From contig NZ_CP093379.1 in the NCBI RefSeq assembly GCF_022655595.1, positions 1,980,501 to 2,044,500 on the forward strand: DNA of 64,000 nt. Reading direction: 5' to 3'. Both the position numbers and the translations under genes were made by a program. The DNA comes from Ignatzschineria rhizosphaerae (GTDB lineage Bacteria > Pseudomonadota > Gammaproteobacteria > Cardiobacteriales > Wohlfahrtiimonadaceae). Below, piece by piece: positions 1-64,000 of the stretch (position 1 is its first letter; every line of letters starts with the position of its first letter). Below the pieces are notes generated by a model that was given only the letters and a program-made list of their open reading frames with translations, was not told the DNA's origin and ran no database searches.

Positions 1-1
1 C

Positions 2-1012
2 GGAGATGGTGGTTCTGTCTATCTTCGAGCAACAAAAACCTTAAACACTTTAATGACTTATCGTTACACCAGAACTTATAGCGCAGAGCGTGGCGAAGAT
101 GGCGCGGGTGCGAATAGAACGGGTAAAGATGGGGAAGATCTCTATTTAGATGTTCCATTAGGTACTCAAGTATTTGATAACACAACGGATGAATTCATCG
201 CAGATCTTACAGAAGAAGATCAAGTTGTTAAGGTTGCTCAAGGTGGTTTTCACGGATTAGGTAACACTCGTTATAAAACATCGACAAACAGGGCTCCTAG
301 ACAATCTAAGCCAGGAACAGAGGGTGATGAGCGAGAACTACGCTTAGAACTTAAAGTAATGGCCGATGTTGGGCTACTTGGGCTTCCTAATGCCGGAAAA
401 TCAACACTTATCCGCGCAATCTCAGCTGCTAGACCAAAAGTTGCTGATTACCCATTTACAACACTAGCTCCAAGCCTTGGGGTTGTTGATATCGACTCTC
501 TACGCAGCTTTGTTGTTGCAGATATCCCAGGACTTATTGAGGGTGCCTCAGATGGCATTGGCCTTGGTCATCAATTCCTTAAACATCTCAGCCGTACTTC
601 AATCTTATTACATATCGTTGATCTCTCGCCATCTAGCGATTCTCAAGATCCTGTTGAAGATTATTTAACGATTTTAGAAGAGCTTCGAAAATATAGCGAA
701 GAGCTTGCTAATAAACCTCGCTGGTTAGTCATTAACAAAATTGACTTAATCCCAGATGATGAACGTGATGCTGCGATTGAAGATTTCTTAAATGCGATTA
801 AATGGGATCGTCAATCACCTCATTTTGCAATCTCTGCAATTTCCAAACTTCATACTCGTGAAATGTGTTATCAAATCATGGATGAGATTGATAAAGAGCG
901 CGCTGATGAGGTTAATGAATATGACGAGCAAGCTAAAAAAGCAATACAAAAAGAGCGTGATAAACTTCTTACTGAAGAGGAATATTATGCAATGATGAAT
1001 GAAGAGAAGTAA
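2..1012 (+). CDS. obg: GTPase Obg/CgtA, 5' end outside the window
   Basis: Obg is a ribosome-associated GTPase that acts in 50S subunit maturation and stress control. The reading frame is open from base 2, so the first codons lie upstream of the window. The visible part begins in the glycine-rich Obg fold (GDGGSVYLRATKTLNTL) and continues into the G domain, with the P-loop GLPNAGKSTLI, the switch II motif DIPGLIEG and the NKxD-type motif NKIDL. ATG 53 lies inside the Obg fold and is not the start. The acidic C-terminal tail is typical of the family. An intrinsic terminator follows 24 bases after the stop. In most relatives rplU and rpmA lie just upstream, beyond this window. Confidence 0.97.
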   Translation, partial: GDGGSVYLRATKTLNTLMTYRYTRTYSAERGEDGAGANRTGKDGEDLYLDVPLGTQVFDNTTDEFIADLTEEDQVVKVAQGGFHGLGNTRYKTSTNRAPRQSKPGTEGDERELRLELKVMADVGLLGLPNAGKSTLIRAISAARPKVADYPFTTLAPSLGVVDIDSLRSFVVADIPGLIEGASDGIGLGHQFLKHLSRTSILLHIVDLSPSSDSQDPVEDYLTILEELRKYSEELANKPRWLVINKIDLIPDDERDAAIEDFLNAIKWDRQSPHFAISAISKLHTREMCYQIMDEIDKERADEVNEYDEQAKKAIQKERDKLLTEEEYYAMMNEEK

Positions 1013-1036
1013 TTAAAATTCATCTTTATAAAATAG

Positions 1037-1072
1037 AAGCCTTAAAGATTATGTCATCTTTAAGGCTTTTTT
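1037..1072 (+). terminator. Intrinsic terminator of obg
   Basis: A 13-bp perfect stem (AAGCCTTAAAGAT paired with ATCTTTAAGGCTT) closes a 6-base loop and ends in a T-run. It lies just after the obg stop. Confidence 0.9.
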
Positions 1073-1172
1073 ATGACAACATTAATAGGGGATATTCAGT
1101 TCAAAGACCCCCTTCGCTGCCAATCAACCTTAAAAAGGTTAAGAACTCTTTTATTTTAAATATTCCACACAC

Positions 1173-1212
1173 ACAAAGAAAAAGCTCGAAGAACATATAT
1201 CCTTCGAGCTTT
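1173..1212 (-). terminator. Intrinsic terminator of the aceEF-lpdA operon
   Basis: An 11-bp stem, AAAGCTCGAAG with CTTCGAGCTTT, is followed on the minus strand by a pyrimidine-rich T-tract. It begins about 25 bases beyond the lpdA stop and faces the obg terminator. Confidence 0.85.
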
Positions 1213-1236
1213 CATTTCATTACCTGAAAATAAAAC

Positions 1237-3009
1237 CTATTTTCGTTTAACTGGGGGTAAATCCGTACAAGCCCCTAAAATATTCTCTGCAGCCATTCCC
1301 ACAGATTCAATTAAAGTTGGATGAGGATGGATAGTATGCCCAATATCAATACTATCAGCCCCCATCTCCACCGCTAAGCAGATCTCACCAATTAAATCTC
1401 CAGCATGGATCCCCACAACAGCGCCACCGAGAATTACTTTTGTCTCCGGATCATAAAGAAGCTTCGTAAAGCCCTCATCACGCCCATTTGCAATTGCTTT
1501 TCCACTTGCTACCCATGGGAATACCGATACTTCATAAGAAATTCCTTTAGCTTTCGCTTCGGTTTCTGTTAAACCTGCCCATGCAATCTCTGGATCTGTA
1601 TACGCCACTGATGGCACAAATTTCGCATCAAAGAAACGTTTTTCACCAGTACAGACTTCTGCCGCAACATGACCTTCATGAACCGCTTTATGCGCAAGCA
1701 TAGGTTGCCCTACAATATCCCCTATGGCAAAGATATGCGGTACATTCGTGCGCATCTGCTTATCCACAGAGATAAAGCCTCGCTCATCCACTAAAACCCC
1801 GGCATTTTCAGCACTAAGCGTTAACCCATTGGGTTTACGACCCACCGCAACTAATACCCTATCAAATGTTAATGGCGTACTTGGTGCATCAGCCCCTTCA
1901 AAAGTCACCTCAATACCTACATCCGTAGCCTTAGCGCCGGTAACGCCAGTTTTAAGCATCACTTTATGGAAACGGTCTTTATTGTATTTCTCAAAGACTT
2001 TTACTAAATCACGATCAGCCCCAGGGACTAAACCATCTGCAAATTCAGCAATTGTAATTTCGCTACCGAGCGTTGAGTAAACCGTCGCCATCTCAAGCCC
2101 AATAATTCCGCCACCGATAACAAGGAGTTTCTTTGGAATATCTTGCAATTCAAGCGCACCAGTTGAATCCATAATACGAGGATCTTCTGGCATAAATGGT
2201 AATTTCACAACTGATGATCCAGCCGCAATAATCGCTTTATTAAAACTAATTTCTCGCGTTGTCCCATCTGTTAATTTAACTGCCAAATGATGATCATTTT
2301 TAAAAGTTGCAAACCCTTCTACAACCTCAACCTTACGCATCTTCGCCATACCCGCCAAACCGCCCGTAAGCTTACCAATTACTGACTCTTTAAAGCCGCG
2401 AAGCTTATCGATATCAATTTTAGGCGCATCATACGTAATCCCAATATCTGCAAATGATTTTGCAGATTCCATCACATCCACCACATGAAGTAATGCTTTA
2501 GAAGGGATACATCCTACATTTAAACAGACCCCACCAATGGTTGAATAGCGCTCTACTAAAATGACCTTTAATCCTAAATCTGCCGCTCTAAATGCTGCAG
2601 AATAACCACCAGGGCCACCACCAATTACAACCACATCACAATCTGGGTCCACTATTGAACTTGTTTCAACCGCCAATGTTGATTGTACTGGCGCTGCTTT
2701 TGGCGCTTCAGCCTTCGCTGCAACTTGAGGCTTATCTTCTACTTTCTTTGGCGCCTCAGATACTGCTGGTGCTTCTGAAACTTCGATTTTTGCAAAAATA
2801 GCCCCTTCTGCAATCGAGTCACCCACAGAGACTAAAATCTCCTTAATTACCCCTGCTTTTTCCGCAGGAACATCCATTGATGCCTTATCTGATTCAAGCG
2901 TTAAAAGTGTATCATCTACCGCAACGGTATCACCAACACTCACATGAATCTCAATAACATCAACGCTATCAAAATTCCCAATATCTGGGAGTTTTAAATC
3001 CATAATCAT
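1237..3009 (-). CDS. lpdA: Dihydrolipoyl dehydrogenase (E3) with N-terminal lipoyl domain
   Basis: E3 of the pyruvate dehydrogenase complex reoxidises dihydrolipoamide with FAD and NAD+. Residues 1-75 form a lipoyl domain with the lipoylated lysine near 42 in ESDKASMD. An Ala/Pro/Lys-rich hinge covers roughly 76-115. The disulfide oxidoreductase follows, with the FAD motif GGGPGGYSAAF, the redox pair in GGVCLNVGCIPSK, the NAD motif GGGIIGLEM and the C-terminal catalytic His in HPHPTLIE. At 590 residues it is about 115 longer than E. coli Lpd because of the lipoyl domain, an arrangement known from Neisseria-type complexes. The Shine-Dalgarno AGGAGG fits the ATG at 3009, though the ATG at 3003 is also possible. 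It lies 9 bases after aceF and is the last gene of the operon. Confidence 0.96.
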   Translation of the reverse strand: MIMDLKLPDIGNFDSVDVIEIHVSVGDTVAVDDTLLTLESDKASMDVPAEKAGVIKEILVSVGDSIAEGAIFAKIEVSEAPAVSEAPKKVEDKPQVAAKAEAPKAAPVQSTLAVETSSIVDPDCDVVVIGGGPGGYSAAFRAADLGLKVILVERYSTIGGVCLNVGCIPSKALLHVVDVMESAKSFADIGITYDAPKIDIDKLRGFKESVIGKLTGGLAGMAKMRKVEVVEGFATFKNDHHLAVKLTDGTTREISFNKAIIAAGSSVVKLPFMPEDPRIMDSTGALELQDIPKKLLVIGGGIIGLEMATVYSTLGSEITIAEFADGLVPGADRDLVKVFEKYNKDRFHKVMLKTGVTGAKATDVGIEVTFEGADAPSTPLTFDRVLVAVGRKPNGLTLSAENAGVLVDERGFISVDKQMRTNVPHIFAIGDIVGQPMLAHKAVHEGHVAAEVCTGEKRFFDAKFVPSVAYTDPEIAWAGLTETEAKAKGISYEVSVFPWVASGKAIANGRDEGFTKLLYDPETKVILGGAVVGIHAGDLIGEICLAVEMGADSIDIGHTIHPHPTLIESVGMAAENILGACTDLPPVKRK

Positions 3010-3018
3010 ACCTTCCTC

Positions 3019-4689
3019 CTAGATCACCATACGACGCATATCTGCTAATAGCTCATTTAAATACACGATAAAACGCGCACCTAATGCGCCATCAATCACG
3101 CGATGATCATAAGATAAAGAGAGTGGAATCATTAAGCGAGGTTCAAACTCTTTACCATTCCATACAGGCTTAATCTGATTTTTTGCGACCCCTAAAATTG
3201 CAACTTCCGGCGCATTAATGATTGGAATAAAGTTCGTTCCACCAATTCCACCAAGTGAAGAGATCGTGAAACAGCCCCCAGTCATTTGATCTGGCTTTAA
3301 CTTCCCTTCACGAGCAAGGCCTGCAAGCTCACGCATTTCAGCAGCAATCTCAATCACCCCTTTCTTATCACAATCACGAATCACCGGCACTACTAAGCCA
3401 TTTGGCGTATCTGCAGCAAATCCAATGTGATAATACTTTTTAAGAATGAGATTATCACCCTCAAGAGAACTATTGAATGTTGGGAATTTTTGAAGCGCTT
3501 TCACAACTGCCTTAAAGAGGAAGGCAAGAATTGTGACTCTCGCACCTTCACGCTCATACTCTTTATTAAGCGTTTTACGAAGCTCTTCAAGATCTGTGAT
3601 ATCTGCTTCATCAAATTGCGCAACATGAGGGATCATCGCCCAGTTACGAGCAAGGTTCGCCCCTGAGATCTTCTGAATACGGCTAAGCGGCTTCTCTTCC
3701 ACTTCACCAAATTTTGCAAAATCCACTTTTGGCCACGGCAGTAGATCTAGTCCACCACCATTCACATTAGCAGCCTTAGCGCCTTTAGTCGCAACGGAGC
3801 CACTAAGAACGCCTTTCACATATTTTAAGACATCATCACGTAAAATTCGGCTATTACGACCAGATCCGACAATCTCATTTAAGTTTGCCCCAAGCTCTCT
3901 GGCAAAAGCTCTTACTGATGGTGAAGCATGCGCACCACTGAAATCTAATGTTGCGGCATTAGTGATCGGTGCAACTGGAATCTCTTGACCTGGATGAGGA
4001 GCTTTTAATGTTTCCACCGCTGATGATTGAGTTGGCGCTGCAGCAGCTTGCATTGCCGGTGCTTTCGCCTCTGTTTCTGGTGCAGATGCAGCAGCGCTAG
4101 AACTTCCTGCCGCTTGAATCTTCACCACAAGATCACCCTCTTTCACTTTATCACCAATTGCCACTGCAATTTCCGTAATAACACCGGCTTTATCAGCAGG
4201 AACATCCATCGATGCTTTATCAGATTCTAATGTTGCGAGCGTATCATCAACGGCAACAGTATCACCGACTTTCACTGCAATATCGATAACATCTAATTCA
4301 TCTGAATTTCCAACAGCTGGGATACGAATCTCTGCAACCTCACCTGCAGCAGCTGGCGCCGCTACTGGTTCAGCGACCGGAGCCTCTTTCACTTTCTCAG
4401 GCTCAGCCACCGGCTCTACTTTAGCTTCAGTAGCGACAGCAACTGGTGCATCAACGGCTTCAATATGTGCTATTGCATCACCTGTTTTTACCTGATCCCC
4501 AACATTTACTAAAATCTCAACGATCTTTCCTGCCGCTTCAGCCGGAACATCCATTGACGCTTTATCAGATTCAAGGGTCATAAGCGTATCGTCAACAGCG
4601 ACAATATCTCCGACTTTCACATTAATCTCGATAACATCAACAGCATCAAAATTACCAATATCTGGCACTCTTAAATCAATATTTGCCAT
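3019..4689 (-). CDS. aceF: Pyruvate dehydrogenase E2, dihydrolipoamide acetyltransferase
   Basis: E2 is the core of the pyruvate dehydrogenase complex and transfers acetyl groups from lipoamide to CoA. Two lipoyl domains are visible, each with ESDKASMDVPA (lysines near 43 and 160), separated by Ala/Pro/Glu-rich hinges. Next comes the peripheral subunit-binding domain around 250-290 (ASPSVRAFARELG). The CoA acyltransferase domain ends with the catalytic motif SYDHRVIDGA, His about 529. The length is 556 residues with two lipoyl domains, against three in E. coli. An AGGA lies 8 bases before ATG. The gene sits between aceE and lpdA, and the order E1-E2-E3 is conserved. Confidence 0.97.
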   Translation of the reverse strand: MANIDLRVPDIGNFDAVDVIEINVKVGDIVAVDDTLMTLESDKASMDVPAEAAGKIVEILVNVGDQVKTGDAIAHIEAVDAPVAVATEAKVEPVAEPEKVKEAPVAEPVAAPAAAGEVAEIRIPAVGNSDELDVIDIAVKVGDTVAVDDTLATLESDKASMDVPADKAGVITEIAVAIGDKVKEGDLVVKIQAAGSSSAAASAPETEAKAPAMQAAAAPTQSSAVETLKAPHPGQEIPVAPITNAATLDFSGAHASPSVRAFARELGANLNEIVGSGRNSRILRDDVLKYVKGVLSGSVATKGAKAANVNGGGLDLLPWPKVDFAKFGEVEEKPLSRIQKISGANLARNWAMIPHVAQFDEADITDLEELRKTLNKEYEREGARVTILAFLFKAVVKALQKFPTFNSSLEGDNLILKKYYHIGFAADTPNGLVVPVIRDCDKKGVIEIAAEMRELAGLAREGKLKPDQMTGGCFTISSLGGIGGTNFIPIINAPEVAILGVAKNQIKPVWNGKEFEPRLMIPLSLSYDHRVIDGALGARFIVYLNELLADMRRMVI

Positions 4690-4774
4690 AACTTTAATCC
4701 TTTTTAATTGGTTAACTTACCAAATTGATCTAACTTCAATACCGCTATCTCCATTAGATCATCGCAATAAGGAA

Positions 4775-4799
4775 GCGCCTCATCCTAAAAGAGAGGCGC
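4775..4799 (-). other. GC-rich hairpin between aceE and aceF
   Basis: GCGCCTC pairs with GAGGCGC across an 11-base loop in the 119-base aceE-aceF gap. There is no T-run after it on the minus strand, so it is more likely an mRNA-stability or processing hairpin than a terminator. Confidence 0.35.
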
Positions 4800-4808
4800 C
4801 CAAATTAT

Positions 4809-7478
4809 TTAAACCCAAAGCGGATTTGGTTTATTAACATCAATGTTATATTTCTTAATTGCATTTGTGACGACTGATTTTTCAATCTTCCCAGCATCTG
4901 CAAGCTCTTTAAGCGCTGAAATCACCACATAATGACGATCCACTTCAAAGAACTTACGAAGCTGCGCTCTTGTATCTGAGCGACCAAAGCCATCCGTTCC
5001 TAACACGCGATATGGTGCTTTAACTGCCGGACGAATCTGCTCTGCAAGCATACGCACATAGTCTGTTGAGACAATCACCGGATCATCTGAACCATTTAAT
5101 AGTTGTGAAACAAATGGAACTGGCGCAGCTTTTTCAGGATGGAAGAGTGCTTGACGCTCACATTCATGGAAATCACGAGCAAGTTCATTAAAACTTGGGC
5201 AACTATAGATATCACTATCGATATTCCAATCTTCTTTAAGAAGCTCTGCAGCAACTAATACTTCTTGTAGAATTGTTCCGGCACCTAAAAGACGAACACG
5301 AGGATTCTCCCCCTTCTCGCCAGCTTTAAGTAGATACATCCCTTTAAGGATATCCGCCTCAGCACCACTTGGCATTGCTGGATGCGCGTAGTTTTCATTC
5401 ATCATCGTGATGTAGTAGAACACATCTTCTTGCTCTTCTACCATACGGCGTAAACCATCTTGCATAATCACAGCAAGCTCAAATTGAAGCGCAGGATCAT
5501 ATGATTTACAGTTTGGAATAAGACTTGCTAACACATGGCTATGGCCATCTTCATGCTGAAGACCTTCACCGTTTAACGTTGTTCTACCTGCAGTACCACC
5601 CATCAAGAACCCACGAGTTCTTTGGTCTGCAGCAGCCCAAATTAAATCGAACGTTCTTTGCATTTGGAACATAGAGTAACAAACAAAGAATGGAATCATC
5701 TCTACATTAGAGTTGGAATACGCTGTACCGGCAGCGATCCACGAACTCACACCACCTGCTTCGTTAATCCCTTCTTGTAAGATCTGACCATCTTTAGTCT
5801 CTTTATAGAACATCAATTGACCGGCATCTTGCGGCGTATATTGCTGTCCTGCTTGCGACCAAATACCTAATTGACGGAACATTCCTTCCATACCAAATGT
5901 ACGAGATTCATCGACGAGAATTGGCACAACTCGCTTACCGATCTCTTTATCTTTCACAATGGTATTTAAGATACGAACAAAGCTCATTGTCGTAGAAATT
6001 TCACGACCTTCTGCCGTTGCTTCTAACTGTGCTTTAAAAGCATCTAATTTTGGAACAGTTAACTTCTCTTTCGCTTGTACTCGACGTGAAGGAACATAAC
6101 CTCCAAGGGCTTTGCGGCGCTCATGAAGATATTCAAGTTCAGGACTTCCTTCTGGCGGGCGAATGAAGTTTAACTCTTCTAAATCCTCATCCGAAATTGG
6201 CACTTCAAAACGGTCACGGAAACGGCGAAGTGATTCAAGGCTTATAGATTTTTGTTGGTGTGCGACGTTTTGCGCTTCACCATCTTGCCCCATACCGTAA
6301 CCTTTAATCGTTTTCACTAAAATAACGGTTGGCTTACCTTCAGTTTTCACAGCAGAATCATAAGCTGCAAACACTTTATTCTCATCGTGTCCGCCACGAT
6401 TTAAACGCCATACATCATTGTCTGACATATGCGCTACCATTGCTTTTAACTCTGGTGTATTAAAGAAGTTTTCACGAACATAAGCGCCATCACGAGATTT
6501 GTAAGTTTGATAATCCCCATCTACACATTCCATCATGCGCTTACGCAAAATTCCATCATGGTCTTGTGCCAGCAGTGAATCCCAACCATTTCCCCAGATA
6601 AGCTTAATCACATTCCAGTTATTACCACGGAATCCTGATTCTAGTTCTTGAATGATTTTACCGTTACCACGAACAGGTCCATCAAGACGCTGTAAGTTAC
6701 AGTTAATCACGAAAATAAGGTTATCAAGCTTTTCACGACCCGCAAGCGAGATTGCCCCTAATGATTCAGGCTCATCCATCTCACCATCACCACAGAAACA
6801 CCAGACTTTACGACCTTCTGTATTCGCAAGACCTCGTGAATGGAGATATTTTAAGAAACGTGCTTGATAGATTGCTTGAATAGGACCTAATCCCATTGAT
6901 ACCGTTGGGAATTGCCAGAAATCTTTCATTAACCATGGATGCGGATAAGAAGAGAGCCCTTTTTGATCAACTTCACGACGGAAATTATCCATCTGCTCTT
7001 CCGTGATACGACCTTCAATAAAGGCGCGTGCATAAATTCCTGGACTAGAATGCCCTTGGAAGAAAATCAAATCGCCATCTTGCGTTTCGGTATTCCCTTT
7101 CCAGAAGTGGTTAAAACCGACTTCCCACATCGTCGCAAGTGACGCATAACTCGCAATATGTCCACCTAAGCTTGAATCAATCGCATTTGATCGAACAATC
7201 ATCGCCATCGAGTTCCAGCGGATATAAGAACGGAGTTTATGCTCTAATTCTGAATTACCTGGGTAACGTGGCTGCTTATCTGCAGGAATGGTATTGATAT
7301 ATTCCGTCGTACCTATAAAGGGAATTTGTACACCATCACGGTGCGCACGCTCAATCACTTTTTCAATTAAAAAATGTGCACGCTCTTCGCCTTCTGTTTC
7401 AAGGACACTTTCGATTGAATCGACCCAATCTTGGGTTTCTAATGGGTCGATATCATTCAATAACTTTTGGTCTGCCAT
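4809..7478 (-). CDS. aceE: Pyruvate dehydrogenase E1 component, homodimeric
   Basis: E1 decarboxylates pyruvate with thiamine diphosphate and acetylates the E2 lipoyl groups. The protein is the long homodimeric type (889 residues from this start; E. coli 887). It contains the transketolase-like N-terminal domain with the ThDP/Mg motif GDGEMDEPES, the segment HSSPGIYARAF and the second-half signature around GGTAGRTTLNGEGLQHEDGHS. I chose the ATG at 7478 (MADQKLLND) because AGAGGATG lies just upstream; an in-frame ATG at 7496 lacks a clear ribosome binding site. It is first in aceE-aceF-lpdA, preceded by a long untranslated region. Confidence 0.97.
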   Translation of the reverse strand: MADQKLLNDIDPLETQDWVDSIESVLETEGEERAHFLIEKVIERAHRDGVQIPFIGTTEYINTIPADKQPRYPGNSELEHKLRSYIRWNSMAMIVRSNAIDSSLGGHIASYASLATMWEVGFNHFWKGNTETQDGDLIFFQGHSSPGIYARAFIEGRITEEQMDNFRREVDQKGLSSYPHPWLMKDFWQFPTVSMGLGPIQAIYQARFLKYLHSRGLANTEGRKVWCFCGDGEMDEPESLGAISLAGREKLDNLIFVINCNLQRLDGPVRGNGKIIQELESGFRGNNWNVIKLIWGNGWDSLLAQDHDGILRKRMMECVDGDYQTYKSRDGAYVRENFFNTPELKAMVAHMSDNDVWRLNRGGHDENKVFAAYDSAVKTEGKPTVILVKTIKGYGMGQDGEAQNVAHQQKSISLESLRRFRDRFEVPISDEDLEELNFIRPPEGSPELEYLHERRKALGGYVPSRRVQAKEKLTVPKLDAFKAQLEATAEGREISTTMSFVRILNTIVKDKEIGKRVVPILVDESRTFGMEGMFRQLGIWSQAGQQYTPQDAGQLMFYKETKDGQILQEGINEAGGVSSWIAAGTAYSNSNVEMIPFFVCYSMFQMQRTFDLIWAAADQRTRGFLMGGTAGRTTLNGEGLQHEDGHSHVLASLIPNCKSYDPALQFELAVIMQDGLRRMVEEQEDVFYYITMMNENYAHPAMPSGAEADILKGMYLLKAGEKGENPRVRLLGAGTILQEVLVAAELLKEDWNIDSDIYSCPSFNELARDFHECERQALFHPEKAAPVPFVSQLLNGSDDPVIVSTDYVRMLAEQIRPAVKAPYRVLGTDGFGRSDTRAQLRKFFEVDRHYVVISALKELADAGKIEKSVVTNAIKKYNIDVNKPNPLWV

Positions 7479-7959
7479 AAAATCATCCTCTTTCATTTCA
7501 AGCGCTACCGTACTTCACAGCCTCGCTTACTTTGTGAAAACCTAGATAAGCTTTGTCTCATCTAATCCTTTATATGTCTATTTTGTTTCTTTTAATAGAT
7601 TGATAAAAAATTTTCACACAATTAATAGATGCCCCAAGGAAAGGTGACTTTTCTTGAGGCAAATTAAAATAACTATCATTAACAGTATAACGGATATTCT
7701 CTGAAAATTACGCTTATTTTTCTCTTCTAAGCAGACCTTGACCGCTCATAAAAAAGGCTTGATCCACTCACTAAAAACAATTATACGCCCAAATGTTCGC
7801 CTAACAGCCTTGATTTAGGACGGCTTTTTCCTTGTATAAAAGTATCTCATTCATTAAAAAACGAGATCCCCTTCATAAAGTAGGCTTCTTGATCACGCTC
7901 TTTTACGGTACGAAATAAGCGTTAAATTCTCTTTTCCAGATTCATCCGTTATGGCTATT
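7479..7959. other. Intergenic region upstream of aceE, no gene seen
   Basis: This 480-base AT-rich stretch separates aceE from the DUF1090 gene and should hold the aceE promoter. It contains a near-perfect inverted repeat at 7630-7661 (TGCCCCAAGGAAA against TTTCTTGAGGCA, with G-U pairs). On the minus strand that repeat could be an operator or a leader hairpin. A TATACT sequence on the minus strand near 7690 is -10-like but has no good -35 partner. No coding potential was recognised. Confidence 0.4.
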
Positions 7960-8409
7960 TTATTTAAGCGTTTCTAAAAACTCTTCATACATCTTGATTC
8001 TCATTCTTGCTTCTTTCATTTTATATTCAGCTTCTAACTGATCTTCAAAATCACCTTTGTATTTCGCTTTATCATATTTATACTCCGCCTTAGCAAGATC
8101 TTGCTGCGCATCGGCGATTTTTTCTAAAATCTCTTCAGACTTTTCAAGCTTTTTTTCAGCCTCATAATAATCTTTCGCTTTTGCATCCGTAGAATCAATA
8201 TTTGTTCCGCCACCGCAGTAGGTTTTAACATTAGCAATGGCGCGCTCTAAGCCGCGTATACGATTTGTGTTGTTATATTGCTTTGCATAGCCTAACTGCT
8301 TCTCTAAATTTGCAAGTTTTCTCTGACATCCTTGATTAGGCGCTGCCACCGAGATATTTAATGCCAACATCATTCCCACAACTACTGCAATACTTCCTAA
8401 ATATTTCAT
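7960..8409 (-). CDS. DUF1090 family secreted protein (YqjC-like)
   Basis: This 149-residue protein has a signal peptide (MKYLGSIAVVVGMMLALNISVAAP) and then a charged, helical region with two cysteines (QGCQRKL and KTYCGGG). It matches the layout of the DUF1090/YqjC family of periplasmic proteins of unknown function. The C-terminal half is rich in Lys, Glu and Ala and is probably a coiled coil. The Shine-Dalgarno GAAGGTG precedes the ATG. It is transcribed alone, divergent from metN. E. coli YqjC belongs to a different neighbourhood, so context gives no functional clue. Confidence 0.75.
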   Translation of the reverse strand: MKYLGSIAVVVGMMLALNISVAAPNQGCQRKLANLEKQLGYAKQYNNTNRIRGLERAIANVKTYCGGGTNIDSTDAKAKDYYEAEKKLEKSEEILEKIADAQQDLAKAEYKYDKAKYKGDFEDQLEAEYKMKEARMRIKMYEEFLETLK

Positions 8410-8750
8410 ATTTCACCTTCTAATAAAATTCTACTAAACATCGATATAAGCCAAAAAAACTTTCTCCGCTAATAGCGTTGTGCATCAATTTTCTCAAATT
8501 CAACGTAAAATAAGCTCACTAAATGTAAAGTCTAATTTAGCAAAATTAGGCATAACTTCACAAATACCTTGGTTTTAAACAAAAATATAACGAACAGAGC
8601 CACTTTTTGATACCCTAGCTGAGTATATTTTCAGGTTTGGAAATGATCTTTTTCAACATTTAAAGCACTCTTTTTAATTAATAGAATCTGCTTATCAAGT
8701 ATTGATGATGAATCTCCACAAAACCACTTCACCTTAGATTAGAAAACTCC
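8410..8750. other. Divergent intergenic region DUF1090/metN, nothing definite
   Basis: This AT-rich stretch of 341 bases should carry the promoters of the DUF1090 gene and of metNI. I see no MetJ box (AGACGTCT repeats) and no convincing riboswitch or repeat. Confidence 0.4.
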
Positions 8751-9812
8751 ATGATAAAAATAGAACATCTCAAAAAGTCATATGCAACGAAAGAAGGCGC
8801 CAAAATTGCTCTAAACGATATCTCCTTGACAATCAAAGAAGGGATGATTTTTGGGGTTATAGGTCATTCAGGTGCTGGGAAAAGCACTTTAATTCGTTGT
8901 TTAAACCTTTTAGAGCGCCCTGACAGCGGCAAGGTTATTATTGATAATATTGATATTACCGAGCTCTCTAATCGTCATTTGATGCATGAGCGCCGGAAAA
9001 TCGGCATGATATTCCAACATTTTAATCTTCTTTCAAGCCAAACTGTCTATGACAATATCGCTTTTCCCTTACGCCTTGAAAAAATAAGTGAGCGTGACAT
9101 TAAAAGAAGAGTTGAAGAGCTACTTGATCTTGTGGGGATTAAAGAGCATCAACATAAATATCCAGCACAATTATCTGGCGGGCAAAAACAGCGCGTTGGA
9201 ATTGCTCGAGCGATTGCTAATGCCCCCAAGGTTCTTCTTTGTGATGAAGCAACTTCAGCACTAGACCCACAAACCACGCAGTCGATTTTAGAACTACTCG
9301 TGGATATCAATCAAAAACTCGGGTTAACGATTGTAATTATTACCCATGAGATGGAAGTTATCCGCTCTATCTGCCACCGCGTTGCCGTGATTCATGATAG
9401 CCAGATTATTGAAGAAGGCCCAGTTGAAAAAGTTTTCTTACACCCTCAATCAAAAGTCACTCAAGATTTTATCATTGATAAAACAGAGCGAGATGAACTA
9501 CAAAAATATTTAAAACGCCATCCTGAGCAAGCAGAGTATCTCTACCAACTCTCTTATATCGGCACAGAAGCGTTTGAACCCCACTTAAGCCAGATTATTA
9601 AAAAGAGTAATATTGATCTCTCTATTCTCTCAGGCTCTATTAGCTATATTCGAGATATCCCTTATGGACAACTCGTGGTGGCATTAAGCGGAGAGCCTAA
9701 AGAGACAATGCAAGCAATCTCCCTTTTTAATGCTCGTGGCATCTCCACAACTCCCCTTTTTAGACAACTCTCTTCTCCATCTAACTCCTTAGATACTCAA
9801 GGAGATAATTAA
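8751..9812 (+). CDS. metN: Methionine ABC transporter ATP-binding protein MetN
   Basis: MetN is the ATPase of the high-affinity D/L-methionine importer MetNIQ. The P-loop GHSGAGKST lies at 38-46, the ABC signature LSGGQKQR near 143 and the Walker B/D-loop LLCDEATSALDP near 165. The C-terminal third is the NIL (ACT-like) domain, which binds methionine and gives trans-inhibition in this family. Length is 353 residues (E. coli 343). No strong Shine-Dalgarno precedes the ATG. metI follows after a single base. The binding protein gene metQ is separated from the pair by ddh and repeats. Confidence 0.95.
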   Translation: MIKIEHLKKSYATKEGAKIALNDISLTIKEGMIFGVIGHSGAGKSTLIRCLNLLERPDSGKVIIDNIDITELSNRHLMHERRKIGMIFQHFNLLSSQTVYDNIAFPLRLEKISERDIKRRVEELLDLVGIKEHQHKYPAQLSGGQKQRVGIARAIANAPKVLLCDEATSALDPQTTQSILELLVDINQKLGLTIVIITHEMEVIRSICHRVAVIHDSQIIEEGPVEKVFLHPQSKVTQDFIIDKTERDELQKYLKRHPEQAEYLYQLSYIGTEAFEPHLSQIIKKSNIDLSILSGSISYIRDIPYGQLVVALSGEPKETMQAISLFNARGISTTPLFRQLSSPSNSLDTQGDN

Positions 9813-9813
9813 T

Positions 9814-10491
9814 ATGACAGATTTTATTAACGCGCTTAGTAATACACAATATTGGACGATTATTTGGGATAACACACTCATTACCCTCATAATGCTTGGG
9901 TTTACCTGGTTATTTACTATTTTAATAGGGCTCCCATGGGGCATTGCGCTATTTCTCTCATCCCCTTCACAACTACTTTCAAGCCCTAAGTTTTATCGTG
10001 TATTCTCTTTCATCACCAATATCTTAAGATCCATTCCTTTTTTAATCTTGATTGTAGTGCTTTTACCCTTAACCTTTCAATTAATGGGAACAAAAATGGG
10101 AATTAAAGGGGCTATATTTCCCCTAGTCATAGGCTCTGCGCCTTTTTTCGCAAGACTTTCCGAAACGGCTTTCAGAGAGGTGGATAAAGGAGTCATTGAG
10201 GCAGCGCAAAGTATGGGGACCCCACTTCGTACCATTATCTTCAAAGTACTTTTGCCGGAGGCAAGACCTAGCATTATTGCCGGCATTACAGTTACCGGCA
10301 TTCTAATTCTCTCCTATACCGCAATGGCAGGAACGGTCGGTGCTGGCGGACTTGGAGATGTTGCGGTTCGTTTTGGATTTCACCGAAATATGGCCGAGCT
10401 GATGTATCTGATCGTCCTCGTGCTAATTGTTATGGTACAAATTATGCAGTGGGTAGGAGATTGGCTCGTGAGGCACTATACTCGTAAATAA
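9814..10491 (+). CDS. metI: Methionine ABC transporter permease MetI
   Basis: MetI is the membrane subunit of MetNIQ. Five hydrophobic segments are visible, and the EAA loop that docks on MetN reads EAAQSMGTPLRTIIFKVLLPEA around 129-150. Length is 225 residues (E. coli 217). It is preceded by AAGGAG inside the end of metN, so the two are translationally linked. An intrinsic terminator follows. Confidence 0.95.
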   Translation: MTDFINALSNTQYWTIIWDNTLITLIMLGFTWLFTILIGLPWGIALFLSSPSQLLSSPKFYRVFSFITNILRSIPFLILIVVLLPLTFQLMGTKMGIKGAIFPLVIGSAPFFARLSETAFREVDKGVIEAAQSMGTPLRTIIFKVLLPEARPSIIAGITVTGILILSYTAMAGTVGAGGLGDVAVRFGFHRNMAELMYLIVLVLIVMVQIMQWVGDWLVRHYTRK

Positions 10492-10506
10492 CCGATAACG
10501 TTAAAG

Positions 10507-10538
10507 AGGCTTGTGAAATAATTCACGAGCCTTTTCCT
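10507..10538 (+). terminator. Intrinsic terminator of metNI
   Basis: AGGCTTGTGAA pairs with TTCACGAGCCT (one mismatch) around a short loop and is followed by TTTCCTT. It ends the metNI transcript before ddh. Confidence 0.8.
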
Positions 10539-10671
10539 TAAGTAACCATTAAAAAAATCTAGGCGCAGCTAGATTATCCCACTACAATAAAATGCTACGC
10601 CTCTTCACCATAATGGATAATGGCGATACAAATATATTTTTATTCATCCCCTTTTCAACTGGAGATATTTT

Positions 10672-11562
10672 ATGAAAAAAATCAATGCGGCAATTATTGG
10701 CTACGGCAACATTGGTCGTTATGTTCTTAACGCTTTAGAGTCCGCTCCTGATTTTAAAGTTGCCGGCATTGTCCGCCGAGAAGCGACCCCCATAGAAGGC
10801 ATTAACTACCCTGTTGTCACAGATGTTACTGCCTTAAAGGATGTCGATATTGCCATTCTTTGCGTTCCAAGTCGCCATATTAAAGCCTACGCCACAGAAA
10901 TGCTCGAAAAAGGCATTCACACCGTGGATAGTTTCGATATTCATACAGATATTGCAGCAATGCGCCGTGAGCTTGATGTGATTGCTAAGAAAAATAATCG
11001 TAGTGCTATTATTTCAGCTGGCTGGGATCCTGGTTCTGATTCGATTATCCGCACACTCCTCTTAGCAGCAGCTCCAAAAGGCATCACCTATACAAACTTT
11101 GGTCCTGGCATGAGTATGGGACACTCAACAGCGGTTAAAGCTATTGATGGCGTTAAAGACGCGCTTTCAATGACAATCCCTATCGGAACAGGACAACATC
11201 GCCGTATGGTTTATATTGAGATTGAAGAAGGCCTTGACTTTGAAACAGTAAAATCAACCATCTTAAATGATGATTACTTTAAAAAAGATGATACGGTCAT
11301 CCAACAAGTAGACTCTATCGAGCCACTAAAAGATGCAGGTCATGGCGTAACTATCACCCGAAAAGGGGTTTCAGGATCTACGGATAATCAACTTTTTGAG
11401 TTTGATATGCGTGTTAACAATCCTGCCTTAACAGCTCAAATCCTAGTTTCAACGGCCAGAGCGGCTACAAAACAGATGCCAGGCGCTTACACGATGATCG
11501 AAATCCCTATAATTGATCTTTTACCTGGCGACCGTGACGAACTCATTACAGCACTTGTATAA
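10672..11562 (+). CDS. ddh: meso-Diaminopimelate D-dehydrogenase
   Basis: This enzyme interconverts meso-diaminopimelate and L-2-amino-6-oxopimelate with NADP(H), a one-step route to the lysine and peptidoglycan precursor. A Rossmann fold starts at residue 4 (AAIIGYGNIGRYVLNAL). The substrate-binding core carries SAGWDPGSDS and FGPGMSMGHSTAVKAIDGVKDA, both characteristic of the family. Its 296 residues place it with the shorter Symbiobacterium-type enzymes rather than the 320-residue corynebacterial ones. CTGGAG lies 8 bases before ATG. The enzyme is uncommon in gammaproteobacteria. It sits between metNI and metQ but has terminators on both sides, so it is probably its own transcription unit. 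Confidence 0.88.
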   Translation: MKKINAAIIGYGNIGRYVLNALESAPDFKVAGIVRREATPIEGINYPVVTDVTALKDVDIAILCVPSRHIKAYATEMLEKGIHTVDSFDIHTDIAAMRRELDVIAKKNNRSAIISAGWDPGSDSIIRTLLLAAAPKGITYTNFGPGMSMGHSTAVKAIDGVKDALSMTIPIGTGQHRRMVYIEIEEGLDFETVKSTILNDDYFKKDDTVIQQVDSIEPLKDAGHGVTITRKGVSGSTDNQLFEFDMRVNNPALTAQILVSTARAATKQMPGAYTMIEIPIIDLLPGDRDELITALV

Positions 11563-11566
11563 CGTC

Positions 11567-11681
11567 TATAGTGAAATAGGATTAAGAGAAGCCTTTAATT
11601 AAAATGGCAAGGATGAGATAGCAAAAGAGTGCAAGCAGCCCCTTTCGCCCCTAGATCTCCTCTTAAACTAAAGATAGTATA
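11567..11681 (+). repeat. Family C miniature repeat, copy C1
   Basis: This 115-bp element begins TATAGTGAAATAGGATTAA and ends in AAAGATAGTATA. It lies between the ddh stop and the ddh terminator. The core (GGATGAGATAGCAAAAGAG and CCCCTTTCGCC) matches copies at 13741 and 50925. Confidence 0.6.
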
Positions 11682-11705
11682 AATAGCTACTTTAAAAAAC
11701 TCAGC

Positions 11706-11742
11706 AATATTAGATGCATGTCACGGCATCTAATATTTTTTT
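11706..11742 (+). terminator. Intrinsic terminator of ddh
   Basis: A perfect 12-bp stem, AATATTAGATGC with GCATCTAATATT, is followed by seven T. It lies 144 bases after the ddh stop because repeat C1 is inserted in the 3' UTR. Confidence 0.9.
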
Positions 11743-11846
11743 AGCTATCATTTAGTATGCCCTTAAAAATATTCTCTTTAGATGTTGACCATTAAATATT
11801 AAAGATATATGTTTAATATACTATAGAGTTATTTATCGAGGACATA

Positions 11847-12002
11847 TATAGTAAAACGGGTTTAAAAGGGACTGAATCAGATTGCCAGATCATCCGCAAT
11901 GAGAAGCTCAAAGCCGCTCTATCTGGAATCTTGCAAGCTAATTGGATTCACGTTGCACTATTTTACTTTTAAAATAGCGCTTCTTAAACCGAATCGACTA
12001 TA
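11847..12002 (+). repeat. Family A miniature inverted-repeat element, copy A1
   Basis: This 156-bp element starts TATAGTAAAACGGGTTTAAA and ends TTAAACCGAATCGACTATA, so its ends are inverted repeats of one another. The interior (CAGATTGCC, ATGAGAAGC, CTATCTGG, TTGCAAGCTAATT) recurs in all other A copies. Confidence 0.85.
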
Positions 12003-12033
12003 ACGGGCACTCTAAAAGAAATAGGCCTAACAA

Positions 12034-12062
12034 TTGCATTCACCGATAAATATCGCTATATA
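12034..12062 (+). promoter_or_regulatory. Candidate sigma-70 promoter of metQ
   Basis: TTGCAT and TATATA are separated by 17 bp, about 60 bases before the metQ start and just after repeat A1. This lets metQ be transcribed independently of metNI. Confidence 0.55.
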
Positions 12063-12121
12063 TATTGATGTATCGTTCGGGGCTCGATTCCCCATCTAAA
12101 TAAAAAAAGGAAATAATTATT

Positions 12122-12901
12122 ATGCGTAAATTAGCTCTTGCGACAGCACTTTCGCTCGTCCCATTCTTCGCACTTTCAGCAGAAAAACTTAAAGTTGTAG
12201 CAACCCCTGTTCCTCATGCGGAAATTCTTGAATCTATCAAACCGCAACTTGCAGCGAAAGATATTGATCTTGAAGTTGTTGTTGTTACCGACTATGTTTT
12301 ACCAAACTTAATGGTTGATGAGAAAGAAGCAGATGCTAACTTCTTCCAACACGCCCCTTATTTAGATGAATTTAACAAAAACCACAATCTCAACATTGTG
12401 GCATTAGAGCCTGCTATTCACGTAGAGCCTATTGCTGCTTATTCACAAAAAATTAAATCAAAAGATGACTTAAAAACAGGTGCTAAGGTCAGTATTCCGA
12501 ACGACCCTGCAAATGGTGGCCGCGCTTTGATTCTTTTACACAACGAAGGCATCATTACCTTAAATAATCCTGAGAATATCCTTTCAACGGTGTTTGATAT
12601 TAAAGAAAACCCCCTTAAATTAACCTTTGTAGAACTCGAAGCACCAATGCTTGCTCGTACTTTAGATGAGGTTGATTTAGCGCTGATTAATACCAACTTT
12701 GCATTAGATGCGAAATTGAATCCAACGAAAGATTCACTTTTCATTGAAGGTGCGCAGTCTCCTTATGCTAATATCATCACTGTTCTTCCTGAAAATAAAG
12801 ATGACGCACGCATCAAAGCACTCATTGAAGTCATTACTTCTGATGATGTTCGTACGTTTATTGAAGAAAAATATGAAGGAAGCATCGTTCCTGTATTCTA
12901 A
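12122..12901 (+). CDS. metQ: Methionine-binding periplasmic protein MetQ
   Basis: MetQ/NlpA family substrate-binding protein that captures methionine for MetNI. It has a signal peptide (MRKLALATALSLVPFFALSA) and then the family core: KVVATPVPHAEILE, the FFQHAPYLD motif near 78 and the segment ANGGRALILLHNEG. Length is 259 residues. There is no lipobox Cys, so unlike E. coli MetQ it appears to be a free periplasmic protein. AAGGAAA precedes the ATG. It is 1.6 kb away from metI with ddh and two repeats between, an unusual break of metNIQ. Confidence 0.92.
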   Translation: MRKLALATALSLVPFFALSAEKLKVVATPVPHAEILESIKPQLAAKDIDLEVVVVTDYVLPNLMVDEKEADANFFQHAPYLDEFNKNHNLNIVALEPAIHVEPIAAYSQKIKSKDDLKTGAKVSIPNDPANGGRALILLHNEGIITLNNPENILSTVFDIKENPLKLTFVELEAPMLARTLDEVDLALINTNFALDAKLNPTKDSLFIEGAQSPYANIITVLPENKDDARIKALIEVITSDDVRTFIEEKYEGSIVPVF

Positions 12902-12947
12902 TATAGGAATTTGTGTCTATAAGATTAGAAAGTTTCAGCAGAATTGA

Positions 12948-12976
12948 TTGACAAAAGGCTGAAAAAAGATAATCAT
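12948..12976 (+). promoter_or_regulatory. Possible rpsT promoter
   Basis: A consensus -35 TTGACA is followed by the AT-rich block GATAATCATATG. The best -10 spacing is 14 to 17 bp, so the exact -10 is uncertain. It lies 85-110 bases before the rpsT start. Confidence 0.4.
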
Positions 12977-13060
12977 ATGTGATTATTACAAATTTGATTG
13001 CGTCGATATGCGTCGCAATATTGTGTTATAAATTCTGACATTTTAAACTGGAGTAAAACC

Positions 13061-13324
13061 TTGGCAAATACAGCACAAGCTAGAAAACGCGTTCGTCAAG
13101 CTGAGAAAAGCAATGCAGCTAACGCATCATACCGTTCAATGACTAGAACATATGTTAAAAAAACGATTAATGCTATCAAAGGCAATAACCGCGAAGAAGC
13201 AGTAAAAGCATTTGGTAAAGCACAAAGCGCACTTGATCGTTCAGTAAAACGTGGTCTTATTCATAAGAATAAAGTTGCACGTATTCTTAGCCGTCTTAAC
13301 GCGCAAATCAAAAACATCGCTTAA
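13061..13324 (+). CDS. rpsT: 30S ribosomal protein S20, UUG start
   Basis: S20 is a primary 16S rRNA-binding protein of the small subunit. From the TTG at 13061 the product is LANTAQARKRVRQAEKSN and onward (initiator read as Met), 87 residues, exactly the E. coli length. The in-frame ATG at 12998 would add 21 residues unlike any S20 and is rejected. GGAG lies 9 bases before the TTG. E. coli rpsT also starts with UUG, and the weak start is part of its translational autoregulation, so the feature looks conserved. The protein is Lys/Arg/Ala-rich and helical. It is monocistronic with a strong terminator. Confidence 0.95.
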   Translation: MANTAQARKRVRQAEKSNAANASYRSMTRTYVKKTINAIKGNNREEAVKAFGKAQSALDRSVKRGLIHKNKVARILSRLNAQIKNIA

Positions 13325-13352
13325 TTTGCGAGCTTTGATTACAAGATTCAAC

Positions 13353-13381
13353 AAAAACCCTACTTTTTAGTAGGGTTTTTA
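13353..13381 (+). terminator. Intrinsic terminator of rpsT
   Basis: AAAAACCCTACT pairs with AGTAGGGTTTTT around a short T loop, and the T-run follows directly. Confidence 0.92.
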
Positions 13382-13410
13382 TTTGTCAGAGCAAAATATC
13401 AAGATACTCT

Positions 13411-13531
13411 TTTATAGCGCTCAAACAGTTCTTCAACATAATAATCTTGATTTAGAAGTCACAAAATTAGATTGCCGCTACATCAACTTTATCTTTATAG
13501 TTGATCCTATTTAAAGAATACTATTTTATAG
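13411..13531. repeat. Two truncated family A fragments, A9 and A10
   Basis: A9 (13411-13495) is a degenerate plus-orientation copy that keeps TTTAGAAGTCACAAAATTAG and ATTGCCG. A10 (13496-13531) is the first 36 bases of a minus-orientation copy (TATAGTTGATCCTATTTAAA, then GAATACTATTTTA). It stops exactly where element B1 starts. Confidence 0.55.
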
Positions 13532-13744
13532 TATAGGAAAATAGGTTCAAAACAGACTGATTTCAATGCCGGCATATTTGCTATTAGCAATAAGAAATAT
13601 GTTCTATCCAGCATCTTGCAAACATTATTTAATACGTACCTTTATTGATTTATGCACAGCTGGAGGGAATGTTTCGTGTTCTTTCTAAAATCCCGCGCCA
13701 GCTGTTTAAGACGTACTTTTTTTAAACCGAATCGGCGATATAAG
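13532..13744 (+). repeat. Family B miniature repeat, copy B1
   Basis: This 213-bp element is nearly identical over its whole length to the reverse complement of B2 at 24067-24281. It begins TATAGGAAAATAGGTTCAAA and ends TTTAAACCGAATCGGCGATATA. An internal pair of arms (CAGCTGGAGGGA and TCCCGCGCCAGCTG) could fold into a long hairpin. Confidence 0.8.
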
Positions 13745-13845
13745 AAACAGGATTAAATAAAACCGTTGATTTAAATTGTCGGCGCGAGATAGTAAGAAGC
13801 ATAAAACGCTTCCTTTCCGCCGAAAATAGACCTTTTTAAAGCAAC
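13741..13845 (+). repeat. Family C miniature repeat, copy C2
   Basis: It starts at the TATA that also ends B1 (TATAAGAAACAGGATTAAAT). It carries the family core GGCGCGAGATAGTAAGAAG, then CGCTTCCTTTCCGCC and ATAGACCTTTTTAAA. The right end is approximate. Confidence 0.55.
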
Positions 13846-13901
13846 GCGCTCTTTTTCAGCCAAAGCACTATATATCAATTTTTAAACACTTAAACTCTTT
13901 T

Positions 13902-14645
13902 ATGACTATTCGCACAGACCTCTATCAAGCCCCTATTCAAGATTTTATCAAACCAATTCTTCAAGAGGCTCTGCTTGCTCTTATAAAAAACCCTCCTCAA
14001 ATCCATAGCATCTAGCTCTATGGGAGTGCGGCCAAAGGCTCAGCAATTGAAGGAAAATCGGATATCGATTTAACAATTATTCTTAATTCCCCACTTACTC
14101 CCAATCAGCAGCATCTTCTTTCTCAATTACAAGAAACACTCCAATCTCAACACCCAAAGATTACTAAAATAGATTTTGATTTTGGCTTACTAGAAGAAGC
14201 ATTGGATAAAAAAGAATTTTATCGATGGGGATATTGGTTAAAGCATTGTTGCCGGCATCTACAAGGGGAAAATCTTCAAGAACAATTCCCAGAATTTAAA
14301 CCTAGTCTTATCATTGCCAAAGCGCTTAATCAGGATTATCAACAAGCCGTTTTAAAAGATCTCGCACTACTGCAAGATGGCGAAAATGCCCAACAAAAAA
14401 CCCTCAAGAACCAAATATGCAAAAGATTAATTCGCGCCAGCAATATCACAAGACCTAAAGATGAGCATCAGTGGCCTTATGAACTCTCCGATTATCGAGA
14501 GCTCTTTCAAAAGTGGCATCCTCAACACCTCTCTCAACTAGATTATTTCTATCATCTATTAGAGAAAGAACAATTTTCTCCAAAGCTTCTTAAAACTCAC
14601 GCCCAAGATTTTATAACCACTTTAGAGGCCATAAAAAAGCGTTAA
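13902..14645 (+). pseudogene. Nucleotidyltransferase-domain gene interrupted by an amber codon
   Basis: From ATG 13902 one frame runs to 14645 (247 codons) except for a TAG at 14013-14015. The stop falls immediately before LYGSAAKGSAIEGKSDID, the GS-x(n)-DxD signature of the MNT/KNT nucleotidyltransferase fold, where relatives usually have an aromatic or aliphatic residue. The downstream part (RWGYWLKHCCRHL onward, from 14202) is a helical C-terminal domain that stays open. One substitution, for example TAC, TAT, CAG or TGG to TAG, would explain it. There is no frameshift, so the loss is recent, or the codon is suppressed. Substrate unknown. The start follows a long AT-rich spacer after repeat C2. 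A bidirectional terminator follows. Confidence 0.75.
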
Positions 14646-14669
14646 GATTTTTACCTTAACGCTTTTTTT
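14633..14669. terminator. Bidirectional intrinsic terminator
   Basis: AAAAAAGCGTTAAG pairs with CTTAACGCTTTTTT; A- and T-runs flank the stem on both strands. It serves the broken nucleotidyltransferase gene (+) and tsaC (-). Confidence 0.88.
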
Positions 14670-14707
14670 ACACTTTCTTAAATAGATCCTAGCGCAGCCT
14701 CAATAAA

Positions 14708-15268
14708 TTAAGCGCGAATAACTTCCCCACTTTCCAGATGAACAATTCGCGTTGGTGATGATAACCCACCAACATTACCCACCATCACTCCCGCAATGCG
14801 ATCACCAAATAACGCCATAATCGCCTCAGGACTTTCAAGAGGGGCTTCTTTATGCAAATTAGCGCTCGTTGAGACAACACCTACCGGCATCAGATCACAA
14901 AGTGCCAGCGCATCGGGGTGATTTGTGACTCTTACCGCCAGCGTTGTAAATTGCCCTCTTAAATATTCAGGACAATGATCTTGCGCCGGCACAATCCAAG
15001 TATAACGAGATCCACCACGAAGGCTTCCCAATAACGTTTCACGCTGTTCATTGGTTAAAGGCTTGATGAGCGGCGATAACTTTTCAAGCGAGGCAGCCAT
15101 CACAATAAATCCTTTCGACGCTGAGCGATCTTTGAGACTTAACACCGCTTCTACCGCTTTTGCATTCATCGCATCTGCCGCAAAACCATAAACACCTTCT
15201 GTTGGATAAGCAATTATTTCACCATTCTTAAGGGCGGTGGCAGCCTCATCATATGTGAGCAATTTCAT
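14708..15268 (-). CDS. tsaC: L-threonylcarbamoyladenylate synthase TsaC
   Basis: TsaC (YrdC) makes threonylcarbamoyl-AMP from threonine, bicarbonate and ATP, the first step of t6A37 tRNA modification. The 186-residue protein is the short YrdC-only form (E. coli 190). Family motifs are AYPTEGVYGFAADA near 20, the KxR-type SLKDRSASKGFIV near 45 and STSANLHKEAP near 137. It starts one base after the pit stop, so it is translated from the pit transcript. Confidence 0.93.
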   Translation of the reverse strand: MKLLTYDEAATALKNGEIIAYPTEGVYGFAADAMNAKAVEAVLSLKDRSASKGFIVMAASLEKLSPLIKPLTNEQRETLLGSLRGGSRYTWIVPAQDHCPEYLRGQFTTLAVRVTNHPDALALCDLMPVGVVSTSANLHKEAPLESPEAIMALFGDRIAGVMVGNVGGLSSPTRIVHLESGEVIRA

Positions 15269-15269
15269 G

Positions 15270-16739
15270 TTAATTTACAAATAAATAAGTACCAAGGAAA
15301 TAAAGACCAAATGATAGCGCCGTTGAAACAGGTAGTGTTAAAATCCATGCAATAAGGATATTTTTCACGGTTGATTTCTGCAATCCAGACTTATTTGCAA
15401 TCATCGTTCCTGCAACGGAACTTGAAAGAATATGCGTTGTTGAAACAGGAAATCCTAAATGACTCGCAGAAGCAATGGCAATACCCGAGACAATTTGCGC
15501 ACTCATTCCTTGCGCATAAGTCATATCTTTTTTCCCAATCTTACCACCAACAGTATCAACGACTCGCTTCCAACCAATCATTGTCCCCATTCCAAGCGCT
15601 AGCGCTACCGCAGCAATTACCCAAAATGGTGCATATTCTGTTGTTTTGGTTAAATCCTTACTGATTGCCTTATATGATTTACGATAACCGCTTGGTAACT
15701 CATCTTTTGATTCTAAAGTTTTAGCAATACTTGCTAAACACATCACTTCATTACGGACAGCCCAACGATCATCAGTCGATAATTTATCATAATCATCAAT
15801 ACCATTTAATAGTGTAATGAGTTTCTCTGAATGTTGCTTCATTTCACTATATTCACAACTAAAAAGCCCATCACTATCTTTTGTATCACCTTTAGGATAA
15901 AGGCGATCTAAAACCTCTTTATTAGTCTCATAATACGATACCATTTGCTGTGCAGCGACCCTTGTCTGCTCAATCTCAAATACGCTTGAATTTAAATTCA
16001 ATACAAATTGCGCAGGTACCACACTAAAAAGTACCAACATCACAAGACCAATCCCTTTTTGACCATCATTTTGTCCATGCGCATAACTCATTCCCATCGC
16101 AGAAGTTACAAGCCAAAAGCGCGGCCAAAATGGGGGGCGTTTTTTCTTATCAATCACATGACGTTGATAAGGTGTTTTATGAATATAACTTTTAGGTAGA
16201 AAACGTAATAAGCCAAGTAGTAGTAATCCCGCTAAACCGGCACCAATAAATGGAGAGAATAACAGAGATTCAAACACGCCAAGTGCTTTCTCCCAGTTAA
16301 CCCCATCTACTAAGGAATGGTCTGTCATCATCGCATTTGCGAGCCCAACACCTAAGATTGAACCAATTAAAGTATGAGAACTAGATGCAGGGATTCCAAA
16401 ATACCAAGTTCCCAAATTCCAAATAAGTGCTGAGACCAATAATGACACAACCATCACCAGCCCTTTTGTCGAGCTTGCACTTGCTAGAAGATCCATCGGT
16501 AAGAGATTAACAATCGCATAAGCAACACCTAAACCTCCCAATAAAACTCCTAAAAAGTTAAAGATTCCTGACAGAAAAACCGCCAATCTTGGCTTCATTG
16601 ACTTTGTATAAATAACCGTTGCAACCGCATTCGCAGTATCATGAAATCCATTTACAAATTCAAACGCCAATACCAATCCTACCGATAGGAATAGCGTTAA
16701 AAAAACAACTATATCAATACTATGAAAAAATTCTAACAT
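15270..16739 (-). CDS. pitA: Low-affinity inorganic phosphate transporter, Pit family
   Basis: Pit carriers import metal-phosphate complexes with protons. The two inverted PHO-4 repeats are visible: GFHDTANAVATVIYTKSMKP near 31, and the C-terminal repeat SAQIVSGIAIASASHLGFPVSTTH near 415-440. About ten membrane segments flank a cytoplasmic loop of roughly 150 hydrophilic residues (245-395), as in E. coli PitA. Length is 489 residues (E. coli 499). It is cotranscribed with tsaC downstream and lies 37 bases from gorA upstream. Confidence 0.93.
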   Translation of the reverse strand: MLEFFHSIDIVVFLTLFLSVGLVLAFEFVNGFHDTANAVATVIYTKSMKPRLAVFLSGIFNFLGVLLGGLGVAYAIVNLLPMDLLASASSTKGLVMVVSLLVSALIWNLGTWYFGIPASSSHTLIGSILGVGLANAMMTDHSLVDGVNWEKALGVFESLLFSPFIGAGLAGLLLLGLLRFLPKSYIHKTPYQRHVIDKKKRPPFWPRFWLVTSAMGMSYAHGQNDGQKGIGLVMLVLFSVVPAQFVLNLNSSVFEIEQTRVAAQQMVSYYETNKEVLDRLYPKGDTKDSDGLFSCEYSEMKQHSEKLITLLNGIDDYDKLSTDDRWAVRNEVMCLASIAKTLESKDELPSGYRKSYKAISKDLTKTTEYAPFWVIAAVALALGMGTMIGWKRVVDTVGGKIGKKDMTYAQGMSAQIVSGIAIASASHLGFPVSTTHILSSSVAGTMIANKSGLQKSTVKNILIAWILTLPVSTALSFGLYFLGTYLFVN

Positions 16740-16776
16740 TACGTTTTCTACTCTATTTAATAAAATTCTTTACCAG

Positions 16777-18132
16777 TTAACGCATGGTTACCAGCTCTTC
16801 TGCGGCTGTAGGATGAAGCGCTACCGTATCATCAAAATCCTTTTTACGAGCGCCCATTTTTACAGCAACAGCAAAACCTTGAAGCATTTCATCAACCGTT
16901 GGTCCAATGAGATGAATCCCTACGATCTTCTCATCATCACCGACACAAACCATCTTCATAGCTGTTTTAACAGGTTTAGTACTAAAATTTGAATACATCG
17001 CTGTAAATGAAGCCGTATAGCATCTCACAGCATCCTCTCCGTACTCGGCAATCGCCTCTTTTTCGGTAATACCCGTTGTACCAATAGGCGGATGAGAGAA
17101 AACAATACTTGGAATCTTGTTATATTCTAAATGTCGATCCGTCATTCCATTGTGAAGTCTATCTGCTAAACGGCGACCTGCGGCAATTGCTACTGGCGTT
17201 AATTGGAATTGACCGCCCATAATATCCCCTAATACGTAAAAATTAGGGACATTGGTCTCTTGGAATTTATCTACCGTAATAGTACCATCAGCGTTCACTT
17301 TTACATCTGTATTTTCAAGACCAATATTATGCGTATTGTAACCTCGGCCAATTGCCCAAATAAGCTCATCTACCACAATGGTTTCTGTCTCTGTTGTTAC
17401 AGTTAATGATCCATCTTCATTTTTCTCAACAGATTGAACATTAGACTTTGGATGCAATGTTAATTGATCGTCATTATCTAACACCTCTTTAAGATGCTTT
17501 GTGACATATTCATCAAAACTCCTTAAGACCATATCGCCACGGCAAATAAGGTGGGTTTCAGTACCAAATGCTGCCATTAACTGCGCAATCTCCACCGCTA
17601 TATATCCAGCACCAACAACTGCAATACGCTTAGGCGCATCTTCTAGTGCGAAAAACTCATTAGAAGTAATCCCATGCTCAGCCCCTTTGATTTCCGGAAC
17701 TAAAGGATACCCCCCAGTTGATACCACGATAATTTTTGCACTAAAGGTCTCACCATTTACCGAAACGGTATTATTATCAACAAGCTTTGCTTCACCATGA
17801 ATAACATCAACCCCTGCGTCTGGCATATAGCTATTGTTATACCAAGTGACAATGTTGCTAATATATTGATCACGCTTCTCTTTTAAGATCTTCCAAGAAA
17901 ATGCCGTCTCCCCAAAAGAGAAACCATAACCTTTTGCATCATCAAACATATGCGCAATATTCGCAGCGTTCCACATCACTTTTTTAGGAACACAACCCAC
18001 ATTTACGCAAGTGCCCCCAAGCTTATCTTTCTCAATTAATAAGCATTTAACACCGTAGCTCGCCGCTCTTTCTGCATAAGAGAGCCCACCTGAACCACCA
18101 CCAATAATAATTGCATCATATTGCTTACTCAT
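16777..18132 (-). CDS. gorA: Glutathione-disulfide reductase
   Basis: This cytoplasmic flavoenzyme reduces GSSG with NADPH. The FAD motif [14 protein letters not shown] lies at 11-24, the redox-active disulfide in [16 protein letters not shown] near 40-55, the NADPH-binding motif [12 protein letters not shown] near 173, and the C-terminal catalytic [12 protein letters not shown] closes the protein. Length is 451 residues (E. coli 450). It precedes pit on the same strand after a weak terminator-like hairpin. Confidence 0.95.
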
Positions 18133-18177
18133 TTTTAGTCCTTTTCCTAATGAAGTTATTACGACTGAAAAATTAAC

Positions 18178-18203
18178 GTCACGACATATCCTTATGCCGT
18201 GAC
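18178..18203 (-). terminator. Terminator-like hairpin between dolP and gorA
   Basis: GTCACG pairs with CGTGAC over a 14-base loop and is followed on the minus strand by TTAATTTTT. The stem is short, so termination would be partial. Confidence 0.4.
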
Positions 18204-18249
18204 CAACTAAATATATTTACTCTAAAAATCCGGCAAACAAGGTTTTCTT

Positions 18250-18852
18250 TTAATTAATGTTATAAAACTGACGGTTTACAATATCAAAAAAAGGGACCAC
18301 TTCTTCAACACCTGAAACATGACGAACAATATTAATTGCTTCGCGTGCTTCCGCTTCATTAACGATTCCCATTAAATAGACTTTTCGATTAGAAGTTTCC
18401 ACTTTCACATTCCCAGCATTAAATCCTTTTAATGTAATCCCTGTTGCTAAAGCAGATTTTACTTTTGCAGTAATCATCGTATCAGATGTAATGCTCGCTA
18501 AAGAGGCCTCTGGCGCAATAATCAACTCATTATGCACACTTTTTACATGCTCTGTTTTAGCCGCAACATCTTCTACTTCTAATCCTAATGCTTGCGTTGG
18601 GACTTCTCCTAAAAGAAGCACCTTACCGTTATAACTTAAAATGCTGATATGGGCTTTATTGCGCCCTGGCATCTGCCCGATCTTATTTTGAACTTTAACA
18701 GTAATCGCATTATCTTCTACGATTTGTCCGGCGGTACGGCGATCATTCACTCCTGCAGCGGTAGCACCCACACCACCTGCCAAAATTGCCGGAACACAAC
18801 CTGCTAAAACCACCATAAAACTACTTAATAATAAAAAACGCTTCAACATCAC
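18250..18852 (-). CDS. dolP: Outer-membrane BON-domain lipoprotein DolP (YraP)
   Basis: The 200-residue protein has a lipobox at VVLAGC (Cys about 19) followed by two BON domains (roughly 45-115 and 125-195, the second with SNRKVYLMGIVNEAEA). This is the DolP layout; in E. coli DolP binds anionic lipids at division sites and supports outer-membrane integrity. It follows diaA, as in E. coli (diaA-yraP), which supports the assignment. Confidence 0.9.
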   Translation of the reverse strand: MMLKRFLLLSSFMVVLAGCVPAILAGGVGATAAGVNDRRTAGQIVEDNAITVKVQNKIGQMPGRNKAHISILSYNGKVLLLGEVPTQALGLEVEDVAAKTEHVKSVHNELIIAPEASLASITSDTMITAKVKSALATGITLKGFNAGNVKVETSNRKVYLMGIVNEAEAREAINIVRHVSGVEEVVPFFDIVNRQFYNIN

Positions 18853-18931
18853 TGTCTCCTAGGATTTAATTTTAAACCTAATATCTCTATTGCTGAATGA
18901 ATCTTCTTTTGAAATGATAAAGCTCTATTTA

Positions 18932-19501
18932 TTAACGAAATACCTTGTCAATCATTGCGCACCAAATATGGATAACAAGAATATGCACCTCTTGTACGCG
19001 CGCAGTACGTTTACTTGGAACATTTACAAGATGTAAATTAGCAGATTCAATTTCGCGCATTTTACCGCCCGTTTCACCCGTTAACGCTAAAACAACCATC
19101 CCTTTCTTTAAGGCTTCTTCGATAGCTAAATTAATACTTTTTGAGTTACCACTAGTACTAATGGCAATCAATACATCGCCAGCTTGTCCTAATGCCATCA
19201 CCTGTTTTGAGAAAACTTCATCATAGCTATAATCATTAGCGATAGAGGTGAGGTTTGAACTATCTGTCGTTAAAGCAATTGCCGGCAATGGCGCACGCTC
19301 TGTTTCAAATCGATTCATAAGCTCAGCCGCAAAATGCTGCGCATCTGCTGCTGACCCACCATTCCCACACACAAGTACTTTCTTCCCTGATTGTAACGCC
19401 TGAATCATTAACTCCCCTGTTGCCTCAATCACCTCCGGCATTTTTTCAAGGGCTAATTGTTTAACTTCAAGGCTCTCTTTAATATGTGAAATTGCTGTCA
19501 T
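18932..19501 (-). CDS. diaA: SIS-domain protein DiaA (DnaA initiator-associating)
   Basis: DiaA is a tetrameric phosphosugar-isomerase-fold protein that promotes DnaA assembly at oriC in E. coli. The SIS core reads [19 protein letters not shown], with [17 protein letters not shown] and [10 protein letters not shown] following. I chose ATG 19501 ([10 protein letters not shown]) because GGAGAAG lies 6 bases before it; the frame is open to 19543 without another ribosome binding site. The result is 189 residues (E. coli DiaA 196). It could be mistaken for GmhA, but adjacency to dolP favours DiaA. Confidence 0.85.
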
Positions 19502-19517
19502 TTTATGCTTCTCCATA

Positions 19518-19553
19518 ATAGAAAAGACCCAGACATTTCTCATCTGAGTCTTT
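19518..19553 (-). terminator. Intrinsic terminator of rpoH
   Basis: AAGACTCAGA pairs with TCTGGGTCTT on the minus strand with a G-T pair, followed by TTCTATT. It lies in the 72-base gap between rpoH and diaA. Confidence 0.7.
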
Positions 19554-19573
19554 TACCAATTTTAATCAATCAA

Positions 19574-20452
19574 TTATACCGTTAACAGGTCTTTGATTTT
19601 ACTCATCGCCTGATTTTCAATTTGTCGAATTCTCTCTGCAGAGACTGAATACTTTTCAGCAAGCTCTGTTAATGTAGGTCGCTCTTCATCTTCATCACGC
19701 ATCCAACGCTGCATAATAATATCTTTGCTGCGAGGATCTAACTCGGCAAGCGCATTCCCTAACATTTCATTATTATGCGACGCATAATCTTCTCGCTCTA
19801 ATTCTTGAGATGGGTCTAATGTATTACTAGACAGCCAATCTGATGGACTAAAGTCCCCATCATCAGCATGACTTCCAACTGGCAGATCAAATGCTAAATC
19901 ATTAGAGAAAAGTCGCATTTCCATACGCTTTACTTCTGCTTTACTCACATTCAATTCTTTTGCAATATCAGCAGCTTCTTCATCAGTTAACCACTCTAAA
20001 GTCTCTTTTGATGATCTTAAATTAAAGAATAACTTACGCTGCGCTTTCGTTGTTGCAACTTTGACAATTCTCCAATTGCGGATCACAAACTCATGAATTT
20101 CTGATTTAATCCAATACACCGCAAAAGAGATTAATCGAACATTATAAGAAGGATCAAAACGTTTCACCGCCTTCATCAACCCGACATTCCCCTCTTGGAT
20201 CAAATCCACTAAAGGCAGACCATAGCCGGTATAGTTCTTCGCAATATGCACAACAAATTTTAAGTGGGACATAATCAGAGTTTGAGCGGCATGTAGATCC
20301 TCATGTTCAATCAAACGATAAGCAAGCGCTTGTTCTTCCTCCGCAGTTAAGGTCGGAATATCGCCAATAGCACTGATATAAGCGTCTAATCCATCTGCAA
20401 CAGAGGGAAAAGTATTGGCTCTTAGCACTAATTGTTTATCTTCACTCGGCAT
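19574..20452 (-). CDS. rpoH: RNA polymerase heat-shock sigma factor RpoH (sigma-32)
   Basis: RpoH directs transcription of heat-shock genes. Region 2 contains HLKFVVHIAKNYTGYGLPLVDLIQEGNVGLMKAVKRFDP. The RpoH-specific box QRKLFFNLR follows near 137, then the DEEA linker, and region 4 ends in LAEKYSVSAERIRQIENQAM. From ATG 20452 (MPSEDKQLVL) the protein has 292 residues (E. coli 284). GGAGG lies 8 bases upstream; the TTG at 20467 overlaps that Shine-Dalgarno and is rejected. It is transcribed from its own promoter, divergent from maeB. Confidence 0.96.
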   Translation of the reverse strand: MPSEDKQLVLRANTFPSVADGLDAYISAIGDIPTLTAEEEQALAYRLIEHEDLHAAQTLIMSHLKFVVHIAKNYTGYGLPLVDLIQEGNVGLMKAVKRFDPSYNVRLISFAVYWIKSEIHEFVIRNWRIVKVATTKAQRKLFFNLRSSKETLEWLTDEEAADIAKELNVSKAEVKRMEMRLFSNDLAFDLPVGSHADDGDFSPSDWLSSNTLDPSQELEREDYASHNNEMLGNALAELDPRSKDIIMQRWMRDEDEERPTLTELAEKYSVSAERIRQIENQAMSKIKDLLTV

Positions 20453-20545
20453 AAAATAGCCCTCCAAATCTTAGTCATAAAGGGGTGAAAAGATCGCAAC
20501 AAGCGATTTTTACGCAACCCTTTTCCAAAATTCTTAACACTCTTC

Positions 20546-20556
20546 ATTATAACAAA
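20546..20556 (-). promoter_or_regulatory. Candidate extended -10 promoter of rpoH
   Basis: On the minus strand TGTTATAAT gives an extended -10 (TGn-TATAAT) about 95 bases before the rpoH start. No -35 match is visible. Confidence 0.45.
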
Positions 20557-20792
20557 CTTGATCTACTACGTCCTTATTTAATGCACATTTAATCTTTTTA
20601 TAGATCACATAAATTTACGCACTATTTACTCAAAAAAGATGAACATTATCACAACGTTAGAAGCCATCATGGCAACCCCTTCTTTTTTTATAGGAGCACT
20701 AGTAGATTAGAATCAGAATCCTTGTTAGTATCTAAGACTTACTTCAAATTCAGTATAACAACCCAAAATTTCAGTATAAAGGATAGATCTCA
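20557..20792. other. Divergent rpoH/maeB intergenic region
   Basis: Besides the rpoH -10, the maeB side holds a 10-bp direct repeat TTCAGTATAA at 20749 and 20770, 21 bp apart (two helical turns). It could be a tandem regulator site or duplicated -10 sequence. No gene was recognised. Confidence 0.35.
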
Positions 20793-23117
20793 ATGGATTC
20801 TCCAAATAATAAAACTGAAGATCTTCGTATTGAAGCGCTTCGCTATCATGCACAACCTCAGCCTGGAAAAATTTCAGTTGAAGCCACTAAACCACTAGTC
20901 AACTCAAAAGACCTCTCTTTAGCATACTCTCCTGGCGTTGCTTACGCTTGTGAAGAGATTCAAAAAGACCCACTCACAGCGCTTGATTACACTTCACGCG
21001 GCAATCTTGTTGCGGTAATTAGTAACGGGACAGCAGTATTAGGTCTTGGCAATATCGGTCCGCTTGCGGGTAAACCCGTTATGGAAGGTAAAGGCGTTCT
21101 TTTTAAAAAATTCTCTAATATCGATGTTTTTGATATTGAAATTGACGAAACTGACCCTGATAAATTTATCGAGATCGTGGCTAGCCTCGAACCAACATTC
21201 GGCGGGATTAACTTAGAAGATATCAAGGCTCCTGAATGTTTCCAAATTGAGCAAGAACTTAAAAAACGCATGAATATCCCTGTTTTCCATGATGATCAAC
21301 ATGGAACAGCGATTATCACTGCTGCAGGGGTGTTAAATGCCCTCAAGCTTGCGGATAAAAAAATTGAAGAGATTAAACTCGTTTGTAGTGGCGCAGGTGC
21401 TGCGGCAATCTCTTGCTTAAATCTCTTAATGCAATTTGGTCTTAAAAAAGAAAATATCACTGTCTCAGACCGTGATGGTGTTGTAAATCATCACCGCGCT
21501 GAAGAGACACTTGATGAATATAAAGCATTCTTCTTACAACAAACCGACAAAATGACACTCGGCGAAATTATCGAAGATGCAGACGTATTTTTAGGTCTAT
21601 CAGCACCTGGCGTTTTAACCGCTGAAATGGTGACAAAAATGGCGCCTAATCCGCTCATTTTTGCATTAGCCAACCCTGAACCTGAAATCCGCCCAGAACT
21701 TGCGCATGCAGTTCGTCAAGATGCTATTTTAGCAACAGGACGCTCTGACTACCCTAACCAAGTCAACAACGTGCTCTGCTTCCCTTATCTTTTCCGCGGC
21801 GCACTCGATTGCGGCGCAACAGAGATCAATGAAGCAATGAAGATGGCGTGTGTAAAAGCTATTGCTGATCTTACGCATAAAGAGCCTACTGATGAAGTTT
21901 TACACGCATATCCTGGTGAAACACTTCGCTTTTCACGCCACTACATCATCCCAAAACCATTTGATCCTCGCTTAATTGTAGAGCTTCCTATTGCAGTTGC
22001 AAAAGCGGCAATGGAATCAGGGGTTGCACTTCGTCCGATTCAAGACTTTGAAGAGTACCGCCATCGCTTAAGCCAACATTTTAATAAAACCAATATGGCA
22101 ATGCGCCCTATCTTCAACCAAGCAAAAGAGAATGCACGTACAATTGCATACTGTGAAGGTGAAGATGAACGCGTACTTCGTGCCGTTTACCTTGTTAAGC
22201 AAGATCGCCTTGCAAACCCAATCCTTATTGGTCAACCAAAAGTGATCCAAAGAAGAATTGAAGAGCTTGGTATCAACCTTCCAACTAAAGTATTAACGCC
22301 AGAAGATAGCATCAGTAAAGATATTGATAGTGAATATGTACAAATTATCGACTATCGTAATCCTCCAATGCTTGATGAGTGTTCAGAAAAATACTATAGC
22401 GTCATGAAGCGCAAAGGGATTACGCCAGAACTTGCACGTCAACGCATGCAAACTCGTGGCAACCTTCTCTCGGCAATGCTTTTAGAGCTCGGCATGATTG
22501 ATGGTCAAATTAGTGGTGTGTTAGGTCAATATCACCGCCACGTCCACCATATCGTTGATGCCATTGGTCTTAAAAAAGATACCTCTCAACCAGCAGCGGT
22601 TAGCTTACTTCTTTCACCAAAGGGTCCTCTTTTCTTCTGCGATACGCATGTTAATGAAGACCCAACGGCTGAAGAGTTAGCTGATATCACTAAAATGGCA
22701 GCGGAAGTTGTGGCTCGCTTTGGTATCACTCCAAAAGTTGCGCTTCTTTCCCACTCAAACTTCGGTTCACGTGAATCGAAATTCTCAAGAAAGATGCAAG
22801 CAACCTTACAGATCCTTAAAGAGACAGCGCCAGAGCTTGAATGCGAAGGGGAGATGCAACCAGACCTTGCTATCTGGGAGCGCTACCGTAATGCTTACTT
22901 CCCTAATTCTGAATTAGAAGGCATGGCAAACCTCTTTATCTTTGCAAACATTGATACCGCTAACGTAACTTACAACTTTGTGCGCACCATTAGCGATAGC
23001 ATTGTTGTGGGACCAATCTTAACAGGTCCTTCAAAACCAGCTCACGTAGTAACCAATATTGCGACTGCAAGACGCATCGTTAACGTTACTGCAATGTGCG
23101 CAACTGACGCGATTTAA
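20793..23117 (+). CDS. maeB: NADP-dependent malic enzyme with C-terminal phosphotransacetylase domain
   Basis: MaeB oxidatively decarboxylates malate to pyruvate with NADP+. The N-terminal 430 residues are the malic enzyme, with [15 protein letters not shown] near 43, [13 protein letters not shown] near 166 and the nucleotide motif [15 protein letters not shown]. Residues from about 440 form the inactive-type phosphate acetyltransferase domain typical of MaeB, which mediates acetyl-CoA control in E. coli. Length is 774 residues (E. coli 759). AAGGAT precedes the ATG. It is monocistronic with a terminator. Confidence 0.96.
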
Positions 23118-23150
23118 TCTATCAATAGTTACATCAAACGTCATAAAGAT

Positions 23151-23202
23151 ACCCCTAAAAGGATGAAGGTGGTAAAATACCTACTCCTTTTTGGGGTTTT
23201 TA
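23151..23202 (+). terminator. Intrinsic terminator of maeB
   Basis: ACCCCTAAAAGGA pairs imperfectly with TCCTTTTTGGGGT around an inner hairpin (GGTGGTAAAATACC), ending in TTTTTAT. Confidence 0.75.
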
Positions 23203-23228
23203 TTTTTAAATAATAAGAAGTAAATATT

Positions 23229-23942
23229 ATGAGCCTAAAACGACTAACATTTTTTCTTACAACTCTCTTAATCCTATCTGCATGTTCTAGCGGTACTTAT
23301 ACCGTGAGATCTGGCGACTCATTGAGCCAAATTGCAAGTAATCATAAAATGTCAGTCAGTGACTTACAAAGACTTAATAATATCTCTAACCCCAATCATA
23401 TTCGGGTCGGACAAGTCCTAAAGGTTAGCGGTAAAGCAGGCTCAGCCGTTAGAAGTAATAATACAACCTCTAATAGAAATATTGCTGCAACCAACACAAC
23501 TCCTCAAAAAATAGCAACACGCGATAACACCGTTGTTACCCCAAAACCCGCAACACCTAAAGATCAGGTCTCTACTGGGATTAGCGGCTGGGTAAAACCA
23601 ACGGAAGGTACTGTTGTTAAAAGCTACAACCCTAACATTCCAGGCCAAAAAGGTATACAAATTGCCGGAACGGTTAATCAACCGATTAAAGCCGCCCATG
23701 ATGGTGAAGTCGTCTTTGCAGGTGCTGGAAATTCAGGATATGGGCAGCTGATTATCGTTCGCCATAACGCGAACACTTATACCGCTTATGGCTATCTCTC
23801 CTCTATTAATGTGCGAGAAGGCGCTAAAGTAAAGAAAGGTCAAACAATTGCCGGCATGGGCAATAGCTTTGATGGAAGAACGGTACTCTACTTTGAGATC
23901 CGCACCAAAGGCCAAACAGTTAACCCGATGAATTATATTTAA
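23229..23942 (+). CDS. LysM/LytM lipoprotein, NlpD-like cell-wall hydrolase activator
   Basis: The 237-residue protein has a lipobox LILSAC (Cys about 19), a LysM peptidoglycan-binding domain at about 23-70 (YTVRSGDSLSQIASNHKMS) and an Asn/Thr-rich linker. A LytM/M23 domain runs from about 120 to the end. The M23 zinc ligands are missing: the HxxxD site reads GIQIAG and the HLHFEIR site reads VLYFEIR. Such degenerate LytM domains, as in NlpD and EnvC, activate amidases rather than cut. The usual nlpD neighbours surE, pcm and rpoS are not here. Whether it is the true NlpD or a paralogue cannot be told. Confidence 0.85.
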   Translation: MSLKRLTFFLTTLLILSACSSGTYTVRSGDSLSQIASNHKMSVSDLQRLNNISNPNHIRVGQVLKVSGKAGSAVRSNNTTSNRNIAATNTTPQKIATRDNTVVTPKPATPKDQVSTGISGWVKPTEGTVVKSYNPNIPGQKGIQIAGTVNQPIKAAHDGEVVFAGAGNSGYGQLIIVRHNANTYTAYGYLSSINVREGAKVKKGQTIAGMGNSFDGRTVLYFEIRTKGQTVNPMNYI

Positions 23943-23953
23943 GGAATACTCAG

Positions 23954-24066
23954 TATAGTAGAGCATCCTCGGCTTAGAAGTTACTCAGAAGTTTCTAAAT
24001 CAGATTGCTGGCATCCCATTACGAGAAGGGTAAGAATCGATCTATCCGGCACTGTGCAAGCTAGTT
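23954..24066 (+). repeat. Family A repeat, truncated copy A7
   Basis: It starts TATAGTAGAGC just after the lipoprotein gene. It keeps CAGATTGCTGGCATC, ACGAGAAGG, CTATCCGGCACTGTGCAAGC and then stops at GTT where B2 begins. The right third is absent. Confidence 0.65.
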
Positions 24067-24281
24067 TATAGTAAAATCGGTTAAAAAAAGCACATCTTAA
24101 ACAGCTGGCACGGGATTTTAGAAAGAATATGAAACATTCCCTCCAGCCGTACATCAATCTATAAAGGTGCGTATTAAACAATGTTTGCAAGATGCGGGAT
24201 AGAACATATTGCTTATTGCTTATTGCTAATAGCAAGCGCACTGGCATTGCAATCAGTTTGCTTTGAACCCATTTCACTATA
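24067..24281 (-). repeat. Family B miniature repeat, copy B2
   Basis: This 215-bp element starts TATAGTAAAATCGGTTAAAA and ends GAACCCATTTCACTATA. Read on the minus strand it aligns end to end with B1. Terminal inverted repeats begin TATAGT on both sides. Confidence 0.85.
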
Positions 24282-24312
24282 ACTAAAAACAATCAAAAGC
24301 TATTAACTTCTA

Positions 24313-24348
24313 ATAAAAAATGACCAATATTCAATGGTCGTTTTTTAT
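24313..24348. terminator. Bidirectional intrinsic terminator downstream of pcnB
   Basis: AAAAAATGACCA and ATGGTCGTTTTTT form the stem, with A- and T-runs outside. It lies 35 bases after the pcnB stop on the minus strand. Confidence 0.85.
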
Positions 24349-24382
24349 TCTTAAGATTTATATCTTAACAGCTGCTTTCATA

Positions 24383-25768
24383 TTAAGCATCACTACTCTT
24401 ACGAGCGACTCGCCTTCTTCTAGGTCTGCGACGTCTTTTTTGAGAATCATCACCCTGCTTTTCATCGCGGTTTTTCTGATGCCGCGTTACTTCTCGGCGA
24501 ACTTCTTGCTTACCTTCTCGGCGCTCTTGGCGATTTTCTTCCCGCTCTTGCTCTGCCAATATAGCTTCATATTCAGCAAATTGCGTAGCCCAATACTGCG
24601 CCTTCTCAAGAACGTCAGTATCTTCATTCGCTTCAGCACGAAGCAGTAAAAAATCATACGCTGCTTTAAAGCGTGGATGCTCCATTAAACGCTTAGGGCT
24701 CCGAATAACCTTTGCTTGCAATCTAAACTGAAACACCCAAAGATCTTCAATAAACTCTCGCACATAACGAGGGATAACCGTAATTTGATGCTGCACTTTA
24801 AAAGCATCATCAATCGCCATTTTTGAGGCATCACTATAACGCATCCCACCTGCAACCAAACTCTCAAAGCGCTCCATAAATGGCGCCCATAAAAGTGATG
24901 CGTAAACAAAGTAAGGAGAACTTGTTAAGCCCTGCTTAGCTCTTGCGTCGGAATTTTTAAGTGATTTTAAAAGCAGATGCTCATCTGGGAATCCTTGAGC
25001 TTTAAGTGCCTTGTAAGTTAAGGGGAATAAGATCCCAAAGAGCTCATGCTCCATCATACTGTGATAGGATTTCTCCCCATGCCCCGTTAAAAAGAGCTTA
25101 AGAACCTCATCATACATTCTTGCCGGAGAAACACTCTCTAAAAGCTGACGGTGCTCGGCAATAGGCGGTAATAACGCCTGATCAATCTTAAACCCGAGCT
25201 TTGCCTGAAAGCGTACAGCTCTTAAGATACGAACAGGATCTTCCATAAATCGATCCGTCGGATCACCAATCAAACGAAGCGTTTGGTTTTGCAGGTCTTG
25301 ATAACCCCCACAATAATCAATAATCGTTTGATCACGCACATCATAAAAGAGCGCATTGACCGTAAAATCTCGGCGCATCGCATCTTCATCGATTGTGCCA
25401 TAAATATTATCTCGCGTGACAAAACCATCATCATTTGTCTGATAATGCTTTGATTTATCCCCCGCATCATTTGAACGAAAGGTTGCAACTTCAATAATCT
25501 CACGCCCAAATACAACGTGAACAAGCCTAAATCGTCGCCCAATAATACGGCTATTACGAAATACTTTACGGATCTCACTAGGATGCGCATCTGTGACGAT
25601 ATCAAAATCTTTCGGCGCAAGCCCTAACAGAAGATCACGAACGCCCCCACCCACTAAATAAGCATTAAAGCCTGCGCTATTAAGCTTATTAATGACCGTT
25701 AGAGAATTCCTAGAAATCTGACGATTTCTAATAGAGTGATCTTTCGAATGGTAGATCTTAGGATTCAT
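24383..25768 (-). CDS. pcnB: Poly(A) polymerase I PcnB
   Basis: PcnB adds 3' poly(A) tails that target RNAs for decay. The class II nucleotidyltransferase core is near the N-terminus: LVGGGVRDLLLG, PKDFDIVTDA (catalytic aspartates) and RRFRLVHVVFGREIIEVATFR. The RNA-binding helical domain and a very basic C-terminal tail (RRRRPRRRRVARKSSDA) follow. I use ATG 25768 (MNPKIYHSK, 461 residues) because GGAG lies 9 bases upstream and the longer frame to 25834 would run through the rpsI terminator. E. coli PcnB has 465 residues. Confidence 0.92.
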   Translation of the reverse strand: MNPKIYHSKDHSIRNRQISRNSLTVINKLNSAGFNAYLVGGGVRDLLLGLAPKDFDIVTDAHPSEIRKVFRNSRIIGRRFRLVHVVFGREIIEVATFRSNDAGDKSKHYQTNDDGFVTRDNIYGTIDEDAMRRDFTVNALFYDVRDQTIIDYCGGYQDLQNQTLRLIGDPTDRFMEDPVRILRAVRFQAKLGFKIDQALLPPIAEHRQLLESVSPARMYDEVLKLFLTGHGEKSYHSMMEHELFGILFPLTYKALKAQGFPDEHLLLKSLKNSDARAKQGLTSSPYFVYASLLWAPFMERFESLVAGGMRYSDASKMAIDDAFKVQHQITVIPRYVREFIEDLWVFQFRLQAKVIRSPKRLMEHPRFKAAYDFLLLRAEANEDTDVLEKAQYWATQFAEYEAILAEQEREENRQERREGKQEVRREVTRHQKNRDEKQGDDSQKRRRRPRRRRVARKSSDA

Positions 25769-25782
25769 AGAATCTCTACTCC

Positions 25783-25813
25783 AAAAAGAAAAGCCTTTCG
25801 TAAGAAAGGCTTT
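25783..25813 (-). terminator. Intrinsic terminator of rplM-rpsI
   Basis: On the minus strand AAAGCCTTTC pairs with GAAAGGCTTT across a 4-base loop and is followed by TCTTTTT. It lies between rpsI and the pcnB start and helps to fix that start. Confidence 0.88.
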
Positions 25814-25848
25814 GATATTTTTTATCATACTCAAAATATCGGTATAAA

Positions 25849-26241
25849 TTAACGTTTTGAGAACTGTGTTGCACGACGTGCGCCGCGAAGACCAACTTTC
25901 TTACGCTCAACGCTACGTGGGTCACGTGTTACAAATCCTGCTTTACGTAATGGAGCGCGGTTCGCTTCATCATACTCAACGAGTGCACGAGTTAAACCGT
26001 GACGAATTGCCCCAGCTTGTCCGCTCATACCGCCACCTTTTACAGTAACGATAATATCAAATTGACCTTCTGCTTCTAAAAGCTCTAAAGGTTGACGAAC
26101 GATCATACGTGATACTTCACGTGGAAAGTACTCATCAAGCGGTTTATTATTAACAATAATGCTGCCTGTACCTTTACGTAAAAATACGCGTGCTGCTGAT
26201 CTTTTACGTCTTCCAGTACCGTAGTTTTGGTTAGCTGCCAT
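25849..26241 (-). CDS. rpsI: 30S ribosomal protein S9
   Basis: S9 is the small-subunit protein whose C-terminal SKR tail reaches the P-site tRNA. The 130 residues match the E. coli length. Visible signatures are [34 protein letters not shown] and the C-terminal ATQFSKR. It follows rplM by 19 bases, the universal order. Confidence 0.98.
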
Positions 26242-26260
26242 AATAATTCTCTCTTCCTAA

Positions 26261-26689
26261 TTAGATGTCTAAAACTTTTGGTTGCTGTGCTGCGTGTGCA
26301 TGCTCAGGACCTGCGTAAACTTTAAGCTTGCGAAGCATATCTCTTCCTAAAGCATTTTTAGGGAGCATGCCTTTTACAGCTAACTCGATAACATTCGCAG
26401 GTTTAGTTTGTAACATCTTCTCAAGAGTTGTTTCTCTTAAATGACCAACATAACCAGTATGCTTGTAATAGATCTTTTGTTGAAGCTTGTTACCACTTAC
26501 ACGGATTTTTTCCGCATTGACAATAACAATGTAATCACCTGTATCTACGTGAGGTGTAAATTCAGGCTTATGCTTACCGCGTAAGCGTCTTGCAACCTCT
26601 GTAGCTAAACGTCCGAGGGTTTTTCCTTCTGCATCAATTAAAAACCATTCACGGGTTACTTCAGCAGGCTTTGCACTAAATGTTTTCAT
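26261..26689 (-). CDS. rplM: 50S ribosomal protein L13
   Basis: L13 is an early assembly protein of the large subunit. From ATG 26689 ([15 protein letters not shown]) it has 142 residues, the same as E. coli. GGAG lies 8 bases upstream; the frame continues to a TTG at 26701 that covers the Shine-Dalgarno and is rejected. The signature [17 protein letters not shown] and the [19 protein letters not shown] segment are present. It heads the rplM-rpsI operon behind a structured leader. Confidence 0.98.
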
Positions 26690-26748
26690 CGAAAACTCCA
26701 AAATAAAAATTCACTAACAAAAAAACTTAAAATCCAACATCTATTCCT

Positions 26749-26783
26749 CCGGTAACGTGAATACCGGTTAAGAGCGAACTCTT
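26749..26783 (-). promoter_or_regulatory. Two stem-loops in the rplM leader, candidate L13 autoregulatory element
   Basis: In the RNA sense, AAGAG-UUCG-CUCUU forms a tetraloop hairpin (26770-26783). It is followed by CCGGTA-UUCACGU-UACCGG (26749-26767). Both stems are perfect and sit in a roughly 140-nt leader upstream of rplM. L13 represses its own operon through the leader in E. coli, so an analogous role is plausible, but the sequence match to that leader was not checked. Confidence 0.5.
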
Positions 26784-26834
26784 GGGATATTGGCTTTAAA
26801 TCAACGTTAGGGGTCGCTGGTAAACGATCTCGGC

Positions 26835-26863
26835 ATTTTACGCAATCTATGGATAAATATCAA
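26835..26863 (-). promoter_or_regulatory. Sigma-70 promoter of rplM-rpsI
   Basis: On the minus strand TTGATA and TAAAAT are separated by exactly 17 bp. Transcription should start near 26828, giving a leader of about 140 nt. Confidence 0.75.
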
Positions 26864-27025
26864 GCTTATTACGCTCTTTCACACTTTGATTCTCTGAAAT
26901 TAATTAAAACAGCATAAAAAGCCCCGATACCTGCTTTTATTATTTATCCTAAGCCCTTTTCTTATTATCTATATAAGGGGAGTTATCTATATAGAAAGTC
27001 ATCTAAGAAATCTTGACAAGAAAGA

Positions 27026-27182
27026 TATCCTGAAATGAGTTTAAAAGTCACTTAATCAAGTTCCCGCGCATCGGTTATAAGAGATGCCGAAATCATTCTA
27101 CCCGGCAGCGTACAAGTTGAGTTAATTTACACGTTGTACTGTTTTACCTTTAAAGTAACGTCTTTTACTGAGAATGATTTTA
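27026..27182 (+). repeat. Family A repeat, diverged copy A2
   Basis: This copy of about 157 bp keeps GAGTTTAAAAGTCACTTAAT, GCGCATCGGTTATAAGAGA, CTACCCGGCAGCGTACAAG and the right-hand GTCTTTTACTGAGAATGA. Both TATA ends have decayed, so it is probably an old insertion. Confidence 0.65.
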
Positions 27183-27416
27183 TCAAAATTCAGACATCAA
27201 GCCATAATAACGATAACTATTTGCAATTAGCAATTATATCCATAAAATAATGAATATCCATTTTAGTTATAAAAAATGACAAAGCTGTTTAAAAGCGCCT
27301 CTATCGCCATTTTTTTTACGATAAAAGCTAAAAACATGAACAGCTATCAACAACGAAGAAACTTCTCATTGCTTCTTGAAATTGATGAGATCTCACCACT
27401 TTTGGAGATAAAATTC

Positions 27417-28220
27417 ATGCAAATGCTAGTTCATCGTACAACCGTTAGTTTGGTTAGCAAAAACTACATCACTCCCAACTATTTACGCCTTGTTTTAAAA
27501 TGTGAGGATATTGAGCATTATAGCGATGTCCCTTTAGGTGTTAATAATAAGCTCTTTATTCCCCCTCAAGGTCACACCACTGTTGAAATGCCGGTCTTTA
27601 ATGCAGAAACAAAAGTATGGGAGCTAGAAAACGAGGAAAACCGCCCTTCAGTACGCACTTATACCCATCGCTTTATTGACCTTAATAAAAAAGAGCTAAC
27701 GGTTGATTTTGCGGTACATGATGGTGATTCTATCGCATGTAACTGGGCAAGAGATTCAAAAGCTGGTGCCCAAATTGGCTTAGCGATGAAACTCAAACAT
27801 CGTGATGTTTTGCCAGATGTTAAAAACTTTCTTTTTGTGACTGATATGACAGGAATCCCTGTAGTTGCAGCTTTAGTTGAGACGCTTCCTGAAGATGCCA
27901 ATGCCACTATTATTACAGAAGTTTTAACGGCAGATGATATCTTAGATGAGCATTTTACCTCTAAGGCAAAAATTACAACAGAATGGGTCATCAACCCAAC
28001 CCCTGAAAAAGGCAGTCAATTAGCAAAGATTGCAAAGCATGCGTGGCAAAAGCTAGATTCCCCGAACTTTACACATATCACAGCAGAATACAGCACCGTC
28101 AGAACCCTCAGGGATTTCCTTCGTAAAGAGCAATCTTTAACGAGTTCGGAATTTTATGCCTGTGCGTATTGGCAGATCGATAAAAAAGAGGATGAAGAGC
28201 GGGAAAAACGCCTAGATTAA
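27417..28220 (+). CDS. Siderophore-interacting FAD-binding protein (SIP family)
   Basis: SIP/ViuB-type flavoproteins reduce ferric siderophores in the cytoplasm to release iron. The 267-residue product has the FAD-binding beta barrel with RTYTHRF in place of the usual RxYT motif near 83, then a NAD(P)H-binding domain (FLFVTDMTGIPVVAALVETLP). I use ATG 27417 because TTTGGAG lies 9 bases before it; the longer frame from 27276 has no ribosome binding site and runs into AT-rich spacer. It is monocistronic with a terminator. It would fit with the two catecholate-type receptors at 56.7-61.1 kb. Confidence 0.85.
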   Translation: MQMLVHRTTVSLVSKNYITPNYLRLVLKCEDIEHYSDVPLGVNNKLFIPPQGHTTVEMPVFNAETKVWELENEENRPSVRTYTHRFIDLNKKELTVDFAVHDGDSIACNWARDSKAGAQIGLAMKLKHRDVLPDVKNFLFVTDMTGIPVVAALVETLPEDANATIITEVLTADDILDEHFTSKAKITTEWVINPTPEKGSQLAKIAKHAWQKLDSPNFTHITAEYSTVRTLRDFLRKEQSLTSSEFYACAYWQIDKKEDEEREKRLD

Positions 28221-28261
28221 TCTCTTCCAAATAAGACGTTTTAATAACTATTGAATCTATT

Positions 28262-28307
28262 AATCCCTAAATTTTAAAATTTCTTTCAAAATTTAGGGAT
28301 TTTTTAT
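28262..28307 (+). terminator. Intrinsic terminator of the SIP gene
   Basis: AATCCCTAAATTTT pairs with AAAATTTAGGGATT around a 12-16 base loop, with six T after the stem. Confidence 0.88.
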
Positions 28308-28443
28308 TGTTAAATGTTTTCTAAAAATACGATAATGACCCTATCGATTGAAAAACGGCGTACTTTACCTATAAAAAGCCGCAATCCTAAATGCAGTAGC
28401 ATTTCATATTATTCACTCTTCTAATAAGGGGCAATAACACATC

Positions 28444-29919
28444 ATGACCATTCCATTTAAAAAAGAGTTACCGATTATTCTCGCATCAACTTTAGCAATG
28501 ACGTCACCCTTATTTGCTAATGATCAGCCGCTTGAAACCGTTGAAAACCCAACAATCACAATCTACCAAGGTGGAGTTGCACTCATTACAGAGGCTCGTA
28601 ATTTTGAATTAAATAATGAGCTCCGCCAGCTTTTTTTACCAAATGTTGCCCCGGAAACGATGATGGAATCATTGATGATCTCCTTTACGCCAAAAGAGAA
28701 AGATCAGCCCGTACCAGTCATTACAGAGAAGAAACTCAATCGTAACCTTCTTTCACCTCAAGCGATGATTCAATACTCTGTAGGAGAAGAAGTCACAGTA
28801 ATCACAAGCAATAGTGGACGAGAGAAACAAGAAAAGGCGACCATTATCTCCAATAACGGAGGGTTACTTTTACAATATAAAGATCGTATTGAACTCGATC
28901 TTCCAGAAAATGCACGTTTAGCCTTTAAAACAATCCCTGCAGGTCTTAATAACACACCTGTATTATCGGTTATCTTAAAAAACCTTCCAGAAAACAGAGC
29001 GCTTTATCGCGCGGACTTAAGTTATTTAACACGGGGTCTTTCATGGAATACCGACTATATTGCAAAACTAGATGAAGCAAGCAAAACCTTAAAACTCGAA
29101 GGTTGGGCAACACTTAATAACAATAGTGGTATGGATTACCAAGATTATAAGATTAATCTCATTGCCGGCGATCTCAATATCGTTAGCCGCGCTGTACCAC
29201 AGTTACGTAAAGCGGGCGCCGCAATGGCGCTTGATATGAACTATGAAGCAGCGCCTATTGCAGCAACCTCTTTAGGGGATTATCATCTTTATAAAATACC
29301 AGACACCTCTACTTTAAATGATAAAGAGCAGACGCAAATCTCCCTCTTTCAAAAAGATGCCATCCCTTTTACCAAAAACTATACCTTCGCTAACAACAGT
29401 CCTAATTACCGTATGGGACAATCTCCGGCATTTCAAAATGCAATGGTTACTGTTCATTTTAAAAATGATGAAACTTCCCAGTTAGGCTTTCCACTACCTG
29501 ATGGGGTGATTCGCCTTTATCAGCAAGAAGATACCCAAACAACTTTTATAGGGGAAGATCATATTCCGGCAACACCCAATAAACAGGAAGTCATTCTAAA
29601 TACCGGTAGCGCCTTTGATATCACAATGAAAAGAGAGCAAACGCAATTTGCAATGGTGAATGAAGATGAGTGGGAAATTAGCTATAAACTCACCGTTAGT
29701 AATGCGAAAAAAGAAGCCGCACATACCTTTGTGAAAGAAAGTTTCTATCCTAACAATGATACAAACTGGCAAATCATCAACCAAAGCAAACCGCCAAAAA
29801 TTGTGGGGGACACGGCAATTTGGGAATTAGAAATCCCGGCTGAAAGCAATAAAATTATTACCTATAACGTACGCTACACAATCTTTAATGATGAGAAAAA
29901 AGAGCGCTTAAATCCATAA
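28444..29919 (+). CDS. DUF4139-domain secreted protein
   Basis: The 491-residue protein has a signal peptide (ending near TSPLFAND) and a beta-rich exported body. It ends in the DUF4139 signature region, with AESNKIITYNVRYTIF near the C-terminus. The middle segment ALYRADLSYLTRGLSWNTDYIA is also typical of this family, in which only some members are linked to mucoidy or cell-envelope phenotypes. No catalytic residues are recognised. AGGGG lies upstream of the ATG. It starts a three-gene cluster with the DUF3137-like and LemA genes. Confidence 0.8.
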   Translation: MTIPFKKELPIILASTLAMTSPLFANDQPLETVENPTITIYQGGVALITEARNFELNNELRQLFLPNVAPETMMESLMISFTPKEKDQPVPVITEKKLNRNLLSPQAMIQYSVGEEVTVITSNSGREKQEKATIISNNGGLLLQYKDRIELDLPENARLAFKTIPAGLNNTPVLSVILKNLPENRALYRADLSYLTRGLSWNTDYIAKLDEASKTLKLEGWATLNNNSGMDYQDYKINLIAGDLNIVSRAVPQLRKAGAAMALDMNYEAAPIAATSLGDYHLYKIPDTSTLNDKEQTQISLFQKDAIPFTKNYTFANNSPNYRMGQSPAFQNAMVTVHFKNDETSQLGFPLPDGVIRLYQQEDTQTTFIGEDHIPATPNKQEVILNTGSAFDITMKREQTQFAMVNEDEWEISYKLTVSNAKKEAAHTFVKESFYPNNDTNWQIINQSKPPKIVGDTAIWELEIPAESNKIITYNVRYTIFNDEKKERLNP

Positions 29920-29961
29920 TCGCTTAAAATTTTATCTCGCTTATTGAACATAAATAGGTAA

Positions 29962-30984
29962 ATGATGTTTCAACACAATCATCGGCTTCAGAAGTTTATC
30001 GCTTCAGCAGATCAAAAAACTGCTGAGGCGAATTCGCCGCAAGATTTGCTCGATATTATTGCTAATGCCCAAGAATTTAAGGGCAACTTGCAATTTGATC
30101 AAAGAGATTTTCTACTCTATTTTATTATCGATATAACGGCATTTATTGTCGGGATTATAGCCTTTCAAAAAAGTGATGAGAGCTTTTGGCTCTTCATCAC
30201 TTTTTTATCGCTTTTTGTGGCAGTTATTTTGCTATTTTATTATGTTAAGCGTAGAAAAAGCATTGATAAACTCTCCGCCGCCATCTACGCGCGAGATCTC
30301 TTATTTGATAATCAATTAGAAATTATCCACTCAGCAAATTATTCTCAAAAAGCGCTAGAAGCTCGCTTTCATGATTTTATCCGGGGAAATTATTCCCGCG
30401 AAATTAAAACGGTTATTGCCGGCAAAAATGCTGAGGAGATTTCTTTTAATTACCATTATTACCATTTTCATTATGTGGATGAAAAAACAGAAACTAAGAC
30501 AGATAGCGATGGAAAAACTAGCACAAAAAAGCGCTACGATCATTATGATCGCTACGGCTTTATTGTGGATCTTGCTTCTATTAAAAATATGGACTTTAAC
30601 TCAGCGCTTCAAATTATCTACTCAAAAGCACTATTTGGGATGAATAAAGGGGATTATGCGCCCGCATCCATTACCTTTCGGAAAAACTTTATCGTTAAAA
30701 CCAAAGAGAGTCTTCAAGCGGCAAAATTTTTAACACCTAGTATGGTAGAAACAATTGAATCACTTTTACAAGGATTTAATCAGATCACGATTGAGACAAA
30801 TAAGCATCAAGAACTGCTACTCTCTTTTACCAATCATGATATTTTAACGGGGAATCTGCAATATTCTCTAAAAGAGACCGACCTCTTCTTAGAAGAGATC
30901 AAACAAACAACAGCGCTCCCTGATCTACGCTATACCCTTCATATGATCTCTCAAATGCTCCAAGAGATTGATCATAACTTTTAA
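29962..30984 (+). CDS. Membrane protein of unknown function, DUF3137-like, next to lemA
   Basis: The 340-residue protein has a soluble N-terminal 50 residues, two adjacent transmembrane segments (about 50-70 and 74-95, FLLYFIIDITAFIVGIIAF and LFITFLSLFVAVILLFYYV), then a large soluble domain. That domain has a His/Tyr-rich stretch (FNYHYYHFHYV near 160) and Lys/Thr repeats. The layout and the lemA neighbour resemble DUF3137 proteins; I infer this from organisation, not from a conserved motif. It follows the DUF4139 gene by 42 bases and precedes lemA by 28. Confidence 0.6.
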   Translation: MMFQHNHRLQKFIASADQKTAEANSPQDLLDIIANAQEFKGNLQFDQRDFLLYFIIDITAFIVGIIAFQKSDESFWLFITFLSLFVAVILLFYYVKRRKSIDKLSAAIYARDLLFDNQLEIIHSANYSQKALEARFHDFIRGNYSREIKTVIAGKNAEEISFNYHYYHFHYVDEKTETKTDSDGKTSTKKRYDHYDRYGFIVDLASIKNMDFNSALQIIYSKALFGMNKGDYAPASITFRKNFIVKTKESLQAAKFLTPSMVETIESLLQGFNQITIETNKHQELLLSFTNHDILTGNLQYSLKETDLFLEEIKQTTALPDLRYTLHMISQMLQEIDHNF

Positions 30985-31012
30985 TTAACGCCCTCTCACT
31001 CAAGGATTTACA

Positions 31013-31585
31013 ATGTCGACAGCCCTTCTTATTGTTTTAGCAATCATTGTGCTCTTTGCCATCTATATTATTACAACGCACAATAGCATAATCGCCTACT
31101 TTAATGCTTGCCAACGCGCTTGGGCAGATGTGATTACTCAAGAACTCCAGAAAACACGTCTGCTGCCAACGCTTGAAAAAATGGTTGAAGAGTATAAGCT
31201 CCATGAAGCAGATGTCTTACAAAATATTACAAAGCTCCGCTCGGCACTTAATAATATCTCTCCTGAAAATACCGATATTTCAGCCCTTAAAAAGGTCAAT
31301 ACAGAATCTAAAGCACTCCTTTCTAATATTCACATCGTGGCAGAAAACTACCCTGAATTAAAAGCTTCAGAAATCTATCAAAGTTTCATGCGTGAGCTAT
31401 CTGAATTAGAAAGAAATATTTCGGCAAGCCTGCGTATTTTTAACGCGAATGTGGAGAAATTTAATGTCAAAATTGAAGTTTTCCCCAATGTCCTTATTAA
31501 TAACTGGTTGACGCATAAATCACGCTTAAATGTCTTTACAGATGAGACTGCTGCTAACAATTTCGATTATAAGCCAAATTTTTAA
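31013..31585 (+). CDS. LemA family protein
   Basis: LemA proteins have one N-terminal membrane helix with the rest a helical bundle. Here residues 4-24 (ALLIVLAIIVLFAIYIITT) are the anchor. The conserved beginning of the LemA fold (NSIIAYFNACQRAWADVITQ, normally YN-V--AW--I) follows, then long amphipathic helices to residue 190. The molecular role is unknown in bacteria. AAGGA lies before the ATG. It is third in the DUF4139-DUF3137-LemA cluster. Confidence 0.8.
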   Translation: MSTALLIVLAIIVLFAIYIITTHNSIIAYFNACQRAWADVITQELQKTRLLPTLEKMVEEYKLHEADVLQNITKLRSALNNISPENTDISALKKVNTESKALLSNIHIVAENYPELKASEIYQSFMRELSELERNISASLRIFNANVEKFNVKIEVFPNVLINNWLTHKSRLNVFTDETAANNFDYKPNF

Positions 31586-31619
31586 GATCTCATTCTCGCA
31601 ACTTCCCTATCCTTTATAA

Positions 31620-31642
31620 ACTTATTCCAAATAGGAATAAGT
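31620..31642. repeat. Perfect 9-bp inverted repeat downstream of lemA
   Basis: ACTTATTCC and GGAATAAGT flank five bases. There is no T-run, so it is either a weak 3' hairpin of lemA or an operator for ygiD. Confidence 0.4.
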
Positions 31643-31726
31643 GAATTAACTTTATGCCGTTAAAGCAACAATATTCTCCTGCTACAATGAGTCTTTAATG
31701 ACCTACGCTAAACAGGAGGATTCGTC

Positions 31727-32539
31727 GTGAACTTACAACAACTACAAACGCTCACTCAAAAATTTAAAACAACCCAAAAAATGCCCATCCTCTTTTTAGG
31801 GCATGGCAGTCCCATGAACGCCATCTCATCAAATCGCTTTACAGAGAGTTGGAACCAACTAGGACAATCATTACCAAAGCCTCAAGCAATCCTCTCTATT
31901 TCTGCTCATTGGGAAACAAAGGGAAGCTTTGTCACAGCAATGGAAAAACCGCAGACCATTCATGATTTTTATAATTTTCCGCAAGCCCTTTACGATATGA
32001 CCTATCCCGCAGAGGGAGATCCTAATCTTGCCAAACATATTCATACCATGAATCAACATATTGAGCTTGATCACAAATGGGGCTTAGATCATGGTACATG
32101 GGCAGTGATTTGTCATCTTTACCCCGATGCAGATATTCCTACATTACAACTGAGCCTTGATATGTCGCTCTCTCCAGATGCGCATTATGAACTAGCAAAA
32201 TGCCTCTCAACCCTACGACATCGCGGCGTTTTAATCCTTGCTAGTGGCAATATTGTTCACAATCTTCGTCTTCTTGATTTCCGCAATAGTCAAGGTGGTC
32301 ATGACTGGGCAGAAGACGCCAGACAATCTATGACTAAAATGCTTTTAGAAGATGATCAAAAATCCCTTATTCATTTTAAAGATCAAGGCGAGGCTTTCAG
32401 GCTATCTATTCCCACAGATGAACATTATCTTCCCCTTCTTTATATCCTAGGACTCAAAGAATCTAGCGATGAACTGCTCATCTTTAATAACCAATCTGTC
32501 ATGGGATCTCTAGCGATGACTTCTCTACTCTATGCGTAA
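31727..32539 (+). CDS. ygiD: Extradiol ring-cleavage dioxygenase, YgiD/DODA type, GTG start
   Basis: YgiD is a class III 4,5-DOPA extradiol dioxygenase using Fe or Zn. The 270-residue protein carries the LFLGHGSPM motif near 27, SISAHWET near 58 and a third ligand region around SGNIVHNLRLLD near 181. It starts at GTG 31727, with AGGAGG 7 bases upstream. E. coli YgiD has 262 residues. The physiological substrate is not known. It is monocistronic with a terminator. Confidence 0.9.
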   Translation: MNLQQLQTLTQKFKTTQKMPILFLGHGSPMNAISSNRFTESWNQLGQSLPKPQAILSISAHWETKGSFVTAMEKPQTIHDFYNFPQALYDMTYPAEGDPNLAKHIHTMNQHIELDHKWGLDHGTWAVICHLYPDADIPTLQLSLDMSLSPDAHYELAKCLSTLRHRGVLILASGNIVHNLRLLDFRNSQGGHDWAEDARQSMTKMLLEDDQKSLIHFKDQGEAFRLSIPTDEHYLPLLYILGLKESSDELLIFNNQSVMGSLAMTSLLYA

Positions 32540-32602
32540 AGACTTATAACTTCAAAAAGCAGATCTCCCCATTACAATGACTCATAATTGCCCCCTTTTA
32601 TC

Positions 32603-32640
32603 TCAAACTCCCAAAACATTCCATTATTGGGAGTTTTATT
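32603..32640 (+). terminator. Intrinsic terminator of ygiD
   Basis: AAACTCCCA pairs with TGGGAGTTT and is followed by TATTTT; an outer TCTCAAA/TTTTGAGA pairing extends the stem. Confidence 0.8.
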
Positions 32641-32837
32641 TTGAGATCATGAGGTTAAGCCCATAATGAGCGATATAATTTTTCTCAAAAAGTCTCTTTA
32701 CAAACTGCTTATTTTATAAACAAACGTCACAACCACTTCTCCTCTATAAAGTAACTTATTCACTGTTATTGCCATCATTTCTCTTTAAAATCTAACATAT
32801 TTGATCCATATCACTTTACTTTACAACAAGATATTAT

Positions 32838-32897
32838 TTGACAACTCATACGCTATGTGAAGAATATACAAATAAGAACTAATTTCATTAGCATTAG
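32838..32897 (+). promoter_or_regulatory. Promoter and Fur-like site of the heme-uptake locus
   Basis: TTGACA at 32838 is followed after 17 bp by the weak -10 AGAATA. The palindromic run AACTAATTTCATTAGCATTA at 32877-32896 resembles overlapping 7-1-7 Fur motifs. The site directly precedes the receptor gene, and iron control is expected for such loci. The rest of the 388-base gap shows only the ygiD terminator. Confidence 0.45.
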
Positions 32898-32927
32898 GTA
32901 ACTACCATCAAATAAGAGTCTTTAGCC

Positions 32928-35264
32928 ATGTTTAAACGTTCATTACTTTCCATTACTGTTTCTTCACTCCTTATGTCTTCTTACGCATTTTCTCAAACAC
33001 CGATTTGGGTGGAAGAAAACACGGAAAATGCCGAAGGTATTATCACTAATAATGCGCCAGAGAAACCTCCTGTCACCGTTAATCTTAGCAAAGTGATTGT
33101 GACTGGTGCCCTAAAAGAAGAGCTTGCGATCGCTGAAAGTGCCGCGAGTATTGCTCACTTTGGGGTAAAGGAAGTGGATCGTCTTAATGCAACCTCACTC
33201 TCTGAGCTCTTTGCTTATGAGCCTGGCGTGACTGTTGATGAGGGGATCTCAGGTGGTTTAAATGATATTCGTATTCGTGGAATGGGTAGCGATAGAGTAT
33301 TGATCTCTATTGATGGAGCGCCCCTTCCTATGACTTATAGCTTTGGAAGCTATCTGGATACTAACCGCAATTACTTCGATCTTGATGCGATGAAAAGCGT
33401 TGATATCATTAAAGGCCCGATGTCTACCCTTTATGGTGGTAGCGCACTTGCGGGCGGGATCTTTATGCAAACTAAAGACCCATTAGATTTTATCAAAGCA
33501 GGCAAACAGATCGGGGGCGAAGCTAAAGTTGGCTATCGCTCAGCTTCTGATGAGCTTTTAATCTCCGGCACTGTTGCCGGCAAGTTCACAGATAAACTCT
33601 CCGCTTTTACTCGATTAACCTATCTTGCACCTCATGAAAGACGAAACCATGCAGGGAAAGCCTCATCTGAAAGCTTAATGGGCCCCGATAGAACCCATCC
33701 TGATGCCGCTGATGCTAAAAGCTACAACTCACTTTCAAAAATTGTATTTGAACCTAATGAAAATCATAGATTCAGCCTCTCTTATGAGTATTTTAAGGAG
33801 ACCTTAAATGTCGACCCTTACTCAAAATTTGGCTTAGTGACCATGAATTCATTTAAGCAGCTCACGCTTCATACCAAAGATATCAATAAAAGAAGACAGC
33901 TTAATCTGCGCCATGATTTTGATCTCCCAACAATGCTCTTTGACCGAGGTTTTTGGCAAGTTTACTATCAAAAAAGTGAAGCTGAGCAGTGGAGCCATGA
34001 GGTTCGTGAATCTATCCCAAGACCTAATAGACCTGTTGTCGTCTCAGCGCGTGATCGTTACTCCTCATTTACCAATCGAAATGTCGGTCTAATGGCAGAG
34101 TTTACCAAAGGCTGGGAGCAAAATGCCGCGATGTATCACAACTTCACTTATGGTATTAACTATATTGACCGAAAAGTCTCCACCTTACGTGAAGGCGATA
34201 CTATCAATTTAGCAAATGGTGTCTCTACAGAATCAGAAGCATTTCCTAACAAAGGTTTCCCTGATTCAAAAATCAAAGAGCTTGGACTCTTCTTACAAGA
34301 TCGTGTGAGCTTCTTTGATGGCCAATTTGAAGCGATTGCTGGCATTCGTTACGATCAATACAAGCTTAATCCAACGCAAGGTAGTGTTTATGAAACGGCA
34401 AATCCTGGCGTTTTACCGCCTTCAAAAATGAATGAGCATCATTTTTCTAAACGCTTAGCACTTCTTTGGCATCCAACCGAAGAAAACACCTTCTTTATTA
34501 ACTATTCAGAAGGCTTTAGAGCTCCCTCTTTTAGTGCCGTAAACGTTGGTTTTGGGAACCCTTTATATGGTTATATTAGCCGCTCAAATCCAAATCTTAA
34601 GCCAGAAAAAAGCCGCTCTTATGAAATTGGTTGGAACTATCTTGACGATCACCAATCATTTGCCGTTACCGGGTTTTATACCAACTATAAGAACTTCATC
34701 GAAGAGCTTAGCCCTGTTGGCACAGACCCACAAACAGGTTATATGCTCTATCAAGCGGTTAACTTAGGAAAAAGCCGTATTTATGGTTTAGAGATTAAAG
34801 CACAAAAGGATCTCTTTACCATACAAAATGGTAGCGGTGTGATCGGGTTAAATGCAAGCCTTGCATATGCTAAAGGTAAAGAGAAAGGCACGAATGATCC
34901 TATCAATAGCGTAGAGCCATTAACTGCCGTTGTCGGAATTGATTACACCTATTTAGATCAGCTTTATTTAAGCGCTCGAGTCAAAGGCGTTCAAGCGAAA
35001 AAAGAGAAAGATATCTCAGCAAACATGCTCAAAACAGGAACAACTGCAACAGGCGGCTATGCAACCGTTGACCTTATTGGGGAGTATAAGCCGGCTAAAG
35101 ATATTACGCTTAATGGGGGACTCTATAATGTCTTTAATAAAAAATATCATAGCTGGGGACCCAACAGTTGGTACAACAATATGACTGGAATCTCTCAACA
35201 AGAGCGTGATCGAGCAACAAATCCTGGATTCAATGTCGCATTTTCTATCAAAATCGATCTTTAA
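32928..35264 (+). CDS. TonB-dependent heme/hemoprotein receptor
   Basis: This 778-residue outer-membrane receptor has a signal peptide ending near SSYAFSQ, a plug domain (LSKVIVTGALKEELAIAES, then VDRLNATSLSELFAYEPGVTV) and a 22-strand barrel ending in FSIKIDL. The FRAP motif and NPNLKPE motif occur close together (GFRAPSF and SRSNPNLKPE, near 530-560), as in heme receptors of the HmuR/HutA/HemR class. Immediate linkage to hmuTUV and hugZ supports heme as substrate. Whether it takes free heme, hemoglobin or another carrier cannot be read from the sequence. Confidence 0.88.
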   Translation: MFKRSLLSITVSSLLMSSYAFSQTPIWVEENTENAEGIITNNAPEKPPVTVNLSKVIVTGALKEELAIAESAASIAHFGVKEVDRLNATSLSELFAYEPGVTVDEGISGGLNDIRIRGMGSDRVLISIDGAPLPMTYSFGSYLDTNRNYFDLDAMKSVDIIKGPMSTLYGGSALAGGIFMQTKDPLDFIKAGKQIGGEAKVGYRSASDELLISGTVAGKFTDKLSAFTRLTYLAPHERRNHAGKASSESLMGPDRTHPDAADAKSYNSLSKIVFEPNENHRFSLSYEYFKETLNVDPYSKFGLVTMNSFKQLTLHTKDINKRRQLNLRHDFDLPTMLFDRGFWQVYYQKSEAEQWSHEVRESIPRPNRPVVVSARDRYSSFTNRNVGLMAEFTKGWEQNAAMYHNFTYGINYIDRKVSTLREGDTINLANGVSTESEAFPNKGFPDSKIKELGLFLQDRVSFFDGQFEAIAGIRYDQYKLNPTQGSVYETANPGVLPPSKMNEHHFSKRLALLWHPTEENTFFINYSEGFRAPSFSAVNVGFGNPLYGYISRSNPNLKPEKSRSYEIGWNYLDDHQSFAVTGFYTNYKNFIEELSPVGTDPQTGYMLYQAVNLGKSRIYGLEIKAQKDLFTIQNGSGVIGLNASLAYAKGKEKGTNDPINSVEPLTAVVGIDYTYLDQLYLSARVKGVQAKKEKDISANMLKTGTTATGGYATVDLIGEYKPAKDITLNGGLYNVFNKKYHSWGPNSWYNNMTGISQQERDRATNPGFNVAFSIKIDL

Positions 35265-35380
35265 TCCATTGCTATCACCTTATTACCAAAAAGCGCCTAG
35301 TGAATCACTACGGCGCTTTCAGTACCCTATCAATTCCTACAACTTATATTGCTCATTGATCTCTAAGGAGTGACAGCATC

Positions 35381-36307
35381 ATGTTATCAAAATATCTCCT
35401 TACGCCATTACTACTTTGTGGGGTAATGGCTCAAACTACCGTCTTTGCTGATCAGTCTATTTATCAAAAATCAGCATCAAAACCTGCCCCTCAAAGGCTC
35501 GTTTCAGCGTCTAACCCTTTAACGCAAATTGTCTCAGCATTAGGGCAAGATCAATTATTTGTAGGACTTGATAAAACAAGCCATACAAAACCAGAATACG
35601 ATAAGATTCCAGATGTGGGTTATCGAATTCAGCTCTCTACGGAAGGGATTTTATCGCTAAAACCTGATCTTATTCTCTTAGCAGATGATTCTGGCCCTGA
35701 AGCAACGATTGAACAGCTTACAAATTCTAATGTGGAAATTATTCAATTTGAAGAGCTGAAAGATGCTGCCTCTATTTCAAAAGCGGTCAGTATCATTGCC
35801 GAGAAACTTCACCTCACAAAAGAGGGAGAAAAATTAAATACCCAAATTAGTGAAGAGGCAATAGCTCTCAAAGAGCTCAGTTATAGTAGACCTGCTCTTA
35901 AAGGATTTTTTGTCCTTCAAGGAGGAAATGGTCATGGTTCTCCACAAATTTCAGGAAGTGATACAACGGCAGCAAAGGTGTTAGAACTCTTAAATATTGA
36001 GAATCTTTTTGAAAAAGATTATGCCAATTACCGCGCGGTGACGATTGAAAATCAGATGCAAAAACGCCCTGAAATTGTGCTCCTTGGCAATACGGGGAAA
36101 TTTAATCTAAAAGATGGCTCTTTAAAAGAAGAAGCTCTGCCTCCTTTTGCCTTAAGACCAGAAGGTTTAGAAGGCTGGCCAAAAGCGCTACAACCTAAAT
36201 GTGTTTTTGATGTCAATATGAGTAACTATCTTGTATTTGGAATCCATATTTATGCAGATAACCTTAAGTTACAAGAAGCAATTAACCAATGCTTGGCGGA
36301 GCAATAA
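35381..36307 (+). CDS. hmuT: Heme ABC transporter periplasmic binding protein
   Basis: HmuT carries heme across the periplasm to HmuUV. The 308-residue protein has a signal peptide (MLSKYLLTPLLLCGVMAQTTVFA) and a helical-backbone type III binding fold (RLVSASNPLTQIVSALG near 38, VGLDKTSHTKPEYDKIPDVGYR near 60). The Tyr in the DVGYR region is the usual place of the heme ligand. AAGGAG precedes the ATG. It starts the hmuTUV-hugZ run 116 bases after the receptor. Confidence 0.9.
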   Translation: MLSKYLLTPLLLCGVMAQTTVFADQSIYQKSASKPAPQRLVSASNPLTQIVSALGQDQLFVGLDKTSHTKPEYDKIPDVGYRIQLSTEGILSLKPDLILLADDSGPEATIEQLTNSNVEIIQFEELKDAASISKAVSIIAEKLHLTKEGEKLNTQISEEAIALKELSYSRPALKGFFVLQGGNGHGSPQISGSDTTAAKVLELLNIENLFEKDYANYRAVTIENQMQKRPEIVLLGNTGKFNLKDGSLKEEALPPFALRPEGLEGWPKALQPKCVFDVNMSNYLVFGIHIYADNLKLQEAINQCLAEQ

Positions 36308-36309
36308 TC

Positions 36310-37323
36310 ATGGGAAGTCATTTTTTTGAACAGTACCAAAAACAGATTATTAGCTTTATGCTCGCAGGTCTTGGCATCATCTTTTTTGGCGCTATCTGGC
36401 AAGGTGCTATGGAGATTAATTGGGCCAATGTCTTTGATAAAGAGAGTATTGAACACTACATCGTTTGGCACGTGCGTTTACCTCGAATCTTAGCCGCGCT
36501 TCTAATTGGCGGGGGACTTGCCATTTCCGGCGCTGTGATGCAAGGGCTTTTCCGTAATCCGCTTGTGGAACCTGGCATTATTGGAGTTTCAGGTGGGGCT
36601 GCGCTTTTTGCAGCTGGAACAATCGTTTTAGGGCAACAGATTGCCCCTAAAGTATTTGCCCTTTTAGGGGATTATGCGCTACCTATTGCAGCTTGTTTAG
36701 GAGGCTGGTTAGTCACCTCTATTTTGTACCTTTTTTCCCGCAATAAAAAAGGGGTCAGCATTAGCTCAATGCTCTTAATCGGAATTGCCATTAATGCTTT
36801 TACCGGAGCTTTGATTGGGCTTTTAACCTTTATTGCTAGCGAAACAGAGCTTCGCTCTCTCACCTTTTGGTCAATGGGGAGCTTAAGTAGCTTTAACTAT
36901 CAAAAAATTCTTATCCTCGCAGGCGCACAGCTCATCTTTGTTCCTCTACTTTGGAAAAAAGCAAAAGCAATGAATGCTATGCTGCTTGGCGAGCGAGAAG
37001 CTAAACATCTTGGGGTTCATGTTGAGCAATTAAAGAAAGCCCAAATCTGGGGCGTTGCCGTCATCACTGGAACAGCTGTTGCCTTTGCCGGGGCGATCGG
37101 TTTTATTGGGCTCTTAATTCCTCACTTAGTTCGCATGCTCTTTGGTGCGGATCATCGCTTTGTCTTACCACTTTCTTATCTTTTAGGTGGGATTTTACTC
37201 ATCGTTTCCGATAGCTTTTCACGAACCATTGCCGCACCTAGCGAAGTTCCCATTGGAATTTTAACAGCCTTTTTAGGAGCACCTTTCTTAGGATACTTAG
37301 TCTACAAACAAGGAAGATCATAA
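36310..37323 (+). CDS. hmuU: Heme ABC transporter permease
   Basis: HmuU is a FecCD/BtuC-type permease with about ten membrane helices. The coupling region GEREAKHLGVHVEQLKKAQ and the conserved AFAGAIGFIGLLIPHLVRMLFG are present. From ATG 36310 (MGSHFFEQYQ) the length is 337 residues. The start follows the hmuT stop by two bases, with GGAG inside the end of hmuT; an upstream TTG at 36289 overlaps hmuT and is not needed. Confidence 0.93.
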   Translation: MGSHFFEQYQKQIISFMLAGLGIIFFGAIWQGAMEINWANVFDKESIEHYIVWHVRLPRILAALLIGGGLAISGAVMQGLFRNPLVEPGIIGVSGGAALFAAGTIVLGQQIAPKVFALLGDYALPIAACLGGWLVTSILYLFSRNKKGVSISSMLLIGIAINAFTGALIGLLTFIASETELRSLTFWSMGSLSSFNYQKILILAGAQLIFVPLLWKKAKAMNAMLLGEREAKHLGVHVEQLKKAQIWGVAVITGTAVAFAGAIGFIGLLIPHLVRMLFGADHRFVLPLSYLLGGILLIVSDSFSRTIAAPSEVPIGILTAFLGAPFLGYLVYKQGRS

Positions 37324-38120
37324 TGTTTCACGTGCAAAATCTCTCATTAACTATTCGCCAAAAAACGTTAATAGATATTGAAGAGCTCTCCCTTAAAAGT
37401 GGTGTTTTTACAGCTTTAATTGGTCCTAATGGCGCTGGGAAAACAACCTTTTTAAATCTTCTTGCAGGTGACTTAACGGCAACTAAAGGGGATATCTTGC
37501 TTGATGGCAAATTATTAAATGATTACACCATTGATGAACTTGCCATTAAACGCTCGGTATTACCTCAATCAGAACATATTCCCTTTGCAATTAAAACCCG
37601 TGCGATTTTACTGATGGGCGTTATGCCTTATAACATTGCCTTTAATCACCCTAAAGTACTTTTGCTTCTTGAAAAAATTAGTGAAACCTTAGAACTAGAA
37701 AACCTTCTAGATAGCGCCTATCAAACGCTATCAGGAGGAGAGCAGCATCGTGTACAAATTGGTAGAGTCCTAATGCAAGCGCTCTTCTCTAGAGAAGGAG
37801 AGCCTAATCTTCATGAGCGTATTATGCTCTTAGATGAGCCCTTTAATCATCTTGATCTCTATCATCAGCAGCAGCTACTAAGATATTTTAAATCCTTAAC
37901 AAAAAAAGGGTTAACAATTATCTGCGTGATGCATGATATCAATCATGCACTACAAATCGCCGATGAGCTTGTTCTACTTAAAAATGGCACCCTCCAAGGC
38001 TGCCATACCCCTGATGAGCTTTGGAACTCCCAAAAGTTACACCAAGTATTTGAAGTGGATTTTATTACTCTTCAACATCCTCAGGATGCCACTTTTTCAA
38101 CACTCGCTTTTCGAGTTTAA
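37323..38120 (+). CDS. hmuV: Heme ABC transporter ATP-binding protein
   Basis: HmuV powers heme import. Walker A is GPNGAGKTTFLNLLAG near 33, the signature LSGGEQHRVQIGRVLMQAL near 138, Walker B IMLLDEPFNHLD near 170, and the switch His in CVMHDINHAL. Length is 265 residues. Its ATG overlaps the hmuU stop by one base (TAATG), so translation is coupled. Confidence 0.95.
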   Translation: MFHVQNLSLTIRQKTLIDIEELSLKSGVFTALIGPNGAGKTTFLNLLAGDLTATKGDILLDGKLLNDYTIDELAIKRSVLPQSEHIPFAIKTRAILLMGVMPYNIAFNHPKVLLLLEKISETLELENLLDSAYQTLSGGEQHRVQIGRVLMQALFSREGEPNLHERIMLLDEPFNHLDLYHQQQLLRYFKSLTKKGLTIICVMHDINHALQIADELVLLKNGTLQGCHTPDELWNSQKLHQVFEVDFITLQHPQDATFSTLAFRV

Positions 38121-38196
38121 CCACTTTCTACCAATGACAACTTTTACTTAAAAAAGTTGTCATGTAAATCACCAGACATTTAAGGAGATATCAGAG

Positions 38197-38967
38197 ATGT
38201 CAGATATAACGACTAATAATAACCTCGTGCAAATCTATACTAAACAGCAAGCCGCAGATGATTCAAGAACGCATATTTTAAGTAATTTTAATGGCGTATT
38301 ATCAACCGTTATGCGTGATACTTTAGATCTTGAAGGATACCCTTTTGGCTCTGTAGTACCTTTTTGCTTAAATCAAAATAATGAAATCGTTGTCTTAATC
38401 AGTGATCTTGCGCAGCATACTAAAAATATTAATGAAAACCCTAAGGTTTCATTAACGCTGCATAATATTGATCAAGATAATATCCAAAAAGGATGGCGTT
38501 TAACCATTGCCGGCAATGCAGAGCTTGCAAAAGAAGAAGATGTGCCCTTCTTAGCAGATCGCTACGAGCGCTACTTCCCTGAAAGTCGTGATTATCATGA
38601 AGTTCATGACTTTAACTTCTATATCATCAAACCCAAAAAAGGCCGTTATATTAATGGCTTTGGGGAGATTCATTGGGTTGATTTTGACAAAATCGTTCAA
38701 CCATCCATTTTTGATGCCGAAACTGAAAACGATATGATGACTCATATGAATGAAGATCATATGGAAGCGTTGATTCTCTTCTTGCAAACACGCTTTAACG
38801 TTTCAAAACCAGATAAGGTGCGTATGACGCAAATTGACCAATATGGTTTTGCTATTGCGCACGATGAGAGAATCGAGCGTTTCACTTTTGAGCAAGAAGC
38901 GAAAAACCCAACAGATATTCGCGTATTTCTTGTAGATATGGTGAAAAAAGTACGCGCAGCTGCATAA
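38197..38967 (+). CDS. hugZ: Heme-utilisation protein, HugZ/HutZ family heme oxygenase
   Basis: HugZ/HutZ proteins bind heme on a split-barrel (pyridoxamine-phosphate-oxidase-like) fold and degrade it to release iron. The N-terminal 160 residues show that fold (VVPFCLNQNNEIVVLISDLAQHTKN). The C-terminal 80 residues are the DUF2470 domain (MMTHMNEDHMEALILFL), carrying the C-terminal His region used for heme binding in this family. Length is 256 residues. AAGGAG lies before the ATG. It closes the heme locus and has a terminator. Confidence 0.9.
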   Translation: MSDITTNNNLVQIYTKQQAADDSRTHILSNFNGVLSTVMRDTLDLEGYPFGSVVPFCLNQNNEIVVLISDLAQHTKNINENPKVSLTLHNIDQDNIQKGWRLTIAGNAELAKEEDVPFLADRYERYFPESRDYHEVHDFNFYIIKPKKGRYINGFGEIHWVDFDKIVQPSIFDAETENDMMTHMNEDHMEALILFLQTRFNVSKPDKVRMTQIDQYGFAIAHDERIERFTFEQEAKNPTDIRVFLVDMVKKVRAAA

Positions 38968-38986
38968 TTAACTTTCTTAATACATA

Positions 38987-39030
38987 AAAGCCAAGAATCT
39001 ATGATTTCACAATCACTTCTTGGCTTTTTT
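38987..39030 (+). terminator. Intrinsic terminator of the heme locus
   Basis: AAAAGCCAAGAA pairs with TTCTTGGCTTTT with T-run. Repeat A3 begins at the last T of this run. Confidence 0.88.
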
Positions 39031-39191
39031 ATGGTCGATTCGGTTTAAGAAGCACTATTTTAGATCGTATTAAGGGTACAGAGTGTGTATCAAATTAGCT
39101 TGCACAATACCGGATAGAACCATTCTTGCACTTCTCATAACCAATGCGCCGGCAATCTGGTTCAGTAAATTTTTAAACCGAGGATACTATA
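39030..39191 (-). repeat. Family A miniature inverted-repeat element, copy A3
   Basis: This 162-bp minus-orientation copy starts TATGGTCGATTCGGTTTAAG and ends AACCGAGGATACTATA. Its interior reads AAATTAGCTTGCACAATACC, CTTCTCATAACC and GCGCCGGCAATCTGG, the reverse complement of A1. Confidence 0.82.
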
Positions 39192-39204
39192 ATATTTAAA
39201 GCCC

Positions 39205-39499
39205 TTAAGATTCGTGATGATCTATAAATATTACATCAAATCCACGATCGTAATACCAACAATAATCGATATTAACCGTACCAAAGTACTTAATAATACC
39301 GTTATCTTCATATGCTTTATTACCAACTGCTAACGCCGGAACCACGGTTGCCGTTGGCAAAACACCAATTAAAAAGGCAGACTTTAATAAACTTAATTAA
39401 AGCCACAACAAGAGCCCAGTTCCCAAGATAATGGCACCTTGCACAAAGTTCTTCACAAAGACATTGAAGAGAATTTCACTAGTTATTTCAAAGTATTAC
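39205..39499 (-). pseudogene. Remnant of an AEC (auxin efflux carrier) family permease, C-terminal part
   Basis: On the minus strand one frame reads ITSEILFNVFVKNFVQGAII, LGTGLLLWL, a stop at 39397-39399, then LSLLKSAFLIGVLPTATVVP and ALAVGNKAYEDNGIIKYFGT before a stop at 39205. Two membrane segments and the LPTATxxxxLA-like motif resemble the last helices of AEC permeases. The N-terminal two thirds are missing, there is an internal TAA and no start codon. It lies between repeat A3 and the carB terminator. Assignment to AEC rests on this short motif. Confidence 0.45.
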
Positions 39500-39503
39500 C
39501 CAA

Positions 39504-39535
39504 CAAAAAAGGATCTACTAAAGATCCTTTTGGTT
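39504..39535 (-). terminator. Intrinsic terminator of carAB
   Basis: On the minus strand AAAAGGATC pairs with GATCCTTTT and runs into TTTTTTG. It lies about 45 bases beyond the carB stop. Confidence 0.88.
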
Positions 39536-39578
39536 TTTCAGCCTTTAATTACGGCTATCATCTCATAATATTCAATTG

Positions 39579-42500
39579 TTATAGAGTTTGTAGTGCATAG
39601 ACTTCTTGGGATTTTAAGTTTTGTACACTCTCACTGATTGCTAGAGCGCCGGCAATCGTTGTATAAAGAGGAATACGAAGATTTACCGCAGTTCTTCGAA
39701 TTGTGTGACTATCCTGAATACTTTGCACATCACTGTTTGTCGTATTTACGACAATCGCAATTTCTCCCGCTTTTATCGCATTGACAATATGATCCCCCCC
39801 TTCTAAGACTTTATTCACAACTTGAACAAAAAAGCCTTTCTCTTGAAGATATACCGCCGTTCCTTTCGTGGCACATAAGCCATAACCCTGTTCTAAGAAA
39901 TTTTTAGCCACAAGATCTAAAGCATGCTTATCTGTATCTCGTACTGATAAGAAGACCTTCCCAACTTTAGCAATTCTCTCCCCTGCCCCTAGCTGCGCCT
40001 TTAAAAAAGCCTCTGGGAATGTTTTTCCAATCCCCATCACTTCTCCTGTTGAGCGCATTTCAGGTCCTAAGATCACATCAACGCCGGGAAATTTAATAAA
40101 AGGAAATACCGCTTCTTTCACATAATAGTGCATTGGAATTGTTTCTAAAGTAACGCCTTGCGCTTTTAATGAGATTCCAGCCATCGCTTTTGCCCCTATT
40201 TTCGCTAGCGGAATATTTGTCGCTTTACTGACAAAAGGAACGGTTCTTGAGGCCCGAGGATTCACCTCTAATACATAAATTTCATCATCTTGCACCGCAA
40301 ACTGCACGTTCATTAAACCAATCACATTTAAGGCCTTTGCCATCGCTTTTGTCTGTAGCCGAATCTCCTCTTGAATCTCTTGAGAGAGTGAATATGCTGG
40401 CAATGAGCAACTTGAATCGCCAGAGTGAACGCCCGCTTGCTCGATATGTTGCATAATACCGCCGATTACTACTAATTCTCCATCAGAAACACAATCAACA
40501 TCAACTTCAATGGCATGATCTAAAAAGTGATCAAGAAGAACAGGGCTCTCTTCAGAAACCTTGACAGCTTCTATCATATAAGTCTCAAGCTCTGCATCAG
40601 AATGCACAATCTGCATCGCCCTTCCGCCTAACACATAAGAAGGTCTCACAACTAAGGGATAACCAATCTCATTGGCTTTCACGAGCGCTTCTCCTTCATC
40701 ATGCGCAATCCGATTAGGGGGCTGTTTTAAGCCTAAACGATGTAAAATCTGTTGGAATCTCTCCCGATCTTCTGCTGCATCAATACTATCTGCTGAAGTC
40801 CCAATAATATTGACTCCCGCTGTCGTTAAAGCGCTCGCCAGTTTCAACGGCTTTTGCCCACCATAATGGACTATCACGCCCATCGGCTTTTCGATACGAA
40901 TGATTTCTAATACATTTTCCAAGGTTAAAGGCTCAAAATAGAGTCGATCTGAGGTATCAAAATCGGTGGAGACTGTTTCAGGATTACAGTTGACCATAAT
41001 CGTTTCAAATCCCGCCTCACGAAGCGCTAATGATGCGTGCACGCAGCAGTAATCAAACTCAATCCCCTGCCCAATTCTATTTGGCCCACCGCCAAGAATC
41101 ATCACCTTTTGCCTATCACTTGGGCGCGCTTCGCACTCCTCTTCATAAGTTGAATAGAGATAAGCAATATCTGTCTCAAATTCTCCAGCGCTACTATCTA
41201 CTCGCTTATAAACAGGATGAAGATTGAGCGCTCCTCGTTTTTCTCGAACCGCTTTTTCACTCACCTTTAATAGATCAGCAATCCGAAAGTCTGTAAATCC
41301 TTTACGCTTTAATCGGCGTAATGTTGTGTAATCCATCAATTCCAAAGAGTTTGAAGACTGCTCAAGCAATGCTGTTAACGCCCGCTCTTCCTTAATTAAA
41401 TCTTCTAACTGTGCTAAAAACCACGGATCAATTGCAGATATTTCATGGATTTCAGTAAGGCTCATTCCTAAACGAAACCCATCCGCCACATAAAGCAAAC
41501 GATCAGGTCTTGGCGTTTTCATCTCGGCAACAATCTCTTCTCGATTACAGCTTTTGGGATTTAATCCTGATAATCCTGTCTCTAAACCAGATAATGCTTT
41601 TTGCAAAGATTCTTGGAAAGTTCTTCCCATTGCCATCACTTCCCCCACCGATTTCATCTGCGTTGTTAAACGATCATCGGCTAAAGGAAATTTCTCAAAA
41701 GCAAATCTGGGGACTTTTGTCACCACATAATCAATTGTTGGCTCAAAAGCTACGGGCGCTCTACCATTAGTGATATCGCTTTGTAACTCATCAAGCGTAT
41801 AACCCACCGCAAGCTTTGCTGAGATCTTTGCAATCGGAAAGCCTGTTGCTTTAGAAGCTAAGGCGGAAGATCTTGAAACGCGAGGGTTCATCTCAATAAT
41901 AATGAGCTCGCCATTAACAGGATTAACTGAGAACTGCACATTTGCACCACCTGAATTTACCCCAATCTCACGCAATACCGCTAAGCTTGCATCTCGCATA
42001 ATCTGATATTCACGATTCGTTAACGTTTGTGCTGGCGCAACAGTAATAGAATCCCCCGTATGAACGCCCATGGGATCAAAGTTTTCAATGGAGCAAATAA
42101 TCATCGCATTATCCTTTTGATCGCGAATGACCTCCATCTCATACTCTTTCCAACCTAAAACAGATTGCTCAACAAGCAGTTCATGAGTGGGCGAGGCATC
42201 AAATCCTCGCTCACAGATGGTTATAAACTCCTCAAAATCATAAGCAATTCCACCGCCCGATCCCCCCATCGTAAAAGAGGGGCGAATCAGGGTCGGAAAG
42301 CCAACTTTCTCCTGCGCTATAAGTGCATCCTTCATCGTATGAACCACATACGATTGTGGTGAATTGAGCCCAATTTTTAACATTGCTTCTTTAAAACGAC
42401 CTCTATCTTCCGCCTTATCAATCGCATCTTCATTGGCGCCGATAAGCTCTACCCCATATTTTGTAAGCACTCCATTTCGGCTAAGATCTAGAGCGCAGTT

Positions 42501-42788
42501 AAGTGCTGTCTGCCCACCCATATTGGGTAAAATGGCATCAGGGCGCTCTTTTTCAATAATCTTCTCTACCGTTTGCCATAAGATTGGCTCAATATAAGTG
42601 GCATCTGCCATCTCAGGATCTGTCATAATCGTCGCTGGATTGGAGTTTACTAAGATGACGCGATACCCCTCTTCTCGTAGCGCTTTACACGCCTGAGCAC
42701 CGGAATAATCGAATTCGCATGCCTGACCAATCACAATCGGGCCGGCACCAATAATTAAAATAGATTTGATATCTGTACGTTTTGGCAT
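39579..42788 (-). CDS. carB: Carbamoyl-phosphate synthase large subunit
   Basis: CarB makes carbamoyl phosphate from bicarbonate, ammonia and two ATP for pyrimidine and arginine synthesis. The 1069-residue protein has both ATP-grasp halves ([17 protein letters not shown] near 170; [15 protein letters not shown] near 710), each starting with a pre-ATP-grasp motif ([39 protein letters not shown]). It ends in an allosteric MGS-like domain. No damage is visible. It follows carA by 15 bases. The partner CarA lacks glutaminase residues, so this subunit would have to use free ammonia. Confidence 0.97.
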
Positions 42789-42803
42789 TTTTGGCTCCTG
42801 AAA

Positions 42804-43907
42804 TTATTTAGTCCACATGGCATCAATGAGTTGATCGAATAAAAAAGCGGCATCCCCTTCAGGATATCCCTGAAAAGAGTAAACACACTGATTCGGTAAT
42901 CGTATTCCTTGAACCGAATGATCAATCAATGAATGGTGCGTCACCAGCACCGTTTCAGGAAGGCTCTCTTCCAAAAGCACATAATGATGATTTTGAGAGG
43001 TCATCATCACTTTACCTGAAAAAATCTCTTGCACAGGATGGTTCACACTATGATGACCATGAGGCAATTTTGTAACCTTTCCGCCAAGCGCTATCCCTAA
43101 CAGCTGATGCCCTAATCCCACCGCAAAAAGCGGAATTTCACTCTTAATTAAGGAGGCAATTTCTGTTATGACAGTTTGATAAGCAGAAGGGTCTCCTGAA
43201 CCATTTGAGAGAAATAATCCACTGGGATGAAGCGCTAAAATTTCACTTGCCATTGTTGACCTAGGGACAACAGTAACGTGGCAACCACTCTCTGCAAAAT
43301 GGCGTAAAATATCTTTAGTTACCCCAAAATCCATCACCACAACATGAAGCGGTTTTTCACTAATCCCCTGATGAAACCCACGCCCTAACTGCCACTTCCC
43401 CTCAGACCAATCATAGCCTTTATGATCAGAAGTAAGCGCGTCTACTTCTGATATCTGCCATGCTTGCGCCTTTGTTGTAGCAGCTGTAATATCAAGGTTT
43501 TCTCCAGTCACAATACAGCCAGCTTGTGACCCAAAGGTTCGTAGATGCCGCGTTAAGCGCCTTGTATCTATCCCCGCAATCGCTACAAGCCCATGCCTAA
43601 TAAGATAGCTCTCCAGCTTTTCTTCGGATCTAAAATTACTCGTAAAAAGCGGTAAATCACGAATAATAAGCCCCGCAGCTTGCACGTGATCTGATCCTCG
43701 ATCTTCTTGATTAATGCCCGTATTACCAATATGAGGGTAACTAAATGCGATCAGCTGATCTTTAGATGCCGGATCAGTTAATAGCTCTTGATAACCGATC
43801 ATTGCCGTATTAAATACGACATTACCAACGGTTGATCCTTCTTTCCCAATCGAGATACCACTAAATGTTGTGCCATCTGCCAAAACTAAGGTTGCGGGGT
43901 TTGTCAT
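42804..43907 (-). CDS. carA: Carbamoyl-phosphate synthase small subunit with inactivated glutaminase site
   Basis: CarA normally hydrolyses glutamine and channels ammonia to CarB. The N-terminal small-subunit domain is intact (VFNTAMIGYQELLTDPASKD, GIDTRRLTRHLR). The class I amidotransferase domain is complete in length (367 residues; E. coli 382), but its active site is not. The nucleophile elbow reads FAVGLGHQLL instead of FGxCLGHQLL, giving Gly264 (codon GGA at 43116-43118) for Cys. The catalytic HPE reads YPE (Tyr348, TAT at 42864-42866). The oxyanion loop NGPGDP reads NGSGDP. Glu350 remains. The frame is open and otherwise conserved, so the subunit is probably made and kept for structure. 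An attenuator-like hairpin lies in its leader. Confidence 0.93.
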   Translation of the reverse strand: MTNPATLVLADGTTFSGISIGKEGSTVGNVVFNTAMIGYQELLTDPASKDQLIAFSYPHIGNTGINQEDRGSDHVQAAGLIIRDLPLFTSNFRSEEKLESYLIRHGLVAIAGIDTRRLTRHLRTFGSQAGCIVTGENLDITAATTKAQAWQISEVDALTSDHKGYDWSEGKWQLGRGFHQGISEKPLHVVVMDFGVTKDILRHFAESGCHVTVVPRSTMASEILALHPSGLFLSNGSGDPSAYQTVITEIASLIKSEIPLFAVGLGHQLLGIALGGKVTKLPHGHHSVNHPVQEIFSGKVMMTSQNHHYVLLEESLPETVLVTHHSLIDHSVQGIRLPNQCVYSFQGYPEGDAAFLFDQLIDAMWTK

Positions 43908-43949
43908 CTTTGTTTTTTCCTTTATTATTCCATTTCATATTTTTTGGGC

Positions 43950-43990
43950 AAAAAAAAACACGGATCGCTCAAAAGTGAGCAATTACGTGC
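43950..43990 (-). terminator. Attenuator-like intrinsic terminator in the carA leader
   Basis: On the minus strand GCTCA-CTTT-TGAGC with outer CACG/CGTG pairing is followed by nine T. It ends 43 bases before the carA ATG, and no gene on this strand ends nearby (mqo has its own terminator at 44327). Confidence 0.7.
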
Positions 43991-44101
43991 TTTGTGACAT
44001 AGCTTCTGAATGCCATAGAAGCATTTCATCATAACGATTGAAGGCTACTTCTACAATATTTTTTTACTAAGATGACCTTTAAAAGAGAGACTTTAAGTGC
44101 C

Positions 44102-44133
44102 CTAGATATTTTGATATAGGTCAAAATATCTAG
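44102..44133 (-). promoter_or_regulatory. Perfect 13-bp inverted repeat in the carA upstream region
   Basis: CTAGATATTTTGA and TCAAAATATCTAG flank six bases, 195 bases before carA. It may be a leader stem-loop acting with the downstream terminator, or an operator. Confidence 0.6.
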
Positions 44134-44326
44134 CCTTCCGAGCGGTTGGAAAAATCTTCAATTTTTTTAAATTATTTGGATTTCTCCCACAAATTTTTAT
44201 AAAAACAGCGCTCGACAAAAGATGGATTTCACGAACTTTTGGGCGCTTATTGATATTTCCCTGCTTTATTTTTAGCCTTTAAAAAAGCCAATCAGAAAAA
44301 GAAGAAATAGCTATTAAAAATAGTAT

Positions 44327-44360
44327 AAAAAATGGCACAAAAATAATTGCGCCATTTTTA
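44327..44360 (-). terminator. Intrinsic terminator of mqo
   Basis: AAAAATGGC pairs with GCCATTTTT around a 14-base loop, with T-run on the minus strand, 25 bases after the mqo stop. Confidence 0.85.
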
Positions 44361-44384
44361 AGAAGAAAAAGAAACGCCTTAGTC

Positions 44385-45881
44385 CTAAATAAACTCTAAG
44401 CCTAAAGTTTTTGCCGTACTTTCTCTTGTTGCACGGCACGCATCCGCATCGACTTTTAAATCAATGCCAAAGGTTGGAATCATCTCTTTTAATTTAGCTT
44501 CCCAACCATCACTAAGTTGCTCTTTAAAAGATTTTTGCAATACATTTAAGGCAATAAATGCCGCCGTTGAAGCACCGGGAGAAGCGCCTAACAGAACAAC
44601 TAACGATTCATCACTGCTTGAAACGAGCTCTGTACCAAACTCTAAAATGCCCTCTTTCTCAGGCTTATCTGGTTTGATAATTTGCACTCGTTGCCCAGCT
44701 ACAACTTCTCGCCAATTCTCTTTTAAGGCTTGAGGGTAAAAGGATTGAAGCGCCGCAAATTGATGGTGCGAAGTCTGTAATACTTGACCGATTAAATACT
44801 CCACAAGCCCCATATTATCCTTTGCCACATCGAGCATTGGTAAAATATTGCCAGGTTTTACGGATTTAAAGAGATCTGCATATGAGCCATGCTTTAAAAA
44901 CTTCGTTGAAAAGCCGGCATAAGGGCCAAATAGTAATGATTTATTCCCCCCAATAATGCGAGTATCTAAATGGGGAACAGACATGGGCGGTGAGCCTTTT
45001 GCCGCTTTACTATAAACTTTTGCATGGTGCTGATCGACAATCGATGCTTCATCACTGCGTAGCCAAATTCCACTCACCGGAAAACCGCCGTAGCCTTTAC
45101 CTTCCGGAATCCCTGATTTTTGCAACAACTCAATGGCTCTACCGCCGGCACCGACAAAGACAAACTTACTCGAAATAACCTTCGTCTCTTTTAATACCGT
45201 GTCTTTCACGGTCACAAGCCAGCGACCATTACTATCACGCGCAATATCTATGACTTCTTGCTGATAAGAGAGCGTGAAATTCTCACTCTCTTCTAAAGCG
45301 CCAATCAAGATTCGCGTTAATGCGCCATAATCCACATCAGCACCAGTAATCATACGCGTCATCGCAATAGGCTCATTAGGATCTCGCCCATCTGTAATTA
45401 GCGGCGTCCATTTAGCGATCTCCTCATGGCTTTCTGTATATTCCATTCCATGATAACAGTGGCTTGCACTCATCTTTTCAAAACGTTTTTTCAAAAATGC
45501 AACGCTATCTGCCCCCTGCACAAAGCTCATATGCGGACAACTATGGATAAAATCCTGTGGGTTTTGGATCTTCCCTTCTTTGACAAGATAGCTCCAAAAT
45601 TGGCGAGAGATATCAAACTCTGTATTCACCTCAAGTGCCTCATGAATATCAATAGAGCCATCTTTTAGCTCTGGCGTATAGTTCATTTCGCAGTTTGCGG
45701 CATGTCCTGTTCCGGCATTATTCCAAGAATCAGAGCTCTCTAAACCACACTGATTTAAGCGCTCAAATATCTGTACCTTAAGCGTCGGATCTAACTCTTT
45801 TAAAAAGGAACCCAAAGTGGCGCTCATAATACCGGCGCCCACTAAGATAATATCGGTTTCACTACTTATCTGTTTTTTCAT
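44385..45881 (-). CDS. mqo: Malate:quinone oxidoreductase
   Basis: Mqo is a peripheral membrane FAD enzyme that oxidises malate to oxaloacetate and passes electrons to the quinone pool. The FAD-binding start ILVGAGIMSATLGSFLKELDP is at 12-32, followed by the signature WNNAGTGHAANCEMNYTPE near 53, VDYGALTR near 190 and the C-terminal LGASPGASTAAFIAL. Length is 498 residues (E. coli 548). It has its own terminator. With MaeB in the same window, the cell has both malate oxidation to oxaloacetate and decarboxylation to pyruvate. Confidence 0.95.
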   Translation of the reverse strand: MKKQISSETDIILVGAGIMSATLGSFLKELDPTLKVQIFERLNQCGLESSDSWNNAGTGHAANCEMNYTPELKDGSIDIHEALEVNTEFDISRQFWSYLVKEGKIQNPQDFIHSCPHMSFVQGADSVAFLKKRFEKMSASHCYHGMEYTESHEEIAKWTPLITDGRDPNEPIAMTRMITGADVDYGALTRILIGALEESENFTLSYQQEVIDIARDSNGRWLVTVKDTVLKETKVISSKFVFVGAGGRAIELLQKSGIPEGKGYGGFPVSGIWLRSDEASIVDQHHAKVYSKAAKGSPPMSVPHLDTRIIGGNKSLLFGPYAGFSTKFLKHGSYADLFKSVKPGNILPMLDVAKDNMGLVEYLIGQVLQTSHHQFAALQSFYPQALKENWREVVAGQRVQIIKPDKPEKEGILEFGTELVSSSDESLVVLLGASPGASTAAFIALNVLQKSFKEQLSDGWEAKLKEMIPTFGIDLKVDADACRATRESTAKTLGLEFI

Positions 45882-45949
45882 CTCACATCCTTATGAAGCT
45901 TATCGTAAATCATGCCAATTATTATTGATTATTTGTTAGAAATCGGCGG

Positions 45950-46789
45950 GTTGTTTACACTTCAGTGTTAAAATAATTTTCTAAAACTTCATAAGGCGTT
46001 AAACCATTAATACCCTTATGAGGTTTTACTGTGTTGTAATAGTTCAAAAATCGTTTTAGCTTCTTTTTCCGATCATCTGAACTGATAAACTCCTCCTGAT
46101 TATGCCACATTTCCATGAGTGTTCGAATGACTCTTTCTGCTTTTCCATTCGTTTGAGGGCAAGCTGGCTTTGTAAACTTTTGATTAATCTTATGTGTTAG
46201 ACACATTTCGACAAAGGCATGTTCTGATGTACCTTTATACTCACGACCATTATCCGAATAGGTGCATTCTACAGTATAGGGACACTGTTCTAACAGATCC
46301 CATCGAAGAAATTCAGCAGCACTAAACTGTGATTTATCAGGATAAATACCGGCATAAAGTTCTCTTGAAAAATCATCAATTCCTACAAATAAATACTCTC
46401 TAGTGCGATTTTTAAGATCTCCTTTTAAAAGAGGGAGCCGTTTAGTATCCACATGGACCATCTCGCCAGGATAGTTTTTGTTATAACGTTTAGCCCTCTT
46501 TTTAAGTTTCTCTTCAATAGATTTTTCAATCTTTGCAAGACGTTTAATGCCATACTTAATTGTTCTATAACGTTCATTTTTACTAGCTAATGGCACAAAC
46601 AAGTTCAATCTACCTTGTTTTAGTACTTTATAGATCGTAGGTCTGCTTACCATAAAACGCTCAGCTAGATAGGTTACGGTAAATTTTTCTTGATGATGTA
46701 ATCGCCAAATCTCTTCTCGATGAAACGGCGTTAATTTTGTTTTTCGATGGATATTCATAACAGTATTTTCTCCTAATACTGTAAACAAC
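45950..46789 (-). mobile_element. IS481-like insertion sequence
   Basis: The 840-bp element is bounded by inverted GTTGTTTACA (45950-45959) and TGTAAACAAC (46780-46789), containing the TGT...ACA ends expected in IS481 elements. It holds one transposase gene. I see no clear target-site duplication (flanks ...GGCGG and GCGAT...). It sits between mqo and a cupin gene without breaking either. Confidence 0.75.
45955..46758 (-). CDS. IS481-family DDE transposase
   Basis: The 267-residue protein has an N-terminal helix-turn-helix (LAERFMVSRPTIYKVLKQ near 35) and an rve-type DDE core: first Asp in GEMVHVDTKRL, second in CTYSDNGREYKG, Glu in TNGKAERVIRTL. This matches the IS481 layout. ATG 46758 with AGGAGA upstream is preferred to a TTG at 46788 that lies in the terminal repeat. 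It is intact and probably functional. Confidence 0.85.
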   Translation of the reverse strand: MNIHRKTKLTPFHREEIWRLHHQEKFTVTYLAERFMVSRPTIYKVLKQGRLNLFVPLASKNERYRTIKYGIKRLAKIEKSIEEKLKKRAKRYNKNYPGEMVHVDTKRLPLLKGDLKNRTREYLFVGIDDFSRELYAGIYPDKSQFSAAEFLRWDLLEQCPYTVECTYSDNGREYKGTSEHAFVEMCLTHKINQKFTKPACPQTNGKAERVIRTLMEMWHNQEEFISSDDRKKKLKRFLNYYNTVKPHKGINGLTPYEVLENYFNTEV

Positions 46790-46800
46790 GCGATAAAATC

Positions 46801-47190
46801 CTACAGATTATTAGCTTTAAATGTTAAGTTCTTAGCATCATCATAATCTACATAAGCACGAATCCATGGGGCATCATCTAATAAACGCCACTTATGTCCT
46901 GTCCCACTATTATCTTGAGCGAGTAAAATATCCCCAGGTTTAATCACAAATTTCTCACCGGTAAATGTTTCAAACTCTAAAGTGCCGGAAAGCGTAATCA
47001 CAAAGCGAGGGGTTGGATCTTGATGCCAATCAAATGATCCTCCTGAAGTTGTTTCGCGAAAATAGAGTTTATTCACTTCAATCGGCAAACCAATAAAATC
47101 TCCGCGCTCCCCCTCCTTCATTTCCAAAGTTCCTTCCTCAAAGAGAGAGTTTCCATCGCTTCCTGTCCACATTCTAATACATCTAATCAT
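46801..47190 (-). CDS. Cupin-domain protein
   Basis: The 129-residue protein is a single cupin barrel. Cupin motif 1 is present as SFDWHQDPTPRFVITLSGTLEFE near 52-75, and motif 2 as PGDILLAQDNSGTGHKWR near 96-113; the His residues could bind a metal. Function is not known. AAGGAG lies 8 bases before the ATG. The IS ends 11 bases beyond its stop, so any original terminator may have been displaced. Confidence 0.75.
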   Translation of the reverse strand: MIRCIRMWTGSDGNSLFEEGTLEMKEGERGDFIGLPIEVNKLYFRETTSGGSFDWHQDPTPRFVITLSGTLEFETFTGEKFVIKPGDILLAQDNSGTGHKWRLLDDAPWIRAYVDYDDAKNLTFKANNL

Positions 47191-47347
47191 AATGCTCGCT
47201 CCTTATAAAATAATGATGATATGGTAAGTTTACTATTATCAATTTACAGGAAGTGATTCTAAAAAGATGCCATAATTTTTAAATGAGCTTCCACCCCGCA
47301 TTATCTTTTTTAAATCATTAATTTATAAGCAAAATATCAATATAAAT

Positions 47348-47382
47348 AAAAAAAGCTTAAGAAATATTCCTAAGCTTTTTGG
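47348..47382. terminator. Intrinsic terminator downstream of trhP, bidirectional
   Basis: AAAAAGCTTA pairs with TAAGCTTTTT over 11 bases; A- and T-runs lie on both sides. Confidence 0.85.
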
Positions 47383-47414
47383 CGGTAATAATGGTAACTG
47401 ATTATCTCTTTAGA

Positions 47415-48866
47415 TTAATCAACATTCTCATCATTATCTAAGTAACGTGCAAGCATTGTCATTTCATCCGCTTGTCCGATATCTGCCCATACAACATATG
47501 CAGATCCTTTCGCTGAATCGATCACTTCGCCTTTTTCAGTTTTCATCTCACCCATTACGATGTCACGGTTTCCGTGTTGATGAATCACTTCTAAACGATC
47601 GCCTGTTGAGAAACGGTTCTTCGCTTGAAGCTTAGAAAGACCAGTTTCTGCATCATATTCAAGCACTTCTGCCACATATTGCTGACGGGAATGAATCGAG
47701 TTACCGGTTAAGTAGTTTTGATAAGCATGCGGTGCATGACGTTGTAAGAAACCTTCGGTATAACCACGGTTTGCAAGCCCATCAAGCTTCCCATAAAGCT
47801 CAGGGTTAAATTCACGTCCTGCTAAAGCATCATCAATTGCTTGACGATAAAGCTGCGTTGTACGTGCCACATAATATGGTGATTTAGTGCGACCTTCAAT
47901 TTTAAGAGAATCGACACCAATCTCGATCAAACGCTGAACGTGTTGAATGGCACGAAGATCTTTTGAGTTCATGATATAAGTTCCATGCTCATCTTCGCTA
48001 ATTTCCATCCAGTCACCTTTACGCTGACCATTTTCTTGAATGAGATATGGCTTCATCGCTTCAGGATGTGGGGTATAAGCTTTCCCTGTTGAAAGGTCTG
48101 TATATGCCACTTCATTCATCGCATCTTGGATAAATGTCACAGGATTCACACCGATATTAGGATGCTGGCTCTCTTCACGGTAGATGCGCTGCATATCAGT
48201 CCCAACTGGTACTAACTCTCCTTCCGGCGTTTCTGTGCTATCTGTTAAACCATAGTTCCAGCGACAAGCATTAGTACAAGTTCCTTGGTTGGCATCACGG
48301 TGGTTAAAATAACCTGAAAGTAAGCAGCGACCAGAGTAAGCAATACAGAGTGCTCCATGAACAAATACTTCTAGTTCCATATCTGGGCATTCATTACGGA
48401 TCTCTTCGATCTCATTGAGTGAAAGCTCACGAGAGAGAATCACGCGTGTTAACCCCTGCTTTTGCCAGAATTTAACGGTTGCACTATTGACCGCATTTGA
48501 TTGCACTGAAAGATGGATATCTTGATCAGGGAAACGTTCACGCACCATCATGATTAAACCAGGATCTGACATGATTAATGCATCAGGCTTAAGCTCTAAT
48601 ACAGGCGACATATCATCAACGAATGTCTTGAGCTTCCCACCATGAGGCATAGTATTGACCGCAAGGAAAAATTGCTTGCCGTGTTCATGGGCATAATCAA
48701 TCCCCATTTTAACGCGCTCGGTATTACGGAAATCATTGTTACGAACACGAAGGCTATAGCGAGGAAGACCGGCATAAACCGCATCTGCGCCATAAGCATA
48801 CGCATATTGTAAATTCTTAAAAGTTCCTGCTGGTGCAAGAAGTTCGACTGATCTTTTTTTGGACAT
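47415..48866 (-). CDS. trhP: tRNA U34 hydroxylation protein TrhP (YegQ), U32 peptidase family
   Basis: TrhP makes 5-hydroxyuridine at tRNA position 34 using prephenate-linked chemistry. The 483-residue protein begins VELLAPAGTFKNLQYAYAYGADAVYAG and carries the Cys-rich motif SGRCLLSGYFNHRDANQGTCTNACRW near 185, the probable iron-sulfur site. The U32 signature is near 156 (ELEVFVHGALCIAYSGRC). E. coli YegQ has 453 residues. AAGGAAC precedes the ATG. A terminator-like hairpin lies 74 bases upstream in its leader. Confidence 0.9.
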   Translation of the reverse strand: MSKKRSVELLAPAGTFKNLQYAYAYGADAVYAGLPRYSLRVRNNDFRNTERVKMGIDYAHEHGKQFFLAVNTMPHGGKLKTFVDDMSPVLELKPDALIMSDPGLIMMVRERFPDQDIHLSVQSNAVNSATVKFWQKQGLTRVILSRELSLNEIEEIRNECPDMELEVFVHGALCIAYSGRCLLSGYFNHRDANQGTCTNACRWNYGLTDSTETPEGELVPVGTDMQRIYREESQHPNIGVNPVTFIQDAMNEVAYTDLSTGKAYTPHPEAMKPYLIQENGQRKGDWMEISEDEHGTYIMNSKDLRAIQHVQRLIEIGVDSLKIEGRTKSPYYVARTTQLYRQAIDDALAGREFNPELYGKLDGLANRGYTEGFLQRHAPHAYQNYLTGNSIHSRQQYVAEVLEYDAETGLSKLQAKNRFSTGDRLEVIHQHGNRDIVMGEMKTEKGEVIDSAKGSAYVVWADIGQADEMTMLARYLDNDENVD

Positions 48867-48939
48867 TTAAATAGTTCCTTTCAGGGGAAAGCGATCTACC
48901 GCATTTCAATTTAAAATAATATTCATATTTAGGGTTGCC

Positions 48940-48973
48940 AGAAAAACAAAAAACGTAGAACCAAGCTACGTTT
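48940..48973 (-). terminator. Terminator-like hairpin in the trhP leader
   Basis: On the minus strand AAACGTAG-CTTGGTT-CTACGTTT is followed by TTTGTTTTTC. No gene on this strand ends upstream, so it would act as an attenuator. GCCAGAAAA (48994-49002) can pair with TTTTCTGGC (48937-48945) over the U-tract. Confidence 0.65.
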
Positions 48974-49303
48974 ATGGCAAATCTTTCGCAAAATTTTCTG
49001 GCTTTCTGCTCATTGAAAAATCACTCAGGTGAGCGATAAATTCAAGTCGTGCCGTATTTTACTATATTGAGGATTTTTTACTAGAAAATTTACGAGGAAT
49101 ATTTACCAGAAGAACCTTTAATAGTATTAGAACGCTAAATATGATTGCTAATACCCTCCCTCTTTATAAAAAAGCGTTATAAAAAGGATTTATAAAAGGC
49201 TTTTCCCACTATCAATACTAATAAGTAATATCTTTACTATCCCCTTAATTCAATTCTGCGATAATATTATTAATAGATATTATCGTGACAAGGAAGCCCT
49301 CAT

Positions 49304-50683
49304 TTGAAATTCATCGAACAGCTTATTAAAAGTGATAAAACACCACTACACATTCTTCTACTTTCAGCAGTAATTGGCGCTCTTGCTGGATTAGTCGGGG
49401 TGCTTTTTCAGATGGGCGTTGCTTTTGTTTCCTCCTTTAGAGTCTCTAGCATCGAAGGTTTTTTCACAGAAAAATGGCAAATTGCCATTGCAATCTTCTT
49501 TGCTTCTGCTTTTTTAAGCATGTTTGCCTACTATATCGTGAAACGTTTTTCTCCAGAATCGGGGGGCTCCGGCATTCCTGAAATTGAAGGAGCGCTGGAA
49601 GATCTTCGTCCTGTTCGCTGGTGGCGAGTCATTCCTGTAAAGTTCTTTGGCGGGTTTGGCACTCTAGGATCTGGCATGGTATTAGGCCGAGAAGGACCCA
49701 CGGTACAATTAGGGGCCAATATTGCCGAGATGTTTAGTGATCTCTTTCGCCTTAAAGATAAAGATAATCGCCACACCCTTTTAGCTTCTGGCGCTGCTGC
49801 TGGATTATCCGCCGCTTTTAATGCTCCTCTTGCCGGCATTATCTTTGTCATTGAAGAGATGAGAGCGGAATTTAAATATGGTTTGATCTCCTTTAAATCC
49901 GTGGTGATCGGCGCTGTGATGGCAACTATTGTTTATCGCCTGATCAATGGCAGTGCTTCCCTTTTAAATATTGGTATCTTTGAAGCAGCCCCCATTGCTT
50001 CACTGTGGCTTTTTATTATTTTGGGATTCATCATCGGAATTATTGGGCTTCTTTTTAATAAATCCCTCCTCTTTCTACAAGATCGATTTCAAGCTTTTTA
50101 TAAAGGTAAAACATTAAGGTTTGTTCTCACAGGCGGGCTTATTGGCGGAAGCTGTGGTCTTATCGCTCTTTATCTGCCAAATACCGTTGGCGAAGGCTTT
50201 AATGTTATTCATAGTTGGAGCCACGGGACTTTTACCCTTAAGCTCCTCTTAATTCTATTTATCCTTCGCTTTTTTACCTCTATCGTGAGCTTTAGCTCTG
50301 GCGCGCCGGGCGGAATCTTCTCTCCACTTCTGGCATTAGGGACATTATCAGGAGCATTTTTTGGTGAATATGCAGCCGATCTATTTCCCAACTATGGCTT
50401 AGAAGCCGGCATTTTTGCCATCGCAGGAATGGGCGCCCTCTTTGCCGCAACAGTAAGAGCCCCCTTAACTGGGGCAATTTTAGTATTAGAGCTTACCGAT
50501 AATTTTGTCTTAATTTTACCAATGCTGATCACTTGCCTAGGCGCAACCATTGTTGCACAACTCTTTGGCGGGCATCCGCTCTATACGGTTCTTTTAGAAA
50601 AAACGTTACTTAAAGCGCACAAGCCTTTAAATAACCCCTTAGATGATGATAAAACCACAATACCAAGCAAAGCACCTGAATAA
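49304..50683 (+). CDS. clcA: ClC-type chloride/proton antiporter, TTG start
   Basis: ClcA exchanges chloride for protons and helps acid resistance in E. coli. The selectivity motifs are present: GSGIPE near 86, GREGPTVQLG (gating Glu) near 128 and GGIFSPLLALG near 338. The internal proton Glu is in FVIEEMRAEF. About ten to twelve membrane spans are visible. Length is 459 residues (E. coli 473). It starts at TTG 49304, with AAGGAAG 8 bases upstream; there is no in-frame ATG before the conserved region. Confidence 0.9.
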   Translation: MKFIEQLIKSDKTPLHILLLSAVIGALAGLVGVLFQMGVAFVSSFRVSSIEGFFTEKWQIAIAIFFASAFLSMFAYYIVKRFSPESGGSGIPEIEGALEDLRPVRWWRVIPVKFFGGFGTLGSGMVLGREGPTVQLGANIAEMFSDLFRLKDKDNRHTLLASGAAAGLSAAFNAPLAGIIFVIEEMRAEFKYGLISFKSVVIGAVMATIVYRLINGSASLLNIGIFEAAPIASLWLFIILGFIIGIIGLLFNKSLLFLQDRFQAFYKGKTLRFVLTGGLIGGSCGLIALYLPNTVGEGFNVIHSWSHGTFTLKLLLILFILRFFTSIVSFSSGAPGGIFSPLLALGTLSGAFFGEYAADLFPNYGLEAGIFAIAGMGALFAATVRAPLTGAILVLELTDNFVLILPMLITCLGATIVAQLFGGHPLYTVLLEKTLLKAHKPLNNPLDDDKTTIPSKAPE

Positions 50684-50748
50684 TCACTTATATTAACCCG
50701 TAACTTGATCCATCGCCTTCATCTAAAAGATACTTAATAAACCATTTG

Positions 50749-50783
50749 TATAAGTCGACTTGGTTTAAGAAAAACCTGTGATG
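50749..50783 (-). repeat. Family A fragment A8
   Basis: Only the first 35 bases of a minus-orientation A element remain (TATAAGTCGACTTGGTTTAA, then GAAAAACC). It ends exactly where B3 begins, as A10 does before B1. Confidence 0.55.
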
Positions 50784-50928
50784 TATAGTGATTTCCAAAT
50801 AAAATCAGCGGTCAAAATTTATTAGTTAATCATCCTCCTAAAATAGGTTGATGAGCAGCTGGGTAGAATGCTTGCCTATTTTTTGAAATTACGTGCCAGC
50901 AGTTTTTAAGCCTTTTTCAGTTCGTATC
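50784..50928 (+). repeat. Family B repeat, shortened copy B3
   Basis: It starts TATAGTGATTTCC and keeps the right half of family B (TTGATGAGCAGCTGGGTAGA, TTACGTGCCAGCAGTTTTTA, CTTTTTCAGTTCGTAT). Much of the left interior is missing or diverged. Confidence 0.55.
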
Positions 50929-51033
50929 GGAATTTAATACGTAATAGCTATCAATTGCGAGCAAGATAGTAAGACAGAATGCACGCACTCTCTTGCCGCA
51001 CGATAGACCTTTTTAAACTGAAAGTACGATATT
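50925..51033 (+). repeat. Family C repeat, copy C3
   Basis: It begins at the TAT shared with B3 and contains GCGAGCAAGATAGTAAGA, CTCTCTTGCCGCACG and ATAGACCTTTTTAAACTGAA. It ends in the TAT shared with A4. Confidence 0.55.
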
Positions 51034-51189
51034 GTAGATTCGGTTTAAGAAACACTATTTTTAAAAAATTAAGGCTACGGATTATGTATCAAATTAGCTT
51101 GCACGCTGCCGGATAGAACTATTCCTGCGCTTCTCATAACCGATGCGCCGACAACCTGATTTAGTCACTTTTAAACCGGTTTCACTATA
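51030..51189 (-). repeat. Family A miniature inverted-repeat element, copy A4
   Basis: This 160-bp minus-orientation copy runs from TATTGTAGATTCGGTTTAAG to TTTAAACCGGTTTCACTATA. It is very similar to A3 and A6. Confidence 0.82.
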
Positions 51190-51246
51190 AAGTTAACTTT
51201 TACAAAGATTATGGATAAATGTAGAAGTCATCCCTTAAAATAAGCA

Positions 51247-51278
51247 CAACAAAAAACCCTGCAATTTCTTGCAGGGTT
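51247..51278 (-). terminator. Terminator of tRNA-Val copy 1
   Basis: On the minus strand AACCCTGCAA pairs with TTGCAGGGTT, followed by TTTTGTTG. Confidence 0.85.
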
Positions 51279-51292
51279 ATTGCCTATTGATT

Positions 51293-51368
51293 TGGTGGGT
51301 GCTGAGGGGATCGAACCCCCGACCCTCGCCTTGTAAGGGCGATGCTCTACCAACTGAGCTAAGCACCC
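51293..51368 (-). tRNA. valT: tRNA-Val(UAC), copy 1
   Basis: The 76-base cloverleaf includes an encoded CCA end. The acceptor stem is GGGTGCT/AGCACCC, the D-arm AGCTCAGTTGGTAGAGC, the anticodon stem TCGCC/GGCGA with loop CTTACAA (anticodon TAC) and the T-arm GGGGGTTCGATCCCC. It matches E. coli tRNA-Val(UAC) closely. Confidence 0.97.
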
Positions 51369-51380
51369 AATAGAAGAGAT

Positions 51381-51409
51381 ATTCTATTCCACTGAATTAA
51401 GATTGTCAA
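51381..51409 (-). promoter_or_regulatory. Sigma-70 promoter of tRNA-Val copy 1
   Basis: On the minus strand TTGACA and TAGAAT are separated by 17 bp, 13 bases upstream of the tRNA 5' end. Confidence 0.8.
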
Positions 51410-51516
51410 CAGGGTAAAAGCTGAAACTTTAACCACTATCACCAAATCTTTTTTGATTAAAAATGATAACGAGTTATCTTCCTTTAATCTCACTAAACCA
51501 TCTCTAGTTTAGAAGT

Positions 51517-51543
51517 AAAAACCCTACAGCTCTGTAGGGTTTT
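51517..51543 (-). terminator. Terminator of tRNA-Val copy 2
   Basis: AAAACCCTACAG pairs with CTGTAGGGTTTT over two bases in the minus-strand transcript, then TTTAC. Confidence 0.82.
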
Positions 51544-51549
51544 AAAATT

Positions 51550-51625
51550 TGGTGGGTGCTGAGGGGATCGAACCCCCGACCCTCGCCTTGTAAGGGCGAT
51601 GCTCTACCAGCTGAGCTAAGCACCC
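51550..51625 (-). tRNA. valU: tRNA-Val(UAC), copy 2
   Basis: It is identical to copy 1 except for one D-loop base (AGCTCAGCTGG instead of AGCTCAGTTGG). CCA is encoded. It has its own promoter and terminator, so the two are separate units. Confidence 0.97.
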
Positions 51626-51705
51626 AATCGGAACGTCAATTTTGTTCCTTTTGGTGTCATTTAAGAAGAAGCTTTTAAAGCTTGCTCTCTCAAACAACGA
51701 AGACA

Positions 51706-51733
51706 AGTATACTTCATTTTTGAAATGAGTCAA
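51706..51733 (-). promoter_or_regulatory. Sigma-70 promoter of tRNA-Val copy 2
   Basis: TTGACT and TATACT are separated by 16 bp on the minus strand. The predicted pre-tRNA has a 5' leader of about 70 nt that includes the palindrome AAGCTTTTAAAGCTT. Confidence 0.65.
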
Positions 51734-51875
51734 AACTTTTTATGCGCAATTATTCAGCGTTACGGCGCTTTTTCACTTTATGCCTTATCATTGCGCACAA
51801 AATGGAGATAAGCCTTTGATAACTGTATTGATCTCATCACGCCTAACAGCTCTCATCATCAAAACAATATTAAAG

Positions 51876-51995
51876 GATAGTAAAGTCCGTTTAAAAGTCA
51901 CTACATTAGATTGCTGGCTCATCGATTATGAGAAGTACAAGAGCTGCTCTGCCCGGCATGATGCAAATAGGCTTAATGCTCATGCTGCGCGGTTT
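51876..51995 (+). repeat. Family A repeat, truncated copy A5
   Basis: It starts GATAGTAAAGTCCGTTTAAA and keeps TCATCGATTATGAGAAGTAC and TGCCCGGCATGATGCAAAT. It loses its right end at the TATA of A6, giving a head-to-tail pair. Confidence 0.7.
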
Positions 51996-52155
51996 TATAG
52001 TGAAATCGGTTTAAAAGTGACTGAATCAAATTGCAGGCGCATCGATTATGAGAAACACAAGAATAGTTCTATCCGGCAGCGTGCAAGCTAATTTGATACA
52101 CACTTTGTGCTCTTAATACTTTTAAAATCGTATTCCTTAAGTTGAATCGACTATA
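51996..52155 (+). repeat. Family A miniature inverted-repeat element, copy A6
   Basis: This full 160-bp copy has the cleanest ends: TATAGTGAAATCGGTTTAAA and TTAAGTTGAATCGACTATA. Its interior reads GCGCATCGATTATGAGAAAC and TATCCGGCAGCGTGCAAGCT. A good reference for the family. Confidence 0.88.
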
Positions 52156-52191
52156 AAAAGTAACCCCTTTAAAACAATGATTTTAAAGGGG
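52156..52191 (-). terminator. Terminator-like hairpin after the NRAMP gene
   Basis: CCCCTTTAAAA and TTTTAAAGGGG form a perfect 11-bp stem. On the minus strand it is followed by TTACTTTTTAT, so the T-run is slightly displaced. Confidence 0.6.
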
Positions 52192-52251
52192 CTATTAAAA
52201 TTAGGCTACTTTACTAAATCGATTCTTTATAGGTACCATCAATGCATCGCT

Positions 52252-53586
52252 TTATCCGGCAATATAGCTATAGAGTGTTTGCACGCCCAAAACAGTCATC
52301 ATTATTACTACAATCGCTCCAAACACAGTTTGCCAAATAGGATGCTTATAATCCCCCACAATATCCTTTCGATAAGCTGCAAAAAGAATGGGCCCTAATG
52401 TTAAAGGTAAAATAAGTCCATTGAGTGCTCCGACAAAGATCAGGATCTCTACAGGACGCCCGACACTGACAAACACAACGGTTGAGATGAAGATAAAAGC
52501 GATAATAAAACGATTTTGATGCTCTGCAACTTTTTTACTAAAAACTCTTAAAAAGGTTACAGAAGTATAAGCTGCGCCAATAACCGATGTAACTGCCGCG
52601 GCCCACATGATAATCCCAAAGAATAGATATCCTACTTTTCCAGCGGCATGTTCAAATACTGAAGCCACAGGATTTCCTGCCGCTAACTGATAGCCTTGCG
52701 AAATCACCCCCAGCACGGCTAAGAAAAGAATAATACGCATCACCGCCGTAACACCAATTCCTAAAAGAGAACCTGTTGATACTTCTTTTACCGCCTCTTT
52801 GCCATGAACGCCGGCATCTAGTAGACGATGGGCGCCGGCAAAAGTAATATACCCTCCAACAGTTCCACCCACTAATGTCACTGTTGCCAAAATTAGCGCT
52901 GATAATGGTGCATCAGGAACTACCGTGCGATAAGCCGCTTCCCCTACTGGAGGCGATGATTTAAAGACAATATAAAGCGTTAAAAACACCATTAATATAC
53001 CGGCATATTGGATAAATTTATCCATAATGCGCCCAGCTTCCTTAAATAAGAAGATCCCGATAGCAATCGCGGCACTGATCATAGCCCCAACTTCTACAGA
53101 TAATCCTGTAAAAACGTTCAGACCTAATCCTGCGCCCGCGACATTACCAATATTAAAGGCAAGTCCGCCCATCACAACTAAGATAGAGACCAGATAACCA
53201 AGCCCTGGAATCACCTTATTGGCAATATCTTGCCCACGCATATTAGGGGTTGTTGAACATTGACACATAACCTATTGTTTTTTGCTGAAAATATTCATTT
53301 TCATTAATTTTAAAAAATGACTCAAAAGTATTGGTTATTCAATATATTGCATCCCTTCAACTTTGAATGTTCAACAGACCCTAGAAACGGTAATAATGCG
53401 CCAGATATTCAGCTGCGCCCCTAGATCTAAAATGATCGATAGCATAATGACAAAAGCAAAACTTGCGCCAAGCTGTACGGTAAACGTGGTGGTTTGTGTT
53501 AAAAATCCGGGACCAATGGCCGATAACCCCATCAAAAAGACGGCGCCAACAATGGCACTGCGTCTTATCTTTTGATCTTCTTTCAT
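52252..53586 (-). pseudogene. NRAMP-family transporter (YcsG-like) interrupted by a 136-bp MITE
   Basis: The first part (53586 down to 53382) reads MKEDQKIRRSAIVGAVFLMG to LDLGAQLNIWRIITVS. The rest (53245 down to 52252) resumes NMRGQDIANKVIPGLGYLVS and continues through about eight more membrane helices to YSYIAG. Taking out the insert and one TA copy joins them as WRIITVSNMRGQDIAN with no frame error. NRAMP-like YcsG proteins accompany the 5-oxoprolinase genes in many bacteria, as here after pxpA. With the insert, translation stops after 71 residues; the downstream ATG at 53268 lies inside the insert and could give a 338-residue fragment lacking the first helices. Confidence 0.88.
53246..53381 (-). 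mobile_element. MITE with 16-bp terminal inverted repeats and TA target duplication
   Basis: The element begins GGGGTTGTTGAACATT and its other end, read inward, is GGGTCTGTTGAACATT (14 of 16 identical). TA lies on both sides (TAG also repeats if the first G is counted out). It encodes nothing. The ends and TA(G) duplication suggest mobilisation by an IS5- or IS630-type transposase not present in this window. Confidence 0.85.
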
Positions 53587-53657
53587 CCTCTAATTCCTTT
53601 TTGTTATCACTTTATTAGTGACGCTTTATTATTTAAATATTTATTGAAGATAACTTC

Positions 53658-54443
53658 TTACAATGCCGATGAGAGCTCAATCCCACGCTGTAATAAGGTT
53701 TCACGAATCTCTTGAGCAAATTCAAGCGCTGTAATACCATCGCCATGAATACAAACGGTATCAGCCGCAAGCTTCACAGTTTTACCTGTTGTTGCCGTCA
53801 CTGTTCCTTGCTCAATCATCTGCAAAACTTGCGCTATCGATTCTTTGGGATCTGTGATCAGCGCATCGGCTTCTCGTCTTGAAGTTAACGTGCCATCTTC
53901 TTGATATGTACGATCAGAGAAAACCTCATTCATCACCGGAATTTCTAACGCTACCCCAGCTTTAATCAATTCACTGCCCGATAGCCCATAAAGAATCGCT
54001 TCGCCTTTAGAGACATCAGCAACCGCATGGGCAATCGCTTGTGAGAGATTGGCATCGGTCGCTGCCATATTATAGAGCGCACCATGGGGCTTTACATGAT
54101 GAAGCTTCCCCCCTAAAGCTTGTAAAAAACCTTGAAGCGCGCCTACTTGATAAACCACTAAACCATAGACTTCTCTTGGCGTCATCGCAATATTACGGCG
54201 CCCAAAGCCTTGCAGATCTAAAAAACCAGGATGCGCGCCAATGGCAATATTATTTTCTAACGCAAGCTCCACGGTTTTTAGCATCGTTTCAGGATCTCCT
54301 GCATGAAAACCACAAGCGATATTAGCAGACGTAATCAGTGGTAAGATCTTGGCATCATTTCCCATCTTCCACGGGCCAAAACTTTCTCCTAAGTCACAAT
54401 TAAGGTCGATTTTTAATGCCTTATTACTTAAATTATTACTCAT
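53658..54443 (-). CDS. pxpA: 5-Oxoprolinase subunit A (LamB/YcsF family)
   Basis: PxpA with PxpBC cleaves 5-oxoproline (pyroglutamate) to glutamate with ATP. The 261-residue protein begins [19 protein letters not shown] and has the family motifs [16 protein letters not shown] near 40 and [16 protein letters not shown] near 70. Its start overlaps the pxpC stop by 8 bases. AGAGG lies before the ATG. The NRAMP gene follows. Confidence 0.95.
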
Positions 54444-55416
54444 AATATACCTCTTGATCTCTTTGGGGCTGCGCTAAGATATACTCAACGCTCTCTAAAT
54501 ATTGCTGCTGTACTTCTAGCTTCTCTTTCGCTCTTAATTCATCTATAAGCTTAAACTGTACCTTTTTTCGTGCTGGTAAATAAGCCAGCTTCCAGAGTTC
54601 TGCTTGTGGAATCACGGCAATTCTAGGGTATCCCCCCGTACTTTGGCATTCAGCAGCTAGTACAAGAGGCTGCCCACTTGGGGGAACTTGTATCACTCCT
54701 TCAAATACGCCTTGCGATCGCATCTCTAAAGGCTTATCTCTCATTAAGCGATTGCCTTCTAGTCGAATACCCATACGATTACTATTACTACTAATCTCCC
54801 ACTCTTCTTCAAAAAAACGCATCTGAGAAGCATCATCAAACTGGTCAAACTCGGGGCCCTTTAAGACAAAAATCGTACTACTAATATAGGTTCGACTAAA
54901 GGCTCTTACGCCCACCGCTTGGATAATCTTATGGGTTGGCTTTTTAATCGCTAAACGATCTCCCTTTTGTAAAAGGGAACCATCCCCTTTATGCCCCCCT
55001 AAACGGTTTTTAATATCCGTACTGTAAGAGTCCATCACTTTAAGCGTATCAAAGCCACCAGCAACAGCTAAGTAACTATACATTCCCGAGTTATAAGCTG
55101 GCTTTAATTCAACCGTTTGTCCCTTTTTAATAAAGGTCCGCCAGCCATGCCACCCTTGCCCGCGGCCATCAATAATGATGGTACAGTTAGAGCCTGTCAC
55201 GGAAATCCAACAATCTTGATGGAACAAAAATTTCACCGGCGTCATCACACTAACCTCTAGCGCGGGGCTATTTCCAGGATTTCCCACTAAGCGATTAGCA
55301 AGATGTAGTGATACGCCATCAATCGCCCCCGACTTACCAACGCCCATATGTGCATAAGAGAGCCGACCATAATCTTGGATTGTCGTTAAAATCCCTGCAT
55401 TAATAACTTCCATCAT
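54436..55416 (-). CDS. pxpC: 5-Oxoprolinase subunit C (KipA, biotin-dependent carboxyltransferase-like)
   Basis: PxpC belongs to the KipA/AHS2 family. The 326-residue protein begins [20 protein letters not shown], then [22 protein letters not shown] near 26, and has [29 protein letters not shown] near 237. It overlaps pxpB by four bases (ATGA type) and pxpA by eight, so the three are translated together. Confidence 0.94.
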
Positions 55417-56090
55417 AAAAGCACATCCTTAGCCACAAAGCGAAGCTGATCACCCGGTAAAAAGAGCGAGGGAATTTCCCTATTCACATCAAAAAATGAA
55501 GTTTCGGTATTGCCGATAATTTGCCAGCCTCCAGGAGATTCTCCAGGATAAACACCTGTCTGAGAACCCCCTATCCCCACGCTACCCGCGGGAATTTTCA
55601 AACGGGGCGTAGCTCTACGATCTGTATGAATAGACGGATCTAGCCCGCCTAAATAGACAAATCCCGGCATAAATCCCACAAAGTAGACAGTATAAATGGG
55701 CGCAGTGTGCTTTTGTACAAGTGCCTTGGCGCTAATTCCATGAATTTTGGCAACTTCTAATAAATCTGGGCCCTTTTCGCCCCCATAAGTCACGGGAATC
55801 TCTACCAGCTTGCCTTTAAATTTCTCGGTAAGATCTAACTCATTGGCAGCTTTCCAAAATTTTTCAAGAACCTGTGAAACCTCCACACGACTGCCGGTGT
55901 AATAGGGATTTAAAAAGAGCGTTAAATTATTCATCCCCGGAACAATATCGATAATAAGGCCTTTTAAGGTATCACTACTTGCGATCTGTTCCCCAACCCA
56001 CCATATTTTTTGCTGGTCAGCTAGGCTCACTTCACCACAAACAGATAAAGTAATCCCCCTATCACCCACAGAATAGATCTCTATGGACAC
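55413..56090 (-). CDS. pxpB: 5-Oxoprolinase subunit B (KipI)
   Basis: PxpB is the AHS1/KipI partner of PxpC. The 225-residue protein has FVGFMPGFVYLGGL near 143 and RRATPRLKIPAGSVGIGGSQ near 165, the standard AHS1 motifs. It is first in pxpB-pxpC-pxpA-NRAMP. AGGAGG-like GAGGAG lies before the ATG. Confidence 0.94.
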   Translation of the reverse strand: MSIEIYSVGDRGITLSVCGEVSLADQQKIWWVGEQIASSDTLKGLIIDIVPGMNNLTLFLNPYYTGSRVEVSQVLEKFWKAANELDLTEKFKGKLVEIPVTYGGEKGPDLLEVAKIHGISAKALVQKHTAPIYTVYFVGFMPGFVYLGGLDPSIHTDRRATPRLKIPAGSVGIGGSQTGVYPGESPGGWQIIGNTETSFFDVNREIPSLFLPGDQLRFVAKDVLL

Positions 56091-56317
56091 GACTCCTCCT
56101 TCTTTTTAAGATTGTTATTGATGATCTTTACAGTGGCCTTAATCATTATTTTTTTGCCACTCCCCTCAACATACCCGATTCAAATCTTCTTGCCTAGATA
56201 CGTGATCAAGCTATATACGTTTATCTCTATTTTTTCTTAATTGTTTTCTCTATCTCCGCTTTATCACGGCTCAACACATTACCAATAACCATTTACTATC
56301 AACAAGATACATTAAAA

Positions 56318-56346
56318 CAATAATCATTATAATAATGTCATTATAA
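56318..56346. promoter_or_regulatory. Fur-box-like AT-rich repeats upstream of pxpB
   Basis: AATAATCATTATAATAATG followed by TCATTAT matches the repeated NATWAT hexamers of Fur sites. It lies about 235 bases before pxpB (-) and 360 before the first receptor (+). Its target is unclear. Confidence 0.4.
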
Positions 56347-56582
56347 ATATTAAAAACAGAGAGTTTTGATACAAAAAAATGGAGTGTAAACCTCCCCTAA
56401 AACCTCTATTTATCAGTAAATACAACATTTATACTATTTAAATCAAATCATTATCCTATCCTTTTTTATAAAAAATCCTCGCTAGCTCTTTGTTTAATAA
56501 CGCCTAAATTCCTCTTTACAAATTCTTTTCAATAAAAATCAAGTGCTTATAACAAATAGTATCAATAGCACCTTAAATACAT

Positions 56583-56620
56583 TTGACTTTAGATCCTTAA
56601 TAGCAATAATTATCATTACG
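56583..56620 (+). promoter_or_regulatory. Promoter with Fur-like box of catecholate receptor 1
   Basis: TTGACT and ATAATT are separated by 17 bp, and the -10 lies inside AATAATTATCATTA, a good Fur-type sequence. The same arrangement precedes receptor 2. The rest of the 580-base gap back to pxpB shows no gene. Confidence 0.65.
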
Positions 56621-56694
56621 AGTTGATACTGATAACTCTTTCAACTCTATTTTTTTGATAAGAAAAAACACACTTGCTAATAGGAATTATCTTC

Positions 56695-58740
56695 ATGATC
56701 TCTACGAATCACCCCCATTTTAAGAGAAAACTCTTAAGTTCTGCGTTAATCCTCATCTGCTCTACCGGCATTGGTTTTAGCCAATCAGTTTCTAATACTG
56801 TGGAGCTAGAAGAAGAGGAACTCCTCAATAAAAAGCCAACGATTGATTTATCAAAGATTGTGGTAACAGCTGGTGGATTTGCTCAAGAAGTAAAAGATGC
56901 TCCTGCATCTATCTCTGTTGTATCTAAACAAGAACTTGAAAATCAACCATTTAGAGATGTTACAGATGCAATCGCTGACGTACCTGGCGTTGTTATTACA
57001 GGATCTGGGGCAAGCGAAGATATCTCTATTCGCGGAATGAGCTCTGCCTATACCTTGATGATGGTGGATGGAAAACGTCAAAACTCTCGCGCAACTCGCC
57101 CTAATAGTGATGGCGCAGGGATTGAACAAGGTTGGATTCCACCACTTGCTGCAATTGAGCGTATTGAGGTGGTTCGTGGCCCGATGTCATCACGTTATGG
57201 ATCTGATGCGATGGGCGGTGTCGTTAATATTATTACTAAGAAAATCTCCGATAAATGGATTGGTAACTTCCGTTCAGATTACACGTTAAATCATGAATCA
57301 GACGAAGGAAATAGCATCAATAGTGAGTTCTACTTCAGTGGTCCATTAGTTCATGAAAAATTAGGGCTTCAACTTTATGGGAAATACTCTCATCGTCAAG
57401 AAGATAGCCATACTTCTCCGGGTATTCCTGAAAGACGAATGGAGAACATTGGCGGGAAACTCACCTTCGTTCCTATTGAAGGTCAAACATTTGAATTAGA
57501 GTACGGTGCTGGTTTCCAAAAACGTATCTCTACGAAAGGTAAATCAACGGCTCGTGATGGCAGTGATAACAAATACAAGCGTAACAATATCTCTACAAGA
57601 TATTTAGGAGAATTTGATCACGGTATTACCGCTGAACTCTTCTACGCCCATGAGAAAAATGACAACTACTCTCGAAATATGATTGTTAAAAATACAGAGG
57701 TCAATGGGAACGTTATTATCCCTATTGGCAATCATACTGTGACAGTTGGCGGACAATATATTAAAGAAGACCTCACCGATACTAACAACCAGTTAAATAA
57801 AGATATCGATAAAATCTCTCGTAAAAGCCATGCGATCTTTGTTGAAGATGAATGGTGGTTATTAGATAACTTTGCGATCACCGCAGGTATGCGTTATGAC
57901 CATGACGAAAACTATGGTAGCCACTACTCCCCAAGAATTTACGGGGTATGGAATATTAATGATGAGTTTACTTTAAAAGGTGGAATCTCAACAGGTTATA
58001 AAACTCCTTCAATTCGTAGTGCTGTAGCTGATTGGGGTCATGGAACAGGTGGCGGTTACACTAATGGTGTTATCCTTGGCAACCCAGATCTTAAACCTGA
58101 AAAATCTACTAACTATGAATTAGGTTTAAGCTACTCAAATGAGATGGTAGATACTAGCGTTACAGGATTCTATACGAAGTTTAAAGATAAACTCCAAAAC
58201 GTGACTACTTGTAGAACGGATTATACAGGCGCTTATGATCCAGATATCCATGATCAATGTCTTGCACCTAATGGTAACAAATTCAACTTTATCCAAACGA
58301 ATGAAAATATCGACACAGCAGAGCTTAAAGGAATTGAAATTGCGGCAAGAGTTCGCCCTATTGAGACTTTAACCTTCTCTGGTAGCTATACTTGGAATAA
58401 AACTAAACAAACAAGTGGCCCTAATAAAGGCGTTCCTTTAAACCGTATTCCTGAGCATCTTGTGAAAGTGAGTGCTGACTGGCAGTTTACGCCTAAAGCA
58501 AATGCTTGGGCAAAAGTGAGCTTCCGCGGTAAAGAAACATCCCTCTCTCGTGGTGGTGCTCGTGGTGATGAATATGATTCATATACACTCTTAGATATCG
58601 GTGGATCTTATAAAATCAATCGCGATGTAAGCCTGTTTGGTGGTGTTTATAACGTTACAAATAAAGATGTAAATGACCAAAACCACGGTCGTGATTTAGA
58701 AGGCCGCCGTTACTTCATGGGAATTAACGTTGACTTCTAA
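56695..58740 (+). CDS. TonB-dependent catecholate-siderophore receptor 1 (IrgA/CirA/FepA type)
   Basis: From ATG 56695 the 681-residue receptor has a signal peptide (KRKLLSSALILICSTGIGFSQ), a TonB-box region (TIDLSKIVVTAGG), the plug with GSGASEDISIRGM, and the family signature GIEQGWIPPLAAIERIEVVR followed by GPMSSRYGSDAMGGVVNIIT. The barrel ends in RRYFMGINVDF with terminal Phe. These motifs are typical of IrgA/CirA/FepA-type ferric catecholate receptors. A TTG 21 bases upstream is in frame but has no better ribosome binding site. It is a tandem paralogue of the next gene. Confidence 0.88.
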   Translation: MISTNHPHFKRKLLSSALILICSTGIGFSQSVSNTVELEEEELLNKKPTIDLSKIVVTAGGFAQEVKDAPASISVVSKQELENQPFRDVTDAIADVPGVVITGSGASEDISIRGMSSAYTLMMVDGKRQNSRATRPNSDGAGIEQGWIPPLAAIERIEVVRGPMSSRYGSDAMGGVVNIITKKISDKWIGNFRSDYTLNHESDEGNSINSEFYFSGPLVHEKLGLQLYGKYSHRQEDSHTSPGIPERRMENIGGKLTFVPIEGQTFELEYGAGFQKRISTKGKSTARDGSDNKYKRNNISTRYLGEFDHGITAELFYAHEKNDNYSRNMIVKNTEVNGNVIIPIGNHTVTVGGQYIKEDLTDTNNQLNKDIDKISRKSHAIFVEDEWWLLDNFAITAGMRYDHDENYGSHYSPRIYGVWNINDEFTLKGGISTGYKTPSIRSAVADWGHGTGGGYTNGVILGNPDLKPEKSTNYELGLSYSNEMVDTSVTGFYTKFKDKLQNVTTCRTDYTGAYDPDIHDQCLAPNGNKFNFIQTNENIDTAELKGIEIAARVRPIETLTFSGSYTWNKTKQTSGPNKGVPLNRIPEHLVKVSADWQFTPKANAWAKVSFRGKETSLSRGGARGDEYDSYTLLDIGGSYKINRDVSLFGGVYNVTNKDVNDQNHGRDLEGRRYFMGINVDF

Positions 58741-58786
58741 TCAATATCTCTAATCATTGACTTTTAATTCTCCACATTAAAAGTTT

Positions 58787-58826
58787 AAAAGCCCATTACT
58801 TAAATCCTCAGTAATGGGCTTTTTTA
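58787..58826 (+). terminator. Intrinsic terminator of receptor 1
   Basis: AAAAGCCCATTACT pairs with AGTAATGGGCTTTT around about nine bases, with a T-run. Confidence 0.9.
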
Positions 58827-58900
58827 TAATATTTTAAAAATATAAACCCCGAAAAATCAAGCACGTAAATCAAGTTAACAATAAAAGCTCTCTATAACAT

Positions 58901-58940
58901 TTGACTTTAAATTCCAAATGAGAATAATTAGCAATATTAC
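58901..58940 (+). promoter_or_regulatory. Promoter with Fur-like box of catecholate receptor 2
   Basis: TTGACT, a 17-bp spacer and ATAATT repeat the receptor 1 promoter exactly in its core. The Fur-like run is AATGAGAATAATTAGCAATA. Confidence 0.6.
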
Positions 58941-59016
58941 TAAAAACTAAGAAATAGAGAGATCTGTAAACTCCCTATTCTTAACTTTCTTAAACTTGCT
59001 CATAGGAAATTTATCT

Positions 59017-61074
59017 ATGCCTTCCCAGCCTCAATTTAAAAAGAGCATCCTCTGCTCTGCCCTCCTTCTGATCTGCACAACAGGTCTTGCTTTTAGCCAG
59101 ACTACTTCCCCACTAGTTGAACAAGAAGAGGAAGAGCTCCTCAATAGCAAACCCACCATTGATCTATCAAAAATCGTCGTAACTGCCGGTGGATTTGCCC
59201 AAGAAGTTAAAGATGCCCCAGCTTCAATCTCTGTTGTGAGTAAACAAGATATTCAAGAAGCTCCTTTTCGAGATGTTACAGATGCATTAAGAGATATCCC
59301 TGGTGTTAACGTTTCTGGTCGCGGCAATAGTGCTGATATTAGTATTCGTGGAATGGATCCTAAATACACGCTATTTATGGTAGATGGAAAACGTCAAAAC
59401 TCTCGTCAATCTCGCCCTAATGGTAGTGAAGGGTTTGAGCAAGGTTGGATCCCTCCTCTTTCTGCCATTGAGCGTATTGAAGTTGTTCGTGGCCCTATGT
59501 CTTCACGTTATGGATCTGATGCGATGGGCGGCGTTATTAACGTTATTACTAAAAAAGTCAGCGATGTTTGGGGCGGTAGCGTTCGTTTAGAGAGCAATAT
59601 TGAAGGGGAATCCCATACTGGTAATACTCAAACTGCTGAAATTTATTTAAATGGTCCGATCATCACAGAAAAACTTGGATTACAACTCTACGGTAAATAC
59701 TCTCATCGCTCTGAAGGGAAGTATTATCAAAATAATAAAGGGGATGATATTGGCGGTTCTGCTGAAGATAAAATGCATAACCTCGGTGGAAAACTCACCT
59801 TTGTACCCGTTGCTGGTCACACCATTGAATTAGAAGCAGGCACGGCGGTTCAGCGAACTATTGCAAATGTTGGCAAAAGCCTCCCAAAAGGGAACGATGC
59901 GGATGATACCCACAGAAGAGATAACCAATCTATTCGCTATTTAGGGGAATATGATAATGGTATTACTTCGGACTTTATGATCACTCATGAAAAAACAGAC
60001 AATAGATTCCGTCACATCACCTTTGAAAATCTTGAAGCCAACGGGAATGTGATCATTCCTATCGGAATGCATACCGTCACTGTTGGCGGGCAAATTCGTA
60101 AAGAAACCCTAAAAGGGGAAGATAATGCCGTGACCGATGCTCCAAGAAAACTCACGCATAAGAGCCAAGCCCTCTTTATTGAAGATGAGTGGTGGTTACT
60201 CGATAACTTCTCATTAACAGGTGGCTTACGCTATGATCACGATGAAGATTATGGTAGCAACTTTACGCCAAGACTCTATGCTGTATGGAATACGACAGAT
60301 GCCATCACTATTAAAGGGGGGGTTTCATCGGGCTACTCAGCACCAAGCCTACGAGAAACCTCAGAAGTATGGGGACAACAAACAGGGGGTCGTGGCAACC
60401 AAGGCGACCCTTATGCGCGCGGCATGATTATTGGTAATCCGGATCTTAAACCGGAAAAAACGCTTAACTATGAAGTTGGCGTTAGTTACACGCCTAATGA
60501 TCAGCTAGATACAAGTATCACAGCGTTCTACACTAAATTTAAAGACAAAATTCAAATCGTTGATCTTCACTCAAAAACGCCAGGGGTAAGCTATCCTGGT
60601 CCTGATGGTCGTGGTTATGGTTTTATTCAAACCCGTGAAAATGCCGATAGAGCCACTTCTAAAGGTATTGAACTATCGGTACGCTGGAAACCTATCGATG
60701 TAGTTACTTTAACCGGAAACTACACTTGGATTGAAACAGAAATCACCCAAGGGAAGTTTAAAGGGGAACAATTTACGCAAACACCTAAGCATATGTTTAA
60801 TCTCCATGCTGACTGGCAAGTAATGCCGCAAGCAAACATCTGGACTAAGATTAACTACCGCGGAGAAGAGACTTCATTAACACGTTCTGGCGGCCCTGGT
60901 GATAAATATCCGGGATACACCACTTATGATCTAGGAGGTAGCTATAAAGTCAGTAGTGATACCAGTATCTATGCCGGTGTTTATAACGTTACCAACAAAA
61001 AAATTGATAATCCAAACTTAAACCACACGATCGATGGTCGCCGTTATTGGATTGGTATCAATGTTGACTTTTAA
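59017..61074 (+). CDS. TonB-dependent catecholate-siderophore receptor 2 (IrgA/CirA/FepA type)
   Basis: The 685-residue receptor from ATG 59017 repeats the architecture of receptor 1: signal peptide (SILCSALLLICTTGLAFSQ), TIDLSKIVVTAGGFAQEVKD, GFEQGWIPPLSAIERIEVVR, GPMSSRYGSDAMGGVINVIT and terminal YWIGINVDF. N-terminal plug and barrel end are almost identical to receptor 1, while extracellular loop regions differ (for example around GKYYQNNKGDDIGGSAEDK). This suggests duplication followed by change in ligand specificity. AGGA lies 9 bases before the ATG. Confidence 0.88.
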   Translation: MPSQPQFKKSILCSALLLICTTGLAFSQTTSPLVEQEEEELLNSKPTIDLSKIVVTAGGFAQEVKDAPASISVVSKQDIQEAPFRDVTDALRDIPGVNVSGRGNSADISIRGMDPKYTLFMVDGKRQNSRQSRPNGSEGFEQGWIPPLSAIERIEVVRGPMSSRYGSDAMGGVINVITKKVSDVWGGSVRLESNIEGESHTGNTQTAEIYLNGPIITEKLGLQLYGKYSHRSEGKYYQNNKGDDIGGSAEDKMHNLGGKLTFVPVAGHTIELEAGTAVQRTIANVGKSLPKGNDADDTHRRDNQSIRYLGEYDNGITSDFMITHEKTDNRFRHITFENLEANGNVIIPIGMHTVTVGGQIRKETLKGEDNAVTDAPRKLTHKSQALFIEDEWWLLDNFSLTGGLRYDHDEDYGSNFTPRLYAVWNTTDAITIKGGVSSGYSAPSLRETSEVWGQQTGGRGNQGDPYARGMIIGNPDLKPEKTLNYEVGVSYTPNDQLDTSITAFYTKFKDKIQIVDLHSKTPGVSYPGPDGRGYGFIQTRENADRATSKGIELSVRWKPIDVVTLTGNYTWIETEITQGKFKGEQFTQTPKHMFNLHADWQVMPQANIWTKINYRGEETSLTRSGGPGDKYPGYTTYDLGGSYKVSSDTSIYAGVYNVTNKKIDNPNLNHTIDGRRYWIGINVDF

Positions 61075-61130
61075 TTAGTCACTCCTTTAAAAAGTATCTC
61101 CACTTCTCATAAAAAATGAAAAGTACTATC

Positions 61131-61172
61131 AAATCCATCACTTAAGATTATTTAAAGTGATGGATTTTTTTA
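61131..61172 (+). terminator. Intrinsic terminator of receptor 2
   Basis: AAATCCATCACTT pairs with AAGTGATGGATTT over an 11-base loop, with seven T. Confidence 0.9.
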
Positions 61173-61220
61173 TTTCAGATAAGGTCTTTATCACTAACCT
61201 CTAATCTACTTAATTTACAC

Positions 61221-61249
61221 TTGCAAATAACAATGATTACTATTAACAT
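61221..61249 (+). promoter_or_regulatory. Free-standing promoter overlapped by a Fur-like box
   Basis: TTGCAA and TAACAT are 17 bp apart. The spacer and -10 contain AATAACAATGATTACTATTA (61226-61245), a Fur-type repeat. No open reading frame follows within 380 bases. Confidence 0.55.
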
Positions 61250-61255
61250 ATATCT

Positions 61256-61380
61256 CATTCAATGGATTCTCCCATTGATCCCTCATCATTGATGAATTTA
61301 AGTCTCCATTAAATAGACTTTTAACCCCGAACTCCCATAAAAGTCTCTAATCAAGCCCATCATTTATTGATGGTTTTTTT
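61256..61380 (+). ncRNA. Candidate Fur-regulated small RNA
   Basis: The predicted transcript of about 125 nt starts after the Fur-overlapped promoter and ends in a terminator with stem CCATCA/TGATGG and seven T (61357-61380). Inside are stem-loops TCAATGG-ATTCTC-CCATTGA (61259-61278), TCATC-ATT-GATGA (61283-61295) and AAGTCT/AGACTT (61300-61320). No ribosome binding site plus start codon is apparent. Its position after iron receptor genes and the Fur-type site suggest a RyhB-like role, but no sequence match to RyhB or PrrF is evident by eye. Confidence 0.5.
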
Positions 61381-61554
61381 CTATACTTTAAAAACTAAAA
61401 AAGGTGAAGAGGCCCCTTTAACGATTCCCCTTTCTCATTAGCATCATTGATTAATAAAAGAGCAATATTTACATTTCGCCATTTTTCTATCAAACTCCCC
61501 ATAGATCAATCTCTTTCAAGTTCCTTTATTTGGCATCTTACTTTAAAATCAAAA

Positions 61555-61600
61555 CAATATTCCCACAAAATGGGAATTGATTTTGTTGATAAAAATCAAT
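61555..61600 (+). promoter_or_regulatory. Two overlapping palindromes upstream of the IclR gene, candidate operator
   Basis: CAATATTCCCA and TGGGAATTG flank five bases (61555-61579). ATTGATTTT and AAAATCAAT flank seven (61576-61600). They end 33 bases before the regulator start, fitting an autoregulatory IclR site. Confidence 0.55.
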
Positions 61601-61632
61601 TTTGCTAAGGTCAAATCAGATAGGAACCTACT

Positions 61633-62361
61633 ATGAAAAATTCAGATCGTATACTCAATATTCTTTCCTACATTGGAAATGCAGATAAGCCAGTCTCCCC
61701 TAAGGAGTTAGAAGAGAAGCTCAACATCCCCATTTCTAGTGTTTATAGAATCCTCAATACTCTCATTCTTTGGGAATATGTCACACATTCTCATATCTTG
61801 GGATTCTATACCTTAGGCGCACAGAGTCTTAAAGGACGAGAGCTTTATGAAAAGTACTCCCTTTTAACACCTAGTGTTGAAAAGATCCTCACAACCTTAA
61901 TGGAAAAGAGTAATGAGTCTGCGGCTATCATCGTCAGTGACTTATCAAAAAGCATTTGTGTTTCGATGATCGAGAGTAAACAAGCCCTTCGATGCTCATT
62001 TATCCCTGGAAAGGGGGATGTTTTAATTAAAGGTGCTAGCGGAAAAACACTCTTAGCCTTTTACGATAAAGCGCTACAAACAAAAATATTAGCGCAATAC
62101 TTTCGTCAAGATCAGCAAGCTGAAAAAGCGCTGCTTATAAAAGATCTTGAAGCTATTAAAAAATGTGGCTACGGCAGAAGTGTCGGGGAGATAGATGAGG
62201 GTGTTCTCGGAATCTCTGCCCCAATATTTCGCCAAAAACAGACGGCCGCAGTTGTCACATTAATGGCCCCTTATTTTCGCTCTCAAGATAAAGAGCCAGA
62301 ATTTATTAAACTTGTGATGACAGCAGCGCATCACATTACTGACATTATTAATCATAATTGA
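61633..62361 (+). CDS. IclR-family transcriptional regulator
   Basis: The 242-residue protein has an N-terminal winged helix-turn-helix (SPKELEEKLNIPISSVYRILNTL near 21-43) and an IclR effector-binding GAF-like domain (SVEKILTTLMEKSNESAAIIV; YGRSVGEIDEGVLGISAPIF near 180). It precedes hutG by 16 bases and probably gltS, so it likely controls histidine-derived or glutamate metabolism. The effector is unknown. AGGA lies before the ATG. Confidence 0.9.
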   Translation: MKNSDRILNILSYIGNADKPVSPKELEEKLNIPISSVYRILNTLILWEYVTHSHILGFYTLGAQSLKGRELYEKYSLLTPSVEKILTTLMEKSNESAAIIVSDLSKSICVSMIESKQALRCSFIPGKGDVLIKGASGKTLLAFYDKALQTKILAQYFRQDQQAEKALLIKDLEAIKKCGYGRSVGEIDEGVLGISAPIFRQKQTAAVVTLMAPYFRSQDKEPEFIKLVMTAAHHITDIINHN

Positions 62362-62377
62362 TCTCAAGGAGTGGATT

Positions 62378-63307
62378 ATGGACAATATACCTTTTAGATG
62401 GGAAGGCCGCTTTGATGGCGATACTGCCGAACATCGCCGTTTTTTTCAAATCATCAATCAGCAAGAAAAGGCTGATTTTACCCTGTTAGGCTTTGCATCT
62501 GATGAAGGTATTCGCCGTAATCAAGGACGTTTAGGCGCTAAGAATGGTCCTAACCATATCCGTAAGCAACTCGCAAGTTTACCTGTTCACCGCTCATTTA
62601 CCCTCAATGATGCAGGGAATGTCATTTGTGAAGATGAAGACTTAGAAGCCGCTCAAAAAGTGCTTGCGGATAAGATTCAACAAGTTCTAAGTGACAAGAG
62701 TCTGCCTATTGTCCTGGGCGGCGGTCATGAAATTGCGTTTGGTAGCTTTCAAGGTGCTTTTAATCATCTCTTAACACAGAATAAGCCCTTCCAACTCGGC
62801 ATTATTAACTTCGATGCCCATTTTGATCTTCGTCAGGCAGATGTTGTTACCTCCGGCACGCCTTTTTTAAATGCTGCAAACCTCTCAAAATCGCACAATA
62901 TTGATTTTAACTATCTCTGTCTTGGGATTGCTGAGCATGGCAATACACGCATCCTTTTTGATACCGCAGATGAGCTTGAAGTGACTTATATTCTCGATAA
63001 AGCGCTCGCACCACACAAAATTAATGAAGCGCTAAGCCACGTTCAAGCCTTTATTGATCGCATGGATTATCTCTACATTACCGTTGATCTTGATGTATTT
63101 CCGGCATATCTAGCGCCAGGAGTTAGTGCACCAGCCGCAAAAGGGCTCTCCCTAGAAGCTTTTGAAACCCTCTTCAATACAATTACAGCATCCAAGAAAG
63201 TAATTTTGCTCGATATTGCTGAATGTAACCCTCAATTTGATATCGACAACCGAACGGCCAAACTCGCAGCCTTTATCGTCTATCAATATATTAATAATAA
63301 TCTTTAA
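62378..63307 (+). CDS. hutG: Formimidoylglutamase HutG (arginase superfamily)
   Basis: HutG hydrolyses N-formimidoyl-L-glutamate to glutamate and formamide in histidine degradation. The binuclear Mn ligands are visible: GGGHEIAFGSF near 113, NFDAHFDLR near 145 and TVDLDVFPAYLAPGVSAP near 232. Length is 309 residues, typical. DEGIRRNQGRLGAKNGPNHIR near 46 is the HutG-type N-terminal motif. Agmatinase or another ureohydrolase activity cannot be fully excluded. AAGGAG lies 6 bases before ATG; gltS follows after 17 bases. Confidence 0.88.
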   Translation: MDNIPFRWEGRFDGDTAEHRRFFQIINQQEKADFTLLGFASDEGIRRNQGRLGAKNGPNHIRKQLASLPVHRSFTLNDAGNVICEDEDLEAAQKVLADKIQQVLSDKSLPIVLGGGHEIAFGSFQGAFNHLLTQNKPFQLGIINFDAHFDLRQADVVTSGTPFLNAANLSKSHNIDFNYLCLGIAEHGNTRILFDTADELEVTYILDKALAPHKINEALSHVQAFIDRMDYLYITVDLDVFPAYLAPGVSAPAAKGLSLEAFETLFNTITASKKVILLDIAECNPQFDIDNRTAKLAAFIVYQYINNNL

Positions 63308-63324
63308 ATCCGGGAGGATTTCTC

Positions 63325-64000
63325 ATGGTCTTTGAGTTTGATGTCTTAAGTACCCTACTCCTTACTATTCTCTGCTTACTTTTTGGGAGTGAATTAAAAA
63401 AACGTGTCAATTGGTTACAAAGGTTCTGCATTCCCTCTCCCGTCATTGGGGGATTTTTAGTCAGTATTTTGATCTGGATTCTTAAAATCTTGGATATGGC
63501 GTCATTTCAATTTGATACCAGTATTCAAGGCTATCTAATGGTTGCCTTCTTCACCACTGTCGGATTAGGGGGAAGCTTTAAGATCTTAAAATCTGGAGGA
63601 AAACTACTCTTTATCTATCTCTGTGTCTGTTGGTTTATTGCCTTTTTCCAAAATACCTTTGGTGTTGGGATCGCAATGGCGCTTGGGATTGATCCTGTTC
63701 TTGGCGTAATGGCGGGCGCAGTTTCTCTCACAGGGGGTCATGGCGGCGCGGCAGCTTTTGGCGGTATGGCAGAAGAGTTAGGACACAGCTCAGCGACTAT
63801 TGCAGCACTTGCTGCGGCAACATTTGGACTTATCTCCGGTAGCTTACTTGGAGGCCCTGTTGCAAGCTACCTTATTAAAAGACACAACGTTAAAATTGAA
63901 GCTAACGATGACCTGCACATGCCAATGAGCACAAAAGGCCAGCCCCTTCCAGCGATCGTGGATACAACGGGCTTTTTAAAGATGCTTGCCCTTATCCTCC
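63325..64000 (+). CDS. gltS: Sodium/glutamate symporter GltS, 3' end outside the window
   Basis: GltS imports glutamate with sodium. The visible 225 residues begin MVFEFDVLSTLLLTILCLLF. They contain PSPVIGGFLVSIL near 34, the FFTTVGLGGSFK motif near 76 and the hairpin-loop signature AGAVSLTGGHGGAAAFG near 131, all typical of GltS. GGGAGG lies 7 bases before ATG 63325. Together with hutG it makes a glutamate-acquiring unit under the IclR gene. Confidence 0.93.
   Translation, partial: MVFEFDVLSTLLLTILCLLFGSELKKRVNWLQRFCIPSPVIGGFLVSILIWILKILDMASFQFDTSIQGYLMVAFFTTVGLGGSFKILKSGGKLLFIYLCVCWFIAFFQNTFGVGIAMALGIDPVLGVMAGAVSLTGGHGGAAAFGGMAEELGHSSATIAALAAATFGLISGSLLGGPVASYLIKRHNVKIEANDDLHMPMSTKGQPLPAIVDTTGFLKMLALIL

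Follow-up and report, generated by a model that had tools for sequence, protein, structure and literature searches.

Two kinds of carbamoyl phosphate synthase (CPS) bear most closely on the locus described here. In the E. coli enzyme CarAB (CPS II), glutamine is used via Cys269 and His353 of the small subunit, and both residues are required for glutamine hydrolysis (PMC6245113). E. coli CarB can also form carbamoyl phosphate from ammonia, but at high concentration only; the amounts required are described as very high and probably unphysiological (PMC6245113). In human CPS1 the catalytic Cys is replaced (Ser294), an inactive glutaminase-like S2 domain is kept and ammonia is the nitrogen source, so that loss of the Cys with an ammonia-only function is already known for that enzyme (PMC4655335). 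The product of vertebrate CPS I is used by ornithine carbamoyltransferase (OTCase) (PMC6022934). Ammonia is likewise the nitrogen source in the carbamate kinase-like synthesis of carbamoyl phosphate in Pyrococcus, whose enzyme belongs to another protein family with an amino-acid kinase fold (PMC6022934, PMC6245113, PMC13260591). For bacterial CPS, no report of a natural loss of the glutaminase was found in the open-licence literature, an absence that is weak evidence in itself.

The window, which is the whole stretch of 64,000 nucleotides of Ignatzschineria rhizosphaerae DNA that was analysed, carries a carAB pair with the following features:

42804..43907, minus strand: carA, encoding a 367-aa CPS small subunit with a putatively inactive glutaminase site (ORF and translation; TIGR01368, 359.6 bits)
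43512..43889, minus strand: CPSase_sm_chain domain, residues 7-132 (PF00988, 151.5 bits), the portion retained by the truncated carA of four sister species (G003-G006)
42855..43340, minus strand: class I glutamine amidotransferase fold, residues 190-351 (PF00117, 111.8 bits), inactivity inferred
43197..43199, minus strand: Ser237, giving NGSGDP instead of NGPGDP (Pro242 in E. coli; alignment)
43116..43118, minus strand: Gly264, codon GGA, counterpart of the E. coli nucleophile Cys269 (alignment)
42864..42866, minus strand: Tyr348, codon TAT, counterpart of the E. coli catalytic His353 (alignment)
42858..42860, minus strand: Glu350, corresponding to E. coli Glu355 and the sole triad residue retained (alignment)
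42789..42803, minus strand: carA-carB gap of 15 bases with a Shine-Dalgarno-like AGGAG
39579..42788, minus strand: carB, encoding a 1069-aa CPS large subunit (ORF, TIGR01369, Pfam and alignment)

A preliminary description of this DNA had reported that CarA, though full length and in frame, has Gly for the nucleophile Cys, Tyr for the catalytic His and NGSGDP for NGPGDP. Translation and alignment with the E. coli protein confirm each of these points, and no internal stop interrupts the 367 codons. The nucleophile elbow reads FAVGLGHQLL and the HPE region FQGYPEG, with the loop downstream of HPE partly deleted. Further changes relative to CarA of E. coli K-12 affect Gly313-Phe314 (His-Tyr), Ser47 (Ala) and Lys202 (Thr). 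Thus, of the features expected of the small subunit of a glutamine-dependent CPS II, both domains are present, while the Cys of the elbow and the His of HPE are missing. The protein nevertheless scores 359.6 bits on the NCBI 'glutamine-hydrolyzing' model TIGR01368, above its cut-off of 307.35, so automatic annotation would mislabel it; a curated model has here been shown to label a glutaminase-dead CarA as 'glutamine-hydrolyzing'. The AlphaFold2 model of this CarA (mean pLDDT 90.1) has E. coli CarA as its best PDB match (1cs0_B, TM 0.95), followed by human CPS1 (5dot, TMq 0.84-0.85). Because of these matches the fold is predicted to be intact, although the catalytic residues are gone.

CarB was described at the outset as normal, and this holds: the full-length protein reaches 1500 bits on TIGR01369 (cut-off 1027) and has the two ATP-grasp halves and the oligomerisation and MGS domains expected of a CPS large subunit. 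Twenty-five positions that are catalytic or near-catalytic in E. coli were compared across the family in an alignment that left out G001 and G010; 20 of them are identical to E. coli in all 13 CarB sequences. At position 208, where E. coli has Glu, all 13 carry Gln, including those that accompany an intact CarA, and positions 210, 37, 359 and 754 are variable in the family. Also retained are the tunnel gate residues C232, A251 and A314; human counterparts of the gate residues are named in PMC4655335. The locus therefore resembles E. coli CarAB in having adjacent genes for the two subunits, the same domain order, most of the ATP-grasp positions compared and the tunnel gate, and differs from it in the two catalytic residues of CarA.

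The loss is shared by the nine genomes sampled from the genus (G000-G008, G000 being that of the window species). Ignatzschineria is a fly- and carrion-associated genus. Four of its genomes (G000, G001, G007 and G008) encode a full-length CarA, in all of which Gly occupies the Cys position, while the His position is filled by Tyr, Ile, Ser and Tyr, respectively, so that His is kept in none. In G003, G004, G005 and G006, carA is only 171, 178, 171 and 189 codons long and the glutaminase domain is absent; in these four species, on contigs of 0.5-1.4 Mb, the truncated gene stops 9-11 bases before a full-length carB. As far as the open-licence literature search goes, such a pairing of a full-length CarB with a small subunit that lacks the glutaminase domain is undescribed. 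The remaining genome, G002, has neither carA nor carB but retains OTCase, argG and carbamate kinase. It is inferred to be that of Ignatzschineria larvae, a carrion and fly-larva bacterium, and it must either obtain carbamoyl phosphate from another source or have an incomplete arginine synthesis. An intact glutaminase is encoded in 0/9 genomes and, judged by residues and domains, its loss is genus-wide rather than peculiar to the window strain.

This recurrence also settles whether the unusual CarA could be a sequencing error, a pseudogene or a product of misassembly, a doubt raised in the preliminary description for the Gly and Tyr codons. Substitution or domain deletion is found in separate assemblies of all eight carA-bearing species of the genus, so sequencing error is excluded and this explanation as a whole can be set aside with near certainty. 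A second intact carA would equally have overturned the claim, but none was found in the genome of the window strain (one contig, 3.07 Mb, 98% complete), where CPSase_sm_chain occurs once; plasmids outside the assembly are not excluded.

The wider family sample comprises 18 genomes. In the sister genus g2, presumably Wohlfahrtiimonas, four of six genomes (G009, G012, G014 and G015) retain both Cys and His, and the other two (G016 and G017) carry Gly and Thr at these positions. The C-terminal part of CarA is intact in G010, where the match starts at a contig end, and carAB is found in neither genome of genus g4 (G011 and G013). In G010, two genes lie between the carA fragment and carB (L063:509-2237), one matching AAA_21 weakly (28.5 bits, cut-off 27) and the other without any Pfam match; they look like an inserted module.

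Outside the family, full-length or near-full-length CarA was present in 32 control genomes, and Cys and HPE are retained in all 31 proteins read (the best CarA of each genome, G056 excluded). A scan of the genome collection with CarB gave 80 loci of other genera, kept from at least 592 matching stretches; 77 have a CarA-like ORF, full length in 76, and Cys and HPE are kept in 76/76. A DNA pattern for the Gly elbow matched 24 places in 20 of 369 genomes of the class, and only the window's own place lies within a CarA. This pattern would overlook G007, G008 and similar relatives, in which the elbow differs at other positions. A survey of the class with PF00988 gave a match in 324 of the 369 genomes; it covers only the best-scoring places, and the frequency of truncated carA cannot be derived from it.

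The destination of carbamoyl phosphate was assessed from gene content. Each of the nine Ignatzschineria genomes has one PF02729 carbamoyltransferase, whereas each of the other nine family genomes has two. The single enzyme of the window strain is an OTCase (TIGR00658, 404 bits), and those of the other eight genomes are 88-96% identical to it, which is why the genus is inferred to lack PyrB. The second enzyme is an aspartate carbamoyltransferase in G012 and an OTCase-like protein just under the cut-off in G011, the others being untyped; g4 may lack PyrB as well. The genes argC, argJ, argB and argD form one cluster in the window strain, and argG is present in 18/18 family genomes. With OTCase and arg genes present and aspartate carbamoyltransferase absent, carbamoyl phosphate in the genus should go to arginine and not, by this route, to pyrimidines, a conclusion drawn from gene content with flux unmeasured. 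The UMP site of CarB, at the positions of the E. coli enzyme, is altered in the truncated-carA species: three of them carry Glu at 994 and Ala at 1025, and the fourth lacks 993 and has Glu at 1017 and Ser at 1025. Such changes would fit a lost pyrimidine feedback.

Taken together, these data make it likely that carAB of the genus encodes a CPS that is unable to hydrolyse glutamine, uses free ammonia and feeds OTCase for arginine synthesis. Both the lack of glutamine hydrolysis and the ammonia activity are inferred, as there are no activity data. In the proposed mechanism, ammonia from bulk solution would enter the large subunit via the old tunnel or a nearby opening and attack carboxyphosphate at the first ATP-grasp site, the carbamate then moving on to the second site, as it does in E. 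coli. In the window species the dead glutaminase domain would persist in folded form, as a scaffold on which constraint has weakened. Carbamoyl phosphate would be passed to OTCase and on to arginine, pyrimidine synthesis from carbamoyl phosphate having apparently been lost, and the change would be affordable given an ammonia-rich life in decaying tissue and fly larvae. The comparison of CarAB sequences revealed no residue changes that clearly improve ammonia affinity. At the position of E. coli CarA Gly293, G000 and G007 have Val, G008 has Met and G001 has Ala; G016 and G017 have Val, and the intact CarA proteins of g2 have Ala. In the human enzyme this position is taken by Gln318, which blocks the old tunnel (PMC4655335), and the bearing of these changes on an ammonia tunnel is suggestive at most.

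The pattern of selection helps to weigh this reading against its rivals. Pairwise dN/dS of CarB is 0.04-0.09 within the genus, pairs with a truncated carA included, and 0.01-0.06 between intact g2 genomes. For the glutaminase domain, values are 0.14-0.21 among G000, G007 and G008, 0.35 for G001-G007 and 0.09 for G016-G017, as against 0.02-0.06 in intact g2 pairs; the dead domain evolves at 2.1-3.4 times the CarB value in the same pairs. Constraint on the N-terminal domain of CarA is weakened too (0.15-0.29 in full-length dead, 0.14-0.36 in truncated and 0.05-0.10 in intact pairs), so the relaxation extends beyond the glutaminase. Many pairs are close to saturation at synonymous sites, which makes these values rough, and several pairs gave no value. 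The overall pattern is read as full selection on CarB and a weaker selection on CarA that preserves assembly, not catalysis. When neutral drift of the dead domain was simulated, the frame stayed open in 253-328 of 2000 copies at a distance of 0.1, in 21-45 at 0.25 and in only 0-8 at 0.5 or more; the synonymous distance between G000 and G008 in this domain is about 1.5. Since frames so rarely stay open at comparable distances, the dead glutaminase domain of full-length CarA is not free to drift.

One explanation of this constraint is that the domain has acquired a new role, for example in conducting ammonia or as an allosteric scaffold, instead of being a leftover. This would be compatible with the ammonia-dependent synthase proposed above, and its frame, open in four species, its dN/dS below 1 and the fold retained in the model all speak for it. 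It is nonetheless regarded as a possibility of the weaker sort, given that four sister species do without the domain, that it evolves distinctly faster than CarB and that a need for foldedness alone, sparing the complex with CarB, would account for the constraint. Far less can be said for a separate glutaminase or amidotransferase that supplies ammonia to CarB in trans. No direct support for it was found, although PF00117 does not cover all glutaminase families. The PF00117 matches in the nine genomes of the genus are guaA- or pyrG-sized proteins (named by ORF size), the four dead carA products and a 56-aa fragment in G008. Other than that fragment they include no detached glutaminase domain, and hence the genus seems to retain no glutaminase of this class that could serve CarB. 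Supply in trans is accordingly thought very improbable. Free amidotransferases of 190-260 aa, of undetermined types, are present in g2 and missing from the window's genus.

A more serious objection is that carAB is a decaying remnant and that carbamoyl phosphate is supplied by an anabolic carbamate kinase, by a possible arginine breakdown through arginine synthetase (ArcE) and OTCase, or by a ureide carbamoyltransferase. Carbamate kinase is indeed encoded in all nine genomes of the genus, as well as in 4/6 g2 genomes, G010 and G011, though not in G013. The window strain has two copies, one adjoining fdrA (PRK06091; L213:9473-12198), an arrangement that resembles ureide or oxamate carbamoyltransferase clusters. 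I. larvae, which has lost carAB and kept OTCase and argG, may depend on carbamate kinase; since it manages without carAB, the synthase is not indispensable in the genus, and carAB is likewise absent from genus g4 (0/2 genomes). With 20-50 mM ammonium bicarbonate, moreover, a CPS-less E. coli expressing the carbamate kinase of P. furiosus could grow in the absence of arginine and pyrimidines; ArcE reportedly substitutes for ArcA in ArcC-bearing organisms that live on amino acids (PMC13260591). In T. kodakarensis, however, carbamate kinase alone was insufficient (PMC13260591). Arginine deiminase cannot be invoked as a source of carbamoyl phosphate either, no arcA match having been obtained in any of the 18 family genomes, and the window strain makes its own ornithine (argCJBD). 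Above all, a remnant would drift, and CarB has a low dN/dS in every pair of the genus with a value, which suggests that the synthase is still in use wherever it is present. Decay of carAB is for these reasons considered unlikely, without being dismissed. The earlier inference that this bacterium makes carbamoyl phosphate from ammonia is thus supported by the genus-wide loss of triad or domain; that CarB itself uses the ammonia remains an inference, because carbamate kinase offers an alternative ammonia-based source.

The preferred reading, an ammonia-using CarAB dedicated to arginine, is best understood as convergent with vertebrate CPS I. Like that enzyme, the window CarA keeps a glutaminase-like domain without the catalytic Cys, and the product appears, from gene content alone, to be dedicated to OTCase and not to pyrimidines. 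Unlike it, the genus has two subunits encoded by separate carA and carB instead of a single fused polypeptide, carries Gly rather than Ser and has lost the His as well, and four of its species lack the entire glutaminase domain.

The number of origins was examined with trees. On a CarB tree of 19 rows, from which G001 (split over contigs) and G010 (partial) were left out, the losses in the genus and in G016/G017 need two changes. Constraining the nine loss rows to one clade costs 15.4 log units, with an AU p of 0.073, so that a single origin is not formally rejected. The glutaminase-domain tree does not discriminate between the losses as one clade (p 0.355) and g2 as one clade (p 0.218). In the tree of the CarA N-terminal domain, G016 and G017 group with the window's genus (support 90/89, not starred), perhaps through mutual attraction of fast rows. 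Probably, but not certainly, the Cys-to-Gly change in g2 is independent of the loss in the genus: two origins are favoured, not proven.

Opinion therefore leans only slightly towards the broader interpretation, that this family holds a bacterial equivalent of CPS I, a synthase restricted to ammonia and dedicated to arginine, which arose probably twice and of which living species preserve each step. The steps of this joint reading would be an active glutaminase, a dead glutaminase, a deleted domain (N-terminal domain plus CarB) and, in I. larvae, no synthase at all. If true, it contradicts the idea that every bacterial CPS takes its nitrogen from glutamine; at the level of sequence, the genus already breaks the rule of glutamine as donor given in a 2018 review. 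Its species would represent natural stages of a transition from glutamine to ammonia otherwise described for animal CPS. The N-terminal CarA domain with CarB would constitute a minimal, glutaminase-free CPS suited to studies of the ammonia path.

An ammonia-rich niche such as decaying tissue was suggested from the start, and it fits what is described of these bacteria. Ignatzschineria and Wohlfahrtiimonas are key members of a cadaver-decomposing network; the nitrogen set free there is mostly ammonium, and the two genera are listed among those that could exchange ornithine and/or arginine (PMC10914610). The change in the enzyme would thereby be linked to the ammonium-rich life of carrion bacteria. 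Urease was rejected as a general source of the ammonia: it exceeds the cut-off in only two of the nine genomes of the genus (G002 and G006) and is absent from the window strain.

Two further observations concern the neighbourhood of carAB in the window. An IS481-like transposase (45955-46788; 183.8 bits, under the cut-off of 224) lies between mqo and a small gene at 46801-47190, an insertion that is absent at that place from G007 and G001. Genes for the 5-oxoprolinase subunits PxpA, PxpC and PxpB and for the formimidoylglutamase HutG are found at 53658-56090 and 62378-63307, and these amino-acid catabolism functions are in keeping with a protein-degrading life.
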